NCBI GenBank assembly: GCA_018970165.1
Contig: JAGWWZ010000007.1
Span: forward strand, 1 to 51,686
Reading direction: 5' to 3'
Length of the DNA stretch: 51,686 nucleotides
Source of the DNA: Planctomycetota bacterium
Lineage (GTDB): Bacteria; Planctomycetota; Planctomycetia; Pirellulales; Pirellulaceae
Both the position numbers and the translations under genes were made by a program. The notes under the pieces are model-generated. The model did no database searches. It had not been told where the DNA came from and saw only the letters and a program-made list of their open reading frames with translations. This document shows, one piece after another, positions 1 through 51,686 of the stretch. How positions within the stretch are numbered: the stretch's first letter is position 1; each line of letters begins with the position of its first letter.

Positions 1-1
1 G

Positions 2-970
2 ATGCGGAAACCGGAATTGCAAGTGGTGATCGACCGTGAACGGGCGATGGACTTGGGTATTCCCGTCCAAGCGATCGCCAGTACCCTCAACGTTCTGGTC
101 GGTGGCCAAATCGTTTCGACCTTCAAGGAAGGTACAGAACCATTCGACGTGTGGTTGCGAGCCGACAAAAAATACCGAAGCGATTCGAAGGATTTGCTGG
201 CGTTGACCATTCCATCGCTGACAGCAGGACCGGTTGAATTAGGAAGCCTAGCCAAGCTGCAAGAAAAACAGGGACCTAGCCAGATCGATCGACTCAATCG
301 CCAACGGACAGTGACGCTGATGGCCCATCCGGATCGAGTCTCACTCAACGATGCGGTTCAGTATGCGCGACGCAGCGTCGCAGAAATGGATATGCCTCCG
401 GAGTACGGCATCGTGTTTGGTGGACAAGCCGACATGCTGTCCGATACGGCTTACTATTTCGCGGTTGCCCTGGGCCTGAGCTTGACATTCATGTATTTGA
501 TCTTGGCAGCACAATTCGAGAGCTGGATCAATCCGGTCAGTATCTTGGCGGGATTGCCCGTTACGGTTCCGTTTGGCTTGTTGTCGCTGATGTTGTTCCG
601 AACATCGCTCGATCTATACGCCATGTTTGGACTGTTTATGTTGATTGGGATCGTCAAGAAGAACGGGATCTTGCAAGTCGACAAGACCAACGAACTGCGA
701 AGATCGGGGATGGATCGCGAGCAAGCGATCCTCGAGGCGAATCATACGCGTCTGCGTCCGATCCTGATGACCACGGTGATGTTGATGGCGGCCATGTTTC
801 CCATCGCCCTCGGACAGGGACCGGGTGCGAGCGCTCGGGCAAGCATGGCTAAGATCATCATCGGGGGCCAAGCGTTGTCGTTGCTGCTGAGTTTGGTTGC
901 GACCCCTGTCGTTTACTCGCTCTTGGATGATTGGTGGAATCGCTCCCGCCGATGGTTCAAGTCAGGATGA
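2..970 (+). CDS. RND-family efflux transporter permease, C-terminal part (5' end outside window)
   Basis: This is the C-terminal part of an inner-membrane RND pump subunit, which exports drugs or other small molecules using the proton gradient. The reading frame is open to the window edge, so the start is missing. The 322 visible residues hold the end of the second periplasmic porter domain followed by the last transmembrane bundle. About five strongly hydrophobic segments fall between residues 150 and 315, with the family-typical AAQFESW motif near 168 and PVTVPFGLL near 185. The segment GIVKKNGI near 217 matches the conserved helix that carries the essential lysine in AcrB-type pumps, but here two lysines are adjacent. 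The adaptor and outer-membrane genes would be expected upstream, outside the window. The class (HAE/AcrB-like) is secure; the substrate cannot be read from the sequence. Confidence 0.93.
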   Translation: MRKPELQVVIDRERAMDLGIPVQAIASTLNVLVGGQIVSTFKEGTEPFDVWLRADKKYRSDSKDLLALTIPSLTAGPVELGSLAKLQEKQGPSQIDRLNRQRTVTLMAHPDRVSLNDAVQYARRSVAEMDMPPEYGIVFGGQADMLSDTAYYFAVALGLSLTFMYLILAAQFESWINPVSILAGLPVTVPFGLLSLMLFRTSLDLYAMFGLFMLIGIVKKNGILQVDKTNELRRSGMDREQAILEANHTRLRPILMTTVMLMAAMFPIALGQGPGASARASMAKIIIGGQALSLLLSLVATPVVYSLLDDWWNRSRRWFKSG

Positions 971-1501
971 AACGATTTCTCGATTCAGTTTCGGTCGTTT
1001 GGCGCTCAGATCGATCAGCTTCAAATAGACGACTACAGCCGTGATCAACAAGCCAGCCAAAAGTACTTGCTGAAAACCAGTGAGTGATTGCTGGTTACCG
1101 ATCATGAAGGCGGACAATAAAGCCCAGAGGGCAAACGTAATACCAAGAGATGCGTAACCCAATCCGAAACAAACGCCAAGACAAGCCAGAAAGATGACGA
1201 TGCCGCTGGATCCCACGCATCGATGTTGATACCGCTCGCACAGTTTAGCTCGGACGACAACGAAGGGGGAAAGCCACAATCCTAACAAAGGTGGGCCAAT
1301 GAAACTCAACGCGCTGCGATCCACCCTGGCCAAATAAAAAACGACAGCGATGAACACCACGCAAATAACCGAGAATCCCGCCCAAACGGTCCAGAATGAA
1401 CGGGGCAGTAACCGGGGCTGTGTTCCGTCCTGTTGGAATGAATCCGCATTGCTAGACGGAACGCTTCCGCTGGGTGGTTGGTAGGGATTCAAGGTTCCCA
1501 T
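962..1501 (-). CDS. Small multi-pass membrane protein with N-terminal NPYQPP motif
   Basis: I do not recognise a named function. The product is about 179 residues. It begins with a polar stretch containing NPYQPP, a motif that opens many planctomycete membrane proteins of unknown role. Four hydrophobic segments follow, at roughly residues 36-57, 66-82, 98-125 and 143-160. I chose the ATG at 1501 rather than the upstream in-frame ATG at 1525 because AGAGAG lies about six bases before it and because NPYQPP then falls at the very N terminus, as in similar proteins. The last codons overlap the 3' end of the convergent RND gene by 9 bases. No catalytic motif is visible. It could equally be annotated as a hypothetical protein. 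Confidence 0.75.
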   Translation of the reverse strand: MGTLNPYQPPSGSVPSSNADSFQQDGTQPRLLPRSFWTVWAGFSVICVVFIAVVFYLARVDRSALSFIGPPLLGLWLSPFVVVRAKLCERYQHRCVGSSGIVIFLACLGVCFGLGYASLGITFALWALLSAFMIGNQQSLTGFQQVLLAGLLITAVVVYLKLIDLSAKRPKLNREIVSS

Positions 1502-1609
1502 TTCGTGCTCTCTGAGAGATCCCATCTAACAGAAGTGAATAAGGTATGATGTCCATGGGATCATGCCTGTAATGCGTTGTCAACGAGTGGATTCATGAAG
1601 GTTTGTTTT

Positions 1610-3169
1610 ATGCCAGCCACAGCAATCTTTCAAATATCGATCCGAATGCAGACTGCGAGATTGATTTTATTTGGGCTGATACTCCAAGCTACTATGGCTA
1701 CTGTGAGAATCTTCGGTGCAGAAGCTGAACGCCCCATGGCTGAACGGCCCAATATCGTGATTCTCTATGCAGACGATCTCGGGTATGGCGATCTGGCTTG
1801 TCAGAATCCGGAATCGAAGATACCGACACCGAATCTCGATCGCCTAGCTGCCGAGGGTACCCGATTCACGGATGCCCACAGTTCGTCTGGAGTCTGCACT
1901 CCGAGTCGCTACGCGATGCTGATGGGGCGCTATCACTGGCGCAAGTTTCATGGAATCGTCAATTCGTTTGATCCCCCCGTCTTGGATGCGGAAAGAACCA
2001 CTCTGGCAGAGTTACTCCGGTCCCAAGGCTATCGCACCGCTTGCATTGGCAAATGGCATTTGGGGTGGGACTGGAAATCGATTCAGCGAGATCCGAATTC
2101 CAAACCGGATCCGAAGGAGGGTTATTCTCCTGATGCATTTGATTGGACTCGACCACTGCCGGGCGGGCCGCTCGATCACGGCTTCGACTATTACTTCGGC
2201 GATGATGTCCCTAACTTTCCACCGTACACATGGTTTGAGAATGATCGACTGCTTGCTCCTCCTACGGAACGGCTCCAAATCAAACTCAAGACAGCGGAGG
2301 GAAACTTTGAAACGCGGCCAGGACCGGCCGTTGCCGAATGGGATTTTTACGCGGTGATGCCGCGTCTGACGGAGAAGGCGGTCGATTGGATTGGAAAACA
2401 AACCGCTGACCAACCGTTCTTTTTGTATTTTCCGTTTACGTCGCCCCATGCACCGATTGTCCCAACCGATTCGTTTCGAAATGCTTCGCAAGCTGGAGGC
2501 TATGGAGATTTTGTCGCTCAAACCGACGCAGTCGTGGGACGCGTCCTCGCGGCTCTGGAATCCGGTGGGCATAGCCAGCGAACACTCGTCATTCTCAGTT
2601 CGGACAACGGTCCGGAGACCTATGCGTATGAGAGGATTCGACGGTATGGTCATCGCAGCATGGGGCCTCTCCGAGGACTCAAGCGCGACCTGTGGGAGGG
2701 AGGGCACCGCATACCGATGATCATCCGTTGGCCTGGCAAAGTACCCGCTGGAAAAGTCAACGATGGCTTACTCAGCCAGATCGATCTGTTTGCGACGTTA
2801 GCAGGGGTCGTCGGTGCCGATCATCCTATCGGAGAAGCTGAGGACAGTCTCGACCAGCGGCCACTGATCTTCGGCACAGGTCCGAGTGCGAGAACGGAAT
2901 TGGTGCACAACACCCAACCCAATGGGTTTGCGATTCGCGCAGAGAATTGGGTTCTGATTCAGGCTCGCACCGGTGGAGTGAGCAAGGTTCCCGAATGGTT
3001 CGATACGGAGAACGGGTACTCAAAGAACGATCAAGCCGGTGAGTTGTACGATCTCGAATCCGATCTAGGGCAACACCATAATCGATACAGCGAAAACCCA
3101 GCCAAGGTGTCGGAGTTGCGAGAGCGACTGAGTGCCATTCGCGATGGAGTTGGCTCATCGGGGAATTAG
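1610..3169 (+). CDS. Exported sulfatase (arylsulfatase A-type)
   Basis: This gene encodes a type I sulfatase, which hydrolyses sulfate esters, in planctomycetes usually on sulfated polysaccharides. The product is about 519 residues from the ATG at 1610. A hydrophobic signal-like stretch ends near the sequence GAEA. The metal-binding start NIVILYADDLGYGD and the signature CTPSR follow; the cysteine of CTPSR is the residue a formylglycine-generating enzyme would convert. Further family marks are IGKWHLG, an HGFDYYFG-type segment, and SSDNGPE in the second metal-binding region. Start choice: GAAGG lies about eight bases before the ATG at 1610. In-frame starts also exist at 1577 (TTG), 1595 and 1646, so the first 12 codons are uncertain. 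No cognate maturase is nearby. The exact substrate is unknown. Confidence 0.95.
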   Translation: MPATAIFQISIRMQTARLILFGLILQATMATVRIFGAEAERPMAERPNIVILYADDLGYGDLACQNPESKIPTPNLDRLAAEGTRFTDAHSSSGVCTPSRYAMLMGRYHWRKFHGIVNSFDPPVLDAERTTLAELLRSQGYRTACIGKWHLGWDWKSIQRDPNSKPDPKEGYSPDAFDWTRPLPGGPLDHGFDYYFGDDVPNFPPYTWFENDRLLAPPTERLQIKLKTAEGNFETRPGPAVAEWDFYAVMPRLTEKAVDWIGKQTADQPFFLYFPFTSPHAPIVPTDSFRNASQAGGYGDFVAQTDAVVGRVLAALESGGHSQRTLVILSSDNGPETYAYERIRRYGHRSMGPLRGLKRDLWEGGHRIPMIIRWPGKVPAGKVNDGLLSQIDLFATLAGVVGADHPIGEAEDSLDQRPLIFGTGPSARTELVHNTQPNGFAIRAENWVLIQARTGGVSKVPEWFDTENGYSKNDQAGELYDLESDLGQHHNRYSENPAKVSELRERLSAIRDGVGSSGN

Positions 3170-3178
3170 CGGGAAAAC

Positions 3179-3206
3179 CACGCCCATCGCAAAGCGTCTG
3201 GGCGTG
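3179..3206. repeat. Hairpin repeat, copy 1 (CACGCCCA / TGGGCGTG arms)
   Basis: Just after the sulfatase stop lies an 8-bp stem, CACGCCCA with TGGGCGTG, around a 12-base loop TCGCAAAGCGTC. A near copy occurs at 37229-37257. There the third stem pair from the loop is changed on both arms (C to T and G to A), so pairing is kept. No T-run follows, so it is not a standard terminator, although it sits at a gene end. Confidence 0.6.
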
Positions 3207-3210
3207 TCAC

Positions 3211-3240
3211 CCGTGCCACCCAACGCCGTGCCACCCAACG
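3211..3240. repeat. Tandem 15-bp direct repeat (2 units)
   Basis: Two perfect consecutive units of CCGTGCCACCCAACG occupy 3211-3225 and 3226-3240, and a degenerate third unit begins at 3241. The GTGCCACC core also recurs beside the hairpin repeats near 36876 and 37255, which links this spot to the repeat island at 36.9-37.5 kb. Confidence 0.7.
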
Positions 3241-3366
3241 CCGCGTGCCACACTGACAAGAGCCTTTGGTGAAATCTGCTGGCTCCCTTGCGCAACGCAG
3301 CACCCGAAGGTGGATTAACGGGTGTCCATGACGCTCCACTGCGTGTAGAATAAGACTGTTTACTGT

Positions 3367-3440
3367 GGGCTCATAGCTCAGTTGGATAGAGCAACGGATT
3401 TCTAATCCGTAGGTCGTAGGTTCGAATCCTACTGGGCCTG
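3367..3440 (+). tRNA. tRNA-Arg (anticodon UCU)
   Basis: The sequence folds into a complete 74-nt cloverleaf. The acceptor arms are GGGCTCA and TGGGCCT. The D-arm is AGCTCAGTTGGATAGAGCA. The anticodon stem ACGGA/TCCGT encloses the loop TTTCTAA, giving anticodon TCT. The T-arm is GTAGG-TTCGAAT-CCTAC. The discriminator is G3440 and CCA is not encoded. A weak -10-like TAGAAT lies at 3346-3351. The last 12 bases overlap the 3' end of the convergent esterase gene. Confidence 0.96.
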
Positions 3441-5606
3441 TTTGGGACGGACATAGACTCGCAGTCGCTTGTTGGGGTACGTTCCCGCGTTCGCAGAAAA
3501 AGTCCAGTCCCGCTGCTGACCTTCCTGGTTGCCGATCCCGATATCGGCTCGATCACCAGCACGCCAATGGTTGATCGCAAACAAGGTCTGACCCGCTACG
3601 ATGTTGTGGATCTGCATCGAACCATAGCCGTCTACTGGCGGCGCCGTTTCGTCTCCGAAATCGTAGACAGCATCCGATGCACCGGAGACCTTCGCACCGT
3701 TGGTCGCTGCATAATTGTCAGGCCAGAACTCGATGTTGCCAGTCTTGATCCCCGTACCGGTCTTGATCCCCGTCGCGTTGCTGAAGACATTCATGTCCTC
3801 GACCCCCATTTGGAACCTCGCCTGCGATGCTGACGTGGGGATGCCGATCTTCTTGGCGTCGCTAGTAAACGCTCGCACTGAAACAAATACCCCGGTCTCC
3901 TCGCCGTTCGCACCTGTCACTTCTACGAGGTAACCAATGCGGTCAAACGCAGGCACGTTATCGCTTCGATCGACGTCGTACCTGATGTTCGCGTTGAGCT
4001 TCGCAAGGTCCATATCGTAGACCAGTACGTAGTCCTTCGATTCGGGCACGGAGTTGAAGAAGTCCGGAACAGTTCCGCCGCGACATGCACCCACCGGCAA
4101 GCCCGTGCTACCGCTGAGATTCGGCTCGGCGAGCATGTTCCATGCGTATCTGAAGGCGACCGGCGTGGTAACTCGATCGGAGGTGAGAACGACCGCGTCT
4201 CCTTGGATCGTTGCATTGGCAGCCTGAAATCCACCCGAGCCTGGGCCGATGATTTCGAAATGCGAAGGAGATTTTCCATCGCGTGTTTTAAGAGATCCGC
4301 CGGTGTTCTTGAAGCGAACCTTGAGGCTTCCTCCGAGCGGTTCGATTGTTTCGACCTCGGGGCTAGTTGCGATGAGATCCTTGCGACCGTAGTCGTTCTT
4401 GAGAGCGAGAAGTGCGAGCCGATATCCGACGTCTTGTTTATTGGGGGGATGGATGTCGTTGAGGGTGGCGATATCGTTGATAACGACCATGCCGGTCTTC
4501 GGGATCGACTGCGCAGTGGCCTGGGCTTCCCAGAATCTTGCCAACATGGACGGGTCCCGATCGCCATATCGAAATGGAGCGATCTGCACATAGTAGAACG
4601 AAAACTCTCCTTGGCCCCACAACTCGCGCCAACCTTGAATGAGCGCTTTCATCTTTTCGAAGTAGAGCATCCCATCGTCGTGATTCGATTCGCCTTGATA
4701 CCAGATCGCGCCTCGGATCGGGAAACCGACGAGCGCATGGATCATGCCGTTGTAGAGCATCGTCGGGTCTTGATTGCTCGCAAATGGAGTTAATTCGGCC
4801 GGATAGCTTGGGCTCGGGGTGAGTATCTCCTTGGCGTTGACGCTCGCTTTTGCTTTCGCAGTCCAATCCTCAATTGCACGGATATGAGCAGAGAGACGTT
4901 CGCGATAAGAAGGCGTGCCGGGCGTTCGTCCGATCACGGAGTTGAAGATACCTTTGAGACTTTCAACATGTTCGAAACCGACTGGAGGGGTCCACGGCTC
5001 GATGCGCGTACCTCCCCACGAGGAATTGACTAAGCCGACGGGTACGTCCAGTTCTTTTTGCAAGTGCCGAGCCATGTAGTAGCCGCATGCGGTAAAGTTC
5101 GCAGCCGTCTCCGGCGAGCAGACTTGCCAACTCGATGAGAAATGATCGAGCGGTAGGTTGGACGGGACCAAGGGGATCTTGATGTGTCGAATCAGCGGAT
5201 GATTGGCCGCAGCGATTTCTTCTTTTGGATTGCCACTCATGGCGACGGTCCATTCCATGTTCGATTGGCCGGAGCACAACCAAACCTCTCCGATGAGTAC
5301 ATCTTGGATTTCAACAGTGTTGGTGCCCTTGATCGTGATCGTTGTCGGAGTTTTGCTCGCGGTCATCGGGGGCAGTTCCACTTGCCAGCGCCCTGAGGCA
5401 TTGGGCTGGGCCGTGGCGCGGTTGGTGCCGACGCTAACAGTGACCGATTCGTCAGGAGCGGCCCATCCCCAGATTCGAATCTTCTGCTGTTGTTGGAGAA
5501 CCATATGATCGCCAAAGATGTCGGCGACTCGGACTTCGGCATGAAGCGGATTGCAAAGACCGATGGAAAGCAGACCGAGGAGAAGAGCAAACCGTCGCAG
5601 ATTCAT
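3429..5606 (-). CDS. Exported sialate O-acetylesterase-like protein (SASA/DUF303 family)
   Basis: This 725-residue exported esterase is related to sialate 9-O-acetylesterases, enzymes that remove acetyl groups from sugars. A signal peptide covers residues 1-23, ending LHA. The family hallmarks are present: an N-terminal beta-sandwich beginning [15 protein letters not shown], the nucleophile motif GQSNM near residue 114, [12 protein letters not shown] near 192, and [12 protein letters not shown] near 295. After about residue 520 comes a roughly 200-residue C-terminal region seen in planctomycete members. It has no assigned role and contains a short internal duplication, [11 protein letters not shown]. 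The stop codon (3429-3431) lies inside the T-arm of the tRNA-Arg gene on the other strand. The neighbouring sulfatase suggests a shared theme of polysaccharide de-decoration. The substrate is not established. Confidence 0.92.
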
Positions 5607-5716
5607 GATGGTATTCGAGGTGGAAGGAAAAAGGTCGTAACCTGTGGCAGGAGTTTTGAAGTTACGTTTTTGCTAGTCGTGATGGCTAGCAGTCAGTTTT
5701 TGCCAGGGATGATCAT

Positions 5717-5796
5717 AACCCGACGCGTGAGCGAGGGACCCACGAGGGAAGACGTCGCGAGCGACGTAAGTCTATCCCTCACTTACGTTTCGGGTT
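5717..5796. repeat. 80-bp palindromic dispersed repeat, copy A
   Basis: This is one of three exact-length copies in the window (others at 19604-19683 and 36710-36789). The outer arms AACCCGACGCGTGAGCGAGG and CCTCACTTACGTTTCGGGTT form a long imperfect inverted repeat. The centre is a self-complementary GTCGCGAGCGAC hairpin. No ORF is inside. It lies between the esterase start and the tRNA-Asp terminator. Confidence 0.88.
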
Positions 5797-5822
5797 GAAA
5801 TTCGCTGAGGCACCATACAATG

Positions 5823-5861
5823 AAAAAACCCTTCGACTTCGTTGAAAAGCCAAGGGTTTTT
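5823..5861 (-). terminator. Rho-independent terminator of tRNA-Asp
   Basis: On the minus strand, directly after the tRNA, the arms AAAAACCCTT and AAGGGTTTTT close a stem that ends in a run of six T. The spacing of about seven bases from the tRNA 3' end fits a dedicated terminator. Confidence 0.75.
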
Positions 5862-5867
5862 AACTAG

Positions 5868-5941
5868 CGAGGTCGACGGGTCTCGAACCCGCAACCTCCG
5901 GATCGACAGTCCGGTGCTCTAACCAATTGAGCTACGACCCC
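5868..5941 (-). tRNA. tRNA-Asp (anticodon GUC)
   Basis: Read on the minus strand this is a complete 74-nt cloverleaf. The acceptor arms are GGGGTCG and CGACCTC, with discriminator G. The D-arm is AGCTCAATTGGTTAGAGCA. The anticodon stem CCGGA/TCCGG surrounds the loop CTGTCGA, so the anticodon is GTC. The T-arm is GCGGG-TTCGAGA-CCCGT, with one pair left imperfect. CCA is not encoded. Confidence 0.96.
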
Positions 5942-5959
5942 TCGCAAAGGAGACTCAGA

Positions 5960-5987
5960 AGTATAACCACCAGAAATGGTCCTGCAA
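5960..5987 (-). promoter_or_regulatory. Putative sigma70-type promoter for tRNA-Asp
   Basis: The minus strand shows TTGCAG, a 16-base spacer and TATACT, ending 18 bases before the first base of the tRNA. This places the start point just before the mature 5' end. Confidence 0.6.
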
Positions 5988-6241
5988 GGTCTTGAAAAGA
6001 GCCTTTTCTCCTGTCCAACTCAGCCATTCGCGTGCAAAACTCTATCCTGCCAGGGAGTTGGCGTGTCGATCTCGGTTTCGCCTGGGTCCGGTTGTATCGA
6101 AGATTCCTATTGCAACGCAGTCGCGAGGCTTTGCGCGGCCTTGATCGGTCGAAAATTCTCCCCAACTCCCTTCCAAGTTCTAGTCTTTCGCAGGTCTCAC
6201 GCTAACGAAAATAAGCGATCGCCTGGATCGGGTTGATTCCA
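5988..6241. other. Intergenic stretch without recognisable gene
   Basis: Apart from the tRNA-Asp promoter at its left edge I see no gene, strong hairpin or repeat here. A plus-strand open frame at 5976-6236 has no ribosome-binding site and a cysteine-rich, low-plausibility product. Confidence 0.5.
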
Positions 6242-6382
6242 ATGGACTACTACGTCGGAAAATTCCTTAGTGAACTGCGTTACAATGTCGAGGGCATGTC
6301 TGCCACGCATTGGTGCATTATCGGGCTGATGTCCGTCACGATCGGGATTATGTACCTGCGAAGCTCCAAGAACGGACGCTAG
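6242..6382 (+). CDS. Possible 46-residue single-pass membrane peptide
   Basis: A short open frame from ATG 6242 to TAG 6382 would give a 46-residue peptide. It has an amphipathic N terminus (MDYYVGKFLSELRYN), one hydrophobic segment of about 19 residues (WCIIGLMSVTIGIMYL) and a positively charged end (RSSKNGR). An internal ATG at 6296 would give 28 residues. No clear ribosome-binding site precedes either start. The layout of one membrane helix with a basic tail is typical of real small membrane proteins, but length alone makes it doubtful. It is convergent with the next gene. Confidence 0.4.
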   Translation: MDYYVGKFLSELRYNVEGMSATHWCIIGLMSVTIGIMYLRSSKNGR

Positions 6383-6421
6383 AGCTAGAGGATCCGCGAT
6401 CCTGACGAATGCCTTTTCCTA

Positions 6422-7942
6422 CTAACGCGTCGTCGATTTGCCCGTAGCCTTCGCTGACTCCGCATCGACCGCGGGTGTGCCCTCTTTGAGCTCGGCAGGA
6501 TTCAGCTTGCTGGGCCAAGTAAGCAGTTCGATCGTGCTGGCTAGTTGCTGATCTTGTTCTGCGAACGTTTCCAGCGATGCCTCATCGAACACGAACGTCA
6601 TCGATAGTCGGCGACCAGTATCGTTGGAAACATGATAATAGATCCAGCGAACGGGAACTCCATCAACGCTACCACTGACAACGAAGCGTAGCAACCGATG
6701 CTTGGTGTTCGATAGACGCTCGGAGGCTTCAAGGATTTCATGTCCTGACCTGCTCGTCACTTCGCGCAAGTCGGATTGGAAGCCTGCCATACTCAGTTGT
6801 CGGCCGGGTTCGAAGTCGACTAAGTTAGCGATATTGCACTGGGCGACGCGACGGTTACCCACGATGAATCGCAACGTGGCCTCCTCGCCATTGTCTCGGT
6901 AGGTTGTCCAACGGCGATCGGCGAGAAAACGATAAAACCCGTGGTCCGATTGGAATTGAAGCATGCCCGCCGATTCCCAACTCGGAATATCCTGCAAGGC
7001 TTCTTGCAAAGTCCGACCATGGGTCATGACCTCAATCGGAGCTCGCAACACCCGGATGGTTGCGGTGATTTTGAACCCGGGTTCCGCCTCGCCTATCTCG
7101 CGAGTCTCCTCGGTTTGAAGTGCAAGCCACGATACATAACCACCCCGACGGTCCAATGTCCCCTTCCCATCAATCACCATTTCGGTCGCAACATTGCGCG
7201 CCGAACCGCTGACCTTACCTTCGATGGCTAGCTGAGCCTTTTCTTTGTCGAGTTCGACGAGACACACCGTGATCTTCCCCTCGTGTATCGCGTCGAGGTT
7301 AAACAGTTTCGCAACCGCTTCGCTATCGACATTCCATTTGTCGCCGATGGATACCTGTTGGTCGGTCAATAAGGCATCGAGATACATCGTCGTAAGCGAT
7401 CCCTCGACCAAGTCTCGTTCGGCAGCAAACATCGGTTGCGAAGGTGCTACCGAAACCATTCCCGACGCCACCGAGTGCTTCACGATTTCACGGCACGACT
7501 CTCTCAACTCCGTCTTCGTCACATGGCCGTCGACGTTGACTTCGGTCTTTGCCTCATGAAAGTACTGCAAACAGGAATCGCCTTGGGCATCCTCAAGAAC
7601 ATACTGCTCGTCATAATCGAGCGTTGACGTAGAACGAACCGGCGCGGTTCTTGCAATCAACTGCTTGCCATTCTTTCGCTCAATGCTGGCCCCTTGATTC
7701 CTTAAGCGGACTTCCCCCTGCAAGTCGAGGACACTCCGAACCCGATAGATTGTGTTCTTGGCTGGTTTCTTTTCCGGCTCTGCCCCGAAAGCCGATGAGA
7801 CCGATCGGTTTGCTAGCAAATGACCGTACGCCAAAGAACCGACCAAAGAAGCAAACCAAGCTCGGCGGGACCACCGATGATCCCCTTCGCATGTCGAGTT
7901 CAGTGCAGTGACTTGTTCAAAATTCATGCTAGCAATTCCCAT
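6422..7942 (-). CDS. Secreted protein of unknown function
   Basis: I do not recognise a family. The product is about 506 residues, or 501 if translation starts at the second ATG (7927). It has an N-terminal export region: WSRRAWFASLVGSLAYG resembles a twin-arginine start, and the segment ends at SSAFGAEP. The mature part is rich in beta-strand-like alternations (for example TIYRVRSVLDLQGEVRLR) and contains no cysteine cluster or catalytic signature. The C-terminal part, about residues 385-470, reads like a separate alpha/beta unit. The gene stands alone on the minus strand and faces the PP2C gene across about 100 bases. It is probably a planctomycete-restricted periplasmic or surface protein. 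Confidence 0.85.
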   Translation of the reverse strand: MGIASMNFEQVTALNSTCEGDHRWSRRAWFASLVGSLAYGHLLANRSVSSAFGAEPEKKPAKNTIYRVRSVLDLQGEVRLRNQGASIERKNGKQLIARTAPVRSTSTLDYDEQYVLEDAQGDSCLQYFHEAKTEVNVDGHVTKTELRESCREIVKHSVASGMVSVAPSQPMFAAERDLVEGSLTTMYLDALLTDQQVSIGDKWNVDSEAVAKLFNLDAIHEGKITVCLVELDKEKAQLAIEGKVSGSARNVATEMVIDGKGTLDRRGGYVSWLALQTEETREIGEAEPGFKITATIRVLRAPIEVMTHGRTLQEALQDIPSWESAGMLQFQSDHGFYRFLADRRWTTYRDNGEEATLRFIVGNRRVAQCNIANLVDFEPGRQLSMAGFQSDLREVTSRSGHEILEASERLSNTKHRLLRFVVSGSVDGVPVRWIYYHVSNDTGRRLSMTFVFDEASLETFAEQDQQLASTIELLTWPSKLNPAELKEGTPAVDAESAKATGKSTTR

Positions 7943-8045
7943 GAATAGTCAGGATGGGCCGTTTTGGGTTGTGATCGGCAGTCGGCAAGGGTCAGGTGAG
8001 GCGAATCGCGACAATCGATAAATTCGTTACAATCTACGTGCGGTC

Positions 8046-8966
8046 ATGGAGTTGATCAGCGGTGGAGTACCATCTCGGCCCTATTCTGCTGCGATATATC
8101 CCATACTCGGATGGATCATGATTACGGGAATTCACTCACAGATTTGGACAGAGCAGATCGGCGAAGCCGTTAGCATTTGGGATGGCCCGATGTGGAGTGG
8201 GGCGCATGCTAGTCGCCGCAATCCGCTCAAGGCGCGGCAGGAGCCGAACGAAGACGCTCTAGCTATTTTTCAAGTGGACGAGTCGTCGGGTGTGTTTGCG
8301 GTAGCTGATGGTTGCGGGGGAATGCGCGGAGGTGAGATCGCCGCACGTCTGGCGCTGCAAGCTCTTGAGCAATCGATAGCAAACAACACATCTTCTCGAC
8401 TGCGGCCTGCGATCCTCGACGGAATCGAACAGGCAAACGAAGCGATTCGTCAACGCAGAATCGGAGCGGCCTGCACGCTGGCGATTGTTGAATGGCAAGA
8501 TGGCATGATTCGCCCCTACCACGTTGGAGATGCCAAGATCGTGGTCATGGGAGGAATGGGTAGGGTTCGTTATCAATCGATATGCCACTCACCGGTCGGT
8601 TTCGCGGTGGAGTCGGGATGGCTTCATGCAGACGACGCCATGCACCATAAGGATCGGCATCTGGTTTCCAACGTCGTGGGTTGCGAAAGGATGCGGATCG
8701 AGATCGGTCCAGCGATTCGGCTGGGTCTACGCGATACGGTATTGATCGCCAGCGACGGCCTTTTTGACAATGTCTCGATCGATGAGAGTATCGAGTTACT
8801 TCGCAAGGGAGCCCTAGACCGAGCGACCTCACGTCTTCTGGATGTCGCATCGAAGAGGATGTTGGGGGAGGGAGATGCACCGTGTAAGCCTGACGACCTG
8901 AGCTTGATCGCTATCCGTCCAACTCGATCGACTCAGTTGCCATTGGCTCCGATGCGGCCCCGATAA
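8046..8966 (+). CDS. PP2C-family serine/threonine protein phosphatase
   Basis: This encodes a metal-dependent (PPM) phosphatase that would remove phosphate from Ser/Thr residues and oppose Hanks-type kinases. Visible motifs in order are NEDAL near residue 75 (family RxxNED region), VFAVADGCGGMRGG near 91 (metal-binding DGxGG), GACTLAI near 140, HVGDAKI near 160, ASDGLFDNV near 238 and PDDLSLIAI near 282 (the last metal-binding Asp). The length of 306 residues is usual for a single-domain enzyme. An alternative start at 8118 would shorten it by 24 residues. The 3' end overlaps the convergent Nudix gene by 34 bases. No kinase gene is adjacent, so the target is unknown. Confidence 0.88.
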   Translation: MELISGGVPSRPYSAAIYPILGWIMITGIHSQIWTEQIGEAVSIWDGPMWSGAHASRRNPLKARQEPNEDALAIFQVDESSGVFAVADGCGGMRGGEIAARLALQALEQSIANNTSSRLRPAILDGIEQANEAIRQRRIGAACTLAIVEWQDGMIRPYHVGDAKIVVMGGMGRVRYQSICHSPVGFAVESGWLHADDAMHHKDRHLVSNVVGCERMRIEIGPAIRLGLRDTVLIASDGLFDNVSIDESIELLRKGALDRATSRLLDVASKRMLGEGDAPCKPDDLSLIAIRPTRSTQLPLAPMRPR

Positions 8967-9466
8967 AACTCGAGCGCATAGCGATTCGACGCGAACGCCA
9001 TCTGATCGAGTATGTCATCGGACAATTCGGTCCAAATCCAGTCAGAGATCTCACCATCGCGCATCTGAATGTCGCGGTGCTCGACTTGCACAACATAAAA
9101 CATATCGAGCACAGACAACTCGATACCTCGATAGATGTAGCGATTGGGTGCCGAGGTCAGGTACTGCATCGACAGGATGGTCAGGCCAACCTCTTCGAGC
9201 ATTTCTCGGCGCAGACCATTTTCGGATGACTCGCCTGGATCGATGAAGCCGCCGGGCATACCGAGTTTCCCTTTTGCGGGATCGTTTGCTCGACGGACCA
9301 AGAGAACCTTCCCCGACTCGTCGGTAACGATGGCTCCCACGGCGGCGACCGGACCGAAGAAGGTGGTGTGACCGCACGCATGACAGCGAAAGGGTCGAGA
9401 AGGCTCGAAGCTTGCACGCTCGACTCCGCAGACCGGGCAGTACCGATATATGGATTCGAGTTTCAT
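8933..9466 (-). CDS. Nudix hydrolase with N-terminal zinc ribbon
   Basis: This 177-residue protein would hydrolyse a nucleoside diphosphate linked to another group. A zinc ribbon, CPVCG...CHACG, occupies residues 9-33. The complete Nudix box, GFIDPGESSENGLRREMLEE plus VG, lies near residues 92-113, with the metal-binding REMLEE present. The zinc ribbon plus Nudix layout resembles NADH pyrophosphatase-like proteins, but the chain is shorter and lacks the NudC-specific tail, so I do not assign NADH as substrate. It starts 13 bases after the accC stop and is probably the last gene of the accB-accC transcript. A role in acyl-CoA or nucleotide clean-up would be inference only. Confidence 0.9.
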   Translation of the reverse strand: MKLESIYRYCPVCGVERASFEPSRPFRCHACGHTTFFGPVAAVGAIVTDESGKVLLVRRANDPAKGKLGMPGGFIDPGESSENGLRREMLEEVGLTILSMQYLTSAPNRYIYRGIELSVLDMFYVVQVEHRDIQMRDGEISDWIWTELSDDILDQMAFASNRYALEFYRGRIGANGN

Positions 9467-9479
9467 GATCGACCGAGGG

Positions 9480-10835
9480 TTAAGGTTTTAGTCGCGGTAG
9501 CAATTCCCGCTCGACCCACTTGGTATCAACGGTGCCATCCACGAATTCCGGTTGTTTGAGCACGGCCTTGTGAAACGCGGCGGTTGTCTTGATTCCAGAG
9601 ATTCGTAATTCCGACAGAGCCCGAATCATGGTTTCGATGGCTTGATCGCGCGTGGGCTGATGAACGATCAACTTAGCGATCATCGAATCGTAGTGCGGCG
9701 GAACGACATAGCCGGGATGTGCATGCGAATCGACGCGCACACCGAGCCCACCGGGGATATACATGGTTTCGATGCGACCAGGGCAGGGTTGAAAATTTCG
9801 GTCTGGGTCCTCGGCGTTGATCCGGCATTCGATGGCGGCGCCGCGAGGTTGAATATCCTTTTGCGAAAAGGGAAGTCTTTCGCCTGCCGCAACCTTGATC
9901 TGCGTCTTAATCAAATCGACGCCGGAGATCATCTCGCTGACCGGATGTTCGACTTGGATACGTGCGTTGACTTCGATGAAGTAGAAGTGGTCGTTTTGAT
10001 CGACGATGAACTCGACGGTGGCTGCGTTGTAGTAATTCGCTTGTTTGACCATGCGAACTGCGGCATCGCACATCGCGGTTCGGGTTGTTTCGGGCAACCG
10101 GGGGGATGGGCTCTCCTCGATCAGCTTTTGGTGTCGCCTTTGCACGGAGCAATCGCGTTCGTGCAGATGGACGACGTTGCCATGTTGATCGGCGATGACT
10201 TGGACCTCGACGTGTCGAGGGCGATCGATGTAGCGTTCTAGATAAACGCCGGGGTTTCCGAACGCGGCCTTGGCTTCGGTTTGCGCCTGCGAGACTGCGG
10301 TTTGCAACGAAGCTTCATCGGTGGCAACACGCATCCCTTTGCCTCCGCCTCCGGCGGTCGCTTTGATGAGGACCGGGTATCCGATCTTGCGCGCCGCAGT
10401 GATGGCATCGGCGTTGCTTTCGATCAAGCCATCGCTTCCGGGGACCACAGGTACACCTGCAGCGATGGCCATTTCGCGAGCGGTGTTTTTGTCGCCGAGT
10501 TTTTCCATCGCTTTGGGTGACGGGCCGATGAATTCAAAATTGCATTCGCGGCAGACTTCGTTGAAGTGCGCGTTCTCGGCAAGAAAGCCATAGCCTGGGT
10601 GAATCGCATCGGCCTTGCCGAGTTCTGCGGCAGCGATCACGCGATCGATTCTCAAGTAGCTGTCGATCGACTTGGCAGTTCCGACACAGATCGCTTGGTC
10701 TGCGAGTTGCAGATACTGGGCACCGCGATCCGCCTCCGAGAAGATAGCAACGGTTTCGATTCCGAGTTCTTTGCAGGCTCGGATAACACGCAGCGCGATT
10801 TCGCCTCGGTTGGCAATCAAGACGCGACTAAACAT
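9480..10835 (-). CDS. accC: Acetyl-CoA carboxylase, biotin carboxylase subunit
   Basis: AccC carboxylates the biotin on AccB using bicarbonate and ATP, the first step of fatty acid synthesis in the cytoplasm. The 451-residue product has the full family set: N-terminal [15 protein letters not shown], the ATP-grasp glycine loop [11 protein letters not shown] near residue 159, the [15 protein letters not shown] segment near 211 and [11 protein letters not shown] near 230. [18 protein letters not shown] near 285 carries the catalytic Glu and Arg, and [12 protein letters not shown] lies near 330. The length is normal. It begins 8 bases after the accB stop, so the two are co-transcribed. The carboxyltransferase genes accA and accD are not in the window. 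Confidence 0.98.
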
Positions 10836-10843
10836 TGTGCGCC

Positions 10844-11353
10844 CTAACCCCGTGTATCCACTTTGAAGAGAGGCTTGCCGAAATCGACCGCCTCCTCGTT
10901 GCGGACCAAGACCTGAACGATCTTGCCACGCATCTCTGCTGTAATGTCGTTAAAGACCTTCATCGCCTCGATAATGCAGACCACCGTATCGTTTTGCACC
11001 GAGGAACCGACATCGACAAAGTCTTTCGAATTCGGGTTGGGTTTGGAATAAAAGGTTCCCACCATCGGAGACTTGATGATCGCAATATGCGGACCTTCGA
11101 GGGCATCGCCGGAGGCTGGCGGGGCCGCGGGACCAGGAGCTGGCGCTGCAGGAGCGGGAGCAGCGGCAGGGGGTGCGGAGAGCATCGGAGAGGTCACAAA
11201 CGTTTGACCATGACCGGCACCGCACAAGCGGATCCTCTGATTCTCTTGACGCAGATCGATCTCCCCGAGATCGTGTTCCTTCATCAATTCGATCAGTTTA
11301 CGAATCCGCTCGATGTCAAAAACATCGCCCGCATTTTTATCCGACTCCGCCAT
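10844..11353 (-). CDS. accB: Acetyl-CoA carboxylase biotin carboxyl carrier protein
   Basis: AccB carries the biotin that shuttles carboxyl groups between AccC and the carboxyltransferase. The product is about 169 residues. The N-terminal helical region ([20 protein letters not shown]) is typical. An Ala/Pro-rich linker spans residues 70-90. The C-terminal biotinyl domain contains [10 protein letters not shown], with the lysine that would be biotinylated. I chose the ATG at 11353: AGG lies eight bases upstream and the N terminus then matches the family. The longer frame would start at a TTG at 11404 and add 17 unlikely residues. It heads the operon accB-accC-nudix and is divergent from the membrane protein gene at 11484. 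Confidence 0.97.
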
Positions 11354-11483
11354 GTCGCAGCCTGTTTCTCGTAAAATCGGAAGGTAGCCCTCTCTATTAG
11401 CCAAAGTTTATACACGGCCGAACCCCGTTCGCCAAGAACGGAATAGGGGGCACTGGAAACGAACATGCCAGCCGAAAACGAAC

Positions 11484-12026
11484 GTGGAGACTCCCCTGAA
11501 TCAGCATGAAGTCGGGAAGTGGCTCTTCGATCCTGCGGTTTCGCTGTGGGCGATTCGGATCGCTATGGCGGTGCTGGCCCTTGGCTACACCATCCAGTTT
11601 CGTACCGGCGTGCGGAATTCGGATTTGCTGGCAGTCCTTTGGGGGTTCGGGGCAGCCTTTGCAACCTTTCATACGGCGACCGCACTGCATGCGTTTCACG
11701 CTGGCAGCCTCAACGAGGCGATCGAATCGACGGCCCGGCGAACCGAAGAATTGTTCGGTGTGCGCGTCGGAGGCGGTGTTTATGTCAACTATCTCTTTGT
11801 CGCAGTCTGGTGGATGGACACGCTCTGGCGCGGGCGGATACGCGCCACAAAACATCGTACGACAGAAATCGCGATCGATTTTTTTCTGATCCTGATCGCG
11901 TTCTTTGGCGCTATCGTGTTCGCAAACGGCACAATCCGCTACCTAGGGATCGGTACGATCGCCCTGTGGATCTGGGCCTATCGAAAGAAGACTGCGTCCA
12001 TGAACCGCTTGACCGCGGGTGAATAG
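11484..12026 (+). CDS. Integral membrane protein of unknown function (about five helices)
   Basis: I do not recognise a family with a known role. The 180-residue product starts at a GTG. No ATG lies in frame before the first helix, and no good ribosome-binding site is visible. Hydrophobic segments lie near residues 22-40, 46-70, 98-113, 128-148 and 150-166. Histidines cluster in and around the second helix (FHTATALHAFH), which could bind a metal or heme, but this is speculation. Two other frames are open across the same DNA; this one is chosen for its coherent membrane topology. The gene is divergent from accB. Confidence 0.72.
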   Translation: METPLNQHEVGKWLFDPAVSLWAIRIAMAVLALGYTIQFRTGVRNSDLLAVLWGFGAAFATFHTATALHAFHAGSLNEAIESTARRTEELFGVRVGGGVYVNYLFVAVWWMDTLWRGRIRATKHRTTEIAIDFFLILIAFFGAIVFANGTIRYLGIGTIALWIWAYRKKTASMNRLTAGE

Positions 12027-12044
12027 TGAAGCTCATTAAAAGAA

Positions 12045-12070
12045 TTAACAAGTTGGTGCACCGAAGTTAG
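12045..12070. repeat. 26-nt shared motif, copy 1
   Basis: TTAACAAGTTGGTGCACCGA plus AGTTAG matches 32020-32045 at 22 of 26 positions. It contains the palindrome GGTGCACC. Here it lies between convergent genes. Confidence 0.45.
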
Positions 12071-12111
12071 AGAGGATCATTTTCCCGGCGATCGCGATCC
12101 GAGATACTGTC

Positions 12112-13308
12112 TCAAGACTTGCGCACTGAATTCGTAACGGGTGCGACCGCGATAGGGCTCGCGAGAGGAGTTCCAACTTGAATGCGCTGACGCAAGTTTT
12201 GAGCGGCGATCTCGGGAAACACCGTATTGATGTAGCAATCGGAACTCCACTCGAAACCAGCGACCTTGCTGAGACGAGGTATGATCTTCAATCGCCAGTG
12301 GAAGGAGTCGGGAGCCTGCTGGTCGAAGTGGCTGGTTTGCAAAACGAAGTTGTAAGCGCAACGGGGATGCTCGGTTTCAATCGCCTTGAGCATGGTCTGG
12401 GCAACACGTGCCAAGTCGGCGAGTTCCTCCTGATGGCAGTCTTCGAATCGCGATTGATGTTTTTTAGGGACTATGGAAACCGAATACGGGAACCGGGATG
12501 CAAAAGGACAGATAGCTACGAAGTGATCCGACTCAGTCACGACTCGATCACCTGACGCGAGTTCCCGTTCCAGCACGGAGCAGATGTAGCACTGATGGTG
12601 CGACTCTTGGTATTGAAGGAGTCTCTTCTGAATGCGCAGAACTTCGCTGGGAACAAAGCTAGTCGCGATCAGTTGGCTGTGGGAATGGACCAGCGTTGCC
12701 CCGGCATCCGCGCCATAATTCTTGAATAAGACTGCATACTTCATCTCCGGCCGTGCACTCCAATAGGCCAACCGCTGACGGTAGGCTTCGAACACCCAAC
12801 GCGCATGCTCGGTGCTGAGCGAAGTTAGGCTCGGCACATGCTGGGGTGATTCGATGATTACCTCATGGGCCCCGGTTGCCGATTGCTTGATAAACAGGGG
12901 ACTGGACGAGTTCTCGCTCGGAGTCATGCAACCATTATCCAAGAAACTGGAGCATGCCCCCGGTTGGTGGCCCTCGATAACTGGGTGGATACCCCGATCG
13001 GCCCAATCGGGCGAGGATGGAGCGCAGGCGACAGCGGGGAACTTGTTGGGAACAACTCGGACGAGCCAATCTGAGGAAGAGATCGAGCGATCGCGGCGTC
13101 GCGTGGAACGAGTCGACTCCCAGTCCTTGCCCGGCAGGATCAGACTGGCATTGGGTGTTTCATGTTCTGCGCCGCGACAGAAGGGACATCGAAGTTGCGC
13201 GTCAGGTTCGATATGGGGGGTGCGATCGTAGTCATCGGGACGCGTCGTGCGATTGGGAGCGAAGATTACCCAGCGATCGCTCAACCAATCATGACGCATC
13301 TCATTCAT
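12112..13308 (-). CDS. galT: Galactose-1-phosphate uridylyltransferase family protein (possibly ADP-glucose phosphorylase-like)
   Basis: This is a nucleotidyl-transferring enzyme of the GalT branch of the HIT superfamily. Zinc ligands are visible: CPFC near residue 41, and SPQH near 155 as the equivalent of the third ligand. The catalytic segment near residue 210 reads HSHSQ instead of the HPHxQ of classical GalT. HSHSQ-type segments are, to my knowledge, found in plant ADP-glucose phosphorylase-like relatives, so the sugar nucleotide may be ADP-glucose rather than UDP-glucose; this is inference. The gene starts three bases after the glgA stop, so the two are co-transcribed, which fits a link to glycogen. 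An alternative start is the ATG at 13299. The length of 398 residues is slightly above E. coli GalT. Confidence 0.85.
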   Translation of the reverse strand: MNEMRHDWLSDRWVIFAPNRTTRPDDYDRTPHIEPDAQLRCPFCRGAEHETPNASLILPGKDWESTRSTRRRDRSISSSDWLVRVVPNKFPAVACAPSSPDWADRGIHPVIEGHQPGACSSFLDNGCMTPSENSSSPLFIKQSATGAHEVIIESPQHVPSLTSLSTEHARWVFEAYRQRLAYWSARPEMKYAVLFKNYGADAGATLVHSHSQLIATSFVPSEVLRIQKRLLQYQESHHQCYICSVLERELASGDRVVTESDHFVAICPFASRFPYSVSIVPKKHQSRFEDCHQEELADLARVAQTMLKAIETEHPRCAYNFVLQTSHFDQQAPDSFHWRLKIIPRLSKVAGFEWSSDCYINTVFPEIAAQNLRQRIQVGTPLASPIAVAPVTNSVRKS

Positions 13309-13311
13309 CGT

Positions 13312-14802
13312 TCACAATCGCCCTTCGATCGCTGCCAATTCGCGGGCACGTTGGTAGGTGGCCAGATAGCTCTCGGCACTTTTGGACCACGACCAATCCT
13401 GAGTCATCCCCGCATGCACGAGTTTACTCCATAGTTCCGGATTTCGAGAATAGAGCTCAACCCCTTTCAACAGACAAATTTCTAGGGATTCCAAATCATA
13501 TTTGGTGAAGGCGAATCCGGTTGCTGTCCCGTGTTGCAGCGTCTCTTCGGTCGTATTGCAAACGGTATCAATCAACCCACCGATGGCATGAACGACGGGA
13601 ACGGAACCATAGCGCAGGCTGTAAAGCTGGTTTAAACCACATGGCTCATATCGGCTCGGCATCAAGAACAGGTCGCAACCGGCTTCGATTCTATGGGCGA
13701 GGGGGTCGGAAAACTCCAAACGAGCCGCCACGCGCTCCGGATGACGTCGTGCGATTTCCTCCAACGCATGCGCGTACCGCGGCTCGCCATTACCCAAAAT
13801 GACCCACTGCACATCGTGCTCTTCCACCCATCGCTCGAGCAACGGAATGACCAGTCCCCATCCCTTCTGTTCCGCCAATCGTCCGATCAAGCCGATCAAC
13901 GGAACCTCCTCGCGAAGCGGCAGTTGCATCTGCGCCTGCAAATCGCGTTTGCATGCCTCCTTGCCCGACTTCCAATCGGAGACGCCATAGCGCTGTGCAA
14001 TGTGAGGATCGTGCATGGGATCCCAGACCGAGTAGTCGACACCGTTAACAATCCCGACCAAACGATTGGCTTTCGATCTTAGGACACCATCCAGGCCGCA
14101 ACCCTCGGCGGGCGACTGGATCTCCCGAGCGTACGATGGGCTGACAGTAGTGACCATATCTGCGAACGCGATCCCGGTCTTGAGCATGTTGAGATCGCCA
14201 TAGAACTCCATCTGCTGCCAGTTGAAGTAGCGCCAATCGAGCCCGGTCAGGGGCATATCCGCTCCCCAGAATCGACCCTGATAGGCCAAATTGTGGATCG
14301 TCATCAGCGAAGCTGCCTGACTGTACCAAGGAAAACCCCGATAACCGACCCGTTGATAGGCGGGGACCAAGCCGCTTTGCCAATCGTGGCAATGGATGAT
14401 GTCGACCGGCAATTGCAGGCGATGGATCGCTTCGACGACTCCTCTCGCGAAAAACGAAAACCTCTCGCAATTGTCGCGAAAGTCCCCGTGCGCATCCCCG
14501 TAAAGATGATCGCGATCGAAGTAATGGGGTTGGTCGATCAGGTATACATCGACCTGACTGTTGGGTATTTGCGTTTTGAGAACATGCGCCGTCATCGGCT
14601 TGCCAGCCATATCGACGACAAAGGAGATGTGGGTATCGGTCAAGTTGGCTGCTACTCGCTTCGCACCGCGATATGCGGGGAGAAACAGCGAACAGGAATG
14701 TCCAATGCGGGACAACTGAACAGGAAGTGTACCGCATACATCGGCGAGGCCACCCGTCTTGGCAAACGGGATCGCTTCGCTTGCGGCCATCGCGATATGC
14801 AT
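13312..14802 (-). CDS. glgA: Glycogen synthase (ADP-glucose-dependent, GT5)
   Basis: GlgA extends alpha-1,4-glucan chains from ADP-glucose. The 496-residue length is typical of bacterial GlgA. The N terminus AASEAIPFAKTGGLADV carries the KTGGL motif that binds the ADP-glucose diphosphate. NGVDYSVWDP lies near residue 250 and LIGRLAEQKGW near 302, which opens the second Rossmann domain. The catalytic C-terminal region PSRYEPCGLNQLYSLRYG lies near residue 380. It is the first gene of a two-gene unit with the GalT-like gene. A debranching enzyme gene, glgX, lies 24 kb away. No glgC or glgB is visible in the window. Confidence 0.97.
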   Translation of the reverse strand: MHIAMAASEAIPFAKTGGLADVCGTLPVQLSRIGHSCSLFLPAYRGAKRVAANLTDTHISFVVDMAGKPMTAHVLKTQIPNSQVDVYLIDQPHYFDRDHLYGDAHGDFRDNCERFSFFARGVVEAIHRLQLPVDIIHCHDWQSGLVPAYQRVGYRGFPWYSQAASLMTIHNLAYQGRFWGADMPLTGLDWRYFNWQQMEFYGDLNMLKTGIAFADMVTTVSPSYAREIQSPAEGCGLDGVLRSKANRLVGIVNGVDYSVWDPMHDPHIAQRYGVSDWKSGKEACKRDLQAQMQLPLREEVPLIGLIGRLAEQKGWGLVIPLLERWVEEHDVQWVILGNGEPRYAHALEEIARRHPERVAARLEFSDPLAHRIEAGCDLFLMPSRYEPCGLNQLYSLRYGSVPVVHAIGGLIDTVCNTTEETLQHGTATGFAFTKYDLESLEICLLKGVELYSRNPELWSKLVHAGMTQDWSWSKSAESYLATYQRARELAAIEGRL

Positions 14803-14973
14803 GATGGAGGGCTCACGTGCAATGGTTCGAATCGCTACTGGTATCGATGCAGATCGAAGAGTTCATCGATCAGCATCACCGAATAGAGCGTGAGTCGCCT
14901 TGTAGGAATGTCAACACCAGTAGGGTAGAAAATTTCTATTTCCAAAAGAGTTTTCCTTTGCGAAAACTTGACC

Positions 14974-15003
14974 TTGGTAACGGACAAAAGAGTTGGCTAT
15001 AAT
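14974..15003 (+). promoter_or_regulatory. Putative sigma70-type promoter for the DUF2617-like gene
   Basis: TTGGTA, an 18-base spacer and a perfect TATAAT precede the gene at 15057 by about 55 bases. Confidence 0.5.
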
Positions 15004-15056
15004 CGCCCCCTCACAAGCGAGTCTCGTCCTTTTCAACCAGCGGGAACCAACGAATC

Positions 15057-15602
15057 GTGCTTTCCATCCGGCCGTCCGTAACGAAACATGCGTTGAGCGT
15101 CTTTGGCCGATCGATCCATCCTGAATTGTTCCACAATCATCGAACCCGGTTGATCGCTCGAACTCACTACCGCGCACGTATTGATATTACCAGCGATGGT
15201 CATGTGATCGCATTCACCGGTAGCCGTGGCACGACCATGACCGAAGTCGTCGGCTCCCTGCAGCAATCTCTTCCGCAGCAACGCAAATTATTCGAGATGA
15301 GCCTGCGCGGGAAATACGTGGAGGAAATCCAAGGCAAGCGAGGCTTGAGATACAGCTCCCAGTTCGAACTCGATCACGTAGCGCCCGACATGTTCTGGAT
15401 GCTTCAAAACCAACTGCAGCATTGCCCAACTCCCGAAGGGATGGTTTATTCGTTCGATTCCAGCGGACGCATCCCGTTCGGTGCCATCAGCTATGTACAT
15501 CTCGAACAACGGGAACGCCAGCTCCTTGTCCAAGCCTTCCATACGTTCCCAGACGATCATGCGATCGTGAAATCAACGTCTACCTTTTGGGTCGATGCCT
15601 GA
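15057..15602 (+). CDS. DUF2617-like protein of unknown function
   Basis: The 181-residue product matches my memory of the planctomycete DUF2617 family (opening LSIRPSVTKHALSVFGRSIHPELF), but no biochemical role is known to me. It has no signal peptide or membrane segment and is probably cytoplasmic. Charged and aromatic residues are spread evenly, and there is no obvious catalytic motif. The segment RYSSQFELDHVAPDMFWMLQ near residue 103 looks like the conserved centre. A promoter with a perfect TATAAT lies just upstream. The last 23 bases overlap the convergent tsaD gene. The family label is moderately sure; the function is open. Confidence 0.8.
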   Translation: MLSIRPSVTKHALSVFGRSIHPELFHNHRTRLIARTHYRARIDITSDGHVIAFTGSRGTTMTEVVGSLQQSLPQQRKLFEMSLRGKYVEEIQGKRGLRYSSQFELDHVAPDMFWMLQNQLQHCPTPEGMVYSFDSSGRIPFGAISYVHLEQRERQLLVQAFHTFPDDHAIVKSTSTFWVDA

Positions 15603-16650
15603 GCAAGCCTGGCTGAGCATCGAGATCGAGGGAATCGAAGTCACCTACCTGATAACGCTCCCAAGCAAGGGCCCCCATGACCGCGTTGTCGGTACATAGT
15701 TTCGGATCGGCGATGTGCAGCTCAATGTGATGCAGGGAACATGCGTCCGACAATTGCTTGCGAAGTTTCCGATTGGCAGCGACCCCGCCTCCAACGCACA
15801 ATCGCGGCAACTCGGTCCGTTTGACCGCAAGCAGCGATTTGCCAACGATGCAATCAATCACCGCTTGTTCAAACGAGGCGGCGATGTCGGCCTTTTCAGT
15901 CTCAGATAAGTGGTGCGAGTTCCAATCCTGTTTGCCTACGCCCGCAATTCGATAACGCACGGCGGTCTTCAAACCGGAGAAGCTCAAATCCAGACGACTG
16001 GTATCATCCAACATCGGGCGAGGAAATGGAATTGCGGTTGGATCCCCGTCCTGCGCTAACTTCGATAGATGCGGACCGCCGGGAAATGGCAACCCCAACA
16101 TCACCCCGACTTTGTCGAACGCTTCACCGGCTGCATCATCGATCGTGCCACCAAGATAGCTCCAATCGATCGGCGAGTTGCATTGATACAAATTCGTATG
16201 TCCGCCGCTGACGACCAGCCCAACGCACGGAAAGATCGATTCGGGTTTTCCGATGCCGCATGCATAGATATGGGCTTGCACATGATTGATACCGATCAAT
16301 GGTTTGGACCACGCGAGTGCCAGAGCCTTGGCTGCCGACAAACCCACCAGCAGCGATCCCGGCAAACCGGGATGCGTTGCTACGGCAATCGCGCAGATTT
16401 GAGCGGGACCGATCCCTGCCTGACGCATCGATGTGTCGATCACAGGCAAGATGCGCTCGAGATGCGCGCGTGCGGCGATCTCTGGTACGACTCCTGCGAA
16501 TCGTTCATGCAACGATTCCTGCGTCGCAATGCATTCTCCCAAGACCCTGCCATCGCGAGTCAAGACTGCTGCGGCAGTCTCATCGCACGTCGACTCGATG
16601 GCTAACAAGCATGCGTCATTCGAAATCTCCAACCGGTCAGGATGTGTCAT
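15580..16650 (-). CDS. tsaD: tRNA N6-adenosine threonylcarbamoyltransferase
   Basis: TsaD transfers the threonylcarbamoyl group to A37 of tRNAs reading ANN codons, working in the cytoplasm with TsaB and TsaE. The product is about 356 residues. ACLLAIESTCDETAAAVL opens the ASKHA fold. GINHVQAHIYA near residue 123 carries the metal-binding His pair, LVVSGGHTNLYQ lies near 145 and GGVAANRKLR near 285. The start at 16650 is supported by an ATGA overlap with the stop of the upstream gene, implying translational coupling. The longer frame to 16719 is entirely inside that gene. TsaB and TsaE genes are not in the window. Confidence 0.97.
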   Translation of the reverse strand: MTHPDRLEISNDACLLAIESTCDETAAAVLTRDGRVLGECIATQESLHERFAGVVPEIAARAHLERILPVIDTSMRQAGIGPAQICAIAVATHPGLPGSLLVGLSAAKALALAWSKPLIGINHVQAHIYACGIGKPESIFPCVGLVVSGGHTNLYQCNSPIDWSYLGGTIDDAAGEAFDKVGVMLGLPFPGGPHLSKLAQDGDPTAIPFPRPMLDDTSRLDLSFSGLKTAVRYRIAGVGKQDWNSHHLSETEKADIAASFEQAVIDCIVGKSLLAVKRTELPRLCVGGGVAANRKLRKQLSDACSLHHIELHIADPKLCTDNAVMGALAWERYQVGDFDSLDLDAQPGLLRHRPKR

Positions 16651-17738
16651 GGCGTCGGATGCGGTAGCTCGATCTGCGAACCAACTCGGGAATGAATCAG
16701 TTGGCGAATGCGAGGCCACTCGCCCGGAACCTTTTCGAGAGCTAACGGATAGACGATCGGAAGGGCGTACATGGTTCTTTTTAGAGAGGTGTCATCGGCC
16801 AGCAAAAAGGCTTCGAGCCATTCCTCGAGAGCGTCGAAATCGAAAAGCAAAATCTCGGCCATCCGGATCGCATCTTGCACAATGAATTCGCGACCGAGCG
16901 GAAGCAAATAATGAAGCAGGTTGGAGGACCGATCCAAGCGGGTTCGGCGAATAATGTCGACACTCCGCAACTGGCCCGCACGCCCCATGTGCGCGAATTG
17001 ATCGGCGATCAAGGTCAACGTTCGCGGCGAGCGACATCGGATCAATGCGATCGAGGCTTGGTCAGCGATCGCGACCAGATCGGACTGCGACAACTCCAAG
17101 AGCTCCGACTCAAAACCTTCAAGAGGATGTCTGGAAGCCACTTCGAGCAAGGCCCTCGCCAAAGGGGACGGATCACTCTGCTCAGACCACTCCTCAAAGC
17201 CTCGAACCATCCAAGCCCTTGCCTCTCCTCGTTCCAAAAGCATCTCCAGCGCGATCGCGATATCGGTCGGTTGCCCATCCTCAAAATCAATGCTCAACGA
17301 CGAACTCGATCGATGCGATGCTGCGATGCGATCCTTCATCGATTCGATGGGGACTCGAAAAAAGACCTTCGACGATTGTTTCAGTCGCTCCAGCGATGCC
17401 ATATGGGCTTCCAAAACGGATGGATCGCAGACCGAAAGAGCTTCGATCAATTTCCCCGCACATCGGCAGACGCGATCGACGAGTTTTCGACCCTGAGACA
17501 TGGACTCCGCTCGGGTAAGACATTCGGAAACCATCTCCGATGGGATCGGCAAGTGGGAGATCAGCGGGAACTCCGGATACGCATCCTCCGCTCCCCATCG
17601 ATCCCAGGCGGAAAAGATCGCCGGCAGAATCTTGGAATGGGAAACATAGGAACTGGTCAGCAACTCCAGCGATGCCGATCGCACTAGACGGTCCGGATGG
17701 ACCAACCATCCGATCAACTGCTCATCAGTAACTGCCAT
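16647..17738 (-). CDS. HEAT-like helical protein of unknown function, coupled to tsaD
   Basis: The 363-residue product is built of repeated amphipathic helix pairs. Examples are LVRSASLELLTSS near residue 17, RALLEVASRHPLEGFESELLELSQ near 195 and ADQASIALIRCRSPRTLTLIADQF near 222. These suggest HEAT/ARM-type repeats and a protein-binding scaffold. There is no signal peptide, membrane segment or catalytic motif. The stop codon overlaps the tsaD start (ATGA), so the two proteins are made from one message. Co-expression with tsaD could mean a role around tRNA modification, but the pairing may be accidental. I cannot assign a named family. Confidence 0.8.
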   Translation of the reverse strand: MAVTDEQLIGWLVHPDRLVRSASLELLTSSYVSHSKILPAIFSAWDRWGAEDAYPEFPLISHLPIPSEMVSECLTRAESMSQGRKLVDRVCRCAGKLIEALSVCDPSVLEAHMASLERLKQSSKVFFRVPIESMKDRIAASHRSSSSLSIDFEDGQPTDIAIALEMLLERGEARAWMVRGFEEWSEQSDPSPLARALLEVASRHPLEGFESELLELSQSDLVAIADQASIALIRCRSPRTLTLIADQFAHMGRAGQLRSVDIIRRTRLDRSSNLLHYLLPLGREFIVQDAIRMAEILLFDFDALEEWLEAFLLADDTSLKRTMYALPIVYPLALEKVPGEWPRIRQLIHSRVGSQIELPHPTP

Positions 17739-17804
17739 TTCGATTACACTAGAGAACTCGAAGGAAACTTCGTTCGCGCACGATCAAACAATATTGTGAA
17801 AAGA

Positions 17805-18596
17805 ATGACCAACACCATGCTGATGAACAACTCCAAATCGAATTATCCCAAATTGCATTACCCCCGCGCCGCCTTGGCTTGGGCCATCCTCATGTCATGG
17901 AGCCTACCCTGGGCTCGCGGGGAAGACCCAGCAAAACCATTGTCCGTGCGTCCCCAACCTCATGACGCCGAGTGGGCCATCTCCTGGTGGATGCCTCGTC
18001 ACGAACAGAAACTTAAAGAAAAGAAAGACCTCAAGGATTGCCAAGTGGTTTGGATCGGCGACTCGATCACCCACGGTTGGGAGGGAGAAGGGAAAGGAAT
18101 TTGGGATGCGCGTTTCGCCAAGTATCAGCCCCTCAATCTCGGCTTCAGCGGAGATCGAACCGAACATGTTCTCTGGCGATTGCAGAACGGAGCCGTCGAA
18201 GGGCTACATCCCAAATTGGTGATCCTCATGATCGGAACCAACAACGCTGGGCACCGCAAAGAAGCCTCGGCCGACACCGCTCTGGGAATCGAGACGATTG
18301 TGAAGGATCTGAAAACCCGCCTCCCGGATAGCCGCATATTGCTCCTGGCGATTTTCCCACGCGGTGAAGGCCCATCCGACGAACTGCGTCAATTGTGCAA
18401 CGGCACGAACGAACGGATTGCCAAGTTGGCAGACGACAAACAGGTGTTCTTCTTGGATGTCAACGCTCGGTTTTTGGACAAGGACGGGAACCTGCCCGCT
18501 GATGTCATGCCCGATAAACTCCATCCAAACCGCAAAGGTTACGAAATCTGGGCCGATGCGGTCGAACAAAGGGTGCAGGAGCTGGTTTCGCGGTAA
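17805..18596 (+). CDS. Exported SGNH/GDSL-type hydrolase
   Basis: This esterase or lipase belongs to the SGNH superfamily and is closest in motif pattern to the platelet-activating-factor acetylhydrolase beta/gamma-subunit-like bacterial proteins. From the ATG at 17805 the product is about 263 residues, with a signal-like segment AALAWAILMSWSLPWARGE. Block I is VWIGDSITHGW (nucleophile Ser), block II is FSGDRTEHVLWRL (Gly), block III is MIGTNN (Asn) and block V is DKLHPNRKGY (catalytic Asp and His). The open frame extends upstream to 17697, but that part overlaps the divergent gene and lacks a start signal. Probably it deacetylates an extracellular carbohydrate or lipid; the substrate is unknown. 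Confidence 0.9.
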   Translation: MTNTMLMNNSKSNYPKLHYPRAALAWAILMSWSLPWARGEDPAKPLSVRPQPHDAEWAISWWMPRHEQKLKEKKDLKDCQVVWIGDSITHGWEGEGKGIWDARFAKYQPLNLGFSGDRTEHVLWRLQNGAVEGLHPKLVILMIGTNNAGHRKEASADTALGIETIVKDLKTRLPDSRILLLAIFPRGEGPSDELRQLCNGTNERIAKLADDKQVFFLDVNARFLDKDGNLPADVMPDKLHPNRKGYEIWADAVEQRVQELVSR

Positions 18597-18647
18597 ATCG
18601 CGCAAGCCGTACGGCCAAAAAGCAAATATTTCCGGATTGTTAGACTG

Positions 18648-18676
18648 TTGCCTGGCCGCTTGGTACGCCCTATGCT
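18648..18676 (+). promoter_or_regulatory. Sigma70-type promoter for the zinc peptidase gene
   Basis: TTGCCT, a 17-base spacer and TATGCT lie 72 bases before the TTG start at 18748. The leader contains a small GGTCGGC/GCCGATC hairpin. Confidence 0.6.
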
Positions 18677-18747
18677 TCTGGATAAGAGAAGTGGTCGGCT
18701 CGAATGCCGATCTGACCGTTTGTCACGTTTAGTGGGAGACTCCTAAG

Positions 18748-19446
18748 TTGATCTGGTATTTGATCCTCGTTGGCCCTGCGATCCTATTAGCGTTCTACGC
18801 ACAGTGGCGAGTCAGTTCTGCCTACAGCCAGATGAGCCAGATTCCGGCTCGGATGACAGGTGCGCAGGCGGCTCGTCGGATCTTGGATTCCGCAGGCTTG
18901 TACGATGTCCCGATCGAGTCGGTATCGGGGCATTTGTCGGACCATTACGATCCATCGTCCAAGGTCGTCCGCTTAAGTTACGACGTGCACAACGGCAACT
19001 CGATGTCCGCCGTCGGCATTGCAGCACACGAAGTCGGCCACGCGATCCAAGACGCGAGAAATTACTCTCCCCTTGTCATCCGCAATCTGGCTGTGCCAGC
19101 TGCAGGGTTCGGCGGCTCGTTGGCATCGGTATTGTTCACCGTTGCCTTCGTGATGCTGTTCTCCGGCATGCTCGTATTGGGCAAGTGGGTGCTGTTGCTC
19201 GCCATCGTCGGATTCAGTCTGGTCGTTTTCTTCCAGCTGATCAATTTGCCGGTGGAGTTCGATGCCAGTTCGCGTGCCAAGGATGAGTTGATCTCTCACG
19301 GGATCATTTCATCGGGCGAGTTGCCCTACGTGAGCCGCGTGCTCAACGCTGCTGCCTTGACCTACGTCGCGGGTACGCTCAGCTCGGTCATGACCCTAGC
19401 CTACTATATGCTACAGTACGCTGGTCTGTCGCAGAGCGATAGCTAG
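18748..19446 (+). CDS. Membrane-bound neutral zinc metallopeptidase
   Basis: This 232-residue integral membrane protease matches the Zn_peptidase_2 family (YugP-like). The zinc site HEVGHA lies near residue 94, and FDASSRAKDEL near 171 supplies the likely third ligand region. Hydrophobic segments lie at the N terminus (IWYLILVGPAILLAFYA), at about 118-158 (two helices) and near 200-222. The start is a TTG at 18748: GGGAGA lies eight bases upstream and no ATG fits. Its physiological substrate is unknown. The gene has its own promoter and is followed by two mobile-type repeats. Confidence 0.9.
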   Translation: MIWYLILVGPAILLAFYAQWRVSSAYSQMSQIPARMTGAQAARRILDSAGLYDVPIESVSGHLSDHYDPSSKVVRLSYDVHNGNSMSAVGIAAHEVGHAIQDARNYSPLVIRNLAVPAAGFGGSLASVLFTVAFVMLFSGMLVLGKWVLLLAIVGFSLVVFFQLINLPVEFDASSRAKDELISHGIISSGELPYVSRVLNAAALTYVAGTLSSVMTLAYYMLQYAGLSQSDS

Positions 19447-19490
19447 AGCTTCGGGGCTGGCATTAGTTGACACTTGATCTCCGCGACTAA

Positions 19491-19556
19491 GAGCCTATCG
19501 AAAACTATAAGCCGCCTTGGCGTTAGCCGCGGTTTTTTAGGTTTTCGAATAGGCTC
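19491..19556. mobile_element. 66-bp MITE-like element with TAA target duplication
   Basis: The terminal inverted repeats GAGCCTATCGAAAAC (left) and GAGCCTATTCGAAAAC (right, reverse strand) bound a 66-bp unit with an inner GCCGC/GCGGT hairpin and no ORF. Identical TAA triplets flank it at 19488-19490 and 19557-19559. A TNA target is typical of IS5-related elements, so this looks like a non-autonomous derivative. It could also act as a terminator after the peptidase gene. Confidence 0.65.
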
Positions 19557-19603
19557 TAAGCTAATCACGTACGCTTTGAATTCCCGCTTTTCGATGTAAT
19601 CAC

Positions 19604-19683
19604 AACCCGAAACGTAAGTGAGGGATGGACTTTCGTCGCTCGCGACGTTTTCCCTCTAATGTCCCTCGCTCACGCGTCGGGTT
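19604..19683. repeat. 80-bp palindromic dispersed repeat, copy B (inverted)
   Basis: This copy is in reverse orientation relative to copies A and C and has exactly the same length. Its reverse strand starts AACCCGACGCGTGAGCGAGG and its centre holds GTCGCGAGCGAC. The palindrome extends a few bases into the flanks (ATCACAACCC and GGGTTGTGAT). Confidence 0.88.
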
Positions 19684-19716
19684 GTGATCATCCCACGCAA
19701 AATATGTCATGACGAA

Positions 19717-22269
19717 TCACTTTGCGGGAGCTGACGTGTAACGCTCGCTCTTGGGGTTTCCGCCCGATTGCAGATAGACCAGCAGGTCGATGACTTCATC
19801 GGCCGTCAGTGTATCGAGCAATCCGCCTGGCATCATCGATACTTTGCTAGGCTTGGTATCGACGATATCGTTTCGGTCGAGGTTCACGAAATTGCCTGGA
19901 TCGAGCATGTTGGTGGAAACCATCAACATATTGGCATTGAGGTTGGCAACGCGACCGATGATGGTTTGCTCTTCGGTCTGGAAGACTGTGGCTTCGTATT
20001 GATCGCTGATCTCTTTGCTCGGCTCGATGATGGCCGTAAGCATATCTTTGGGACTGAATCGTTGGCTCGACGCAGTAAGGTCTGGGCCTTGGATTCCTCC
20101 TTGACCGCCGAAGCGATGGCACTTGTAGCATTGGGCAACCGCAAACATTTGCTTGCCTCGTTCGAAATCGAATCCCGATTTCTTCTCGTTGTATTTGGCG
20201 AGCAATTCATCGACCGTCCATTCCTTCACGGTGGCTCGAGGCTTGAGTTCCGCCATAGGGTCCGCAGGTGATGGAGGAGGTCCGACGAGATCTCCGAGGG
20301 ATCTCTTTTCTTCGTCCGATAGCCAACCGATGGCGACCTTACGGATGTTTTCGATGAATCCTCCGAAGGATGCGCCACCGCGAGCCGATGCGACCTGATA
20401 GAACCACTCGAAATAGGCCTTGCGAGTTTCCGGAGTCCACCCTTCCTGAGCGTCGCGCAGGCAGAATGCGTAGTGGATCTGCTGTTCAGCGGATCCGGCC
20501 GAGTGCATTTCTTTAACACATCGTTCGATGATCTTCGGAGCTTGCAGATAGATCAAAACGCGAGCCAACTCGCGATCGACAAGCGCGTCTCCATCCGAGG
20601 TTGGGAAATGGGAATCCAATTGAGCGATGATCTTGGAACGGGTAGCTTCGTTCCCTTCTCCGAGGCGGAGGAAGCTGAGTTGATAGGCTCGTAGCATTTC
20701 GAGTTTCTCAGCGCTGTTGAGTTCATTCCATTTCAGTCTTAGCAGTGCGTTTTGGATGTCGGCCTGATCGGCGGGTGTACCGCGTCGGCTCAATGCGACC
20801 GCCAGCGTGATCGTGGCTTGCGGCGGAAGCGACTGCGCGATGGGGTCTCGCCACAGCGCTGTGTTGGCTTGATGCTCTAAGGCGAGGCGGGCAGCGGTCC
20901 GAATCGAGCGATCTTTGCTGCCAATGTGCCTGAGTGCCAAGTCGACATCGAACTTGGCTCCTGGCAGGTGCATGGCTTCAAGCGAACGTCGCACATTTCT
21001 TGCAGCAGCAGCGGTTGGGTTGTCCGGATACTTTGCAGGTTGCGTGGATTCACTCCCTGTGTACCGAATGCGATAAAGCGCCGATTGCACTTTGCGACCA
21101 CCGATGGTCATGTACATGCAACCCTCACTCGGATGGACCACCATGTCGGTGATCGGCATAGGTGAAGCGCTCACAAAGGGCTCGAAAGTCGATCGGTAAC
21201 TCGCTCCGTCCGCTTCGAGGTTCACGGCGTAGACGACGCCGTAACTCCAGTCGCCGATGAACAGCGCGTTTTGATACTTGGCTGGGAACTTGGCACCGGT
21301 GCCGAAAACGATCCCTGTCGGCGAACCGTAGCCGATGTTGGCCACGGCGCCGAAGCTGTCGGCGAAATACTCCGGCCACTTGCCAGTCCCGTTTCGCCAA
21401 CCGAATTCCGCTCCGCTGATCACATGGTTGACACGAGTCGGTCGATACCATGGCGTGCCGATATCCCATTCCATGTCCGCATCGTAAGTGAACAGATCAC
21501 CGAGTGGATTGAACGCGATGTCGTATTCATTTCGGAATCCCGTTGCGACCAACTCCACATCGGTCCCGTCGGGTTTCAGGCTCAGAATGAAGCCTCCTGG
21601 TGCCAAGCGAGTGGCCATGAAACCGCGTGCATCAGGCATCCGACCGAGCATATGATCTTCGCTCCAAATGCGAGGCACACGCGACTTGTCGATCTTCGTG
21701 GGGAGATCGGTCTGATTCCCAGCGCACATGTACAATCGGCCATCTGGCCCTTCGATGATCGCGTGCGGACCATGCTCTCCTCCACCTTCCAGAGGAATGA
21801 TCCGCTCGATCGTTTCCCACTGATCGTCGCCATCTTTGTCTTGCAGTCGATAAAGCCCTGGGCCAGAGGGAGTCGCCGAAGCATCGTCCTTTTTATCACC
21901 ATTCTTCTCGATGACACCGGTGCCATTGACGTCGATGTAAAGACCATCTTTGGTATGGAGCAAGCCTTGCGCCATGCCGATCTTGATCCCCATATCCTCG
22001 ACGCTTGTCGCCGATGCGGGTTGACCAGGGCCTGCGGGCGTGACTCGATAGATCTTTCCATATTGATCGGAAACGATCAGCCGCCCTTTGAGATCGACGC
22101 ACATCGCGACCCATGAGCCCTGCTCCTTGGCGGGAACTTCGTAAATCAGTTCCACCTCGAAACCCTCCGGTGCCCGAAAGGATTTTGGAGAGGTGGCACC
22201 GAGGCCTTGAGCGTTTGCATACGTTTGCAGAGCGCAAGCAATCCAAGCAGCGAAAATAATCGTTCGCAT
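19717..22269 (-). CDS. Exported PVC-type cytochrome c / beta-propeller (sugar-dehydrogenase-like) protein
   Basis: This large exported protein of about 850 residues combines several modules. A signal peptide (MRTIIFAAWIACALQTYANA) comes first. A six-bladed propeller like glucose/sorbosone dehydrogenases spans about residues 30-430, with repeated PDGRLY-type turns and GEHGPHAI near 168. A HEAT-like helical section covers about 430-640. The C-terminal cytochrome c domain has the heme motif CYKCH near 715, followed by GPDLTASSQRFSPKD. Likely role: periplasmic oxidation of a sugar-like substrate with electrons passed to heme; this is inference from the domains. The ATG at 22269 is preceded by GGGAT, and the longer frame to 22341 adds a poor N terminus. 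It follows the DUF1501 gene by 87 bases and is the last gene of its operon. Confidence 0.93.
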   Translation of the reverse strand: MRTIIFAAWIACALQTYANAQGLGATSPKSFRAPEGFEVELIYEVPAKEQGSWVAMCVDLKGRLIVSDQYGKIYRVTPAGPGQPASATSVEDMGIKIGMAQGLLHTKDGLYIDVNGTGVIEKNGDKKDDASATPSGPGLYRLQDKDGDDQWETIERIIPLEGGGEHGPHAIIEGPDGRLYMCAGNQTDLPTKIDKSRVPRIWSEDHMLGRMPDARGFMATRLAPGGFILSLKPDGTDVELVATGFRNEYDIAFNPLGDLFTYDADMEWDIGTPWYRPTRVNHVISGAEFGWRNGTGKWPEYFADSFGAVANIGYGSPTGIVFGTGAKFPAKYQNALFIGDWSYGVVYAVNLEADGASYRSTFEPFVSASPMPITDMVVHPSEGCMYMTIGGRKVQSALYRIRYTGSESTQPAKYPDNPTAAAARNVRRSLEAMHLPGAKFDVDLALRHIGSKDRSIRTAARLALEHQANTALWRDPIAQSLPPQATITLAVALSRRGTPADQADIQNALLRLKWNELNSAEKLEMLRAYQLSFLRLGEGNEATRSKIIAQLDSHFPTSDGDALVDRELARVLIYLQAPKIIERCVKEMHSAGSAEQQIHYAFCLRDAQEGWTPETRKAYFEWFYQVASARGGASFGGFIENIRKVAIGWLSDEEKRSLGDLVGPPPSPADPMAELKPRATVKEWTVDELLAKYNEKKSGFDFERGKQMFAVAQCYKCHRFGGQGGIQGPDLTASSQRFSPKDMLTAIIEPSKEISDQYEATVFQTEEQTIIGRVANLNANMLMVSTNMLDPGNFVNLDRNDIVDTKPSKVSMMPGGLLDTLTADEVIDLLVYLQSGGNPKSERYTSAPAK

Positions 22270-22356
22270 GATGTCGATCCCGAGTGGAGAAAAATTCAAT
22301 ACGCCATGAGGGTATCTTTTCCGGTTGTGCACCAGATGCAAGATACCAAACCGAAC

Positions 22357-23823
22357 CTAAGCGAACAGCTCTGTCACGGCTTGTGCTTTGACAAGCTCGC
22401 GAGGCTGATTCAGGTGGTTGTAGACGATGGTTTCGGGGTCGATTCCGAACGCGTGGTAAATCGTCGCAAGGAGTTGGGATGGATGGACAGGGTTGTCCAC
22501 CGGAGCGCTGGCGGTCTTGTCGCTGGTACCATGCACATATCCACGCTTGATACCGGCTCCAGCGATTACTGAGGTATAGCAATATGGCCAGTGGTCGCGA
22601 CCATCATCGCTATTGCCGTTGCCGCTGGTGCTGACACCTCGTTCCGGTGAACGCCCAAACTCGCCGACCGCAACGACCAGCGTATCCTCGAGCAGACCGC
22701 GCTGGTCGAGATCTTCGATCAGTGTGGCCAAGCCTGCATCGAGCATTGGGCCCGATTGGTTCTTCATCCGCTTGGACAAGTCGACGTGATGATCCCACGA
22801 ATGGTTATCGCTGTTGGCGATCTTGGGCCATACCACTTCGACGACGCGCGTGCCAGCTTCGACGAGTCGACGAGCGAGCAAGCAACTTTGACCGAAGGTG
22901 TTGCGACCATAGGCATCGCGCAATACTTCGGATTCTTGACTGAGATCGAATGCTTCTCGAGCCTTGCCGGAAACCACCAAGGAGAGGGCCTGCGAGAAGT
23001 ATTCGTCGAGTTGTTGGTTCTCGACGGCAGCGTTGATGGTGGGCATTTGCTTGTTGATCAGATCGCGAAGGGCAGCACGTCGCTGGAGGCGTACTGAGAA
23101 GACTTCGGGACGAAGTTGCAGGTCGCTAACGTTGATGCGATCCATCTTGTTCATGTCCAGGTCATCTCCCTCGGGAAAGAGGGTGTAGGGATCGTATTCC
23201 TTGCCGAGGAATCCGGCCGAGCCACCCTTGCCGACCACGTTGGATTCTTGAAGAGGCCGAGGAAGCATCACGAACGGCAACATCGGCTCATCGACAGGAC
23301 GAAGCCGAATGATGTTGGAACCGAAGTTGGGGAAATCTTTCGGGCTTGGGGGTTCCAACTGTCCGGAGGGACTGACCTTGTCGGTCGTGTAGCCGGTCAT
23401 CATTTGATAGATGGCTGCGGTGTGGTTGAACAAGCCGTTGGGCGTGTAACTCATCGATCGGATCATGGTGAAGCGATCGTTGACCAAGCTCAGCTTGGGC
23501 AGGTTTTCGGTGAACTGCACTCCAGGTAGCTTCGTTGCGATCGGTTTGAATACGCTCTTCACTTTATCGGGGACATTTTCTTTGGGGTCCCAGAGATCCA
23601 AGTGGCTTGGACCACCCTGCAGATAGACCAAGATCATTCGTTTGGCGCGGTTCCAACCGGGAGAGCCTGAACCATCGTTGGCCTGTGCCTGCTGCAGACG
23701 CAACAGATTGGTGAGGCTCAGGCCGAACAGACCCGATGCTCCTACGCGGAGCACATCACGGCGGGTGACGCCAAGACCCGAATCGCACAAATCCCTGCCG
23801 GCCGATCCGATGATTCGCCACAT
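22357..23823 (-). CDS. Tat-exported DUF1501 protein (sulfatase-like fold)
   Basis: The 488-residue product belongs to DUF1501, an alkaline-phosphatase-superfamily-like group common in planctomycetes and without a proven activity. The N terminus carries [16 protein letters not shown], a twin-arginine signal. Characteristic segments are [20 protein letters not shown] near residue 75, [16 protein letters not shown]-like text near 150, [15 protein letters not shown] near 365 and [12 protein letters not shown] near 405. The product ends TELFA. The start at 23823 is chosen because AAAGGA lies nine bases before it and the longer frame overlaps the upstream gene. It sits between the giant PSD1 protein and the propeller cytochrome. 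DUF1501 and DUF1549/DUF1553 genes are nearly always paired, so they probably act together in the periplasm. Confidence 0.94.
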
Positions 23824-23861
23824 GATCGTATGTCCTTTGATGAAAAAACTGCTGAAATGAA

Positions 23862-26800
23862 TTAGTGATTGAACAAAAAGGCGGGGCTGTTGATCAGCGC
23901 CCATGCCAAATCCTGAGCTGCAGTGAGTCGAGCATTGCTCAATTGCGATTCGCTTTCCTTAGCATCGGCACGCATGCGGAGCAAACGGGAGTCGTCCGGC
24001 AAAGGTTGTGAAAGTCTCTCGATTCGTTTTCTGAGGATCACGACCTGTTCGTCTTCGGGAAGGGGTTGGCTTTCCCGCTGAACAACCGCTCGCAGTCCCA
24101 TCAATTCGCTCGAAGAGGCGCGGAAATAGTCGAGTCCTTCCTTGGCGATTTGAGGATTCCATTTATCACGCGGAACCGCTCCGATTGCCGTGAGAGATTC
24201 TGGCAGCCCCAACATCAATTCCCCCTCGTGCTTGCCGACACTGACGCGGAATCGTCCGAGTCGATGGTTTTCCGCGTCATGGAATTGATGGATGCGCCAT
24301 TGCAGGACTTCACCAGCCTGAAGATTGAGCGGCTCTGCCAACGCGAAAACGGCCCAATGCTCTGCCCCGGTCGCGCCAAAAATTGCCCAACCTCCCTGAT
24401 CGTTGAGTTTGTCGTCAATGACAGCAGCGGCAGAGAATCCGGCTTGATCGAAATCGGTCAGCCCCTTGGCAAGTTTGATTTTGCGAAGCGTTTCGGGACG
24501 CTGGGGGTCGCCGGCGAACAATTCCAATTCGGTGACCACAAAGTTTCCGTTACTTGCGGAGAGTCCGGGGCCTTGATTGGGTAGATCGGGTGCGGTGAGA
24601 GCTTCCAAGCGCACGCTGGTGATGTTTGCATTGGGGGCCACCGTTTCGATCGTGTAGACCCCTTTACCGGCAGCTCCATGGGCGCGAATCGATCGGTCGC
24701 TTTGCGGTACCAACTGGGCGCCGGTTGTCGATTCCGTTTTGCGTGCAGCGAGGGTTTGCCAAATGGATCCGTTGCGGCGAGCGTCGATGAATTCTTGAAG
24801 CTTGGGTTCGAGGCCTGCTTCAAAGGCAGCCACGGCGGCATTGGCGGCAGCCAGTCTTTCTTGCCTCGCTTTTTCTGCCGCCTCGCGTTGGGCAGAGATC
24901 GATTGTTGACGTTCCTCGAGTCCCTTCTGAGCGGTTGCCCGATCGTTTTCCAGAGCTTGCAATCGCTTGGGACGTTCTTCGACCCACCAAGCTTCGCGTT
25001 GAGCCAATTGCTGCGTGAGCGTCTCATGGTCGCGTTGGATTTGAGTCAATGTCGAAAGGGCCGCGGTGATTTCCTCGGCCGTCGGTCTGCGATTGAGGAC
25101 TCGCACGAACAGTTCATCCACCAGTGCCGCGTCATCGGGCGTGCTCTCGACAATCTTGCGGATCGCGTTTTCGGGATCCGCGATCGCACCTCCGAGGGTT
25201 GGACCGCTGACCAGGGCCATGATGGATCCGAGCCGCAGATCGTTAGAGCGCTCGCATTCGCAGGCACTCTCGCGGGGCGGACGTCCCAGGTTGTTCAAGA
25301 AACCATCGGGGAGCCCCGCGTCGGCATCGGCCAATGCGGCCGCTCGCGTTCCTGGAGGAAGCCCCGGCAACTTGGATGTCGCGCCGGTGACTTGGTGAAT
25401 CGCATCGAACAGAACTTCTGCAGGCAATCGTCTTGGCAGAGCTCGCGAGTAGTTTCTATCGTCGTCGGCATTCCATTGATTGGACTCGATCGACAGTTGA
25501 TACACATCCGAAGTGCAGATGGTGCGAATCAAGTGCCGGACATCGAACGAGTGATCTTTGAAATCCTTTTCGAGGAACTCCAGAAGCTCAGGGATACTCG
25601 GCGGATTCCCAGCGCGGATATCGTCGATCGGTTCGATCAGCCCTTTGCCTAGGAGGTAGCCCCACATTCGATTGACGAAGCTCTTGGCAAAGTATGGGTT
25701 GCTCGGGGCTGTGACCCAGGAAGCGAATTGAACGCGGCGCGATGCTCCCTCGGGAGCGGTGTATTGGCAATCGAAGGGCAACTTCGGTGCAACGACTTGT
25801 TGCGTCCGTTGATGCTTGATGTCCCCCGATCCGGTATCGAAGACTTCCTCCCACAGGGGCTTGGCTCCTTCGACGGCGGTACCGCCGATCGTCGCGTTGC
25901 CCGAGGCTTCGTCTTTCTTGAAACCGATTTGAGAAAAGTAAGCGGCGGTCTCGTAATATTGATCCTGGGTCCATCGTTCGAAAGGATGGTCATGGCATTT
26001 GTTGCAGTTGAATCGGACGGCGAGGAACAGGTGTGTTGAATTCTCGACCGTTTCCTCCGGAGTACGAAGGATCTTGTAATAGGATGCTGCGGGATGTTCG
26101 CGGTTGGAGCCGGTGGCTGTCAGGATCTCGTAGACAAAGCGATCGTAGGGTTTCTTTTCGGCGATGCTCGCGCGGATCCAATCTTTGAATTTCGCAGCAC
26201 CTTCTTTGCCGAGGAACTTGGAGTTGACCTGCAACAGGTCCGACCACTTGTTGGTCCAATGATCGGTGAATGCATCGCTGGCCAATAGGGTATCGATTTC
26301 TCGTTCGCGTTTTGTTTTGGAATCGGTCGTGTCGGCCAGGAATTCGCGCACTCGCTGGGCCGTGGGAGGCAGCCCTGTCAAATCGAGGTGAATGCGCCGG
26401 AGGAACTCCGAGTCGCTGCAGATCGAAGAGGGCTGGATCTTCATCCGTTCCCACTTGGAAGCAACGAAGCGATCGACGGGATGAACGGCTGCGGTTGCCT
26501 TGGCCTGAAATCCAGATCGATCTCCCATGACCGTCAGCGTCGTCGCCGCGTAGGCACCTTCAAAGCGAGCGAGGACGGGCACTTCACCACGGCGAAGCGC
26601 TTGGACGCGAGCTCCTTCGAGAACCGCTCCGACCTCGTTGTTCCCCGACTCGAGAAATGCTTCGCGCGTCACATCGCGGGTAGCACCATCGGCATAGGTA
26701 GCCACAACGCGAAGCTGCTGGATACCGCCTGGGAGTGGGATGACAGGGTTGTTGGGAGATACTTCGATCTTCGTGACTCGTGGAGTTTCGAGACGAAGCT

Positions 26801-28991
26801 TCGCGCCGCTAGAGATCCATTGATAGAGAACCAGTGCATGATTGTCTCCTGGCTCGAGCAACTTGCCTCCTGTATGCGGAACCTGCCCGAGCGGTTTGGT
26901 GAGCATCAACGAATCGGATGGAGAGGAAGCATTGACGCGGCGGCCTGCCAAATCATCGGCGAGCGATCGAACATCATAGATCGGATCGTAGCCGCGCAGC
27001 GATAGTTTGAAACCATTCTTGCCCGCCTGCGCCCCATGGCATGTCCCAGCGTTGCAGCCGAGGCGCGAGAGCGCAGGGTTTACGTCTCGAATGAAGTCGA
27101 CTGCGTAATCGCCATTCATGTTCGATTGAACGAGTATCTCTTTTTGGTGCGAACCTACTTGAACAACGATGCGAGATTCGCCGGGAGCGACAGATTGGAT
27201 CCAACCTCGGTCCGAAACCCAAGCCTTCTGCTGGTCGGCAACGAAACTCGATTGCGAAGTCACATCGACTTGATCGCCATTGTCCATTTGTGCCATGACA
27301 ACAACCTGTGCCGAGTCGTTCCAGTTGGCCAAAGAAACCGACTCGGGATAGACCGTGATGGCAGCGATGCGTTCGATCGGAACCAACTTGTGTTCCAGTT
27401 CTTCGTTGCCGGGTGCTTTGCGAGGGGCAGACCGTTCGTCGCGATGAGCCTGTGCGATCTTCGACAAGCGATCGAACCTAGACGCGATCAACGCTTGATT
27501 GTTCACTTGGGATGCTTCCCGTTGCGGCGTTGCATCGAAATCAGTGATCGCTGCCTTGTCCGCGATCCCCCAAACTCGAATCCTGCCATCGGTGCCGCCT
27601 GCAGCGATGCGACCGTTGGAATCCAGGGCAATCGAATAAATCGCCGCGTCCTTGATGTCCCATGACCCGAGAAGTTGCGGTTGAGCTGTGACGTAAGTTT
27701 CGAGCTTCTTGCGTTCTTCCGGGGTGATGGAAAAGATCAGCTTGCCTTGGATCGCGCGAATTTCGTCGGGCACCTGGCCATCGACATCGTAAGCCCAAAC
27801 CTTGACAACGCTTTGATTGTCCAAGGTAGAGGCTGCGGCGAGGTATTTTCCATCGGGACTGACCGCCACATCGAAGATCCGTCCAGGCATCGGATCGAGT
27901 TTACGAATGAGATTCGCATCGTCGCCGATGACGCGAGCCGTTTGGCGGAACACGCGATAGATCTTGGGGACGCCATCGGCTCCACCGACGAAGATTTCAT
28001 TGCGTTGCGGATGGCGTGCGATAGCCTGGATACCACCTCGCAAAGCACCCGGAGTGATCGAGGTCACGTTGTCGATGAATCGTTCGGTCTCAACCTCCGT
28101 CAACTTGACGGTCATGTCGCGGCTGACCGAGAGCAAGTGCTTGCTGTCCGGAGTGAAGGTGGTAGCTCGCGGCCAATCGTCGTGAGCTCGCTGATAGAGA
28201 CGTTGCTTTCCCTCGAGATCGATCGCGCGGATCGAATTGTCGGTCATGCCGAATGCGATCAGCGATGAATCGTGCGACCAGGATAGACCGAAGATCGTAT
28301 CACCGCCGAGTCCTACGCTCCGTTCGAGAGCGTTGGATTGTGTATTCCAAAGCTGAAGTTCGCCTGAGACGCCAGGTTCCCCAGCTGCCACTGCCAACCA
28401 CTTGCCATCGGGAGAAAAACGAATCGATTCAAGACGCGGACTCATCCCGATGAAACGATTCGAACGGCTCCAATCCTGAGTGTTGAATACGAGCGCTTCG
28501 TGGAAGCCCGTCACAGCGAGTTTCGATCCATCCGGAGAAAAGTTGAGCCCTACAATATTGAGCGGCCCGGAGTATTGAGGAGGGTGTTCGTTGCTGTAGC
28601 GAGGACCGGTATCGACCACATCCATCACGGCACCGGCCGCGATCCATCGCCGAATAGTATCGATCTCATCGGGCTTGAGAGGGGGAAGATTCTTGGGCAT
28701 CTCTGCCTTGCCATCCACCAGCGAGATCTCCTTCATCAAGTAACTCGCATCCGGATTGCCCGGAACGATTGCCGCTTCGCCCGACTCGCCACCCTGCATC
28801 ATCCTGGCCGGGTCGGTCATCAAATAGCTCCCCTGCTTCTTCGCCTCCTGATGACAGGCGAAGCAGTTGGCTCGCAGGATCGGCATCACATCGCGAGACC
28901 ATGAAGGACTCGGAGGATCGGCGGCGATCGCAGGCAATGCCAAAACAGTAACCAAAGCGACGGCCAAGCCATTTACGAATCGAACTCGCAT
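23862..28991 (-). CDS. Giant exported cytochrome c / WD40 / DUF1549 / DUF1553 (PSD1-type) protein
   Basis: The 1709-residue exported protein has these modules in order. A signal peptide ends LPAIAA. A planctomycete cytochrome c-like domain has CFACH at about residues 43-47. A WD40-type propeller (about 130-500) contains repeated [11 protein letters not shown]-style blades. A bacterial Ig-like unit lies near 570-630. A CNAGTCH motif (two cysteines four apart, then CH) lies near 645. DUF1549 (about 840-1010) contains [12 protein letters not shown] near 994, and DUF1553 covers about 1080-1300. A charged coiled coil spans about 1320-1400, and a galactose-binding-like C-terminal part ends FLFNH. 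It probably works as a periplasmic heme enzyme on polysaccharides; no member has a firm reaction that I know. The ATG at 28991 has AGG eight bases before it. This is the first gene of a three-gene operon driven by the promoter at 29125-29153. Confidence 0.95.
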
Positions 28992-28995
28992 AGAA

Positions 28996-29032
28996 ACAAC
29001 CTGTTCGGGAGACGACAACCTGTTCGGGAGAC
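28996..29032 (-). repeat. Tandem 18-bp duplication in the leader and RBS of the giant PSD1 gene
   Basis: ACAACCTGTTCGGGAGAC (plus strand) occurs twice, at 28996-29013 and 29015-29032, with one base between the copies. Each copy carries CAGGTTGT on the minus strand, and the copy nearer the gene provides the AGG ribosome-binding core before the ATG. Confidence 0.8.
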
Positions 29033-29124
29033 ACGTGCTCGGGTTCGCAGTACGGAAGTTCCGACGACGGATCGTTCCCAAGTCGTAGGTGGGGGGTAGG
29101 AAGGATCGTTAAATCCCAGTGCTC

Positions 29125-29153
29125 AATATAGCTGAACCCATCTCTGGGGTCAA
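29125..29153 (-). promoter_or_regulatory. Strong sigma70-type promoter for the cytochrome/DUF1501 operon
   Basis: The minus strand reads TTGACC, a 17-base spacer and TATATT, about 134 bases before the first start codon. The spacer holds a small CCCA/TGGG inverted repeat. The close match to consensus suggests housekeeping-type expression. Confidence 0.72.
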
Positions 29154-29209
29154 CTTTTCGCCCTTCTTCGCTATGTGTGCCTGTCGATGCACCACTGGAT
29201 CGCTCGCAT

Positions 29210-30589
29210 TCAGGATTTGGCATCCGAACTAGAGGTATGCGGAAACTCCCAAGTCGCTTCATGGAAAGAACTTACGTTGCGGCTCACCGAAGTGCGTTGC
29301 TCAAAACATCGAAGGCCGAGCAAGTAGGCCATGCCGATTCCAATGATTGCAAGGAAGATGGGGAAGAGTTGCAACCCGATTTGATTTGCTAACGCTTGGG
29401 AGATGTGAGGTCCCACGGAGACTATCCCCATGAACAAGACGAGAACACGAGGCGAGATGCGCTGCTCGCTCCCTATTCGCAGCAGAAGCAGGGTTGGGAT
29501 CCCAAGCAACAGAAGATCGTAGACGGGAAGATACGGATTGCAGACCGCATTCCAGATCACCAGGCAGCTCATACTCAGTGCATGAACCGAACCGTCTGTT
29601 CGATTGTTCCCGAACACGCGATCGGCTTCCATGCGATGCGCGGTTTTGTCCGTTGAGATACGGCGATCGCACCAGGCCCACAGGATGCAACCCAACAAAC
29701 CGACCGCGAGCAGAATCTTTCGCTCGTATCCCGGCCACAACATAGCCAGCCAAGGGGCAAGACCATGCACCTTGTTGGATGGTGTTTCCAGACCCCACGA
29801 TTCGGTAGCCAACTGCCGAGCAAGCGTAACATAGTTCTCAACGCATGCCGGTCCTACGGTAAATAATTGAAAGGAGAGCATTGCAATCGCTGTACACGCA
29901 AGACCCGGAATCATACGCGGGTATCGAAGAACCAAGGCGATACAAAAAAACAACAACAGATTTGGCTTGTAGCATGCGAGGCCCAGAATAGCACCTGACC
30001 AGAAGTAGTTCCTTTGCTGAACCAACAGAATCACCGCTACCGCAATCGCTAGCCCGACAAAGGATTGTTGACCCCCAAAGATCGTTTCCAGCGCGATAGG
30101 CCAACCCATCAACCACCAACCGAAGCAACCCGACGGTTCCTTGAACCAATGGGACTCCATGCGATCCATCATCTTCACGATCAAGCACGCAAGGCCGATC
30201 GATAAGATCCCGAAGACCGCAAATGCAATCGGGAACGGCAGATGGCTAAGCGGTGCCATCAGGACCGCGACGAAGGGTGGGTAGCGGTAAGGAAGCCTGC
30301 AAGTTCCCGGTTCGAGTCCAGGGATCACTCGACGGAATTCCGCTTGTTGGCGACTCTCATCGTAGAGAGCAAGCGGATCCTCCTGAACCATCCTGCCTGC
30401 GGTGTAAAACATCAGAAAGTCGCCGCCGAGCGGAGTTCCAGATCGATCGACATTAGGAACTGCCGAGGACCAAGTCCAGAACCCCCACCCGATCGTCAGG
30501 CACACAACAAGCGCAGTTGACCACACGCGAAGCCGGGACTGGAAGGCCGAAAGAAGCTCGTTCGTTCGCGGCGGAAGATGGGACGACAT
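29210..30589 (-). CDS. GT87 (DUF2029) membrane glycosyltransferase-like protein
   Basis: This 459-residue polytopic membrane protein belongs to the DUF2029/GT87 group, whose studied members are polyprenol-phosphate-mannose-dependent mannosyltransferases. The typical early loop is present: GGDFLMFYTAGRMV near residue 54, with an acidic residue following the first helix, then LYD near 75 and LPYRYPPFVAVLMAPLS near 98. About ten further hydrophobic helices follow up to residue 435. ETIFGGQQSFVGLA near 172 and ACYKPNLLLFF near 208 match conserved loops of the family. The C terminus is polar. It stands alone between the cytochrome operon and argJ. The sugar donor and acceptor cannot be deduced; attachment of sugars to cell-surface lipids or proteins is the likeliest use. 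Confidence 0.88.
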   Translation of the reverse strand: MSSHLPPRTNELLSAFQSRLRVWSTALVVCLTIGWGFWTWSSAVPNVDRSGTPLGGDFLMFYTAGRMVQEDPLALYDESRQQAEFRRVIPGLEPGTCRLPYRYPPFVAVLMAPLSHLPFPIAFAVFGILSIGLACLIVKMMDRMESHWFKEPSGCFGWWLMGWPIALETIFGGQQSFVGLAIAVAVILLVQQRNYFWSGAILGLACYKPNLLLFFCIALVLRYPRMIPGLACTAIAMLSFQLFTVGPACVENYVTLARQLATESWGLETPSNKVHGLAPWLAMLWPGYERKILLAVGLLGCILWAWCDRRISTDKTAHRMEADRVFGNNRTDGSVHALSMSCLVIWNAVCNPYLPVYDLLLLGIPTLLLLRIGSEQRISPRVLVLFMGIVSVGPHISQALANQIGLQLFPIFLAIIGIGMAYLLGLRCFEQRTSVSRNVSSFHEATWEFPHTSSSDAKS

Positions 30590-30810
30590 GAAGAGCGGGT
30601 TTCGCAGTGGGCCGGAACAATCGCGCCAAACCCTACGGTCCGAACGGCACGAAGTAGCGCTGATATCGGTTCGCGGTAAACCGACTCGTCCAGAGAGTAC
30701 GCTACGGTTCCTGAGCAGGTGTTGCCCAGGGGGCTACTTCGCTGTGGCAATGGGACGGTAGGTCGCTACGAAACTCACGAGCCACACAAGAGGAACTTCG
30801 CGTTCGCACT

Positions 30811-32004
30811 CTAAGTAGTGTATTCCGAGTTGAAGCGGACGTACTCGGTGTTCAGGTCGGTGGTCCAATGGGTAGCTCGGCCGGGCCCGAGACCGACGTC
30901 AAGTTCGATCACGGTAAGCTTGCTCCCTCGAATCGAGTGGCTGACCTGCTTGGGATCGAAGGGGAGCGGTTCCCCTTTGTCGAAGAGAGGAATTTTATTG
31001 AGGAGCAGCGCGGTGCGATGAGGTTGGATGGGCACACCCGCGTATCCGGCGGCGGAAACAATACGTCCCCAGTTGGGATCACCACCTGTGATTGCGGTTT
31101 TCACTAAATTGCTCAGGGCGATCGAACGAGCGATCGCATCGGCATCAGCATCGGTATTCGCGCCGCGAACATGGATTTCGATCAGATGTGTCGCACCCTC
31201 TCCATCGTCCGGAATCTTCTTGGCCAGTTCAATACACAATTCATTGAGATCACCCGCAAAGGAACAGAGGTCGCTTCCATGGAGGGCCGGGTTGCTTGCT
31301 GTTGGGCGAGCGGCCAACAGCACCAGGGAATCGTTGGTGCTCATGTGCCCCTCGACGCTGATGCAATTGAAGGATCGGTTGGCGGCCCCTTGCAGCGTTC
31401 GCTGGGCATCGACCGGATCGAGTGGTGCGTCGGTCACAACGATTGCGAGCATGGTCGCCATCTTGGGTCCGATCATACCTGCCCCCTTGCACATGCCGAG
31501 GAGGTTGAAGTTGCCAACGGAGTTCGTAGCGCTACGGCTTGCGATTTTGCGACCGTTGTCGGTGGTCATGATTCCATCGACCGCATTGAGAAAGAAGTCC
31601 TCCGAGGAACCGAGAGCTTGCGATGCGGACGCGATCCCGTGACGGACTTTATCCATCGGCAGGAATCGACCGATCACCCCGGTACTCATGACCAAAAACT
31701 GTTCCGCAGACGCACCACAGGCGCTTGCAGCCACCCGTGTCATCTCGACAGCATCATCGTGCCCGCGGCTTCCTGTGCATGCATTCGCATTTCCACTGTT
31801 GACGACGATCCCTCGCATCGATTCGCTCGGCGTGCGGACCCGAGAGAGCACAACCGGTGCGGCGACGATTTGGTTGGTGGTGTAGACGCCCGCTGCAACG
31901 CACGGTGCATCGGAAACGATGAGGCTGACGTCCTTTGCGCCCGCTCGGCTTTTGATTCCTGCCGACACTCCTGCGAAACGGAATCCCTTGGGAATCTCGA
32001 TCAT
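30811..32004 (-). CDS. argJ: Bifunctional ornithine acetyltransferase / N-acetylglutamate synthase
   Basis: ArgJ moves the acetyl group from N-acetylornithine to glutamate in arginine synthesis, in the cytoplasm. The 397-residue product has the whole family pattern: GFRFAGVSAGIKSR near residue 6, VVNSGNANACTG near 66, STGVIGRFLPMD near 107 and KGAGMIGPKMATML near 172. The Thr of MATML is the self-cleavage nucleophile that splits the precursor into alpha and beta chains. GGDPNWGRIVSAAGY lies near 308. AAAGGA upstream of the ATG at 32004 supports the start. No other arg genes are in the window, so the bifunctional cycle is inferred from family only. Confidence 0.97.
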   Translation of the reverse strand: MIEIPKGFRFAGVSAGIKSRAGAKDVSLIVSDAPCVAAGVYTTNQIVAAPVVLSRVRTPSESMRGIVVNSGNANACTGSRGHDDAVEMTRVAASACGASAEQFLVMSTGVIGRFLPMDKVRHGIASASQALGSSEDFFLNAVDGIMTTDNGRKIASRSATNSVGNFNLLGMCKGAGMIGPKMATMLAIVVTDAPLDPVDAQRTLQGAANRSFNCISVEGHMSTNDSLVLLAARPTASNPALHGSDLCSFAGDLNELCIELAKKIPDDGEGATHLIEIHVRGANTDADADAIARSIALSNLVKTAITGGDPNWGRIVSAAGYAGVPIQPHRTALLLNKIPLFDKGEPLPFDPKQVSHSIRGSKLTVIELDVGLGPGRATHWTTDLNTEYVRFNSEYTT

Positions 32005-32019
32005 ATCGATGTTCCTTTA

Positions 32020-32045
32020 TTAACAAATAGATGCACCGAAGTTAA
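32020..32045. repeat. 26-nt shared motif, copy 2 (upstream of argJ)
   Basis: TTAACAAATAGATGCACCGA plus AGTTAA matches 12045-12070 at 22 of 26 positions. It lies 16 bases before the argJ start codon and overlaps the likely leader or RBS region. Confidence 0.45.
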
Positions 32046-32081
32046 GCATCGCGCGATTTGCACGGATTAGATTGGGTGGGC

Positions 32082-33275
32082 TTAGATTGGGTTGACTAAA
32101 TCGGCGATATAGAAGCTGCCGTAGGTGTGAACGCGATCCAATGGGTGAAGTCGCTGAGCGAGATCGGTGTTCATGGAGAGCAATTCAGGAAGGAGTTTCT
32201 TCTGGCCATTACTTCGGACGGTGACGTTGTTGAGGAAATCGGTTCGAAGTCCACCGGAGCGCCAGAGGATTCTGGTCTTGGGTGCAGCTCGATTCAGTAT
32301 CGCTTGCCATTCGGATTCCAACAGTGGGAAATAGTGATCGCTGAGCCAATCCATGTGATCCAGGAGGACGAAGCGAGAGATCTGGCCGTTGTGCCGGCGG
32401 AGGAATCCTTCGACCGAATCGGTTTGGATCGTCAATCGATCCAGAGCGCCGTCGCGCAGCTTTTCGTGGTTGTGGGGTTTCAGATACTCGGGGCAGCAGG
32501 TGGGTGTGTACGAACCTGTGATGTAAACACGCCAAAAGTAGTTGTCTTGGATCGGGATATTCGACAGAACCGTATCCATCGAATCCTCGACAAATTTGAC
32601 GATGCCGCCAGGGTATTGTTCATCGATCTGTCGCCTCTGGGCACGCGGTACTCCGAGCATGCTGAGCGTGGAGTCTCGATTCATGGCGAATCGTACTGCG
32701 CGGGACCAGATCTTCTCTTTGATTTTCGGATAAATGGCTTGCTGTTGGGCGAGGTTCGGAGCGTCGAGCAATTCGAGAACTTCATCGCGGCAGCGAGCGA
32801 TTTTATTCACATAATTTGAGATCATGTGCGCGAAAGCGCCGCTGGTACCTCGGTAGTAGAACGACTTCCTGGGATGATCAAAAAAACGGATCCATCGATC
32901 CCAGTATTTGCGGCTGATCGAAGAAAGAGACTGACGAAGTTTGGATGCATAGATTGCTTCGACTCCTGGCAGATGCCCGCGTCCGAACATGCTGAAGAGG
33001 TCTTCGTACTCCAAGTGCCGGAGGGCTGCGACCTTCAATTCAAGCAGTGCGTTTTGTCGTGGGTTCATATCCACGGCGTAAACATGCCCGACACCGCAAA
33101 GGAGATAATCCAATGCGTTGCAACCTGCGGACGTAATGACGAGAAGTCGATCCTGGGGGGTTAATTCCAAGGCGACTCGGTCGAGTCTAGGATCTTCCCA
33201 ACAGGTGTTGTAGACGAGGTTATTGCCGTGGACGAAACGAAATACTCGTCCACTGACCCATTCACTGATTGGCAT
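32082..33275 (-). CDS. DUF3419 / BtaA-like 3-amino-3-carboxypropyltransferase
   Basis: The 397-residue product belongs to DUF3419, whose studied member BtaA uses S-adenosylmethionine to attach a 3-amino-3-carboxypropyl group to diacylglycerol, the first step of betaine-lipid (DGTS) synthesis. The N-terminal NLVYNTCWEDPRLDRVAL near residue 19 is family-typical. The SAM-binding segment VITSAGCNALDYLL near 47 and VYAVDMNPRQNALLELK near 65 look intact. LLDHMDWLSD near 308 is another conserved stretch. No signal peptide is present. The BtaB methyltransferase that would finish DGTS is not adjacent, so the product could be another aminocarboxypropyl lipid. It lies 77 bases upstream of argJ on the same strand; a shared transcript is possible. 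Confidence 0.88.
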   Translation of the reverse strand: MPISEWVSGRVFRFVHGNNLVYNTCWEDPRLDRVALELTPQDRLLVITSAGCNALDYLLCGVGHVYAVDMNPRQNALLELKVAALRHLEYEDLFSMFGRGHLPGVEAIYASKLRQSLSSISRKYWDRWIRFFDHPRKSFYYRGTSGAFAHMISNYVNKIARCRDEVLELLDAPNLAQQQAIYPKIKEKIWSRAVRFAMNRDSTLSMLGVPRAQRRQIDEQYPGGIVKFVEDSMDTVLSNIPIQDNYFWRVYITGSYTPTCCPEYLKPHNHEKLRDGALDRLTIQTDSVEGFLRRHNGQISRFVLLDHMDWLSDHYFPLLESEWQAILNRAAPKTRILWRSGGLRTDFLNNVTVRSNGQKKLLPELLSMNTDLAQRLHPLDRVHTYGSFYIADLVNPI

Positions 33276-33293
33276 AGAGCTTAACGCGCGACC

Positions 33294-34040
33294 CTAGGGG
33301 TTCTTCTGGTTTGGGTTCTGATTGTTCTTGGGAGGATTAGCGTTGTTACCCGGCGCGTTGTTACCTGCTGGATTGTTGGCTGGCGCGTTGGGATTCGGTG
33401 CGTTGGGATTCGGTGCGTTCCCGGCGGCGGGCTTGCGTGGGCCAGCACCCTGCGCCACCGGTGGACGAATCATATCGCCCCCAACGGGAACGAACAGGTT
33501 AGCTTGGGTTGCCCCGGTGTTGCGCATGGTGCGATCCCAAGGAACCGAGAAAGCCGCAAAGCCTCCTCCCCGTACATCGACAACATACAGAACCATGCTC
33601 GCCGCCCTGGTTGACGACCCGGAGGCCGGGGGCGATATGCGACCGCTCACGAGTAAGTATTCGGCGTTCTTGCCTGGAGGTCCGAGATATTGGGAGATGT
33701 TGGTGAGGAACAAACCGCCAAAGGATCCATTTCGCGGATTGAACACCCAACCCTTCAGATCTCCTGTGAGGTAATCGAGTGCGAAGAAGCCATCGACTTC
33801 TTCATCGATAGGAGCTGTGCAAATAGCCATGGTGGATGTGCCATGGGTTGAGTTGGCTTGCAATAATTCGTGGGGTAACGAGGGCTTGGCTGCGGAACCT
33901 TTACCGATCCAAATCCCGACGCCGAGCAAACCGCACGCAGCGATCGTACCAAGACAACCGCATGCCAAATACGGGAAAATGCGATTTGTCGAAGTTGATA
34001 AGACCTGTTCTCGAGGTTGATCCGAATTCGGTAACATCAT
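33294..34040 (-). CDS. Membrane-anchored protein with Asn/Pro-rich tail, unknown function
   Basis: I do not recognise the function. The 248-residue product has a short cytoplasmic N terminus. One hydrophobic segment (FPYLACGCLGTIAACGLLGVGIWIG, residues 22-46) follows, then an outside domain of about 130 residues including FFALDYLTGDLKGWVFNPR near 84 and YVVDVRGGGFAAFSVPWDR near 150. The last 50 residues are a low-complexity tail of NPNAP, NNPAGNNAPGNN and KNNQNPNQKN units, which suggests a flexible wall-reaching end. It precedes the BtaA-like gene by 18 bases, so the two are probably co-transcribed. No cysteine-based cofactor site or enzyme motif is visible. Confidence 0.82.
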   Translation of the reverse strand: MMLPNSDQPREQVLSTSTNRIFPYLACGCLGTIAACGLLGVGIWIGKGSAAKPSLPHELLQANSTHGTSTMAICTAPIDEEVDGFFALDYLTGDLKGWVFNPRNGSFGGLFLTNISQYLGPPGKNAEYLLVSGRISPPASGSSTRAASMVLYVVDVRGGGFAAFSVPWDRTMRNTGATQANLFVPVGGDMIRPPVAQGAGPRKPAAGNAPNPNAPNPNAPANNPAGNNAPGNNANPPKNNQNPNQKNP

Positions 34041-34180
34041 CGCAAGGCTCCAATAGACAAGAGGTTTGCACGCGGTTCAAGGGTGATGAGATCGATATGC
34101 GCTTAACCCTTCTAGTGTATCGGATTTTGATGGCGGCCACATGGCCAGCATGAAAAATCCTCGAGTTCAAAAGGGTAAAC

Positions 34181-34214
34181 AAAAACCTCGCTGTCCTTCG
34201 ACAGCGAGGTTTTT
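34181..34214. terminator. Bidirectional rho-independent terminator
   Basis: A perfect 15-bp stem, AAAAACCTCGCTGTC with GACAGCGAGGTTTTT, closes a four-base loop CTTC and gives T-runs in both directions. It lies 41 bases past the stop of the TIGR03000 gene on the minus strand. Confidence 0.92.
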
Positions 34215-34255
34215 GATAACGATTTCCTGGTAATTCAAGAGCTCGCGTCAGGCGA

Positions 34256-35344
34256 CTAGTTGGAAGCGATCTTGTTCGCTTCTCGCTCGTCGAAGTTGAA
34301 GGACATTTCCAATTTATCCCCTCCGATCAAGCGGATGGTCTTCTCCTTCTTTTTTCCTTCATAAGTCACTTCGATCTTGTAGTCGTCCCAAAACTCACCC
34401 GACTTGAGCTGCTTGGTTCGGTAGACACGCGATGCTCCTTCGCTCTTGGTCGGGTTGTTTGCCAACACAACCGTTGCTCCTTCTGGAACATTCAAAGTCA
34501 ACATCGTTTCAACTGGGTCATCGGTTTTCGTCGTGTCGAATACGACTTCCTCGACTCCGCCAGCCCGAGCGATGACCGATCGCGTCTGCGTAACATCGTT
34601 GCCATCTACCTTGTAGGTCGCTTGAATATCAAAACGATAGGACTCATTAGGATTCAAGTCACGGCTAACGAATCGACGCAGACTTCCGGTCGAAGTAGTC
34701 GGTTTTCCGTTGACGGTGATCTTGGCATCTGATGGGACCGACAGGGCGATTTGGATTTCATCGCCTGGAATCGCACTCGTTACCGTGTCGTTCGCTGCGA
34801 ACGAATGGGAAGTGACGGATGTCGAGGCGTAGCTAGACATTGGTTGGTATCGGCTGCTGTACACAGGGCCGCTGTGATACCCACCGGAGGAACCTCCGGT
34901 CGAATAGACACCACCCGATGAGCCGCCACCCGACGAGCCGCTACCGGTAGAACCGTAGTGGCCTACGCTTCCATGGCCGGAACTGCCGTAACCGCCGCTG
35001 CTGCCGCCGGAAGAACCATAACCCGATGTGTAATAACCCGAGGAACCACCCGAGTAGCTAGCCCGTCTTGCAGCATGCCGAGCATGGATGTTCGACAAAT
35101 GATTGTGAATGTGCGCATGCAACCGACGAAGCGGTCCAACATGGCCATAACCTCCAGACGATCCCCCGGATGAACCGGATCCTCCGGATGAACCGCCGTA
35201 ATAATACGCGGCTCCCGATGACCCATAGCCTCCGGAAGAACCACCGCTCGAGCCATACCCTGCCCAAGCAGAATTACCAACCACGCAGCAAGCTGTGGCA
35301 ATCACCATTGATGCCAAAGACCAACGTACGATCATTGTTCTCAT
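34256..35344 (-). CDS. Exported Ser/Gly-rich protein with two TIGR03000 domains
   Basis: The 362-residue product has a signal peptide ending SAWA. A Gly/Ser/Tyr low-complexity region (residues 29-170) is built of GYGSSGGSSGG-type units and interrupted near residues 70-95 by a basic His-rich insert (HAHIHNHLSNIHARHAARR). Two successive domains of about 75 residues follow, each resembling TIGR03000, a planctomycete extracellular domain of unknown role (IQIALSVPSDAKITVNG near 198 and MLTLNVPEGATVVLANN near 282). GAGGAG before the ATG supports the start. A promoter lies at 35409-35436 and a strong terminator follows, so it is a single-gene unit. It is probably a surface or matrix protein; the His-rich insert might bind metal, which is speculation. 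Confidence 0.9.
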   Translation of the reverse strand: MRTMIVRWSLASMVIATACCVVGNSAWAGYGSSGGSSGGYGSSGAAYYYGGSSGGSGSSGGSSGGYGHVGPLRRLHAHIHNHLSNIHARHAARRASYSGGSSGYYTSGYGSSGGSSGGYGSSGHGSVGHYGSTGSGSSGGGSSGGVYSTGGSSGGYHSGPVYSSRYQPMSSYASTSVTSHSFAANDTVTSAIPGDEIQIALSVPSDAKITVNGKPTTSTGSLRRFVSRDLNPNESYRFDIQATYKVDGNDVTQTRSVIARAGGVEEVVFDTTKTDDPVETMLTLNVPEGATVVLANNPTKSEGASRVYRTKQLKSGEFWDDYKIEVTYEGKKKEKTIRLIGGDKLEMSFNFDEREANKIASN

Positions 35345-35408
35345 GACGCTCCTCTATGATCCGATCGGACTGAAATGCTAGACCCAGTACGGATGGGTAC
35401 CTAGGATG

Positions 35409-35436
35409 AGGATATCTCAAAAGATGGGCAGTTCAA
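35409..35436 (-). promoter_or_regulatory. Putative sigma70-type promoter for the TIGR03000 gene
   Basis: The minus strand shows TTGAAC, a 16-base spacer and TATCCT, about 64 bases before the start codon. Confidence 0.5.
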
Positions 35437-35485
35437 GCAGTCTGGGTAAGATTTGCAGCCCACTTGATGTTTTACGGAGAGACTT

Positions 35486-36475
35486 CTATGGATTTTGGAG
35501 CAGCGCGGCCCTGACCGTCTGCAAAACGCGACTCTGGACATCCCGGAATTCGCCATCGACAAAGGCCCCGGCCGCCGCCCGGTGCCCCCCTCCCCCGAAT
35601 TGCTTGGCCACTTCGTTGCAATCGACGTGACATCGGGAACGGAAGCTGATTTTGTGACCTCCCTTGAGCTGCTCAATCATGATGAATGCGACTTTTGCCC
35701 CTTCGATCGCAAGCGCCATGTTGATAACATCCTCGGTATCGCTCGGCAGGGCACCGGTCTCGGAGAAGTCTTCTTTGCGCACATACGTATGGACCAATTG
35801 CCCTTGGCATTCCTCGGCGACTTTGGAGAGTATTCGGCCTCGCAATCGAACGCGGCCGATCGTATCCCGTTCGAACAGATCCCCATAGATAGATGATGGC
35901 GACGCTCCTGCATCGACCAGATCAGCGATCACGCGATAGGTAGCGCTGGTTGTGGATGCGAACCGAAACCAACCCGTATCGGTTGCGATCGCGGCGTACA
36001 AAGCTCCAGCCATCGCTTTGCTGATCGGAACCCCCGCATGCTGAGCGCAACGGGCTACCAAATGCCCTGTGGCTTCCGCGCTCGTATCCTTGAACCACTC
36101 TGCTCCGAGTTCGTCCTCTCCGACATGATGGTCGATCACCATCTTGTGACCGCTAAAGCGACGTACAACATCCGCCATCGGACCGAGCTGCGACCATGCG
36201 CTGGTATCGAGAATGATCAAACAGTCCCCTGAGACCTCCTCCGGCGCGATGGATTCACCGAGGACGCGAATCGATTGCCTGGGATCGAGAAAAGTAAGAA
36301 TAGGAGGGGTGGGATGCCCATTGACGATCGTCACCTCCTTGCCCATCCCTTGCAGGATGCCAGCCATCCCAAGTTCGCTGCCGAGAGCATCGCAGTCGGG
36401 GCGGATATGACTCGTCAATATAAAACGTTGATGCGCGTTCAAACGCGAAACGAGTTTGTCCCAGGACACTGACAT
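35486..36475 (-). CDS. DHH-family phosphoesterase (NrnA-like oligoribonuclease / pAp phosphatase)
   Basis: The 329-residue protein is a DHH/DHHA1 phosphoesterase like NrnA, which degrades very short RNA fragments and 3'-phosphoadenosine 5'-phosphate in the cytoplasm. Motif I is HIRPDCDALGSELGM near residue 22, motif III is VIDHHVGED near 115 and the DHHA1 motif GGGHRAAAGAF lies near 295. Residue spacing and total length are normal for NrnA. A role beside PNPase in RNA turnover would fit, but the genes are 14 kb apart. The start ATG at 36475 has no rival. Substrate preference among nanoRNA, pAp and cyclic dinucleotide products is not decidable from sequence. Confidence 0.93.
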   Translation of the reverse strand: MSVSWDKLVSRLNAHQRFILTSHIRPDCDALGSELGMAGILQGMGKEVTIVNGHPTPPILTFLDPRQSIRVLGESIAPEEVSGDCLIILDTSAWSQLGPMADVVRRFSGHKMVIDHHVGEDELGAEWFKDTSAEATGHLVARCAQHAGVPISKAMAGALYAAIATDTGWFRFASTTSATYRVIADLVDAGASPSSIYGDLFERDTIGRVRLRGRILSKVAEECQGQLVHTYVRKEDFSETGALPSDTEDVINMALAIEGAKVAFIMIEQLKGGHKISFRSRCHVDCNEVAKQFGGGGHRAAAGAFVDGEFRDVQSRVLQTVRAALLQNP

Positions 36476-36709
36476 AAGGGGATGTTTTTCTAATCGACGT
36501 GCGATCGCTATCGGAAATGAGCGGTAATCTAAAATCTAGTTCGCTCCATCGTACCGCGTTTCGGGGAAGCGGTGGGGTCACCTCCCCGGAAAAAGAGAAG
36601 CGGAGAATAAAGCCTTAGGATAAGTTCTGCCTTATTCCTATCGCAAAAACCGTGCGTACAGATCGGTGGTTACTATGTGGTTGGCACGCAAAGCACTAGG
36701 GTTTTTCAT
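36476..36709. other. Intergenic stretch with one imperfect hairpin
   Basis: No gene is visible. An imperfect stem, TAGGATAAG (36616-36624) with CTTATTCCTA (36631-36640), has one bulged base and no T-run. The upstream promoter of the DHH gene must lie in the left part, but I cannot place it. Confidence 0.5.
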
Positions 36710-36789
36710 AACCCGACGCGTGAGCGAGGGACGCAAGAGGGATGACTTTGCGAGCGACGTAACGTCATCCCTCGCTCACGCTTCGGGTT
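36710..36789. repeat. 80-bp palindromic dispersed repeat, copy C
   Basis: This copy has the same length and orientation as copy A, with arms AACCCGACGCGTGAGCGAGG and CCTCGCTCACGCTTCGGGTT, the most symmetric pair of the three. The centre keeps GCGAGCGACG. It opens the repeat island that runs to 37.5 kb. Confidence 0.88.
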
Positions 36790-36896
36790 GGGATCGGCAC
36801 GAAAACCGCAACTCTACGACATAGGGCTCACGGCCATCCCCAAGCTCCTCCGAATTGCGTGCGTGTTCCAATTGCGTGCCACCCAAGATCGGATCA

Positions 36897-36927
36897 GGGC
36901 TCCATGCGGGTGAGCCGCATGGTGCCC
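36897..36927. repeat. Perfect 8-bp hairpin with outer GGGC/GCCC clamp
   Basis: CCATGCGG and CCGCATGG pair around the loop GTGAG. Beyond one T-T mismatch, GGGC and GCCC extend the stem. It is the first hairpin of the island. Confidence 0.7.
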
Positions 36928-36963
36928 TTTTCAGTTTCATCGACCCATCAAGAGGCGTCAGCT

Positions 36964-37014
36964 GCCAAGACCCCGGCGACCTTGTGTCGCCTGGTGAATC
37001 AGCTTCTTGGCTAG
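36964..37014 (-). repeat. ACAAG-loop hairpin repeat, unit 1
   Basis: On the minus strand the stem GGCGAC/GTCGCC surrounds the loop ACAAG (plus strand CTTGT at 36981-36985). Outer arms GCCAAGA and TCTTGGC pair as well. The flank CTAG...GAAGC is shared with the other units. Confidence 0.72.
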
Positions 37015-37032
37015 CACCGGCGAAACTAGACG

Positions 37033-37084
37033 GCCAAGACCCCGGTGGCCTTGTGCCACCTGGTGAATGAGCTTCTTCAGCTAG
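37033..37084 (-). repeat. ACAAG-loop hairpin repeat, unit 2
   Basis: The loop is the same (CTTGT at 37050-37054 on the plus strand) and the stem is GGTGGC/GCCACC. Compared with unit 1, two stem pairs have changed on both arms. The flanks are almost identical to unit 1. Confidence 0.72.
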
Positions 37085-37104
37085 AGAAGCGTGCGACCCC
37101 AACG

Positions 37105-37157
37105 CTAGCTGAGGAAGCTTTGCCTCCGGTTGCACAAGGCAACCGGGGGGCGTTATG
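37105..37157 (+). repeat. ACAAG-loop hairpin repeat, unit 3 (opposite orientation)
   Basis: The stem CCGGTTGC/GCAACCGG surrounds ACAAG at 37134-37138. The 5' flank CTAGCTGAGGAAGC matches the reversed flank of unit 2. It points the other way from units 1 and 2. Confidence 0.72.
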
Positions 37158-37172
37158 GGTGCCAGTCGCTTG

Positions 37173-37223
37173 CTAGCGATGAAGCCTGGCTTCCAGTGGC
37201 ACAAGGCCACTGGGGAGCCACCC
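37173..37223 (+). repeat. ACAAG-loop hairpin repeat, unit 4
   Basis: The stem CCAGTGGC/GCCACTGG surrounds ACAAG at 37201-37205, with 5' flank CTAGCGATGAAGC. It has the same orientation as unit 3. Confidence 0.72.
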
Positions 37224-37228
37224 GAAAC

Positions 37229-37257
37229 CACGTCCATCGCAAAAGCCTCTGGACGTG
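37229..37257. repeat. Hairpin repeat, copy 2 (CACGTCCA / TGGACGTG arms)
   Basis: This is the second copy of the hairpin at 3179-3206. The loop is TCGCAAAAGCCTC. One base pair differs from copy 1, with the change on both arms. It is followed by GTGCCACC, as in the first locus. Confidence 0.65.
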
Positions 37258-37305
37258 CCACCTGCGGCACCCGACCCGCTGGAACGTTATCTCTGGGCAA
37301 ACAAA

Positions 37306-37340
37306 AAACCGGCGTCCGCACTTGCGCGATCCGCCGGTTT
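37306..37340 (-). terminator. Terminator-like hairpin, minus strand
   Basis: AAACCGGCG and CGCCGGTTT form a 9-bp stem. Read on the minus strand it ends in six T, so it could stop transcription coming from the LRR gene side. Confidence 0.65.
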
Positions 37341-37351
37341 CGTGGTCCCTG

Positions 37352-37383
37352 GCACTGGGGCAAACGGATGTTTGCCCCAGTGC
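37352..37383. repeat. Perfect 14-bp hairpin with four-base loop
   Basis: GCACTGGGGCAAAC and GTTTGCCCCAGTGC pair without mismatch around GGAT. No T-run follows on either side. Confidence 0.8.
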
Positions 37384-37391
37384 GCAGTCGC

Positions 37392-37526
37392 AAGCCTTAT
37401 CGTGTAGCACCAGCGAACGGCGAATGACCCAGTATTCACCGTCCGTTGGTTATGTGCTGCTCCAACCCAGGAGGAAGGCCAGTCGAGTATTCCCGCAAAT
37501 TCCCGACTGACGATAAGGCTTTTTGA
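37392..37526 (+). other. Structured element closed by a 12-bp stem (candidate small RNA or MITE)
   Basis: AAGCCTTATCGT (37392-37403) and ACGATAAGGCTT (37510-37521) can form a perfect 12-bp closing stem, with T-run TTTTT at the 3' side. Inside lie a long imperfect hairpin (GTAGCAC with GTGCTGC, and ACGGCGAAT with ATTCACCGT), a short CTCC/GGAG hairpin and a CAGTCG/CGACTG hairpin. This multi-branch layout suggests a folded RNA. A transposon-like unit with 12-bp ends is the alternative, but I see no target duplication. Strand is assumed from the T-run. Confidence 0.4.
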
Positions 37527-37694
37527 TTGGTTCGTTTCTCTGTTTCAAACACGCGGTGGCGATTGCACTCATAGAACAATCGATGCCATGGGATTACGAA
37601 ATCCCGCGACGGAGTGTCAACACCGGTTTTCCGTTACTCAAAAAATTCTTCGGTGAATCCGATGTGGCTAGAAGATCCGAGCTGAAAACCGTCC

Positions 37695-38954
37695 CTAGAA
37701 CTTGATGTTGGTTTTGGGTAACTGGGACTGCAAACGCTTGACCCCTTCCGCACTCAAGCCGTTATTGGTCAATACAAGATCCTTGAGCTTGGTCAACTCT
37801 TTCAGACCCTGAATCCCTTCGTCGGTGATAGCGGTCTTGCCCAAATGAATAAACTCAAGCGATCGGATCCGGGCGATATGGGGAATCGCGGCATCTCCGA
37901 TCGAAGTGTCATCCAAGTTCAAGCGTTTCAGCGGCAGTTCGACCAGGAACGTGATTCCGCTGTCGGTGACCTGCGATCGCCACAGATTCAAATCCTCCAG
38001 TTTGTTCAGCTTGCCTATCTCGGCCAAAGCGCTGTCTTGGATACTGGTTTCGCTCAGATCGAGGGAGGTCAAGTTCGGGAACTTGCCGATCTGTTCGACG
38101 ATACCCTGAGTCGTGATCGCGGAATCCCGCATCTTGATCTTCGATATCTCTTTGGCTCCTGCGATCGAAGACAACGCATGGCCACCAACGCGCGTGCGAA
38201 AGACATCGAACTCCTTCAGCTTGGTCATTCCCGATAGAGCACCGAAACTCTGATCGGTGACGGCGCAATTCTGGAACGAGATGGCGACCATGTTGGTCAA
38301 ACCCGCGAGATGCATCATGCCCGCATCGGTGATTCGCGGACCCGATAGGGTTAGGTTACGAAGCTTGCTCAGCCCCTTCAAATGCGTCAATCCCTCGTCG
38401 CTGATCTGATGGCATTCCGCGAGATCGAGAAGCTCGAGTTGGATTGTGTCTTTGAGATACGAGAGTCCTTGATCGGTCAACTCGGTGCGAGGGATACGGA
38501 TCCGTTTGATCGCAGCGACCTGCGAAAGACTCTTCATGCTCTCATCGGTGATCGGGCATCGATCGATCCCTACGTCATCGATCTTGGGAAAACGTGCCAC
38601 TGCGGCGATCGTAGCGTCGGTGATAGGGCATTGATCCATCCGCAGCGATCGGAGGTTTGGCAAACTTGCGAGCGAGACGATCCGTTCATGAGTCGCCTGC
38701 GGACCACCGACCGAAATCGATTGCAGTGACGGAAGATCGAGCACCTTGGGAAAGACTTTGCCCCAGGTGTCACTGCATTTGCGGAAATCGATGCTGACAA
38801 CCTGACCGTCCTTTTCTTGGATCTGCACTCCGGCTAAACCGCGGATGGCCTGGATCGCAGCCGTCGAAGCCCGATCTTCCTGGGCTCTAAGGGTGACGGT
38901 ACCAGCCAACAAGGAACAGGAAAGTGTTAGCAGAGCGATCAAATGACGGTACAT
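37695..38954 (-). CDS. Exported leucine-rich-repeat protein
   Basis: The product is about 419 residues. A signal peptide (MYRHLIALLTLSCSLLAGTVTLRA) is followed by some 13 leucine-rich repeats from residue 75 to the end. These are of the cysteine-containing / RNI-like type, for example LPNLRSLRMDQCPITDATIAA, LELLDLAECHQISDEGLTHL and LEFIHLGKTAITDEGIQGL. Such repeats bind proteins; in planctomycetes many secreted LRR proteins exist without known partners. The start at 38954 is chosen over the open frame to 39143 because it begins the signal peptide and has GGAA six bases upstream. The gene lies between the hairpin island and glgX, which is divergent. No enzymatic domain is visible. Confidence 0.9.
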   Translation of the reverse strand: MYRHLIALLTLSCSLLAGTVTLRAQEDRASTAAIQAIRGLAGVQIQEKDGQVVSIDFRKCSDTWGKVFPKVLDLPSLQSISVGGPQATHERIVSLASLPNLRSLRMDQCPITDATIAAVARFPKIDDVGIDRCPITDESMKSLSQVAAIKRIRIPRTELTDQGLSYLKDTIQLELLDLAECHQISDEGLTHLKGLSKLRNLTLSGPRITDAGMMHLAGLTNMVAISFQNCAVTDQSFGALSGMTKLKEFDVFRTRVGGHALSSIAGAKEISKIKMRDSAITTQGIVEQIGKFPNLTSLDLSETSIQDSALAEIGKLNKLEDLNLWRSQVTDSGITFLVELPLKRLNLDDTSIGDAAIPHIARIRSLEFIHLGKTAITDEGIQGLKELTKLKDLVLTNNGLSAEGVKRLQSQLPKTNIKF

Positions 38955-39244
38955 GTTTCGTTCCAGAGGTCGCATTATGCGGGATAGGAAAGGAGGGAGG
39001 TCGCGGTTACTGCAATCCAGGGAAAATGGTGGTCCAGGGGTGGGAGATTGGCAAGCCGCAGGTCGAATAATTGGCAAGGTTTGCGCGCGTACCCTCAATT
39101 TGGCTAGGCAATCGATTCCGAACGCAAAGAGTACAATTCTCATCCTTTCCTGCGACTTGCATTTCAGAAGCCAGAGCCGAGCGTGCTAAGTTTTGATTGC
39201 TTGTGGTTCTGAACGTACTCGCAGGATAGGAACTTGCGCGACAT

Positions 39245-41326
39245 ATGCTCATGCGGCATCCGCTACCCGATCTCCAATTTGCTTACCGCCTCCCCTATGG
39301 TGCCTCCGTCACGGAACGTGGGGTGCAGTTCACTGTATTCAGTCGATCTGCTACCGCTATGCGACTTCTCCTGTACCGAGGGGTCGAAGATCGCGAGCCA
39401 AGTGAGGTGGTCGAATTCGATCGCAAACAGGACCGTTGGGGGGATGTGTGGAGCATCCATCTGCACGGTCTCAAGGCCGGGCAACTCTATCATTTCCAAG
39501 CCAACGGCCCGTTCGATCCGGAGTCCGGTCAATGGTTCGACGGCAATGCGCGCTTGATCGATCCCTACGCCAAAGCCCTCGCAGGTTGTTTCCAACACAC
39601 GACCGACGGAGTGATTCGTCCTCCGAAATGTGTCGTTGTCGACGATAGCTTCGATTGGGAAGGAGACCGCCACATCCGTCGCTCCATGAGCGACTCGATC
39701 ATCTACGAGATGCACATCCGAGGTTTCACTCAGAGCAAGACGAGCCATGTCAAACATCCTGGCACGTACTTGGGTGTCATTGAAAAGATTCCGTACCTGA
39801 AGAGCCTCGGGGTCACGGCTGTCGAGTTGATGCCTGTTCATGAGTTTCCGATTTTCGATATTCATGGCAATCAACCGGAGCGGCCCAATTACTGGGGCTA
39901 CGACCCGATGGCGTTCTTCTCGCCTCATCGCGGTTATGCGCATTCGAAAGAACCCGGCTCGCAGGTCCATGAATTCAAGACGATGGTCAAGGCTCTGCAC
40001 CAAGCCGGAATCGAAGTCATCCTCGATGTCGTATTCAATCACACCTGTGAAGGCAATGAACGAGGACCGGTTCTCTCGTTCAAGGGTTTGGAAAACCAAG
40101 TCTATTACATCCTCAACTCCGGGGGAGCTCACTACAGCAACTACTCCGGTTGCGGTAATACGTTCAACGGCAATCACCCTGTTTGCCGCGAACTGATCTT
40201 CCACTGCTTGAGGCACTGGGTTCACAACTACCACGTCGACGGCTTCCGGTTCGACCTGGCCAGTATTTTGTCGCGCGATCGATACGGAAATCTCATTCCC
40301 AATCCTCCCCTTGTGGAACTGATCGCTGAAGATCCGATGTTGGCCGACACCAAAATCATCGCAGAAGCATGGGATGCTGCCGGAGCTTACCAGGTTGGTT
40401 CGTTTGGCGACCTGCGCTGGGCGGAGTGGAACGGACGCTATCGCGATGATGTCCGTCGGTATTGGCGCGGCGATCCGGGAATGGTCGGTGCCATGGCGAC
40501 TCGCCTAAGCGGTTCATCGGATCTGTACGAACACGCCGGACGAGCTCCCTACTGCAGCATCAACTTCATCACATCGCACGATGGTTTCACCCTCAACGAT
40601 TTGGTGAGCTACAAGGAGAAGCACAACGAAGCCAATGGCGAGGGGAACCGTGACGGCGACAACCATAATTGCAGCGACAACTATGGCGCCGAGGGTCCGA
40701 CTAAGAAGAAGGGGGTGGAACAAATCCGGGTGCGGCAAATCAAAAACATGCTCACCAGCCTGCTTCTCAGCCAGGGGGTCCCTATGCTCGTCATGGGTGA
40801 CGAAGTGCGTCGAACTCAGAAAGGCAACAACAACGCCTATTGCCAAGACAACGAAATCTCTTGGTTCAATTGGGCCAACGTGGAACAGTATCCTGAGATC
40901 TTGCGATTCACTCAGGGCTTGATCGAATTCCGACGTATGCAGCCCTCGCTGCGCCGCGAAGAATTCCTCACCGGCCGCCCCCAAGATCAACGGGGCGTAC
41001 CCGACGTGAGCTGGTTTGAGTCGACGGGCAAGCCGATCAACTGGGATGCTCCCGACGGAACCCTGGTCTGCTGGCTCGGCAAGCCCCTTCCGTCCGATGA
41101 CCCGGAAGGAGTGGGTCGGGATATTCTGATCATGCTCAACGGCACACCGGAGACGAAGACCTTTATCTTTCCGGCAGCGACCCGCGGCCTCCGTTGGCGG
41201 CAACTGATTGATACATCTAAAGATGCTCCCAAGGATATCTATCCCAATCTCGATGGCCCGGTGGCACCCGCCAACCGCCATGTTGATTTGATCTATCGAT
41301 CGTCCATGGTGTGGGTCGCTGAGTGA
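39245..41326 (+). CDS. glgX: Glycogen debranching enzyme (isoamylase type, GH13)
   Basis: GlgX cleaves alpha-1,6 branches of glycogen after phosphorylase trimming. The 693-residue length is normal. An N-terminal CBM48 domain (about residues 15-110, YGASVTERGVQFTVFSRSA) precedes the GH13 barrel. The four GH13 regions are visible: DVVFNHT near 260, GFRFDLASIL near 335 (nucleophile Asp), IIAEAWD near 371 (acid Glu) and NFITSHDGFTL near 439 (third Asp). The start may be the ATG at 39245 or 39251. It is divergent from the LRR gene. With glgA at 13-15 kb it shows that the organism stores glycogen; the pathway genes are scattered. Confidence 0.97.
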   Translation: MLMRHPLPDLQFAYRLPYGASVTERGVQFTVFSRSATAMRLLLYRGVEDREPSEVVEFDRKQDRWGDVWSIHLHGLKAGQLYHFQANGPFDPESGQWFDGNARLIDPYAKALAGCFQHTTDGVIRPPKCVVVDDSFDWEGDRHIRRSMSDSIIYEMHIRGFTQSKTSHVKHPGTYLGVIEKIPYLKSLGVTAVELMPVHEFPIFDIHGNQPERPNYWGYDPMAFFSPHRGYAHSKEPGSQVHEFKTMVKALHQAGIEVILDVVFNHTCEGNERGPVLSFKGLENQVYYILNSGGAHYSNYSGCGNTFNGNHPVCRELIFHCLRHWVHNYHVDGFRFDLASILSRDRYGNLIPNPPLVELIAEDPMLADTKIIAEAWDAAGAYQVGSFGDLRWAEWNGRYRDDVRRYWRGDPGMVGAMATRLSGSSDLYEHAGRAPYCSINFITSHDGFTLNDLVSYKEKHNEANGEGNRDGDNHNCSDNYGAEGPTKKKGVEQIRVRQIKNMLTSLLLSQGVPMLVMGDEVRRTQKGNNNAYCQDNEISWFNWANVEQYPEILRFTQGLIEFRRMQPSLRREEFLTGRPQDQRGVPDVSWFESTGKPINWDAPDGTLVCWLGKPLPSDDPEGVGRDILIMLNGTPETKTFIFPAATRGLRWRQLIDTSKDAPKDIYPNLDGPVAPANRHVDLIYRSSMVWVAE

Positions 41327-41347
41327 GCGACTCGCCCTGTGCCGCGT

Positions 41348-42052
41348 TCAACGCGATGAGGACGGAAGCTCGCGAATCCGAATGTTGCGATACCAAGCTT
41401 CCGTCGGTGGCCCGGAGTGAATCTGAAGCGCGATCACTCCGCTCTTGGCGATCTTGGGATCGGTTTCGGTGAACTCCACCGTCAACGATCCATTGAGCCA
41501 AATCTGGATGTGATTGTCGATAGCTCGCACCATCAACTGGTTCCAATCCCCGTTCTTGAGCGCAGCAACCACGACTTTGGGATCTCCCTCGGCCAGCATC
41601 TTGTTGCGCCGCGATTCGTCATACAAACCGCCCCAGACGGGTCGATTCCAAGCCGAACCGATATCGCACTGATAGCCGCTGACCTCGGTCGAGTCGGGGA
41701 CCCGGGATGTGCGGAACTGAACGCCGGCATTGTCGCCGTTCCCTTTCAGCTTCGCCTCCAGCTTGAGTTCGAAATTCGTGTACGTACACTCGGTGCAGAG
41801 AAACTCATTGTGCGGGATCGTACGCTCCAAAGTCCCTGCGACAACCGCACCGTTCTCCACGCGAAACCAATCCAGGTTCCCTTCCCAACCCTTCAGACTC
41901 CGGCCGTCGAATAACGGTTGAAAACCCTCTTCGAGAGGGACCGTTGTCGTCTTCTCGTTCGTTTCTTGAGACATGACCTGCAAATGCAAACTGAACGGGC
42001 AGCTTAGAAGAGCCAAGCCTGCACTCCATAAACGAATGTTCTTGAGCATCAT
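41348..42052 (-). CDS. Exported DUF1080 protein (3-keto-disaccharide hydrolase-like)
   Basis: The product is about 234 residues: a signal segment (WSAGLALLSCPFSLHLQ) followed by one DUF1080 domain, a concanavalin-like beta-sandwich now often labelled 3-keto-disaccharide hydrolase. Typical segments are FQPLFDGRSLKGWEG near residue 42, FELKLEAKLKGNGDNAGVQFR near 95 and IALQIHSGPPTEAWYRNIRIRE near the end. The start is taken at the ATG 42052; a GTG at 42067 is the alternative. It is the last gene of the sigma-factor cluster, beginning 37 bases after the membrane protein. It probably acts on oxidised sugars or binds glycans outside the cytoplasm. Membership in the sigma regulon is inference. Confidence 0.88.
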   Translation of the reverse strand: MMLKNIRLWSAGLALLSCPFSLHLQVMSQETNEKTTTVPLEEGFQPLFDGRSLKGWEGNLDWFRVENGAVVAGTLERTIPHNEFLCTECTYTNFELKLEAKLKGNGDNAGVQFRTSRVPDSTEVSGYQCDIGSAWNRPVWGGLYDESRRNKMLAEGDPKVVVAALKNGDWNQLMVRAIDNHIQIWLNGSLTVEFTETDPKIAKSGVIALQIHSGPPTEAWYRNIRIRELPSSSR

Positions 42053-42089
42053 GTTTTTCTCACTCACAGAATGAATTCATGCAGAGATC

Positions 42090-44366
42090 TTACAAGTGAC
42101 CGAGCAGGGCATGGACCAATCGCTTGCTCGCCAGTTGTCGATCTCCCTGGGACCAATCCAGCAATTCGGTTGCTTGCTTGCGCTCCTCTGCAGATGGATA
42201 GCGCGACAAGCATGCAAGGAACGCTCGCTCGATGATTGCTTCCCAATCGAGCGAACTCTCCGCGAGTTGAAGGGAAACTTCATTGATCCGCTCATAGGGA
42301 TGCTGATTGGAGATCTCGTAAGTGATGCGATCGGATGTCCATGCCAGTGCCGTCTGTGGGTCTGATGGAATGGGTGGCGTTTGCTTGCCGATGTTTGTCG
42401 GATTCTTGGCTCCGGTCGGGTTTGTCGCTGGTTGCGCCAATACGCCTGACGAAGGATTCTCCTCGGACGTTTTGGTCCAACGGGATAAAGCATTCAAGCG
42501 GTCGAGTGCTCGACCATTCTCTGTGGTTGCGGGATAGTTGGCAAAGAGCCTAGTTCTTTGTTGAAGGGAAGCCAGAACCGAGGGATCCAGCGCGAGGAAT
42601 TCCTGAGCATTGACAGAACGGGACTCGAAGGACATCGGAGAAGACATAACGATCCATGAAACGATCTGCCGTAGGCCCGCCTGTTGGGTTTGAGCCTCCT
42701 GAGCCAGGAAATCGAGCAGATCTTTGCGATCTTCGAAACCTTCCGAATCCGTCAATCCAATAGTCGGAACGAGCGGCTGGCCGACGAGTCGTTTCCATAC
42801 AAAGTCGACCATAGCCTTCCTGGCCAGCGAACTGTCCTCGAACCACTTGGCCAAACCGGCTCGCGGATCCTCGCTATTGGGGATCGCCTTGCCATCGGGA
42901 CAGACGGGAGAAACGATTGTCACCCTTCCTTCGGCATCCGACACATACAGTCCTTTTTTGTCTGTGGGCTTGGATTGAGCCGGGTTGAAGACGGATGCAA
43001 AGGCAGCCGCATTGCCGAGAACTGTTTCGGTAGAGAGTGTTTCGCTTGTGATTGCAGAAAAGGGAATCGCGGGAACACCCGATAGGCGTGAACCTTGAAG
43101 AGCAAGGGTCTCGAGAGCCGACCATTGATCCAGTGTTCGTCCCGCAGGGCTTCGACCACTCGCAGCAAGCAACTTCGCGTTCGACTTCTTACCGGCCGCG
43201 ATCCAGCGACGCAGCCAGAATGCTGAGGGATCGTTTCCTTGAAGATCACTGCTGACCAAACGACCTTCGATTTGCCCTAGGGACTCGTTTTGCTGAATCG
43301 ATTGCTGCAGCCACGCGTCGAATACCTTGAGCGCGTCTTTGTCATCGATTGGCATGCTGCGATCAAGATAGTAATCGCTCAGTGCACTGGCCCAATGACG
43401 GTCGAATTCCTCCGACTCGATCCATCGTTGAGCTAATGCTCTCGAAGCATCCAGCGACGGATTGGCTGCACCTGCCTTGCGGCCCCACTCCCGTTCGGTA
43501 TCGGTTGGCAAACGACCGATCAGGACCCAGGCCAATCGATCCTCGAGCGCTCGCAGATCGGTTAACTTGCCGGGGGTGATCTTTAAGCGATCCCACAAGT
43601 GTTCGAGTTGCTGATCGATCACAGCGACTACTTGTTGTTCGCTCTGCGAGTCGGTTTGAGTCTGCGAGTCGGTTTGAGATGGTCTAGGTGGGCGAGACTC
43701 CTTGGACTGAACAATGACCTCGGGCCTCATATCGGCTTTGGGCTCAGGCTTTGCAGTTGATTTGTCGATGGGTTGGGTCGCCGCCACCGCATCGGTTGGC
43801 GTCGGGGGAATCGGTGGTTCAACCTTCGCTTGCAATACAGGAGATGGCGTCGACTCATTTTTGGACTGGGCGACATCCGCCTTATTCTCGAATAGCGATT
43901 CGGAGCCGCTGCCGATGGGGGGAAATTCCTGGGTAGGGATTTGCGTGGTCAAAGGCCGCTTGGCCTCGCGGGAACGCCAGAACGGATAAACAGCGATCAC
44001 CCCGAGGAGCGAAGCGGCGAGAGCCAGCGCGCCCCAACGCGTCAAGGGATTTGTTGTCAAGGGATTTGTAGAGTGGTTTAGCGTTGTCCCGACTCGGGAC
44101 TTGCCGCGACGATCGGCTTCGACGTCTTTGAAGGCTCGATTGACGGCCGCGATGAGTTCGTCGTTGGTGAACAGGGGGGTGTCAGCGCTCTGATTCTTTG
44201 CGGCATGGTGGATCGCATCCAGGTTGCGCAGGAGGTTGGGAGGCGCGTCCTCACCGAGCCATTCCCGGAGCAGGGAATCCATGGCGGGGTCGGGAGGGGA
44301 ATCCCCATCGTTTCCTTGAGGGTCGTTTGGCCCTTGAGGCTGGACGGGAGGAGGAATGGCGTTCAT
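42090..44366 (-). CDS. Single-pass membrane protein with heme-less DUF1549/DUF1553-like exterior; candidate anti-sigma factor
   Basis: The 758-residue product begins at an ATG that overlaps the sigma-factor stop (ATGA). Residues 1-105 are acidic/polar and presumably cytoplasmic (DSLLREWLGEDAPP, FTNDELIAAVNRAFKDVEAD). A single helix, RWGALALAASLLGVIAVYPFW, covers about 108-129. A long Pro/Ser/Thr/Gln linker follows, and the rest resembles DUF1549 (AWVLIGRLPTDTEREWG near 275) and DUF1553 (MVDFVWKRLVGQPLVPTIG near 515; CLSRYPSAEERKQATELL near 725). The CxxCH heme motif of true family members is absent. The N-terminal part lacks the HxxxCxxC zinc pattern of common anti-sigma factors. Coupling to the sigma gene and the topology suggest an anti-sigma sensor; this is inference. 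Confidence 0.85.
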   Translation of the reverse strand: MNAIPPPVQPQGPNDPQGNDGDSPPDPAMDSLLREWLGEDAPPNLLRNLDAIHHAAKNQSADTPLFTNDELIAAVNRAFKDVEADRRGKSRVGTTLNHSTNPLTTNPLTRWGALALAASLLGVIAVYPFWRSREAKRPLTTQIPTQEFPPIGSGSESLFENKADVAQSKNESTPSPVLQAKVEPPIPPTPTDAVAATQPIDKSTAKPEPKADMRPEVIVQSKESRPPRPSQTDSQTQTDSQSEQQVVAVIDQQLEHLWDRLKITPGKLTDLRALEDRLAWVLIGRLPTDTEREWGRKAGAANPSLDASRALAQRWIESEEFDRHWASALSDYYLDRSMPIDDKDALKVFDAWLQQSIQQNESLGQIEGRLVSSDLQGNDPSAFWLRRWIAAGKKSNAKLLAASGRSPAGRTLDQWSALETLALQGSRLSGVPAIPFSAITSETLSTETVLGNAAAFASVFNPAQSKPTDKKGLYVSDAEGRVTIVSPVCPDGKAIPNSEDPRAGLAKWFEDSSLARKAMVDFVWKRLVGQPLVPTIGLTDSEGFEDRKDLLDFLAQEAQTQQAGLRQIVSWIVMSSPMSFESRSVNAQEFLALDPSVLASLQQRTRLFANYPATTENGRALDRLNALSRWTKTSEENPSSGVLAQPATNPTGAKNPTNIGKQTPPIPSDPQTALAWTSDRITYEISNQHPYERINEVSLQLAESSLDWEAIIERAFLACLSRYPSAEERKQATELLDWSQGDRQLASKRLVHALLGHL

Positions 44367-44902
44367 CGTTTCGTTTTCTCTTCCAGGCATTGCCTGAGTT
44401 GCAATTTGGCGCGTTGCATCAAGTTCTTCGCGCCGTGTTCGGTAATACCCAGCGAGCGGGCAATCTGCTCGCGGGTTGCATTTTCACTAAATCGCATTTT
44501 CAGCGATTGCTGAGCGCGTTTCGTCAACCGGGAAAAGCAATCGGCCAATGCGTCGATCACTTCGTTGCCCGAGGCATCGCATCCTGCCCATCGACTCCAA
44601 TCCCGATCGAGCATTTCCATATCGTCGGTGACGGCGAATCGTTCTTGTCGGCGACGAAGGGTGACGAGCAAGTGGAACGCGACGCGTCTTAGGTAGGAAG
44701 CGGTGGCTGCTTGGCTGAAGTTCTGAAACGGATGCTTCAGCACAGCCACGAACGTTTCCTGGGTCAGATCGTCCGCTAGCGAGGGATCGCAACCGATCGC
44801 TCTCAAATATCGCCAGACACCCGTCTGATGCTCCGCGATCAAGGTCTCCGCATCCCAGGCAGCATCTGGCGAATTTGAGGAATCGGTCAGTTCATCGAGC
44901 AC
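44363..44902 (-). CDS. ECF-type RNA polymerase sigma factor
   Basis: The 179-residue protein is an extracytoplasmic-function sigma-70 factor. Region 2 covers about residues 20-88, with RAIGCDPSLADDLTQETFVAVLKH (the DDLTQETF core) and the -10-binding helix YLRRVAFHLLVTLRRRQ. Region 4 covers about 118-170, with the helix-turn-helix NATREQIARSLGITEHGAKNLMQRAK. It would direct polymerase to a small set of promoters, probably including its own cluster. It starts one base after the DUF1501 stop and overlaps the candidate anti-sigma gene by four bases. The ECF subgroup cannot be fixed by eye; it looks like the planctomycete type with a membrane partner. Confidence 0.94.
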   Translation of the reverse strand: MLDELTDSSNSPDAAWDAETLIAEHQTGVWRYLRAIGCDPSLADDLTQETFVAVLKHPFQNFSQAATASYLRRVAFHLLVTLRRRQERFAVTDDMEMLDRDWSRWAGCDASGNEVIDALADCFSRLTKRAQQSLKMRFSENATREQIARSLGITEHGAKNLMQRAKLQLRQCLEEKTKR

Positions 44903-44903
44903 G

Positions 44904-46178
44904 CTAAGCGAATAGTCCTTTGATCAACTTTCCGCTGTTGGCGATCTTCATCGGACGGCCATTGCGGCTGGTGAATGTCGTTTCCAACGAGATACCCAAA
45001 GCGTGGCAAACAGAAGCCATCAGATCTTCCGAAGAATAAGGTTCGGTAGCGACCTCGGTACCATCTTCATTGGTTGCGCCGATCGCTTGTCCACCTTTGA
45101 TTCCTGCGCCGCCGACCACCACGCTCCAAGACCGGGCCCAGTGATCTCGGCCAGCATCTGCATTGATGCGCGGTGTGCGAGAGAACTCGCCCATCCAAAC
45201 GATACAGGTATCTTCGAGCAAACCTCTTTCGCTCAGGTCTGCAACCAGCGCGCCCATGGCTTTGTCGAGAACGGGCAGACGGTCGTTGGACAGCGTGCGG
45301 AAGATGTTTTGGTGATTATCCCAACCACCCAGATCGACTTCGACGAACGGAACTCCTTGTTCGACCAATCGTCGTGCCAACAAGCATCCTTGGCCGAACC
45401 CGTTCTTGCCGTATCGTTCCTGCACGTCGTCTGCTTCCTTCTCGACTTTGAAGGCTTCCATCTGCTTGCTGGTCAGCAGATCGAAAGTTTTTCCGAGAAC
45501 CTTTTTGTGATCTTCGAGAACAGATCCTCGTTTTTGCGAGATGAAGGAGTTTTCGATAGCTTCAAGAGCGAAGCGTCGCTGGGCCAATCGATCGGAATCG
45601 ACACTCATCTCGAGATTGCGAACGCGACCGTTGCTGGTGACATTGAACGGAGCCCAGGCCATCCCCAGGAAGCCGGGACCTTCGCTTGCTCCGCCGACCG
45701 AAACGAAAGGTGGAATTTCTAGATCGGGTCTCTGCGAGATCAATTCATGAGCGATAACCGCGCCGTAGCTTGGGTAGTCGACATTGGCATCGGGAACATA
45801 TCCGGTGTGCATGTAGTAGCGACCGCGATTGTGATCGGCTTCGCGCGTGCTCATCGAGCGAATGATCGCCATGTGATGCATCTGCTGAGCCATCGAGGGC
45901 ATATGTTCCGAGATACGAACATCGCCCGAGGTGCTGATCTCTTTGAATTCTCCGCCGTTGTCGCTTCCAGGCTTGAGGTCCCAGATATCCATGGTCGATG
46001 GTCCGCCACCCATCCATAGGAGGATGCACGACTTGCGGTTCTTTTTGAGTGTATCGGCATGGACTCGAAGCGAATGGCCAAACGAAAGGGATGCGCCCAC
46101 CATGGCGGTTGCTCCCGCGGCATGGCTCATGAAGTGTCGTCGGGTCATTCCCCGGGGTGTTGCGAATCGGTTCCACAT
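44904..46178 (-). CDS. Tat-exported DUF1501 protein, second copy
   Basis: The 424-residue DUF1501 protein has a twin-arginine signal, PRGMTRRHFMSHAAG. Family segments are SCILLWMGGGPSTMDIWDLKPG near residue 52, MAIIRSMSTREADHNRGRYYMHTG near 105, VDLGGWDNHQNIF near 290 and IVWMGEFSRTPRIN near 335. It ends KGLFA, matching the TELFA end of the copy at 22357. The start at 46178 has GAGGT seven bases upstream; the open frame continues to 46463, but that part overlaps the preceding gene. It follows a DUF1549/DUF1553 gene by 77 bases, the usual pairing. It may act on sulfated or phosphorylated polymers; this is unproven for the family. Confidence 0.94.
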   Translation of the reverse strand: MWNRFATPRGMTRRHFMSHAAGATAMVGASLSFGHSLRVHADTLKKNRKSCILLWMGGGPSTMDIWDLKPGSDNGGEFKEISTSGDVRISEHMPSMAQQMHHMAIIRSMSTREADHNRGRYYMHTGYVPDANVDYPSYGAVIAHELISQRPDLEIPPFVSVGGASEGPGFLGMAWAPFNVTSNGRVRNLEMSVDSDRLAQRRFALEAIENSFISQKRGSVLEDHKKVLGKTFDLLTSKQMEAFKVEKEADDVQERYGKNGFGQGCLLARRLVEQGVPFVEVDLGGWDNHQNIFRTLSNDRLPVLDKAMGALVADLSERGLLEDTCIVWMGEFSRTPRINADAGRDHWARSWSVVVGGAGIKGGQAIGATNEDGTEVATEPYSSEDLMASVCHALGISLETTFTSRNGRPMKIANSGKLIKGLFA

Positions 46179-46255
46179 AGGTCTTACCTCAAAATAGTCT
46201 TGCAAAGCATTGCGAACAGAGAAGAGTAGGGTTGTTATCGATGAGTAAACAATGA

Positions 46256-48016
46256 CTAGTGAATAAAGATGAATTCGTTGCTGTTCAAAATTGCCCACCA
46301 CAAATCCTGCAGCATCCCGCCGACATCTCGTTTTCGAGCATCCATCAGCTGTGTGGCTATCGTCAGTTCCTCTGGTTTCGCCTTTCGGCCAAGCCCGGCA
46401 ATGAACAGAAACTGAACTTTCTCTTGCGGCGAGGATTTGTACTGCGATAGTTTTTGCAACCACGATCCAGGTTCGATGGAAATCGCATCCTTAATCAAGT
46501 CGCCGTTGAACATCATCAAGCTTTGAGGAATCGAACCGTTGAAGGTGGTGGTTTCATCCCCTTCATCAGTCCCGAACGCGACGATAAACTGCCGCATCCA
46601 ATCATCGCGGCGGCGTTGCTGTTCGTCGAGATTTCCGCGTCGACCGGCTTGGGTTGCCACCGTCAAGGACTGATACAATTGCTCAGCCGACATCTGGCGG
46701 GTGTAGAAGTGCGAGAACTTGGGAAGTTCGCCGAGCGTCGGATCATCGCTCTCGTTTTCTTTGATGCTGCGCGATGACAATTGATACGGCTTAGACATGG
46801 TGATCCAAACAATCAATTGCTTCAAATCGTAGCTCTTGTCCCGAAAGTCTTTGGCTAGTTGCTCGAAGAGCTCTGGGTTGGAAACCGGGTTATGCGGCCC
46901 GAGATCATCGATTGGCTTGGTGAATCCATAGCCCAAAAAGTAGGCCCACATTCGGTTGACGATCGCTTTATCGAGGTAATCGCTCTCCATCATGAGATTG
47001 CCTAGCTCATCGCGACGATTGACTTCCTTTACGTAGCCGCTCTTATCGATCGCAGTGCCGTCGATAAATACCGGATAGGCAACCTTCGTCATCCCGTTGC
47101 GCAATTGGAAATAGATTTCGGCTTTGCTCGGATTGCGTCCTTGGCCCGCAAAATCCTCATTGATCAATTCGATATGGTCGATGTCTCGCGTACCGGATGC
47201 AAATCGACGCAATGCTCGGGACTGACGGAAGAAGGCGTTGAACTCCCAGAACTTCTGTTGCTTCCACTGATTGAATGGGTGGTTGTGGCATTGCGTACAC
47301 TGCACTTGCAGCCCCAAGAAAATTCGCGATACGGCAGCCGTCGCTTGGACTCCATCTTCTTCATTGACCTTCATCGCTAAGAAATTAGCGGCACCGTTAA
47401 AGTTTTCAGTCCCAGGCCGTGTCGTGCCGGTCGCCGTCACCAGTTCTCGGACCATGGTGTTGTAGGGTTTATTCTCGGCGAAGGAATCGCGGAGATACTT
47501 TTGCATTCCCTCGCGGTTGGTCAGCGATCGCTCCTCCATCCCACCGTTGCGACCAATCAAGATGTTGGTCCAGACAGTCGACCAGTTTTGGGCGTAATCC
47601 GCCGTATAGTTCTCATCGTTCAGGAGGCGGTTCACGAGCAGGTACCGCTTGTCGGGTGAGCGATCGTTGGCAAATGCCGAGAGTTCCTCGTAGCTTGGAA
47701 TGCGTCCGAGAATGTCGAGGTAGACACGGCGACACCATTTCAGCTCATCTTCAACAGGCGAGGGACGGATCTCTGCATCCTTCCAAGTCGCCTCCATGGC
47801 GGCATTGATCAATTCCACTTGCCGGGGCAGGAGCAATCGCTTGCTGGTTGCGGGATCTGGATCATCGCCGCTCGGTTTCTGCGGGGTTGGCTTTTGTGGA
47901 GCGGTTTGGCCGTTGGAGATTCCAGCGTGAGAAAGAATCGCCACCGCCAACGTGAAGCATCCCGCAAGCTGCACGGCGGATCTTTGAATGATTCGGCTAA
48001 TTTGAGTTTTTCGCAT
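46256..48016 (-). CDS. Exported DUF1549/DUF1553 protein with c-type heme motif
   Basis: The 586-residue product has a signal peptide ending SNGQT. DUF1549 (about residues 70-270) contains CRRVYLDILGRIPS near 94 and the heme motif CTQCHNHPFNQW near 238. DUF1553 (about 335-580) contains VNRMWAYFLGYGFTKPIDDLGPHNPVSNPELF near 357 and YDLKQLIVWITMSKPYQLSSRS near 400, and the product ends FIFIH. Unlike the 1709-residue relative at 23862 it has no PSCyt1, WD40 or Ig-like parts. It is probably periplasmic and a partner of the DUF1501 protein encoded next. It is the first gene of the sigma-factor cluster. The reaction of this family is not known to me. Confidence 0.94.
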   Translation of the reverse strand: MRKTQISRIIQRSAVQLAGCFTLAVAILSHAGISNGQTAPQKPTPQKPSGDDPDPATSKRLLLPRQVELINAAMEATWKDAEIRPSPVEDELKWCRRVYLDILGRIPSYEELSAFANDRSPDKRYLLVNRLLNDENYTADYAQNWSTVWTNILIGRNGGMEERSLTNREGMQKYLRDSFAENKPYNTMVRELVTATGTTRPGTENFNGAANFLAMKVNEEDGVQATAAVSRIFLGLQVQCTQCHNHPFNQWKQQKFWEFNAFFRQSRALRRFASGTRDIDHIELINEDFAGQGRNPSKAEIYFQLRNGMTKVAYPVFIDGTAIDKSGYVKEVNRRDELGNLMMESDYLDKAIVNRMWAYFLGYGFTKPIDDLGPHNPVSNPELFEQLAKDFRDKSYDLKQLIVWITMSKPYQLSSRSIKENESDDPTLGELPKFSHFYTRQMSAEQLYQSLTVATQAGRRGNLDEQQRRRDDWMRQFIVAFGTDEGDETTTFNGSIPQSLMMFNGDLIKDAISIEPGSWLQKLSQYKSSPQEKVQFLFIAGLGRKAKPEELTIATQLMDARKRDVGGMLQDLWWAILNSNEFIFIH

Positions 48017-48044
48017 TATTGCTACCGGCTGTTTCGAGACACTC

Positions 48045-48068
48045 TCAAGATCTCATTCAAGATCTCAT
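48045..48068. repeat. Tandem 12-bp repeat in the leader of the sigma-factor cluster
   Basis: TCAAGATCTCAT occurs twice without gap, 29-52 bases upstream of the DUF1549/DUF1553 start codon. It may be a regulator site or just slippage. Confidence 0.7.
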
Positions 48069-48194
48069 GCAACCGCTTCAAGGGACGCGGTTTAGCGACT
48101 CTATCAATAAGTTCCTTCGTTCTAGCACACCCTTGCTCGAATTGTACTCACTGAGTGGGCCACTTAGGACCGTTTGTTAGGCGTGATTCCTGTA

Positions 48195-49268
48195 TCATGG
48201 TGCGTTTTTTTCGCCTAGCAAGGTTTGCAGCCGATGCTTGGCTTGAACGCGAGCAGCATCGACAGCCTCCGTCAACGACACGGGTACCCCCCCACGTTGA
48301 CTGGATAGTTGAGCCGCTTCGATGAAGGCCATGATTTCCACAGATTCCTGATTCGGGACGGGAACGGGGCCGCCAGCAAAGAACTCTGCGAAACGAACCA
48401 CCATCGGCTCATATCCCTCGTATTTCGCGTCATTTTCAATGAAATCGGCCCCAAATACGGTCAATCCATACGCCTGCTGACCGTCTCGGATACCGCGAAA
48501 AACGCCGATCCGCCCGTCGCTCCATGCCCCGACGGTGACATCGTTTCCGTCATTGTGGGTCCGACTCACTGTCCGGCACCCCGCTCCCATGGCAGTGTAA
48601 AGAGCCTCAACACCATGAATCCCGTACCAAGCCAAGTCGTTGTGGTGGGGCTCCAACGAGCACGGGCTCCAAGCGTGGGCCCCTAAGATTTTGCGGTTGC
48701 TATTCTCCCGATATCGCCAGATGGTCGGCGTGAAACGGAGCGAGGAGGAGGTGAACCATTTCCCCTGAAATTTCTCAGAAGCCATCTGAATCGCCAAAGC
48801 GTCCGCCAAATCGGCCGAGAGGGGTTTGTCGATGAAACAAGGTTTTCCACCTTGGAAGACCGGAATAACCTGCTCCAAGTGCTTGCGACCGTCGAGGCTG
48901 GTCAGGAGCACCGCATCGACCATCCCCACCAGCTTCGGGATCGAGTCGACGATCTCGATCCCCGATTCTCGCAGTTCCTTGGTGTAGCCTTCAACCCGGT
49001 TGGCGCTCGACGGGATATCACTGCTTCCCCCTGGGTAAGCTGCAACCAGCTTCAGCCGCCCGACCGGTCCCCCCTTGGATTGCGATTCGCGGATGATTTT
49101 TGCGAAAGCTACCGTATGGGAGGTATCCAATCCGATCATGCCGATCCGGATCGGATCCGAAGACCCCTCCTGACCCGCGGACCCCTGAGCTGTCGCAAAC
49201 CAGATACTGACCATGAGCAACGGGAACGGAAGAACCAAGGACCAACGATTCAAACAGATGCAATTCAC
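48195..49268 (-). CDS. Exported Gfo/Idh/MocA-like oxidoreductase
   Basis: The 357-residue product starts with a signal segment (WSLVLPFPLLMVSIWFATAQG) followed by a Rossmann-like N-terminal half and an alpha/beta C-terminal half like Gfo/Idh/MocA sugar dehydrogenases. The nucleotide-binding loop reads GMIGLDTSHTVAF instead of the usual GxGxxG. The active-site EKP motif is replaced by FIDKPLS near residue 133. NAD(P) use is therefore uncertain. The start is the GTG at 49268: a perfect AAGGAGG lies six bases upstream, which a TTG start at 49274 would overlap. It sits alone upstream of the sigma cluster on the same strand, 178 bases away. Confidence 0.86.
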   Translation of the reverse strand: MNCICLNRWSLVLPFPLLMVSIWFATAQGSAGQEGSSDPIRIGMIGLDTSHTVAFAKIIRESQSKGGPVGRLKLVAAYPGGSSDIPSSANRVEGYTKELRESGIEIVDSIPKLVGMVDAVLLTSLDGRKHLEQVIPVFQGGKPCFIDKPLSADLADALAIQMASEKFQGKWFTSSSLRFTPTIWRYRENSNRKILGAHAWSPCSLEPHHNDLAWYGIHGVEALYTAMGAGCRTVSRTHNDGNDVTVGAWSDGRIGVFRGIRDGQQAYGLTVFGADFIENDAKYEGYEPMVVRFAEFFAGGPVPVPNQESVEIMAFIEAAQLSSQRGGVPVSLTEAVDAARVQAKHRLQTLLGEKNAP

Positions 49269-49584
49269 CTGCAACCTCCTTCGATGGCGTCAGCGTAAAG
49301 CTAGTTTTCAAAAGACTTTGCACGCTTTGCGACGACTCGCCAAAGCGATGGCTTCGACGTTGACGAAACCGGAAATTTAGCAGATACCGGATTGCAATTG
49401 GGGAAAAACAGTTCGAACTGTCCCCAAAAATAGTCAGCTTTTTGAGCAACCTGACAGACTATCAGCCGGATCTCTCCGACGATTTGCCGTTGCGTCATGG
49501 GAGAGAATCGGTAGGATTGGTGCAATTGAAAGTTCCGATGTGTCAAGCCTTTGAAAAATTCGTTGTGGGTAGGCAGTTCGCTAC
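49269..49584. promoter_or_regulatory. Divergent intergenic region with a 14-bp palindrome, upstream of rpsO
   Basis: The region holds AAGGAGG for the leftward gene at its left edge. At 49408-49421 is the perfect palindrome ACAGTTCGAACTGT, framed by TTGGGG (49398-49403) and CCCCAA (49422-49427). It could be an operator or a transcript hairpin. No sigma70 promoter for rpsO is clear to me, and the rpsO ribosome-binding site is weak. Confidence 0.5.
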
Positions 49585-49854
49585 ATGACCGTTACGACAG
49601 AACGCAAACAGGAAATCGTCAAGGAGTTCAGGAAGCACGACAACGACAGTGGTTCGGCAGATGTTCAGATCGCCGTTTTAACAGAACGGATCAACAGCAT
49701 GACCGAGCATATGCGAGGTGCAGTGCGCGATTATTCGAGTCGGCGAGGGTTGCTGAAGATGGTCAGCAAGCGCCGGTCGCTCCTGGATTATGTACGGAAG
49801 CATGAGCCGCAACGGTATCTGGATTTGATCACTCGGCTAAACATTCGAAAGTAG
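49585..49854 (+). CDS. rpsO: 30S ribosomal protein S15
   Basis: S15 binds the central domain of 16S rRNA early in 30S assembly and contacts 23S rRNA. The 89-residue length is exactly that of the family. Conserved stretches are visible: HDNDSGSADVQIAVLTERIN (residues 18-37), RRGLLKMVSKRRSLLDYV (53-70) and Y-DLITRLNIRK at the end. It is followed by pnp on the same strand after 239 bases, the classical rpsO-pnp order found across bacteria. In E. coli S15 represses its own translation through its leader; whether that holds here cannot be judged. Confidence 0.98.
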   Translation: MTVTTERKQEIVKEFRKHDNDSGSADVQIAVLTERINSMTEHMRGAVRDYSSRRGLLKMVSKRRSLLDYVRKHEPQRYLDLITRLNIRK

Positions 49855-50093
49855 TGTAGTGTCGTTCGCCCGCGCGGATTTTGTTTTGCGATCCACCGAA
49901 CGAGGGGGCTGAAGTCCCAACCCGGTAGACTGCCAGTAGTGTGAAGTCATTATCAGTTTTGCGTCGTCTTTAATTCCACAATCGTTTGTTGTTGGCGTTC
50001 CAGTTGTTGGTGTAGTTGTTTGGGATGATTCCCACACAGTATCTTTCGCATCCTGTTGTTTTTTAGTCATTCAATCGAAGGGTTGATGTTGTC
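49855..50093 (+). promoter_or_regulatory. rpsO-pnp intergenic region
   Basis: There is no ORF with a plausible start. A GGGGGCTGAAGTCCC hairpin lies near 49904-49918, and the downstream half is rich in GTTG/TTG. pnp leaders often carry processing hairpins, so this is a candidate for RNase-dependent autocontrol. No strong promoter is visible. Confidence 0.4.
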
Positions 50094-51686
50094 GTGAAGA
50101 TTCGAGTAGAAAAACAGATTGGTGATTCGGTTCTCTCCTTTGAAACAGGCCAGTTGGCCAAACAAGCAACCTCGGCTGTGCTGTGCCAGTACGGGGATAC
50201 GGTCGTGCTCAACGCTGCGACCACCGGTCCGTCGAGACCCGGAACCGATTTCTTCCCCTTGACCTGCGATTATCGCGAGCGTTTCGCCGCCGCAGGTAAA
50301 TTCCCAGGTGGCTTCATCAAGCGGGAAGGACGCCCGACCACCAAAGAGACCCTGACCAGCCGTCTGATCGACCGGCCGATTCGCCCATTGTTCCCCGAAG
50401 GCTTCTTCGATGAAGTTCAGATCCAGTCGTTGGTCTTGAGCAGCGATACGCAGAACGACGCCGATATCCTCGGGATGAACGGTGCGGCCTGCGCCTTGTT
50501 CGTCAGCACCCTGCCCTTCCGCGGCCCGATCGCATCGGTCCGAATCGGGCGAGTGGAATCCCGCTTCATTCCGTTCCCCACAGTCAATCAGTTGGAGGAA
50601 AGCGACCTCGATATGATCGTTTCTGCCAACGAGCGCGAAGTGGTCATGATCGAAGGCTTCGGCCAGGAAATCCCTGAGAATGAAATGATCGAAGCGATCA
50701 AATACGCACACGGCGTTTGCCGCGATATCATCGCTCTGCAACGGGAGCTGTACGAAAAGATCCAGCCCAAGAAAATGGAATTTGTCTCTCCAGACGATGC
50801 TCCGCTGGTTCAGGAACTCAGCAGCAAGTACTACGATCGGTTTTGTGTTGCAAAGCAAACCGAAGGCAAACAAGCTCGCAACGAAGCGTGCAATGTGCTC
50901 CGCGAAGAAGCCAAGGCAGCCATGATCCCGGACCCAGCAGCCGAAGGCGCTTTGTGTTCGGACGTCTTCTATCGAGCCTGGCATACGCTGGAAAACCGCG
51001 TGGTTCGAGATTTGATCTTGGCTGGCACCCGGTCCGATGGACGTGACACCCTGAGCCTTCGCAATATCCACTGCGAAACCGACTTGCTTCCACGCACCCA
51101 TGGTACCGCCCTGTTCCAACGGGGAGAGACCCAAGCCTTCATCACCGTCACGCTCGGCACCTCGCGCGATGAACAACGGATCGATGGCTTGATGGATGAG
51201 TACAGCAAGAAGTTCATGCTCGATTACAACTTCCCACCGTTCTCGGTCGGAGAGTGCAAACCCAATCGTGGCCCGGGCCGTCGCGAAATCGGTCACGGCA
51301 TGTTGGCCGAGCGATCGCTCGAACCCATTCTTCCCGATCCTGAAGACTTCCCATACACCGTCCGTCTCATCAGCGACATCTTCGAGAGCAACGGCTCCTC
51401 GTCGATGGCCAGCGTGTGCGGCGGTTGCCTGGGATTGATGGCCGCTGGCGTACCGATCACCAACCCGGTGGCTGGCATCAGTATCGGTCTGGTCCGCGAG
51501 AAAGATGACCGATTCGTTCTTCTGACCGACATCCTCGGCGATGAAGATCATCACGGCGATATGGACTTCAAGATCGCAGGAACCCAGAACGGCATCACCG
51601 GCATCCAGCTCGACCTGAAGATCGACGGCATCAGCGAAGAAATCATTCGCTCCACGCTGAAGCAAGCCAAGGAAGCTCGGATGGAA
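50094..51686 (+). CDS. pnp: Polyribonucleotide nucleotidyltransferase (PNPase), 3' end outside window
   Basis: PNPase degrades RNA from the 3' end with phosphate and is part of the RNA-decay machinery. The frame opens with GTG at 50094 and stays open to the last base, giving 531 residues of a usual 700 or so. Visible parts are the first RNase PH domain (LSFETGQLAKQATSAVL, RERFAAAGKFPGGFIKREGR, LIDRPIRPLFPEGF), the helical linker (about residues 240-300) and the second RNase PH domain. The latter has GTRSDGRD near 313, GPGRREIGHGMLAERSLEPI near 393, SNGSSSMASVCGG near 430 and the catalytic LTDILGDEDHHGDMDFKIAG near 478. The KH and S1 RNA-binding domains lie beyond the edge. Its position after rpsO is the classical arrangement. 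Confidence 0.97.
   Translation, partial: MKIRVEKQIGDSVLSFETGQLAKQATSAVLCQYGDTVVLNAATTGPSRPGTDFFPLTCDYRERFAAAGKFPGGFIKREGRPTTKETLTSRLIDRPIRPLFPEGFFDEVQIQSLVLSSDTQNDADILGMNGAACALFVSTLPFRGPIASVRIGRVESRFIPFPTVNQLEESDLDMIVSANEREVVMIEGFGQEIPENEMIEAIKYAHGVCRDIIALQRELYEKIQPKKMEFVSPDDAPLVQELSSKYYDRFCVAKQTEGKQARNEACNVLREEAKAAMIPDPAAEGALCSDVFYRAWHTLENRVVRDLILAGTRSDGRDTLSLRNIHCETDLLPRTHGTALFQRGETQAFITVTLGTSRDEQRIDGLMDEYSKKFMLDYNFPPFSVGECKPNRGPGRREIGHGMLAERSLEPILPDPEDFPYTVRLISDIFESNGSSSMASVCGGCLGLMAAGVPITNPVAGISIGLVREKDDRFVLLTDILGDEDHHGDMDFKIAGTQNGITGIQLDLKIDGISEEIIRSTLKQAKEARME

Follow-up and report, generated by a model that had tools for sequence, protein, structure and literature searches.

What is the function of a membrane protein that is encoded directly after an ECF sigma factor and resembles the enzymes encoded upstream in the same run of genes? 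Here, we propose that this locus, from a Planctomycetota bacterium (Pirellulaceae; GCA_018970165.1, contig JAGWWZ010000007.1, positions 1 to 51,686, the whole stretch analysed and hereafter the window), encodes a dedicated, self-controlling circuit of an ECF sigma factor and a membrane anti-sigma factor whose sensor has a haem-binding ancestry, an explanation that, taken whole, we regard as moderately probable. The proposal is based on homology, gene order, CxxCH retention, a promoter element and a linker, all computed here; sigma binding, haem attachment, the signal, proteolysis and the direction of the enzyme/sensor split are what we infer.

The five genes of the initial annotation, all on the minus strand, were upheld on re-reading (Table 1), as was their spacing: a single base separates the DUF1501 stop from the sigma start, and the sigma stop and sensor start overlap in ATGA. 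The enzyme gene carries CTQCH and matches PSCyt2/DUF1549 (3.3e-48) and PSD1/DUF1553 (9e-25) in Pfam, with its signal peptide called by eye on the translation; DUF1549 has 59 matches across the window's own genome. The DUF1501 reading frame opens at 46463, its probable start, also by eye, being the Met at the table's coordinate. The order enzyme, DUF1501, sigma, sensor, which it had been suggested to look for elsewhere, recurs in 24 same-genus genomes (those with loci read), and hence the cluster is not a chance arrangement. Enzyme, DUF1501 and sigma in these genomes are 61-90% identical to those of the window, and 18 sensors of the genus are just 21-41% identical to the window sensor. Among the loci read, a DUF1080 gene lies directly 3' of the sensor only in the window and its nearest relative (L039 = L078).

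Table 1. Features of the locus (positions in the window)
Feature	Position	Strand	Basis
Predicted ECF promoter: TGAGTAC (-35), 17 nt, GCT-type -10	48124..48150	-	conserved upstream of operon lead genes
DUF1549-DUF1553 protein, predicted secreted, with CTQCHNHPF (free enzyme copy)	46256..48016	-	Pfam
DUF1501 protein, probable TAT signal	44904..46178	-	Pfam DUF1501 7.6e-105; TIGR01409 TAT signal 17 bits
ECF sigma factor	44363..44902	-	Pfam Sigma70_r2, r4_2 above cut-off
Sensor, membrane anti-sigma candidate, 758 aa, DUF1549-DUF1553-derived outer part	42090..44366	-	Pfam, profile comparison, model m180f38421f95
N-terminal motif, LL.E.LG...PP type, presumed sigma-binding	44238..44297	-	best own-genome match of profile A7, E 0.0066
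Single transmembrane helix, residues 108-134	43965..44045	-	AlphaFold2 model; hydropathy maximum 1.82
Disordered linker, residues 136-238	43653..43961	-	pLDDT under 50
Outer domain, diverged DUF1549-DUF1553	42093..43652	-	PSCyt2 residues 250-378, PSD1 502-608
Site where relatives carry CxxCH; motif absent in window sensor	43020..43064	-	comparison with relatives, three frames
DUF1080, now named 3-keto-disaccharide hydrolase	41348..42067	-	Pfam 4.3e-42

The sigma gene encodes regions 2 and 4 (PF04542, 36.5 bits; PF08281, 34 bits; both above cut-off) without region 3 (16.6 bits, below cut-off), which is the composition of an ECF sigma factor; among NCBIfam models, TIGR02937 scores above its cut-off (59.9 bits) and TIGR02989 below its own (72.2 bits). 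A sensor reading frame comes next after sigma in 77 of the 80 named loci, the remaining 3 being cut by a contig edge, and the two frames overlap in 64 of the 77 paired loci. Together with this conserved adjacency, the window protein has a cytoplasmic part and then a membrane helix, as expected of a transmembrane anti-sigma factor; both the AlphaFold2 model and hydropathy agree with the earlier reading of a one-helix protein, and hydropathy maxima in relatives' sensors span 1.5-2.8.

The N-terminal motif was searched for in nine genomes (the window's own and eight others). The window sensor is its sole match below E 1 in its own genome, and each of the 9 matches in the others falls downstream of this sigma, in the neighbouring gene in seven genomes and about 1 kb off in one (G042). 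Downstream of more distant sigmas, a protein with the same N-terminal motif and helix carries a VWA/YfbK outer part instead (4/4 scanned). The commonest NCBIfam match in relatives, a weak one, is NF052375, ‘anti-sigma factor’, found at E up to 1 in 7 of 23 fusions (best 1.3e-4) and 5 of 26 decayed sensors (best 4.3e-4), and in 3 of 4 relatives of the VWA type at E up to 0.001; the window sensor does not match it at E up to 1. The window's N-terminal region has no cysteine and hence no zinc motif. Its pLDDT is 28-71, and low in a second model too, and N-terminal profiles found no solved relative among PDB sequences.

Beyond the helix, a linker that we estimate at about 107 residues (median 90.5 across 76 sensors) leads to an outer domain modelled mostly with pLDDT above 70. 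That this part resembles DUF1549 and DUF1553 is borne out: aligned profile to profile with the operon's enzyme family, it reaches 99.9% probability (5.8e-31) over 460 columns, the PSD1 match is well clear of its cut-off (46.9 vs 28.5 bits) and the PSCyt2 match sits at the line (28.3-29.9 vs 29.8 bits). We therefore count the sensor in both families, borderline for PSCyt2, given the full-length profile match. Foldseek with both models gave no PDB match at E up to 0.001, the outer domain thus matching no solved fold in this search, and a PDB sequence search with the enzyme gave nothing usable.

The absence of CxxCH, the mark of a c-type cytochrome, from the window sensor was confirmed in all three frames of its stretch, which, with a DNA comparison, rules out a simple frame error hiding the motif. 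As a trait of the sensor in general, however, this absence is contradicted, and loss as the typical state is ruled out: the motif is present in all 75 other sensors with a length of 580 aa or more, as it is in 12/12 further full-length fusions. Across 49 decayed sensors (the window's included), most enzyme-invariant residues are gone (retention 0.17-0.30), and the two cysteines and the haem histidine are among the few that survive, with C240, C243 and H244 kept at 0.98 and the next histidine, H246, at 0.00. Because of this retention, the sensor system in general is predicted to be a haem-c membrane anti-sigma factor. In the window itself haem cannot be the signal, unless the sensor has lost its function. 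As for cytochrome c synthesis, the window's genome contains a partial ResB match (2.1e-9).

How might such a circuit be wired? A conserved element of ECF type, TGAGTAC-N16/17-CGYT, precedes the first gene of the operon; in relaxed form it occurs in 59 of 90 lead regions, being absent from the other 31, and in 0/90 on the reverse strand. The window's form, TGAGTACA-N15..17-GCT, has a single match in its 5.2 Mb genome, which suggests a one-operon autoregulated circuit and makes the operon's enzymes a plausible target. The loose pattern reveals no further targets: in 13 of 16 genomes it does not exceed the reversed control, and in G141, G235 and G032 the excess is slight. In addition, unanchored dyad counting returned mostly lineage-specific words.

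Parts of this arrangement are familiar. ECF sigmas are paired with transmembrane class I anti-sigma factors, among which RseA, RskA and RsiW are named in the part of the source available (PMC7406223). As in those pairs, the genes here are adjacent and mostly overlapping, and a cytoplasmic part, one membrane helix and an outer sensor go with a likely autoregulated promoter; unlike what that part of the source describes, a cytochrome-like DUF1549-DUF1553 unit forms the outer part, and the N-terminus is a short PPDL-type motif with weak anti-sigma-model matches in relatives. That an ECF gene can neighbour a PSD1/PSCyt2 gene has already been noted in Rhodopirellula: in R. baltica, RB10049 lies beside RB10051 (PSD1 + PSCyt2), as observed by Studholme et al. 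2004 according to PMC2754498, and responds to heat, cold and high salinity with a rise. The available portion of that paper presents the two as regulator and regulated gene and mentions neither an anti-sigma factor nor a membrane helix or haem sensor; the likeness, an ECF gene adjoining a gene with both domains, is one of description, no R. baltica sequence having been identified in this analysis and RB10049 being at most a possible ortholog of the window's sigma. The sensor's outer domain shows full-length homology to planctomycete PSCyt2 (DUF1549) and PSD1 (DUF1553) proteins, but the window sensor lacks CxxCH and most invariant residues, is anchored in the membrane and begins with a region presumed to be regulatory. 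ECF sigmas associated with WD40 domains in planctomycetes (PMC8567305, seen in part) share the lineage-specific ECF signalling; the window instead has a separate membrane anti-sigma candidate, and a Pfam search found no WD40 domain in its sigma or sensor. In the portion of the literature available to our search, no haem or DUF1549 anti-sigma factor was recognised.

In light of these findings, the short cytoplasmic motif of the sensor would hold sigma, joined through the membrane helix and the disordered linker of roughly 100 residues to the DUF1549-DUF1553-derived outer domain. With its one haem-c site in nearly all relatives, that domain may report a redox or ligand state outside the membrane, most likely the conditions under which the DUF1549-DUF1553 and DUF1501 proteins of the same operon operate. 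The length and disorder of the linker make it more likely that the signal would open it to proteolytic cleavage than that it would be transmitted rigidly by the helix. Once released, sigma would transcribe the operon from TGAGTAC-N16/17-CGYT, so that enzyme, sigma and sensor rise together.

The origin of the sensor is a related question. Other families of the order encode, after sigma, a single fusion of an anti-sigma region, a membrane helix and a near-intact DUF1549-DUF1553 unit. A separate enzyme gene was not seen next to these fusions (in 5 of the 12 order-level loci the readable upstream DNA was shorter than 4 kb), and DUF1501 directly follows in just 5/12, several fusions having no DUF1501 gene alongside. 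Clearly decayed sensors were seen only with a separate enzyme (45/45 assessable loci, vs 14/24 for the others); two partly decayed ones (L143 and L149, 0.35-0.36) were found with no enzyme or DUF1501 gene alongside. The initial annotation had the sensor recruited from the enzyme family encoded upstream. The kinship holds, as near-intact sensors group with this operon's enzyme and apart from other DUF1549/1553 paralogs (100/100); origin from the operon's enzyme is doubtful, given the solo fusions and an undecided AU test, under which a single clade of all fusions is not rejected (p 0.268 and 0.288), so that trees do not settle the direction. The placement of 18/19 decayed sensors at the ingroup base in the first tree is probably a long-branch effect. 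Because the fusion appears to stand alone in other families, the free enzyme may be a released copy of it, with the direction reversed. The ancestor was probably a single protein, both DUF1549-DUF1553 enzyme and anti-sigma factor; after duplication one copy would have become the free secreted enzyme, and the other, in several lineages, would have lost most enzyme residues and kept the haem site, which the window's lineage then lost as well. More tentatively, and at somewhat less than an even chance, a haem-c enzyme would double as anti-sigma factor in several families of planctomycetes, carrying out the DUF1549-DUF1553 reaction and holding the sigma that drives its own synthesis, with the roles later split in the window's family and the haem lost in the window's lineage.

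Other readings of the sensor deserve weighing. The outer domain could be a protein-protein decoy that imitates the enzyme and responds to its DUF1501 partner, when free, or to a polymer common to both, with CxxCH just stabilising the fold. The loss of most enzyme-invariant residues, a window frame that stays open without CxxCH, and the DUF1501 gene behind five of the twelve order-level fusions would fit, but if the fold alone mattered the haem cysteines and histidine would not stand out as they do, and several fusions have no neighbouring DUF1501; we consider a decoy rather unlikely. It stands close to the view of the initial annotation.

It is improbable, in turn, that the membrane protein is no anti-sigma factor at all but acts on sigma positively or as a scaffold, or else exchanges electrons with the enzyme and has no more than an operon in common with sigma: its N-terminus lacks a solved or confidently predicted anti-sigma fold, yet the pairing with sigma is conserved, the N-terminal motif occurred only near that sigma in the nine genomes, an anti-sigma model matches weakly in relatives, and distant relatives swap the outer part for VWA. 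Distinctly improbable is that the gene is decaying without function in the window's lineage, as the loss of CxxCH suggests. To its nearest relative the window sensor is 41% identical, vs 86% for sigma, 90% for DUF1501 and 84% for the enzyme, but rapid change is common to other sensors of the genus; moreover, the frame of 758 residues is open, the PSD1 match exceeds its cut-off, genus-invariant columns are retained and the promoter element is present.

To our knowledge, no function has been established for DUF1549, DUF1553 or DUF1501 proteins. A sigma with a single predicted promoter site, a single operon and a sensor from the same family offer a direct handle on these enzymes, and whatever releases sigma should reveal what they act on. 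If the predicted circuit is real, haem-c domains would join the kinds of sensor that anti-sigma factors use, and living lineages would still hold intermediates of the split. If the enzyme itself is the anti-sigma factor, turnover or electron flow outside the membrane would be coupled directly to transcription.

Here, we propose that the one-helix membrane protein encoded after the ECF sigma gene (the sensor) is a candidate anti-sigma factor built from a family of haem-binding enzymes, intermediate forms being found in living lineages; anti-sigma activity is predicted from sequence, as is haem binding in its relatives. The operon, entirely on the minus strand, encodes a DUF1549-DUF1553 (PSCyt2-PSD1) protein (the enzyme), DUF1501, the ECF sigma factor, the sensor and a DUF1080/3-keto-disaccharide hydrolase. 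All five genes lie where the initial annotation placed them, with the one-base DUF1501-sigma gap and the sigma-sensor ATGA overlap that it described. Of all the loci read, only the window and its nearest relative (L039/L078) have the DUF1080 gene directly after the sensor, so this gene probably joined the operon recently. Elsewhere in the window, a second DUF1549/1501 cluster encodes a 1739-residue protein (PSCyt1, WD40 repeats, PSCyt2, PSD1), then DUF1501, then a cytochrome c-like protein.

Features of the window discussed in the text
Feature	Position	Strand
DUF1549-DUF1553 protein with CTQCH	46256-48016	minus
Predicted promoter element, window copy	48124-48150	
DUF1080 gene	41348-42067	minus
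LAQ tripeptide, sensor residues 643-645	42432-42440	minus
Second DUF1549/1501 cluster	19720-29081	

The gene order recurs. A sensor query of 60 genomes (its own included) gave clear homologs in 24 of the 26 same-genus genomes and only weak matches to other proteins in G003 and G004 (77% and 83% complete), and the enzyme-DUF1501-sigma-sensor order, for which a genome search had been suggested, was found in all 24 same-genus loci, some sensors being cut by a contig end. Across the order, a sigma profile (E up to 1e-40) matched in 97/296 genomes, mostly once per genome. Of the 205 loci found, the best 80 include 77 in which a sensor ORF comes after sigma, the remaining three ending at a contig edge; 64 of the 77 ORFs overlap sigma (some overlaps being inflated by upstream start codons), 10 lie within 20 bases and 3 lie further away. 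Two overlapping ORFs share the sensor between them in one genus genome (L043/L079), and in another the sensor's final part is on a different contig (L012/L076), both possibly draft-assembly effects.

The likeness of the sensor's outer part to DUF1549 and DUF1553, noted initially from the sequence alone, holds at the profile level: 19 genus sensors (window included) matched 24 operon enzymes at 99.9% probability (E 5.8e-31, 460 columns), and more distant sensors (n=26, of which the program used 24) at 99.8% (8.3e-28). At E up to 0.001, Pfam PSCyt2 was found in 19/19 genus sensors, 24/26 distant sensors and 23/23 near-intact fusions (anti-sigma region, membrane helix and near-intact DUF1549-DUF1553), and PSD1 in 10/19, 8/26 and 23/23, respectively; against the Pfam cut-offs, the window protein scores above for PSD1 and at the cut-off for PSCyt2. 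The enzyme has no sequence relatives in the PDB at E up to 1, and the two sensor models (window and Blastopirellula marina) matched no solved fold. AlphaFold2 modelled the window sensor with mean pLDDT 66.8 and pTM 0.61 (outer domain blocks mostly 70-96), placing a helix at 108-134 and a linker with pLDDT under 50 at 136-238, the N-terminus being uncertain; the B. marina fusion is similar (pLDDT 69.0, pTM 0.57). The linker, estimated at 71-135 residues (median 90.5) across 76 sensors, is long and probably disordered, and such a tether would favour sigma release via proteolysis over rigid coupling. A poorly modelled loop holds a tripeptide, LAQ (mostly LAQP), that is invariant across the genus sensors (19/19) and recurs in the consensus drawn from distant decayed sensors.

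The initial annotation was right that the window sensor lacks CxxCH, which is absent from every frame of its stretch, the position showing substitutions and length changes. As a trait of such sensors, this absence does not hold: among sensors of at least 580 residues (n=75, from the best 80 of 205 loci and five further loci), CxxCH occurs in 75/75 others, the window sensor being the sole one without, a count that leaves out 10 shorter or missing sensors, two of which (L079, L088) do show it. It also occurs in 12/12 further full-length fusions. The window copy is thus the exception, its haem motif lost. In 62 enzymes, 156 columns are invariant (at least 97%), and 49 decayed sensors, which include the window sensor, retain 17-30% of them. 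The best-kept residues include both cysteines and the histidine of CxxCH (each at 0.98), W78, W145, W357, F434 and Q476; the second His of CxxCHxH stands at 0.00 in the decayed sensors, versus 1.00 in enzymes and 15 outgroup paralogs. We read the decayed sensors as proteins in which the enzyme would be mostly gone and the haem site retained.

How did enzyme and sensor come to stand side by side? In 12 of 20 further loci, a full-length fusion keeping 78-92% of enzyme-invariant residues follows sigma; eleven belong to other families within the order (f5, f6, f7, f9, f10, f15), whereas L177 belongs to the window's own family. (In the other 8, L159 is cut by a contig end, L169, L173, L175 and L176 have a different sensor, and L171, L172 and L174 were left out of the tally.) No separate enzyme was found beside the 12, less than 4 kb upstream being readable in five (L158, L160, L163, L165, L166). 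DUF1501 directly follows the fusion in 5/12 (L158, L161, L163, L168, L170); L067 (f15), B. marina (L131) and L156 show the solo arrangement too, also with DUF1501. Separate enzymes occur in the window's family and in other loci, with family established for the former alone. They accompany decayed sensors at 45/45 assessable loci (4 more not assessable) and non-decayed sensors at 14 of 24, with 10 lacking one (3 more not assessable), giving a Fisher p of 5.8e-6 that is a guide only, the sequences being related; L143 and L149 are counter-cases, with a retention of 0.35-0.36 and no enzyme beside.

Three trees were built: one with 28/62 enzymes, 24 near-intact and 3 intermediate sensors, 19/49 decayed sensors and 15 paralogs; a second with 16 enzymes, 21 near-intact sensors and 11 paralogs; and a third with 16 enzymes, 18 near-intact sensors, 12 further fusions and 9 paralogs. 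In the third, enzymes and near-intact sensors together stand apart from the remaining DUF1549/1553 paralogs (100/100), and all enzymes fall into a single clade (100/99). Other families' fusions have no supported placement with either side, and the AU test on the second and third trees leaves a single clade of all fusions acceptable (p 0.268 and 0.288). It is the spread of the two architectures over families, not tree topology, that suggests that the fusion may have come first and the free enzyme been released later.

A shared, predicted promoter element precedes the lead gene at many loci. Among 90 such regions (62 enzyme, 28 sigma), GAGTAC occurs in 69 versus 5/90 on the reverse strand (200 shuffles: mean 8.9, at most 18), TGAGTAC-N15..18-CGYT in 45 (0/90 reversed; shuffles at most 1) and a relaxed form in 59 (0/90 reversed; shuffles at most 3); of the 31 without the relaxed form, six have a one- or two-mismatch version. 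The spacer is 16 in 36 and 17 in 17 of 53 aligned sites. The element lies before sigma in solo loci and otherwise before the enzyme, which would fit an origin of the present gene order by tandem copying of the unit. In the 5.2 Mb genome, TGAGTACA-N15..17-GCT has 1 match (the window copy) versus 7 for the reversed control; since this pattern was designed with the window copy in view, only its absence elsewhere is informative. A looser pattern was at or below control in 13/16 genomes, so no larger sigma regulon is apparent, a few extra targets being possible.

Upstream of the membrane helix, most sensors share a 34-residue motif (D...D..L.E.LGG..PPDL...IL), eroded in some genus members, the window sensor included. 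In its own genome, the window sensor is the motif profile's best match (E 0.0066; the only other, 2.3), and in eight other genomes (E up to 0.01) all nine matches lie downstream of this sigma, in the adjacent gene in seven genomes and at a distance of about 1 kb in G042. Among weak NCBIfam matches, the 'anti-sigma factor' model NF052375 is the commonest (E up to 1; 7/23 fusions, 5/26 decayed sensors), with 20-23 bits where shown versus a cut-off of 100, and does not match the window protein. For more distant sigmas, the protein that comes next has this motif and helix, whereas its outer part is VWA/YfbK (4/4 scanned, 3/4 matching NF052375). Keeping sigma and motif while swapping the sensor is the behaviour that would be expected of a modular anti-sigma factor. 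With their VWA/YfbK_C outer part, the proteins at L169, L173, L175 and L176 represent another kind of sensor for this sigma family, and both kinds occur together in G058 (L168 and L169).

A regulatory link between an ECF factor and a protein with both domains has been proposed before: Studholme et al. 2004, as cited in the portion of PMC2754498 consulted, proposed the ECF factor RB10049 as regulator of RB10051, a PSD1 and PSCyt2 protein, and the same portion reports a rise of RB10049 in each of the three stresses examined there (heat, cold and high salinity). The consulted portions of PMC7406223, PMC8103513, PMC8567305 and PMC1569441 contain no haem anti-sigma factor or DUF1549 sensor; a group label is possible in other ECF/planctomycete literature (2012, 2020, 2021).

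In Stieleria-type sensors (L112, L113, L121, L125, L129), the presumed sigma-binding motif occurs two or three times in tandem, and one such sensor might hold several sigma molecules. The system is real, conserved and more general than the initial annotation, which saw a sensor recruited from the enzyme family encoded upstream, could reveal.
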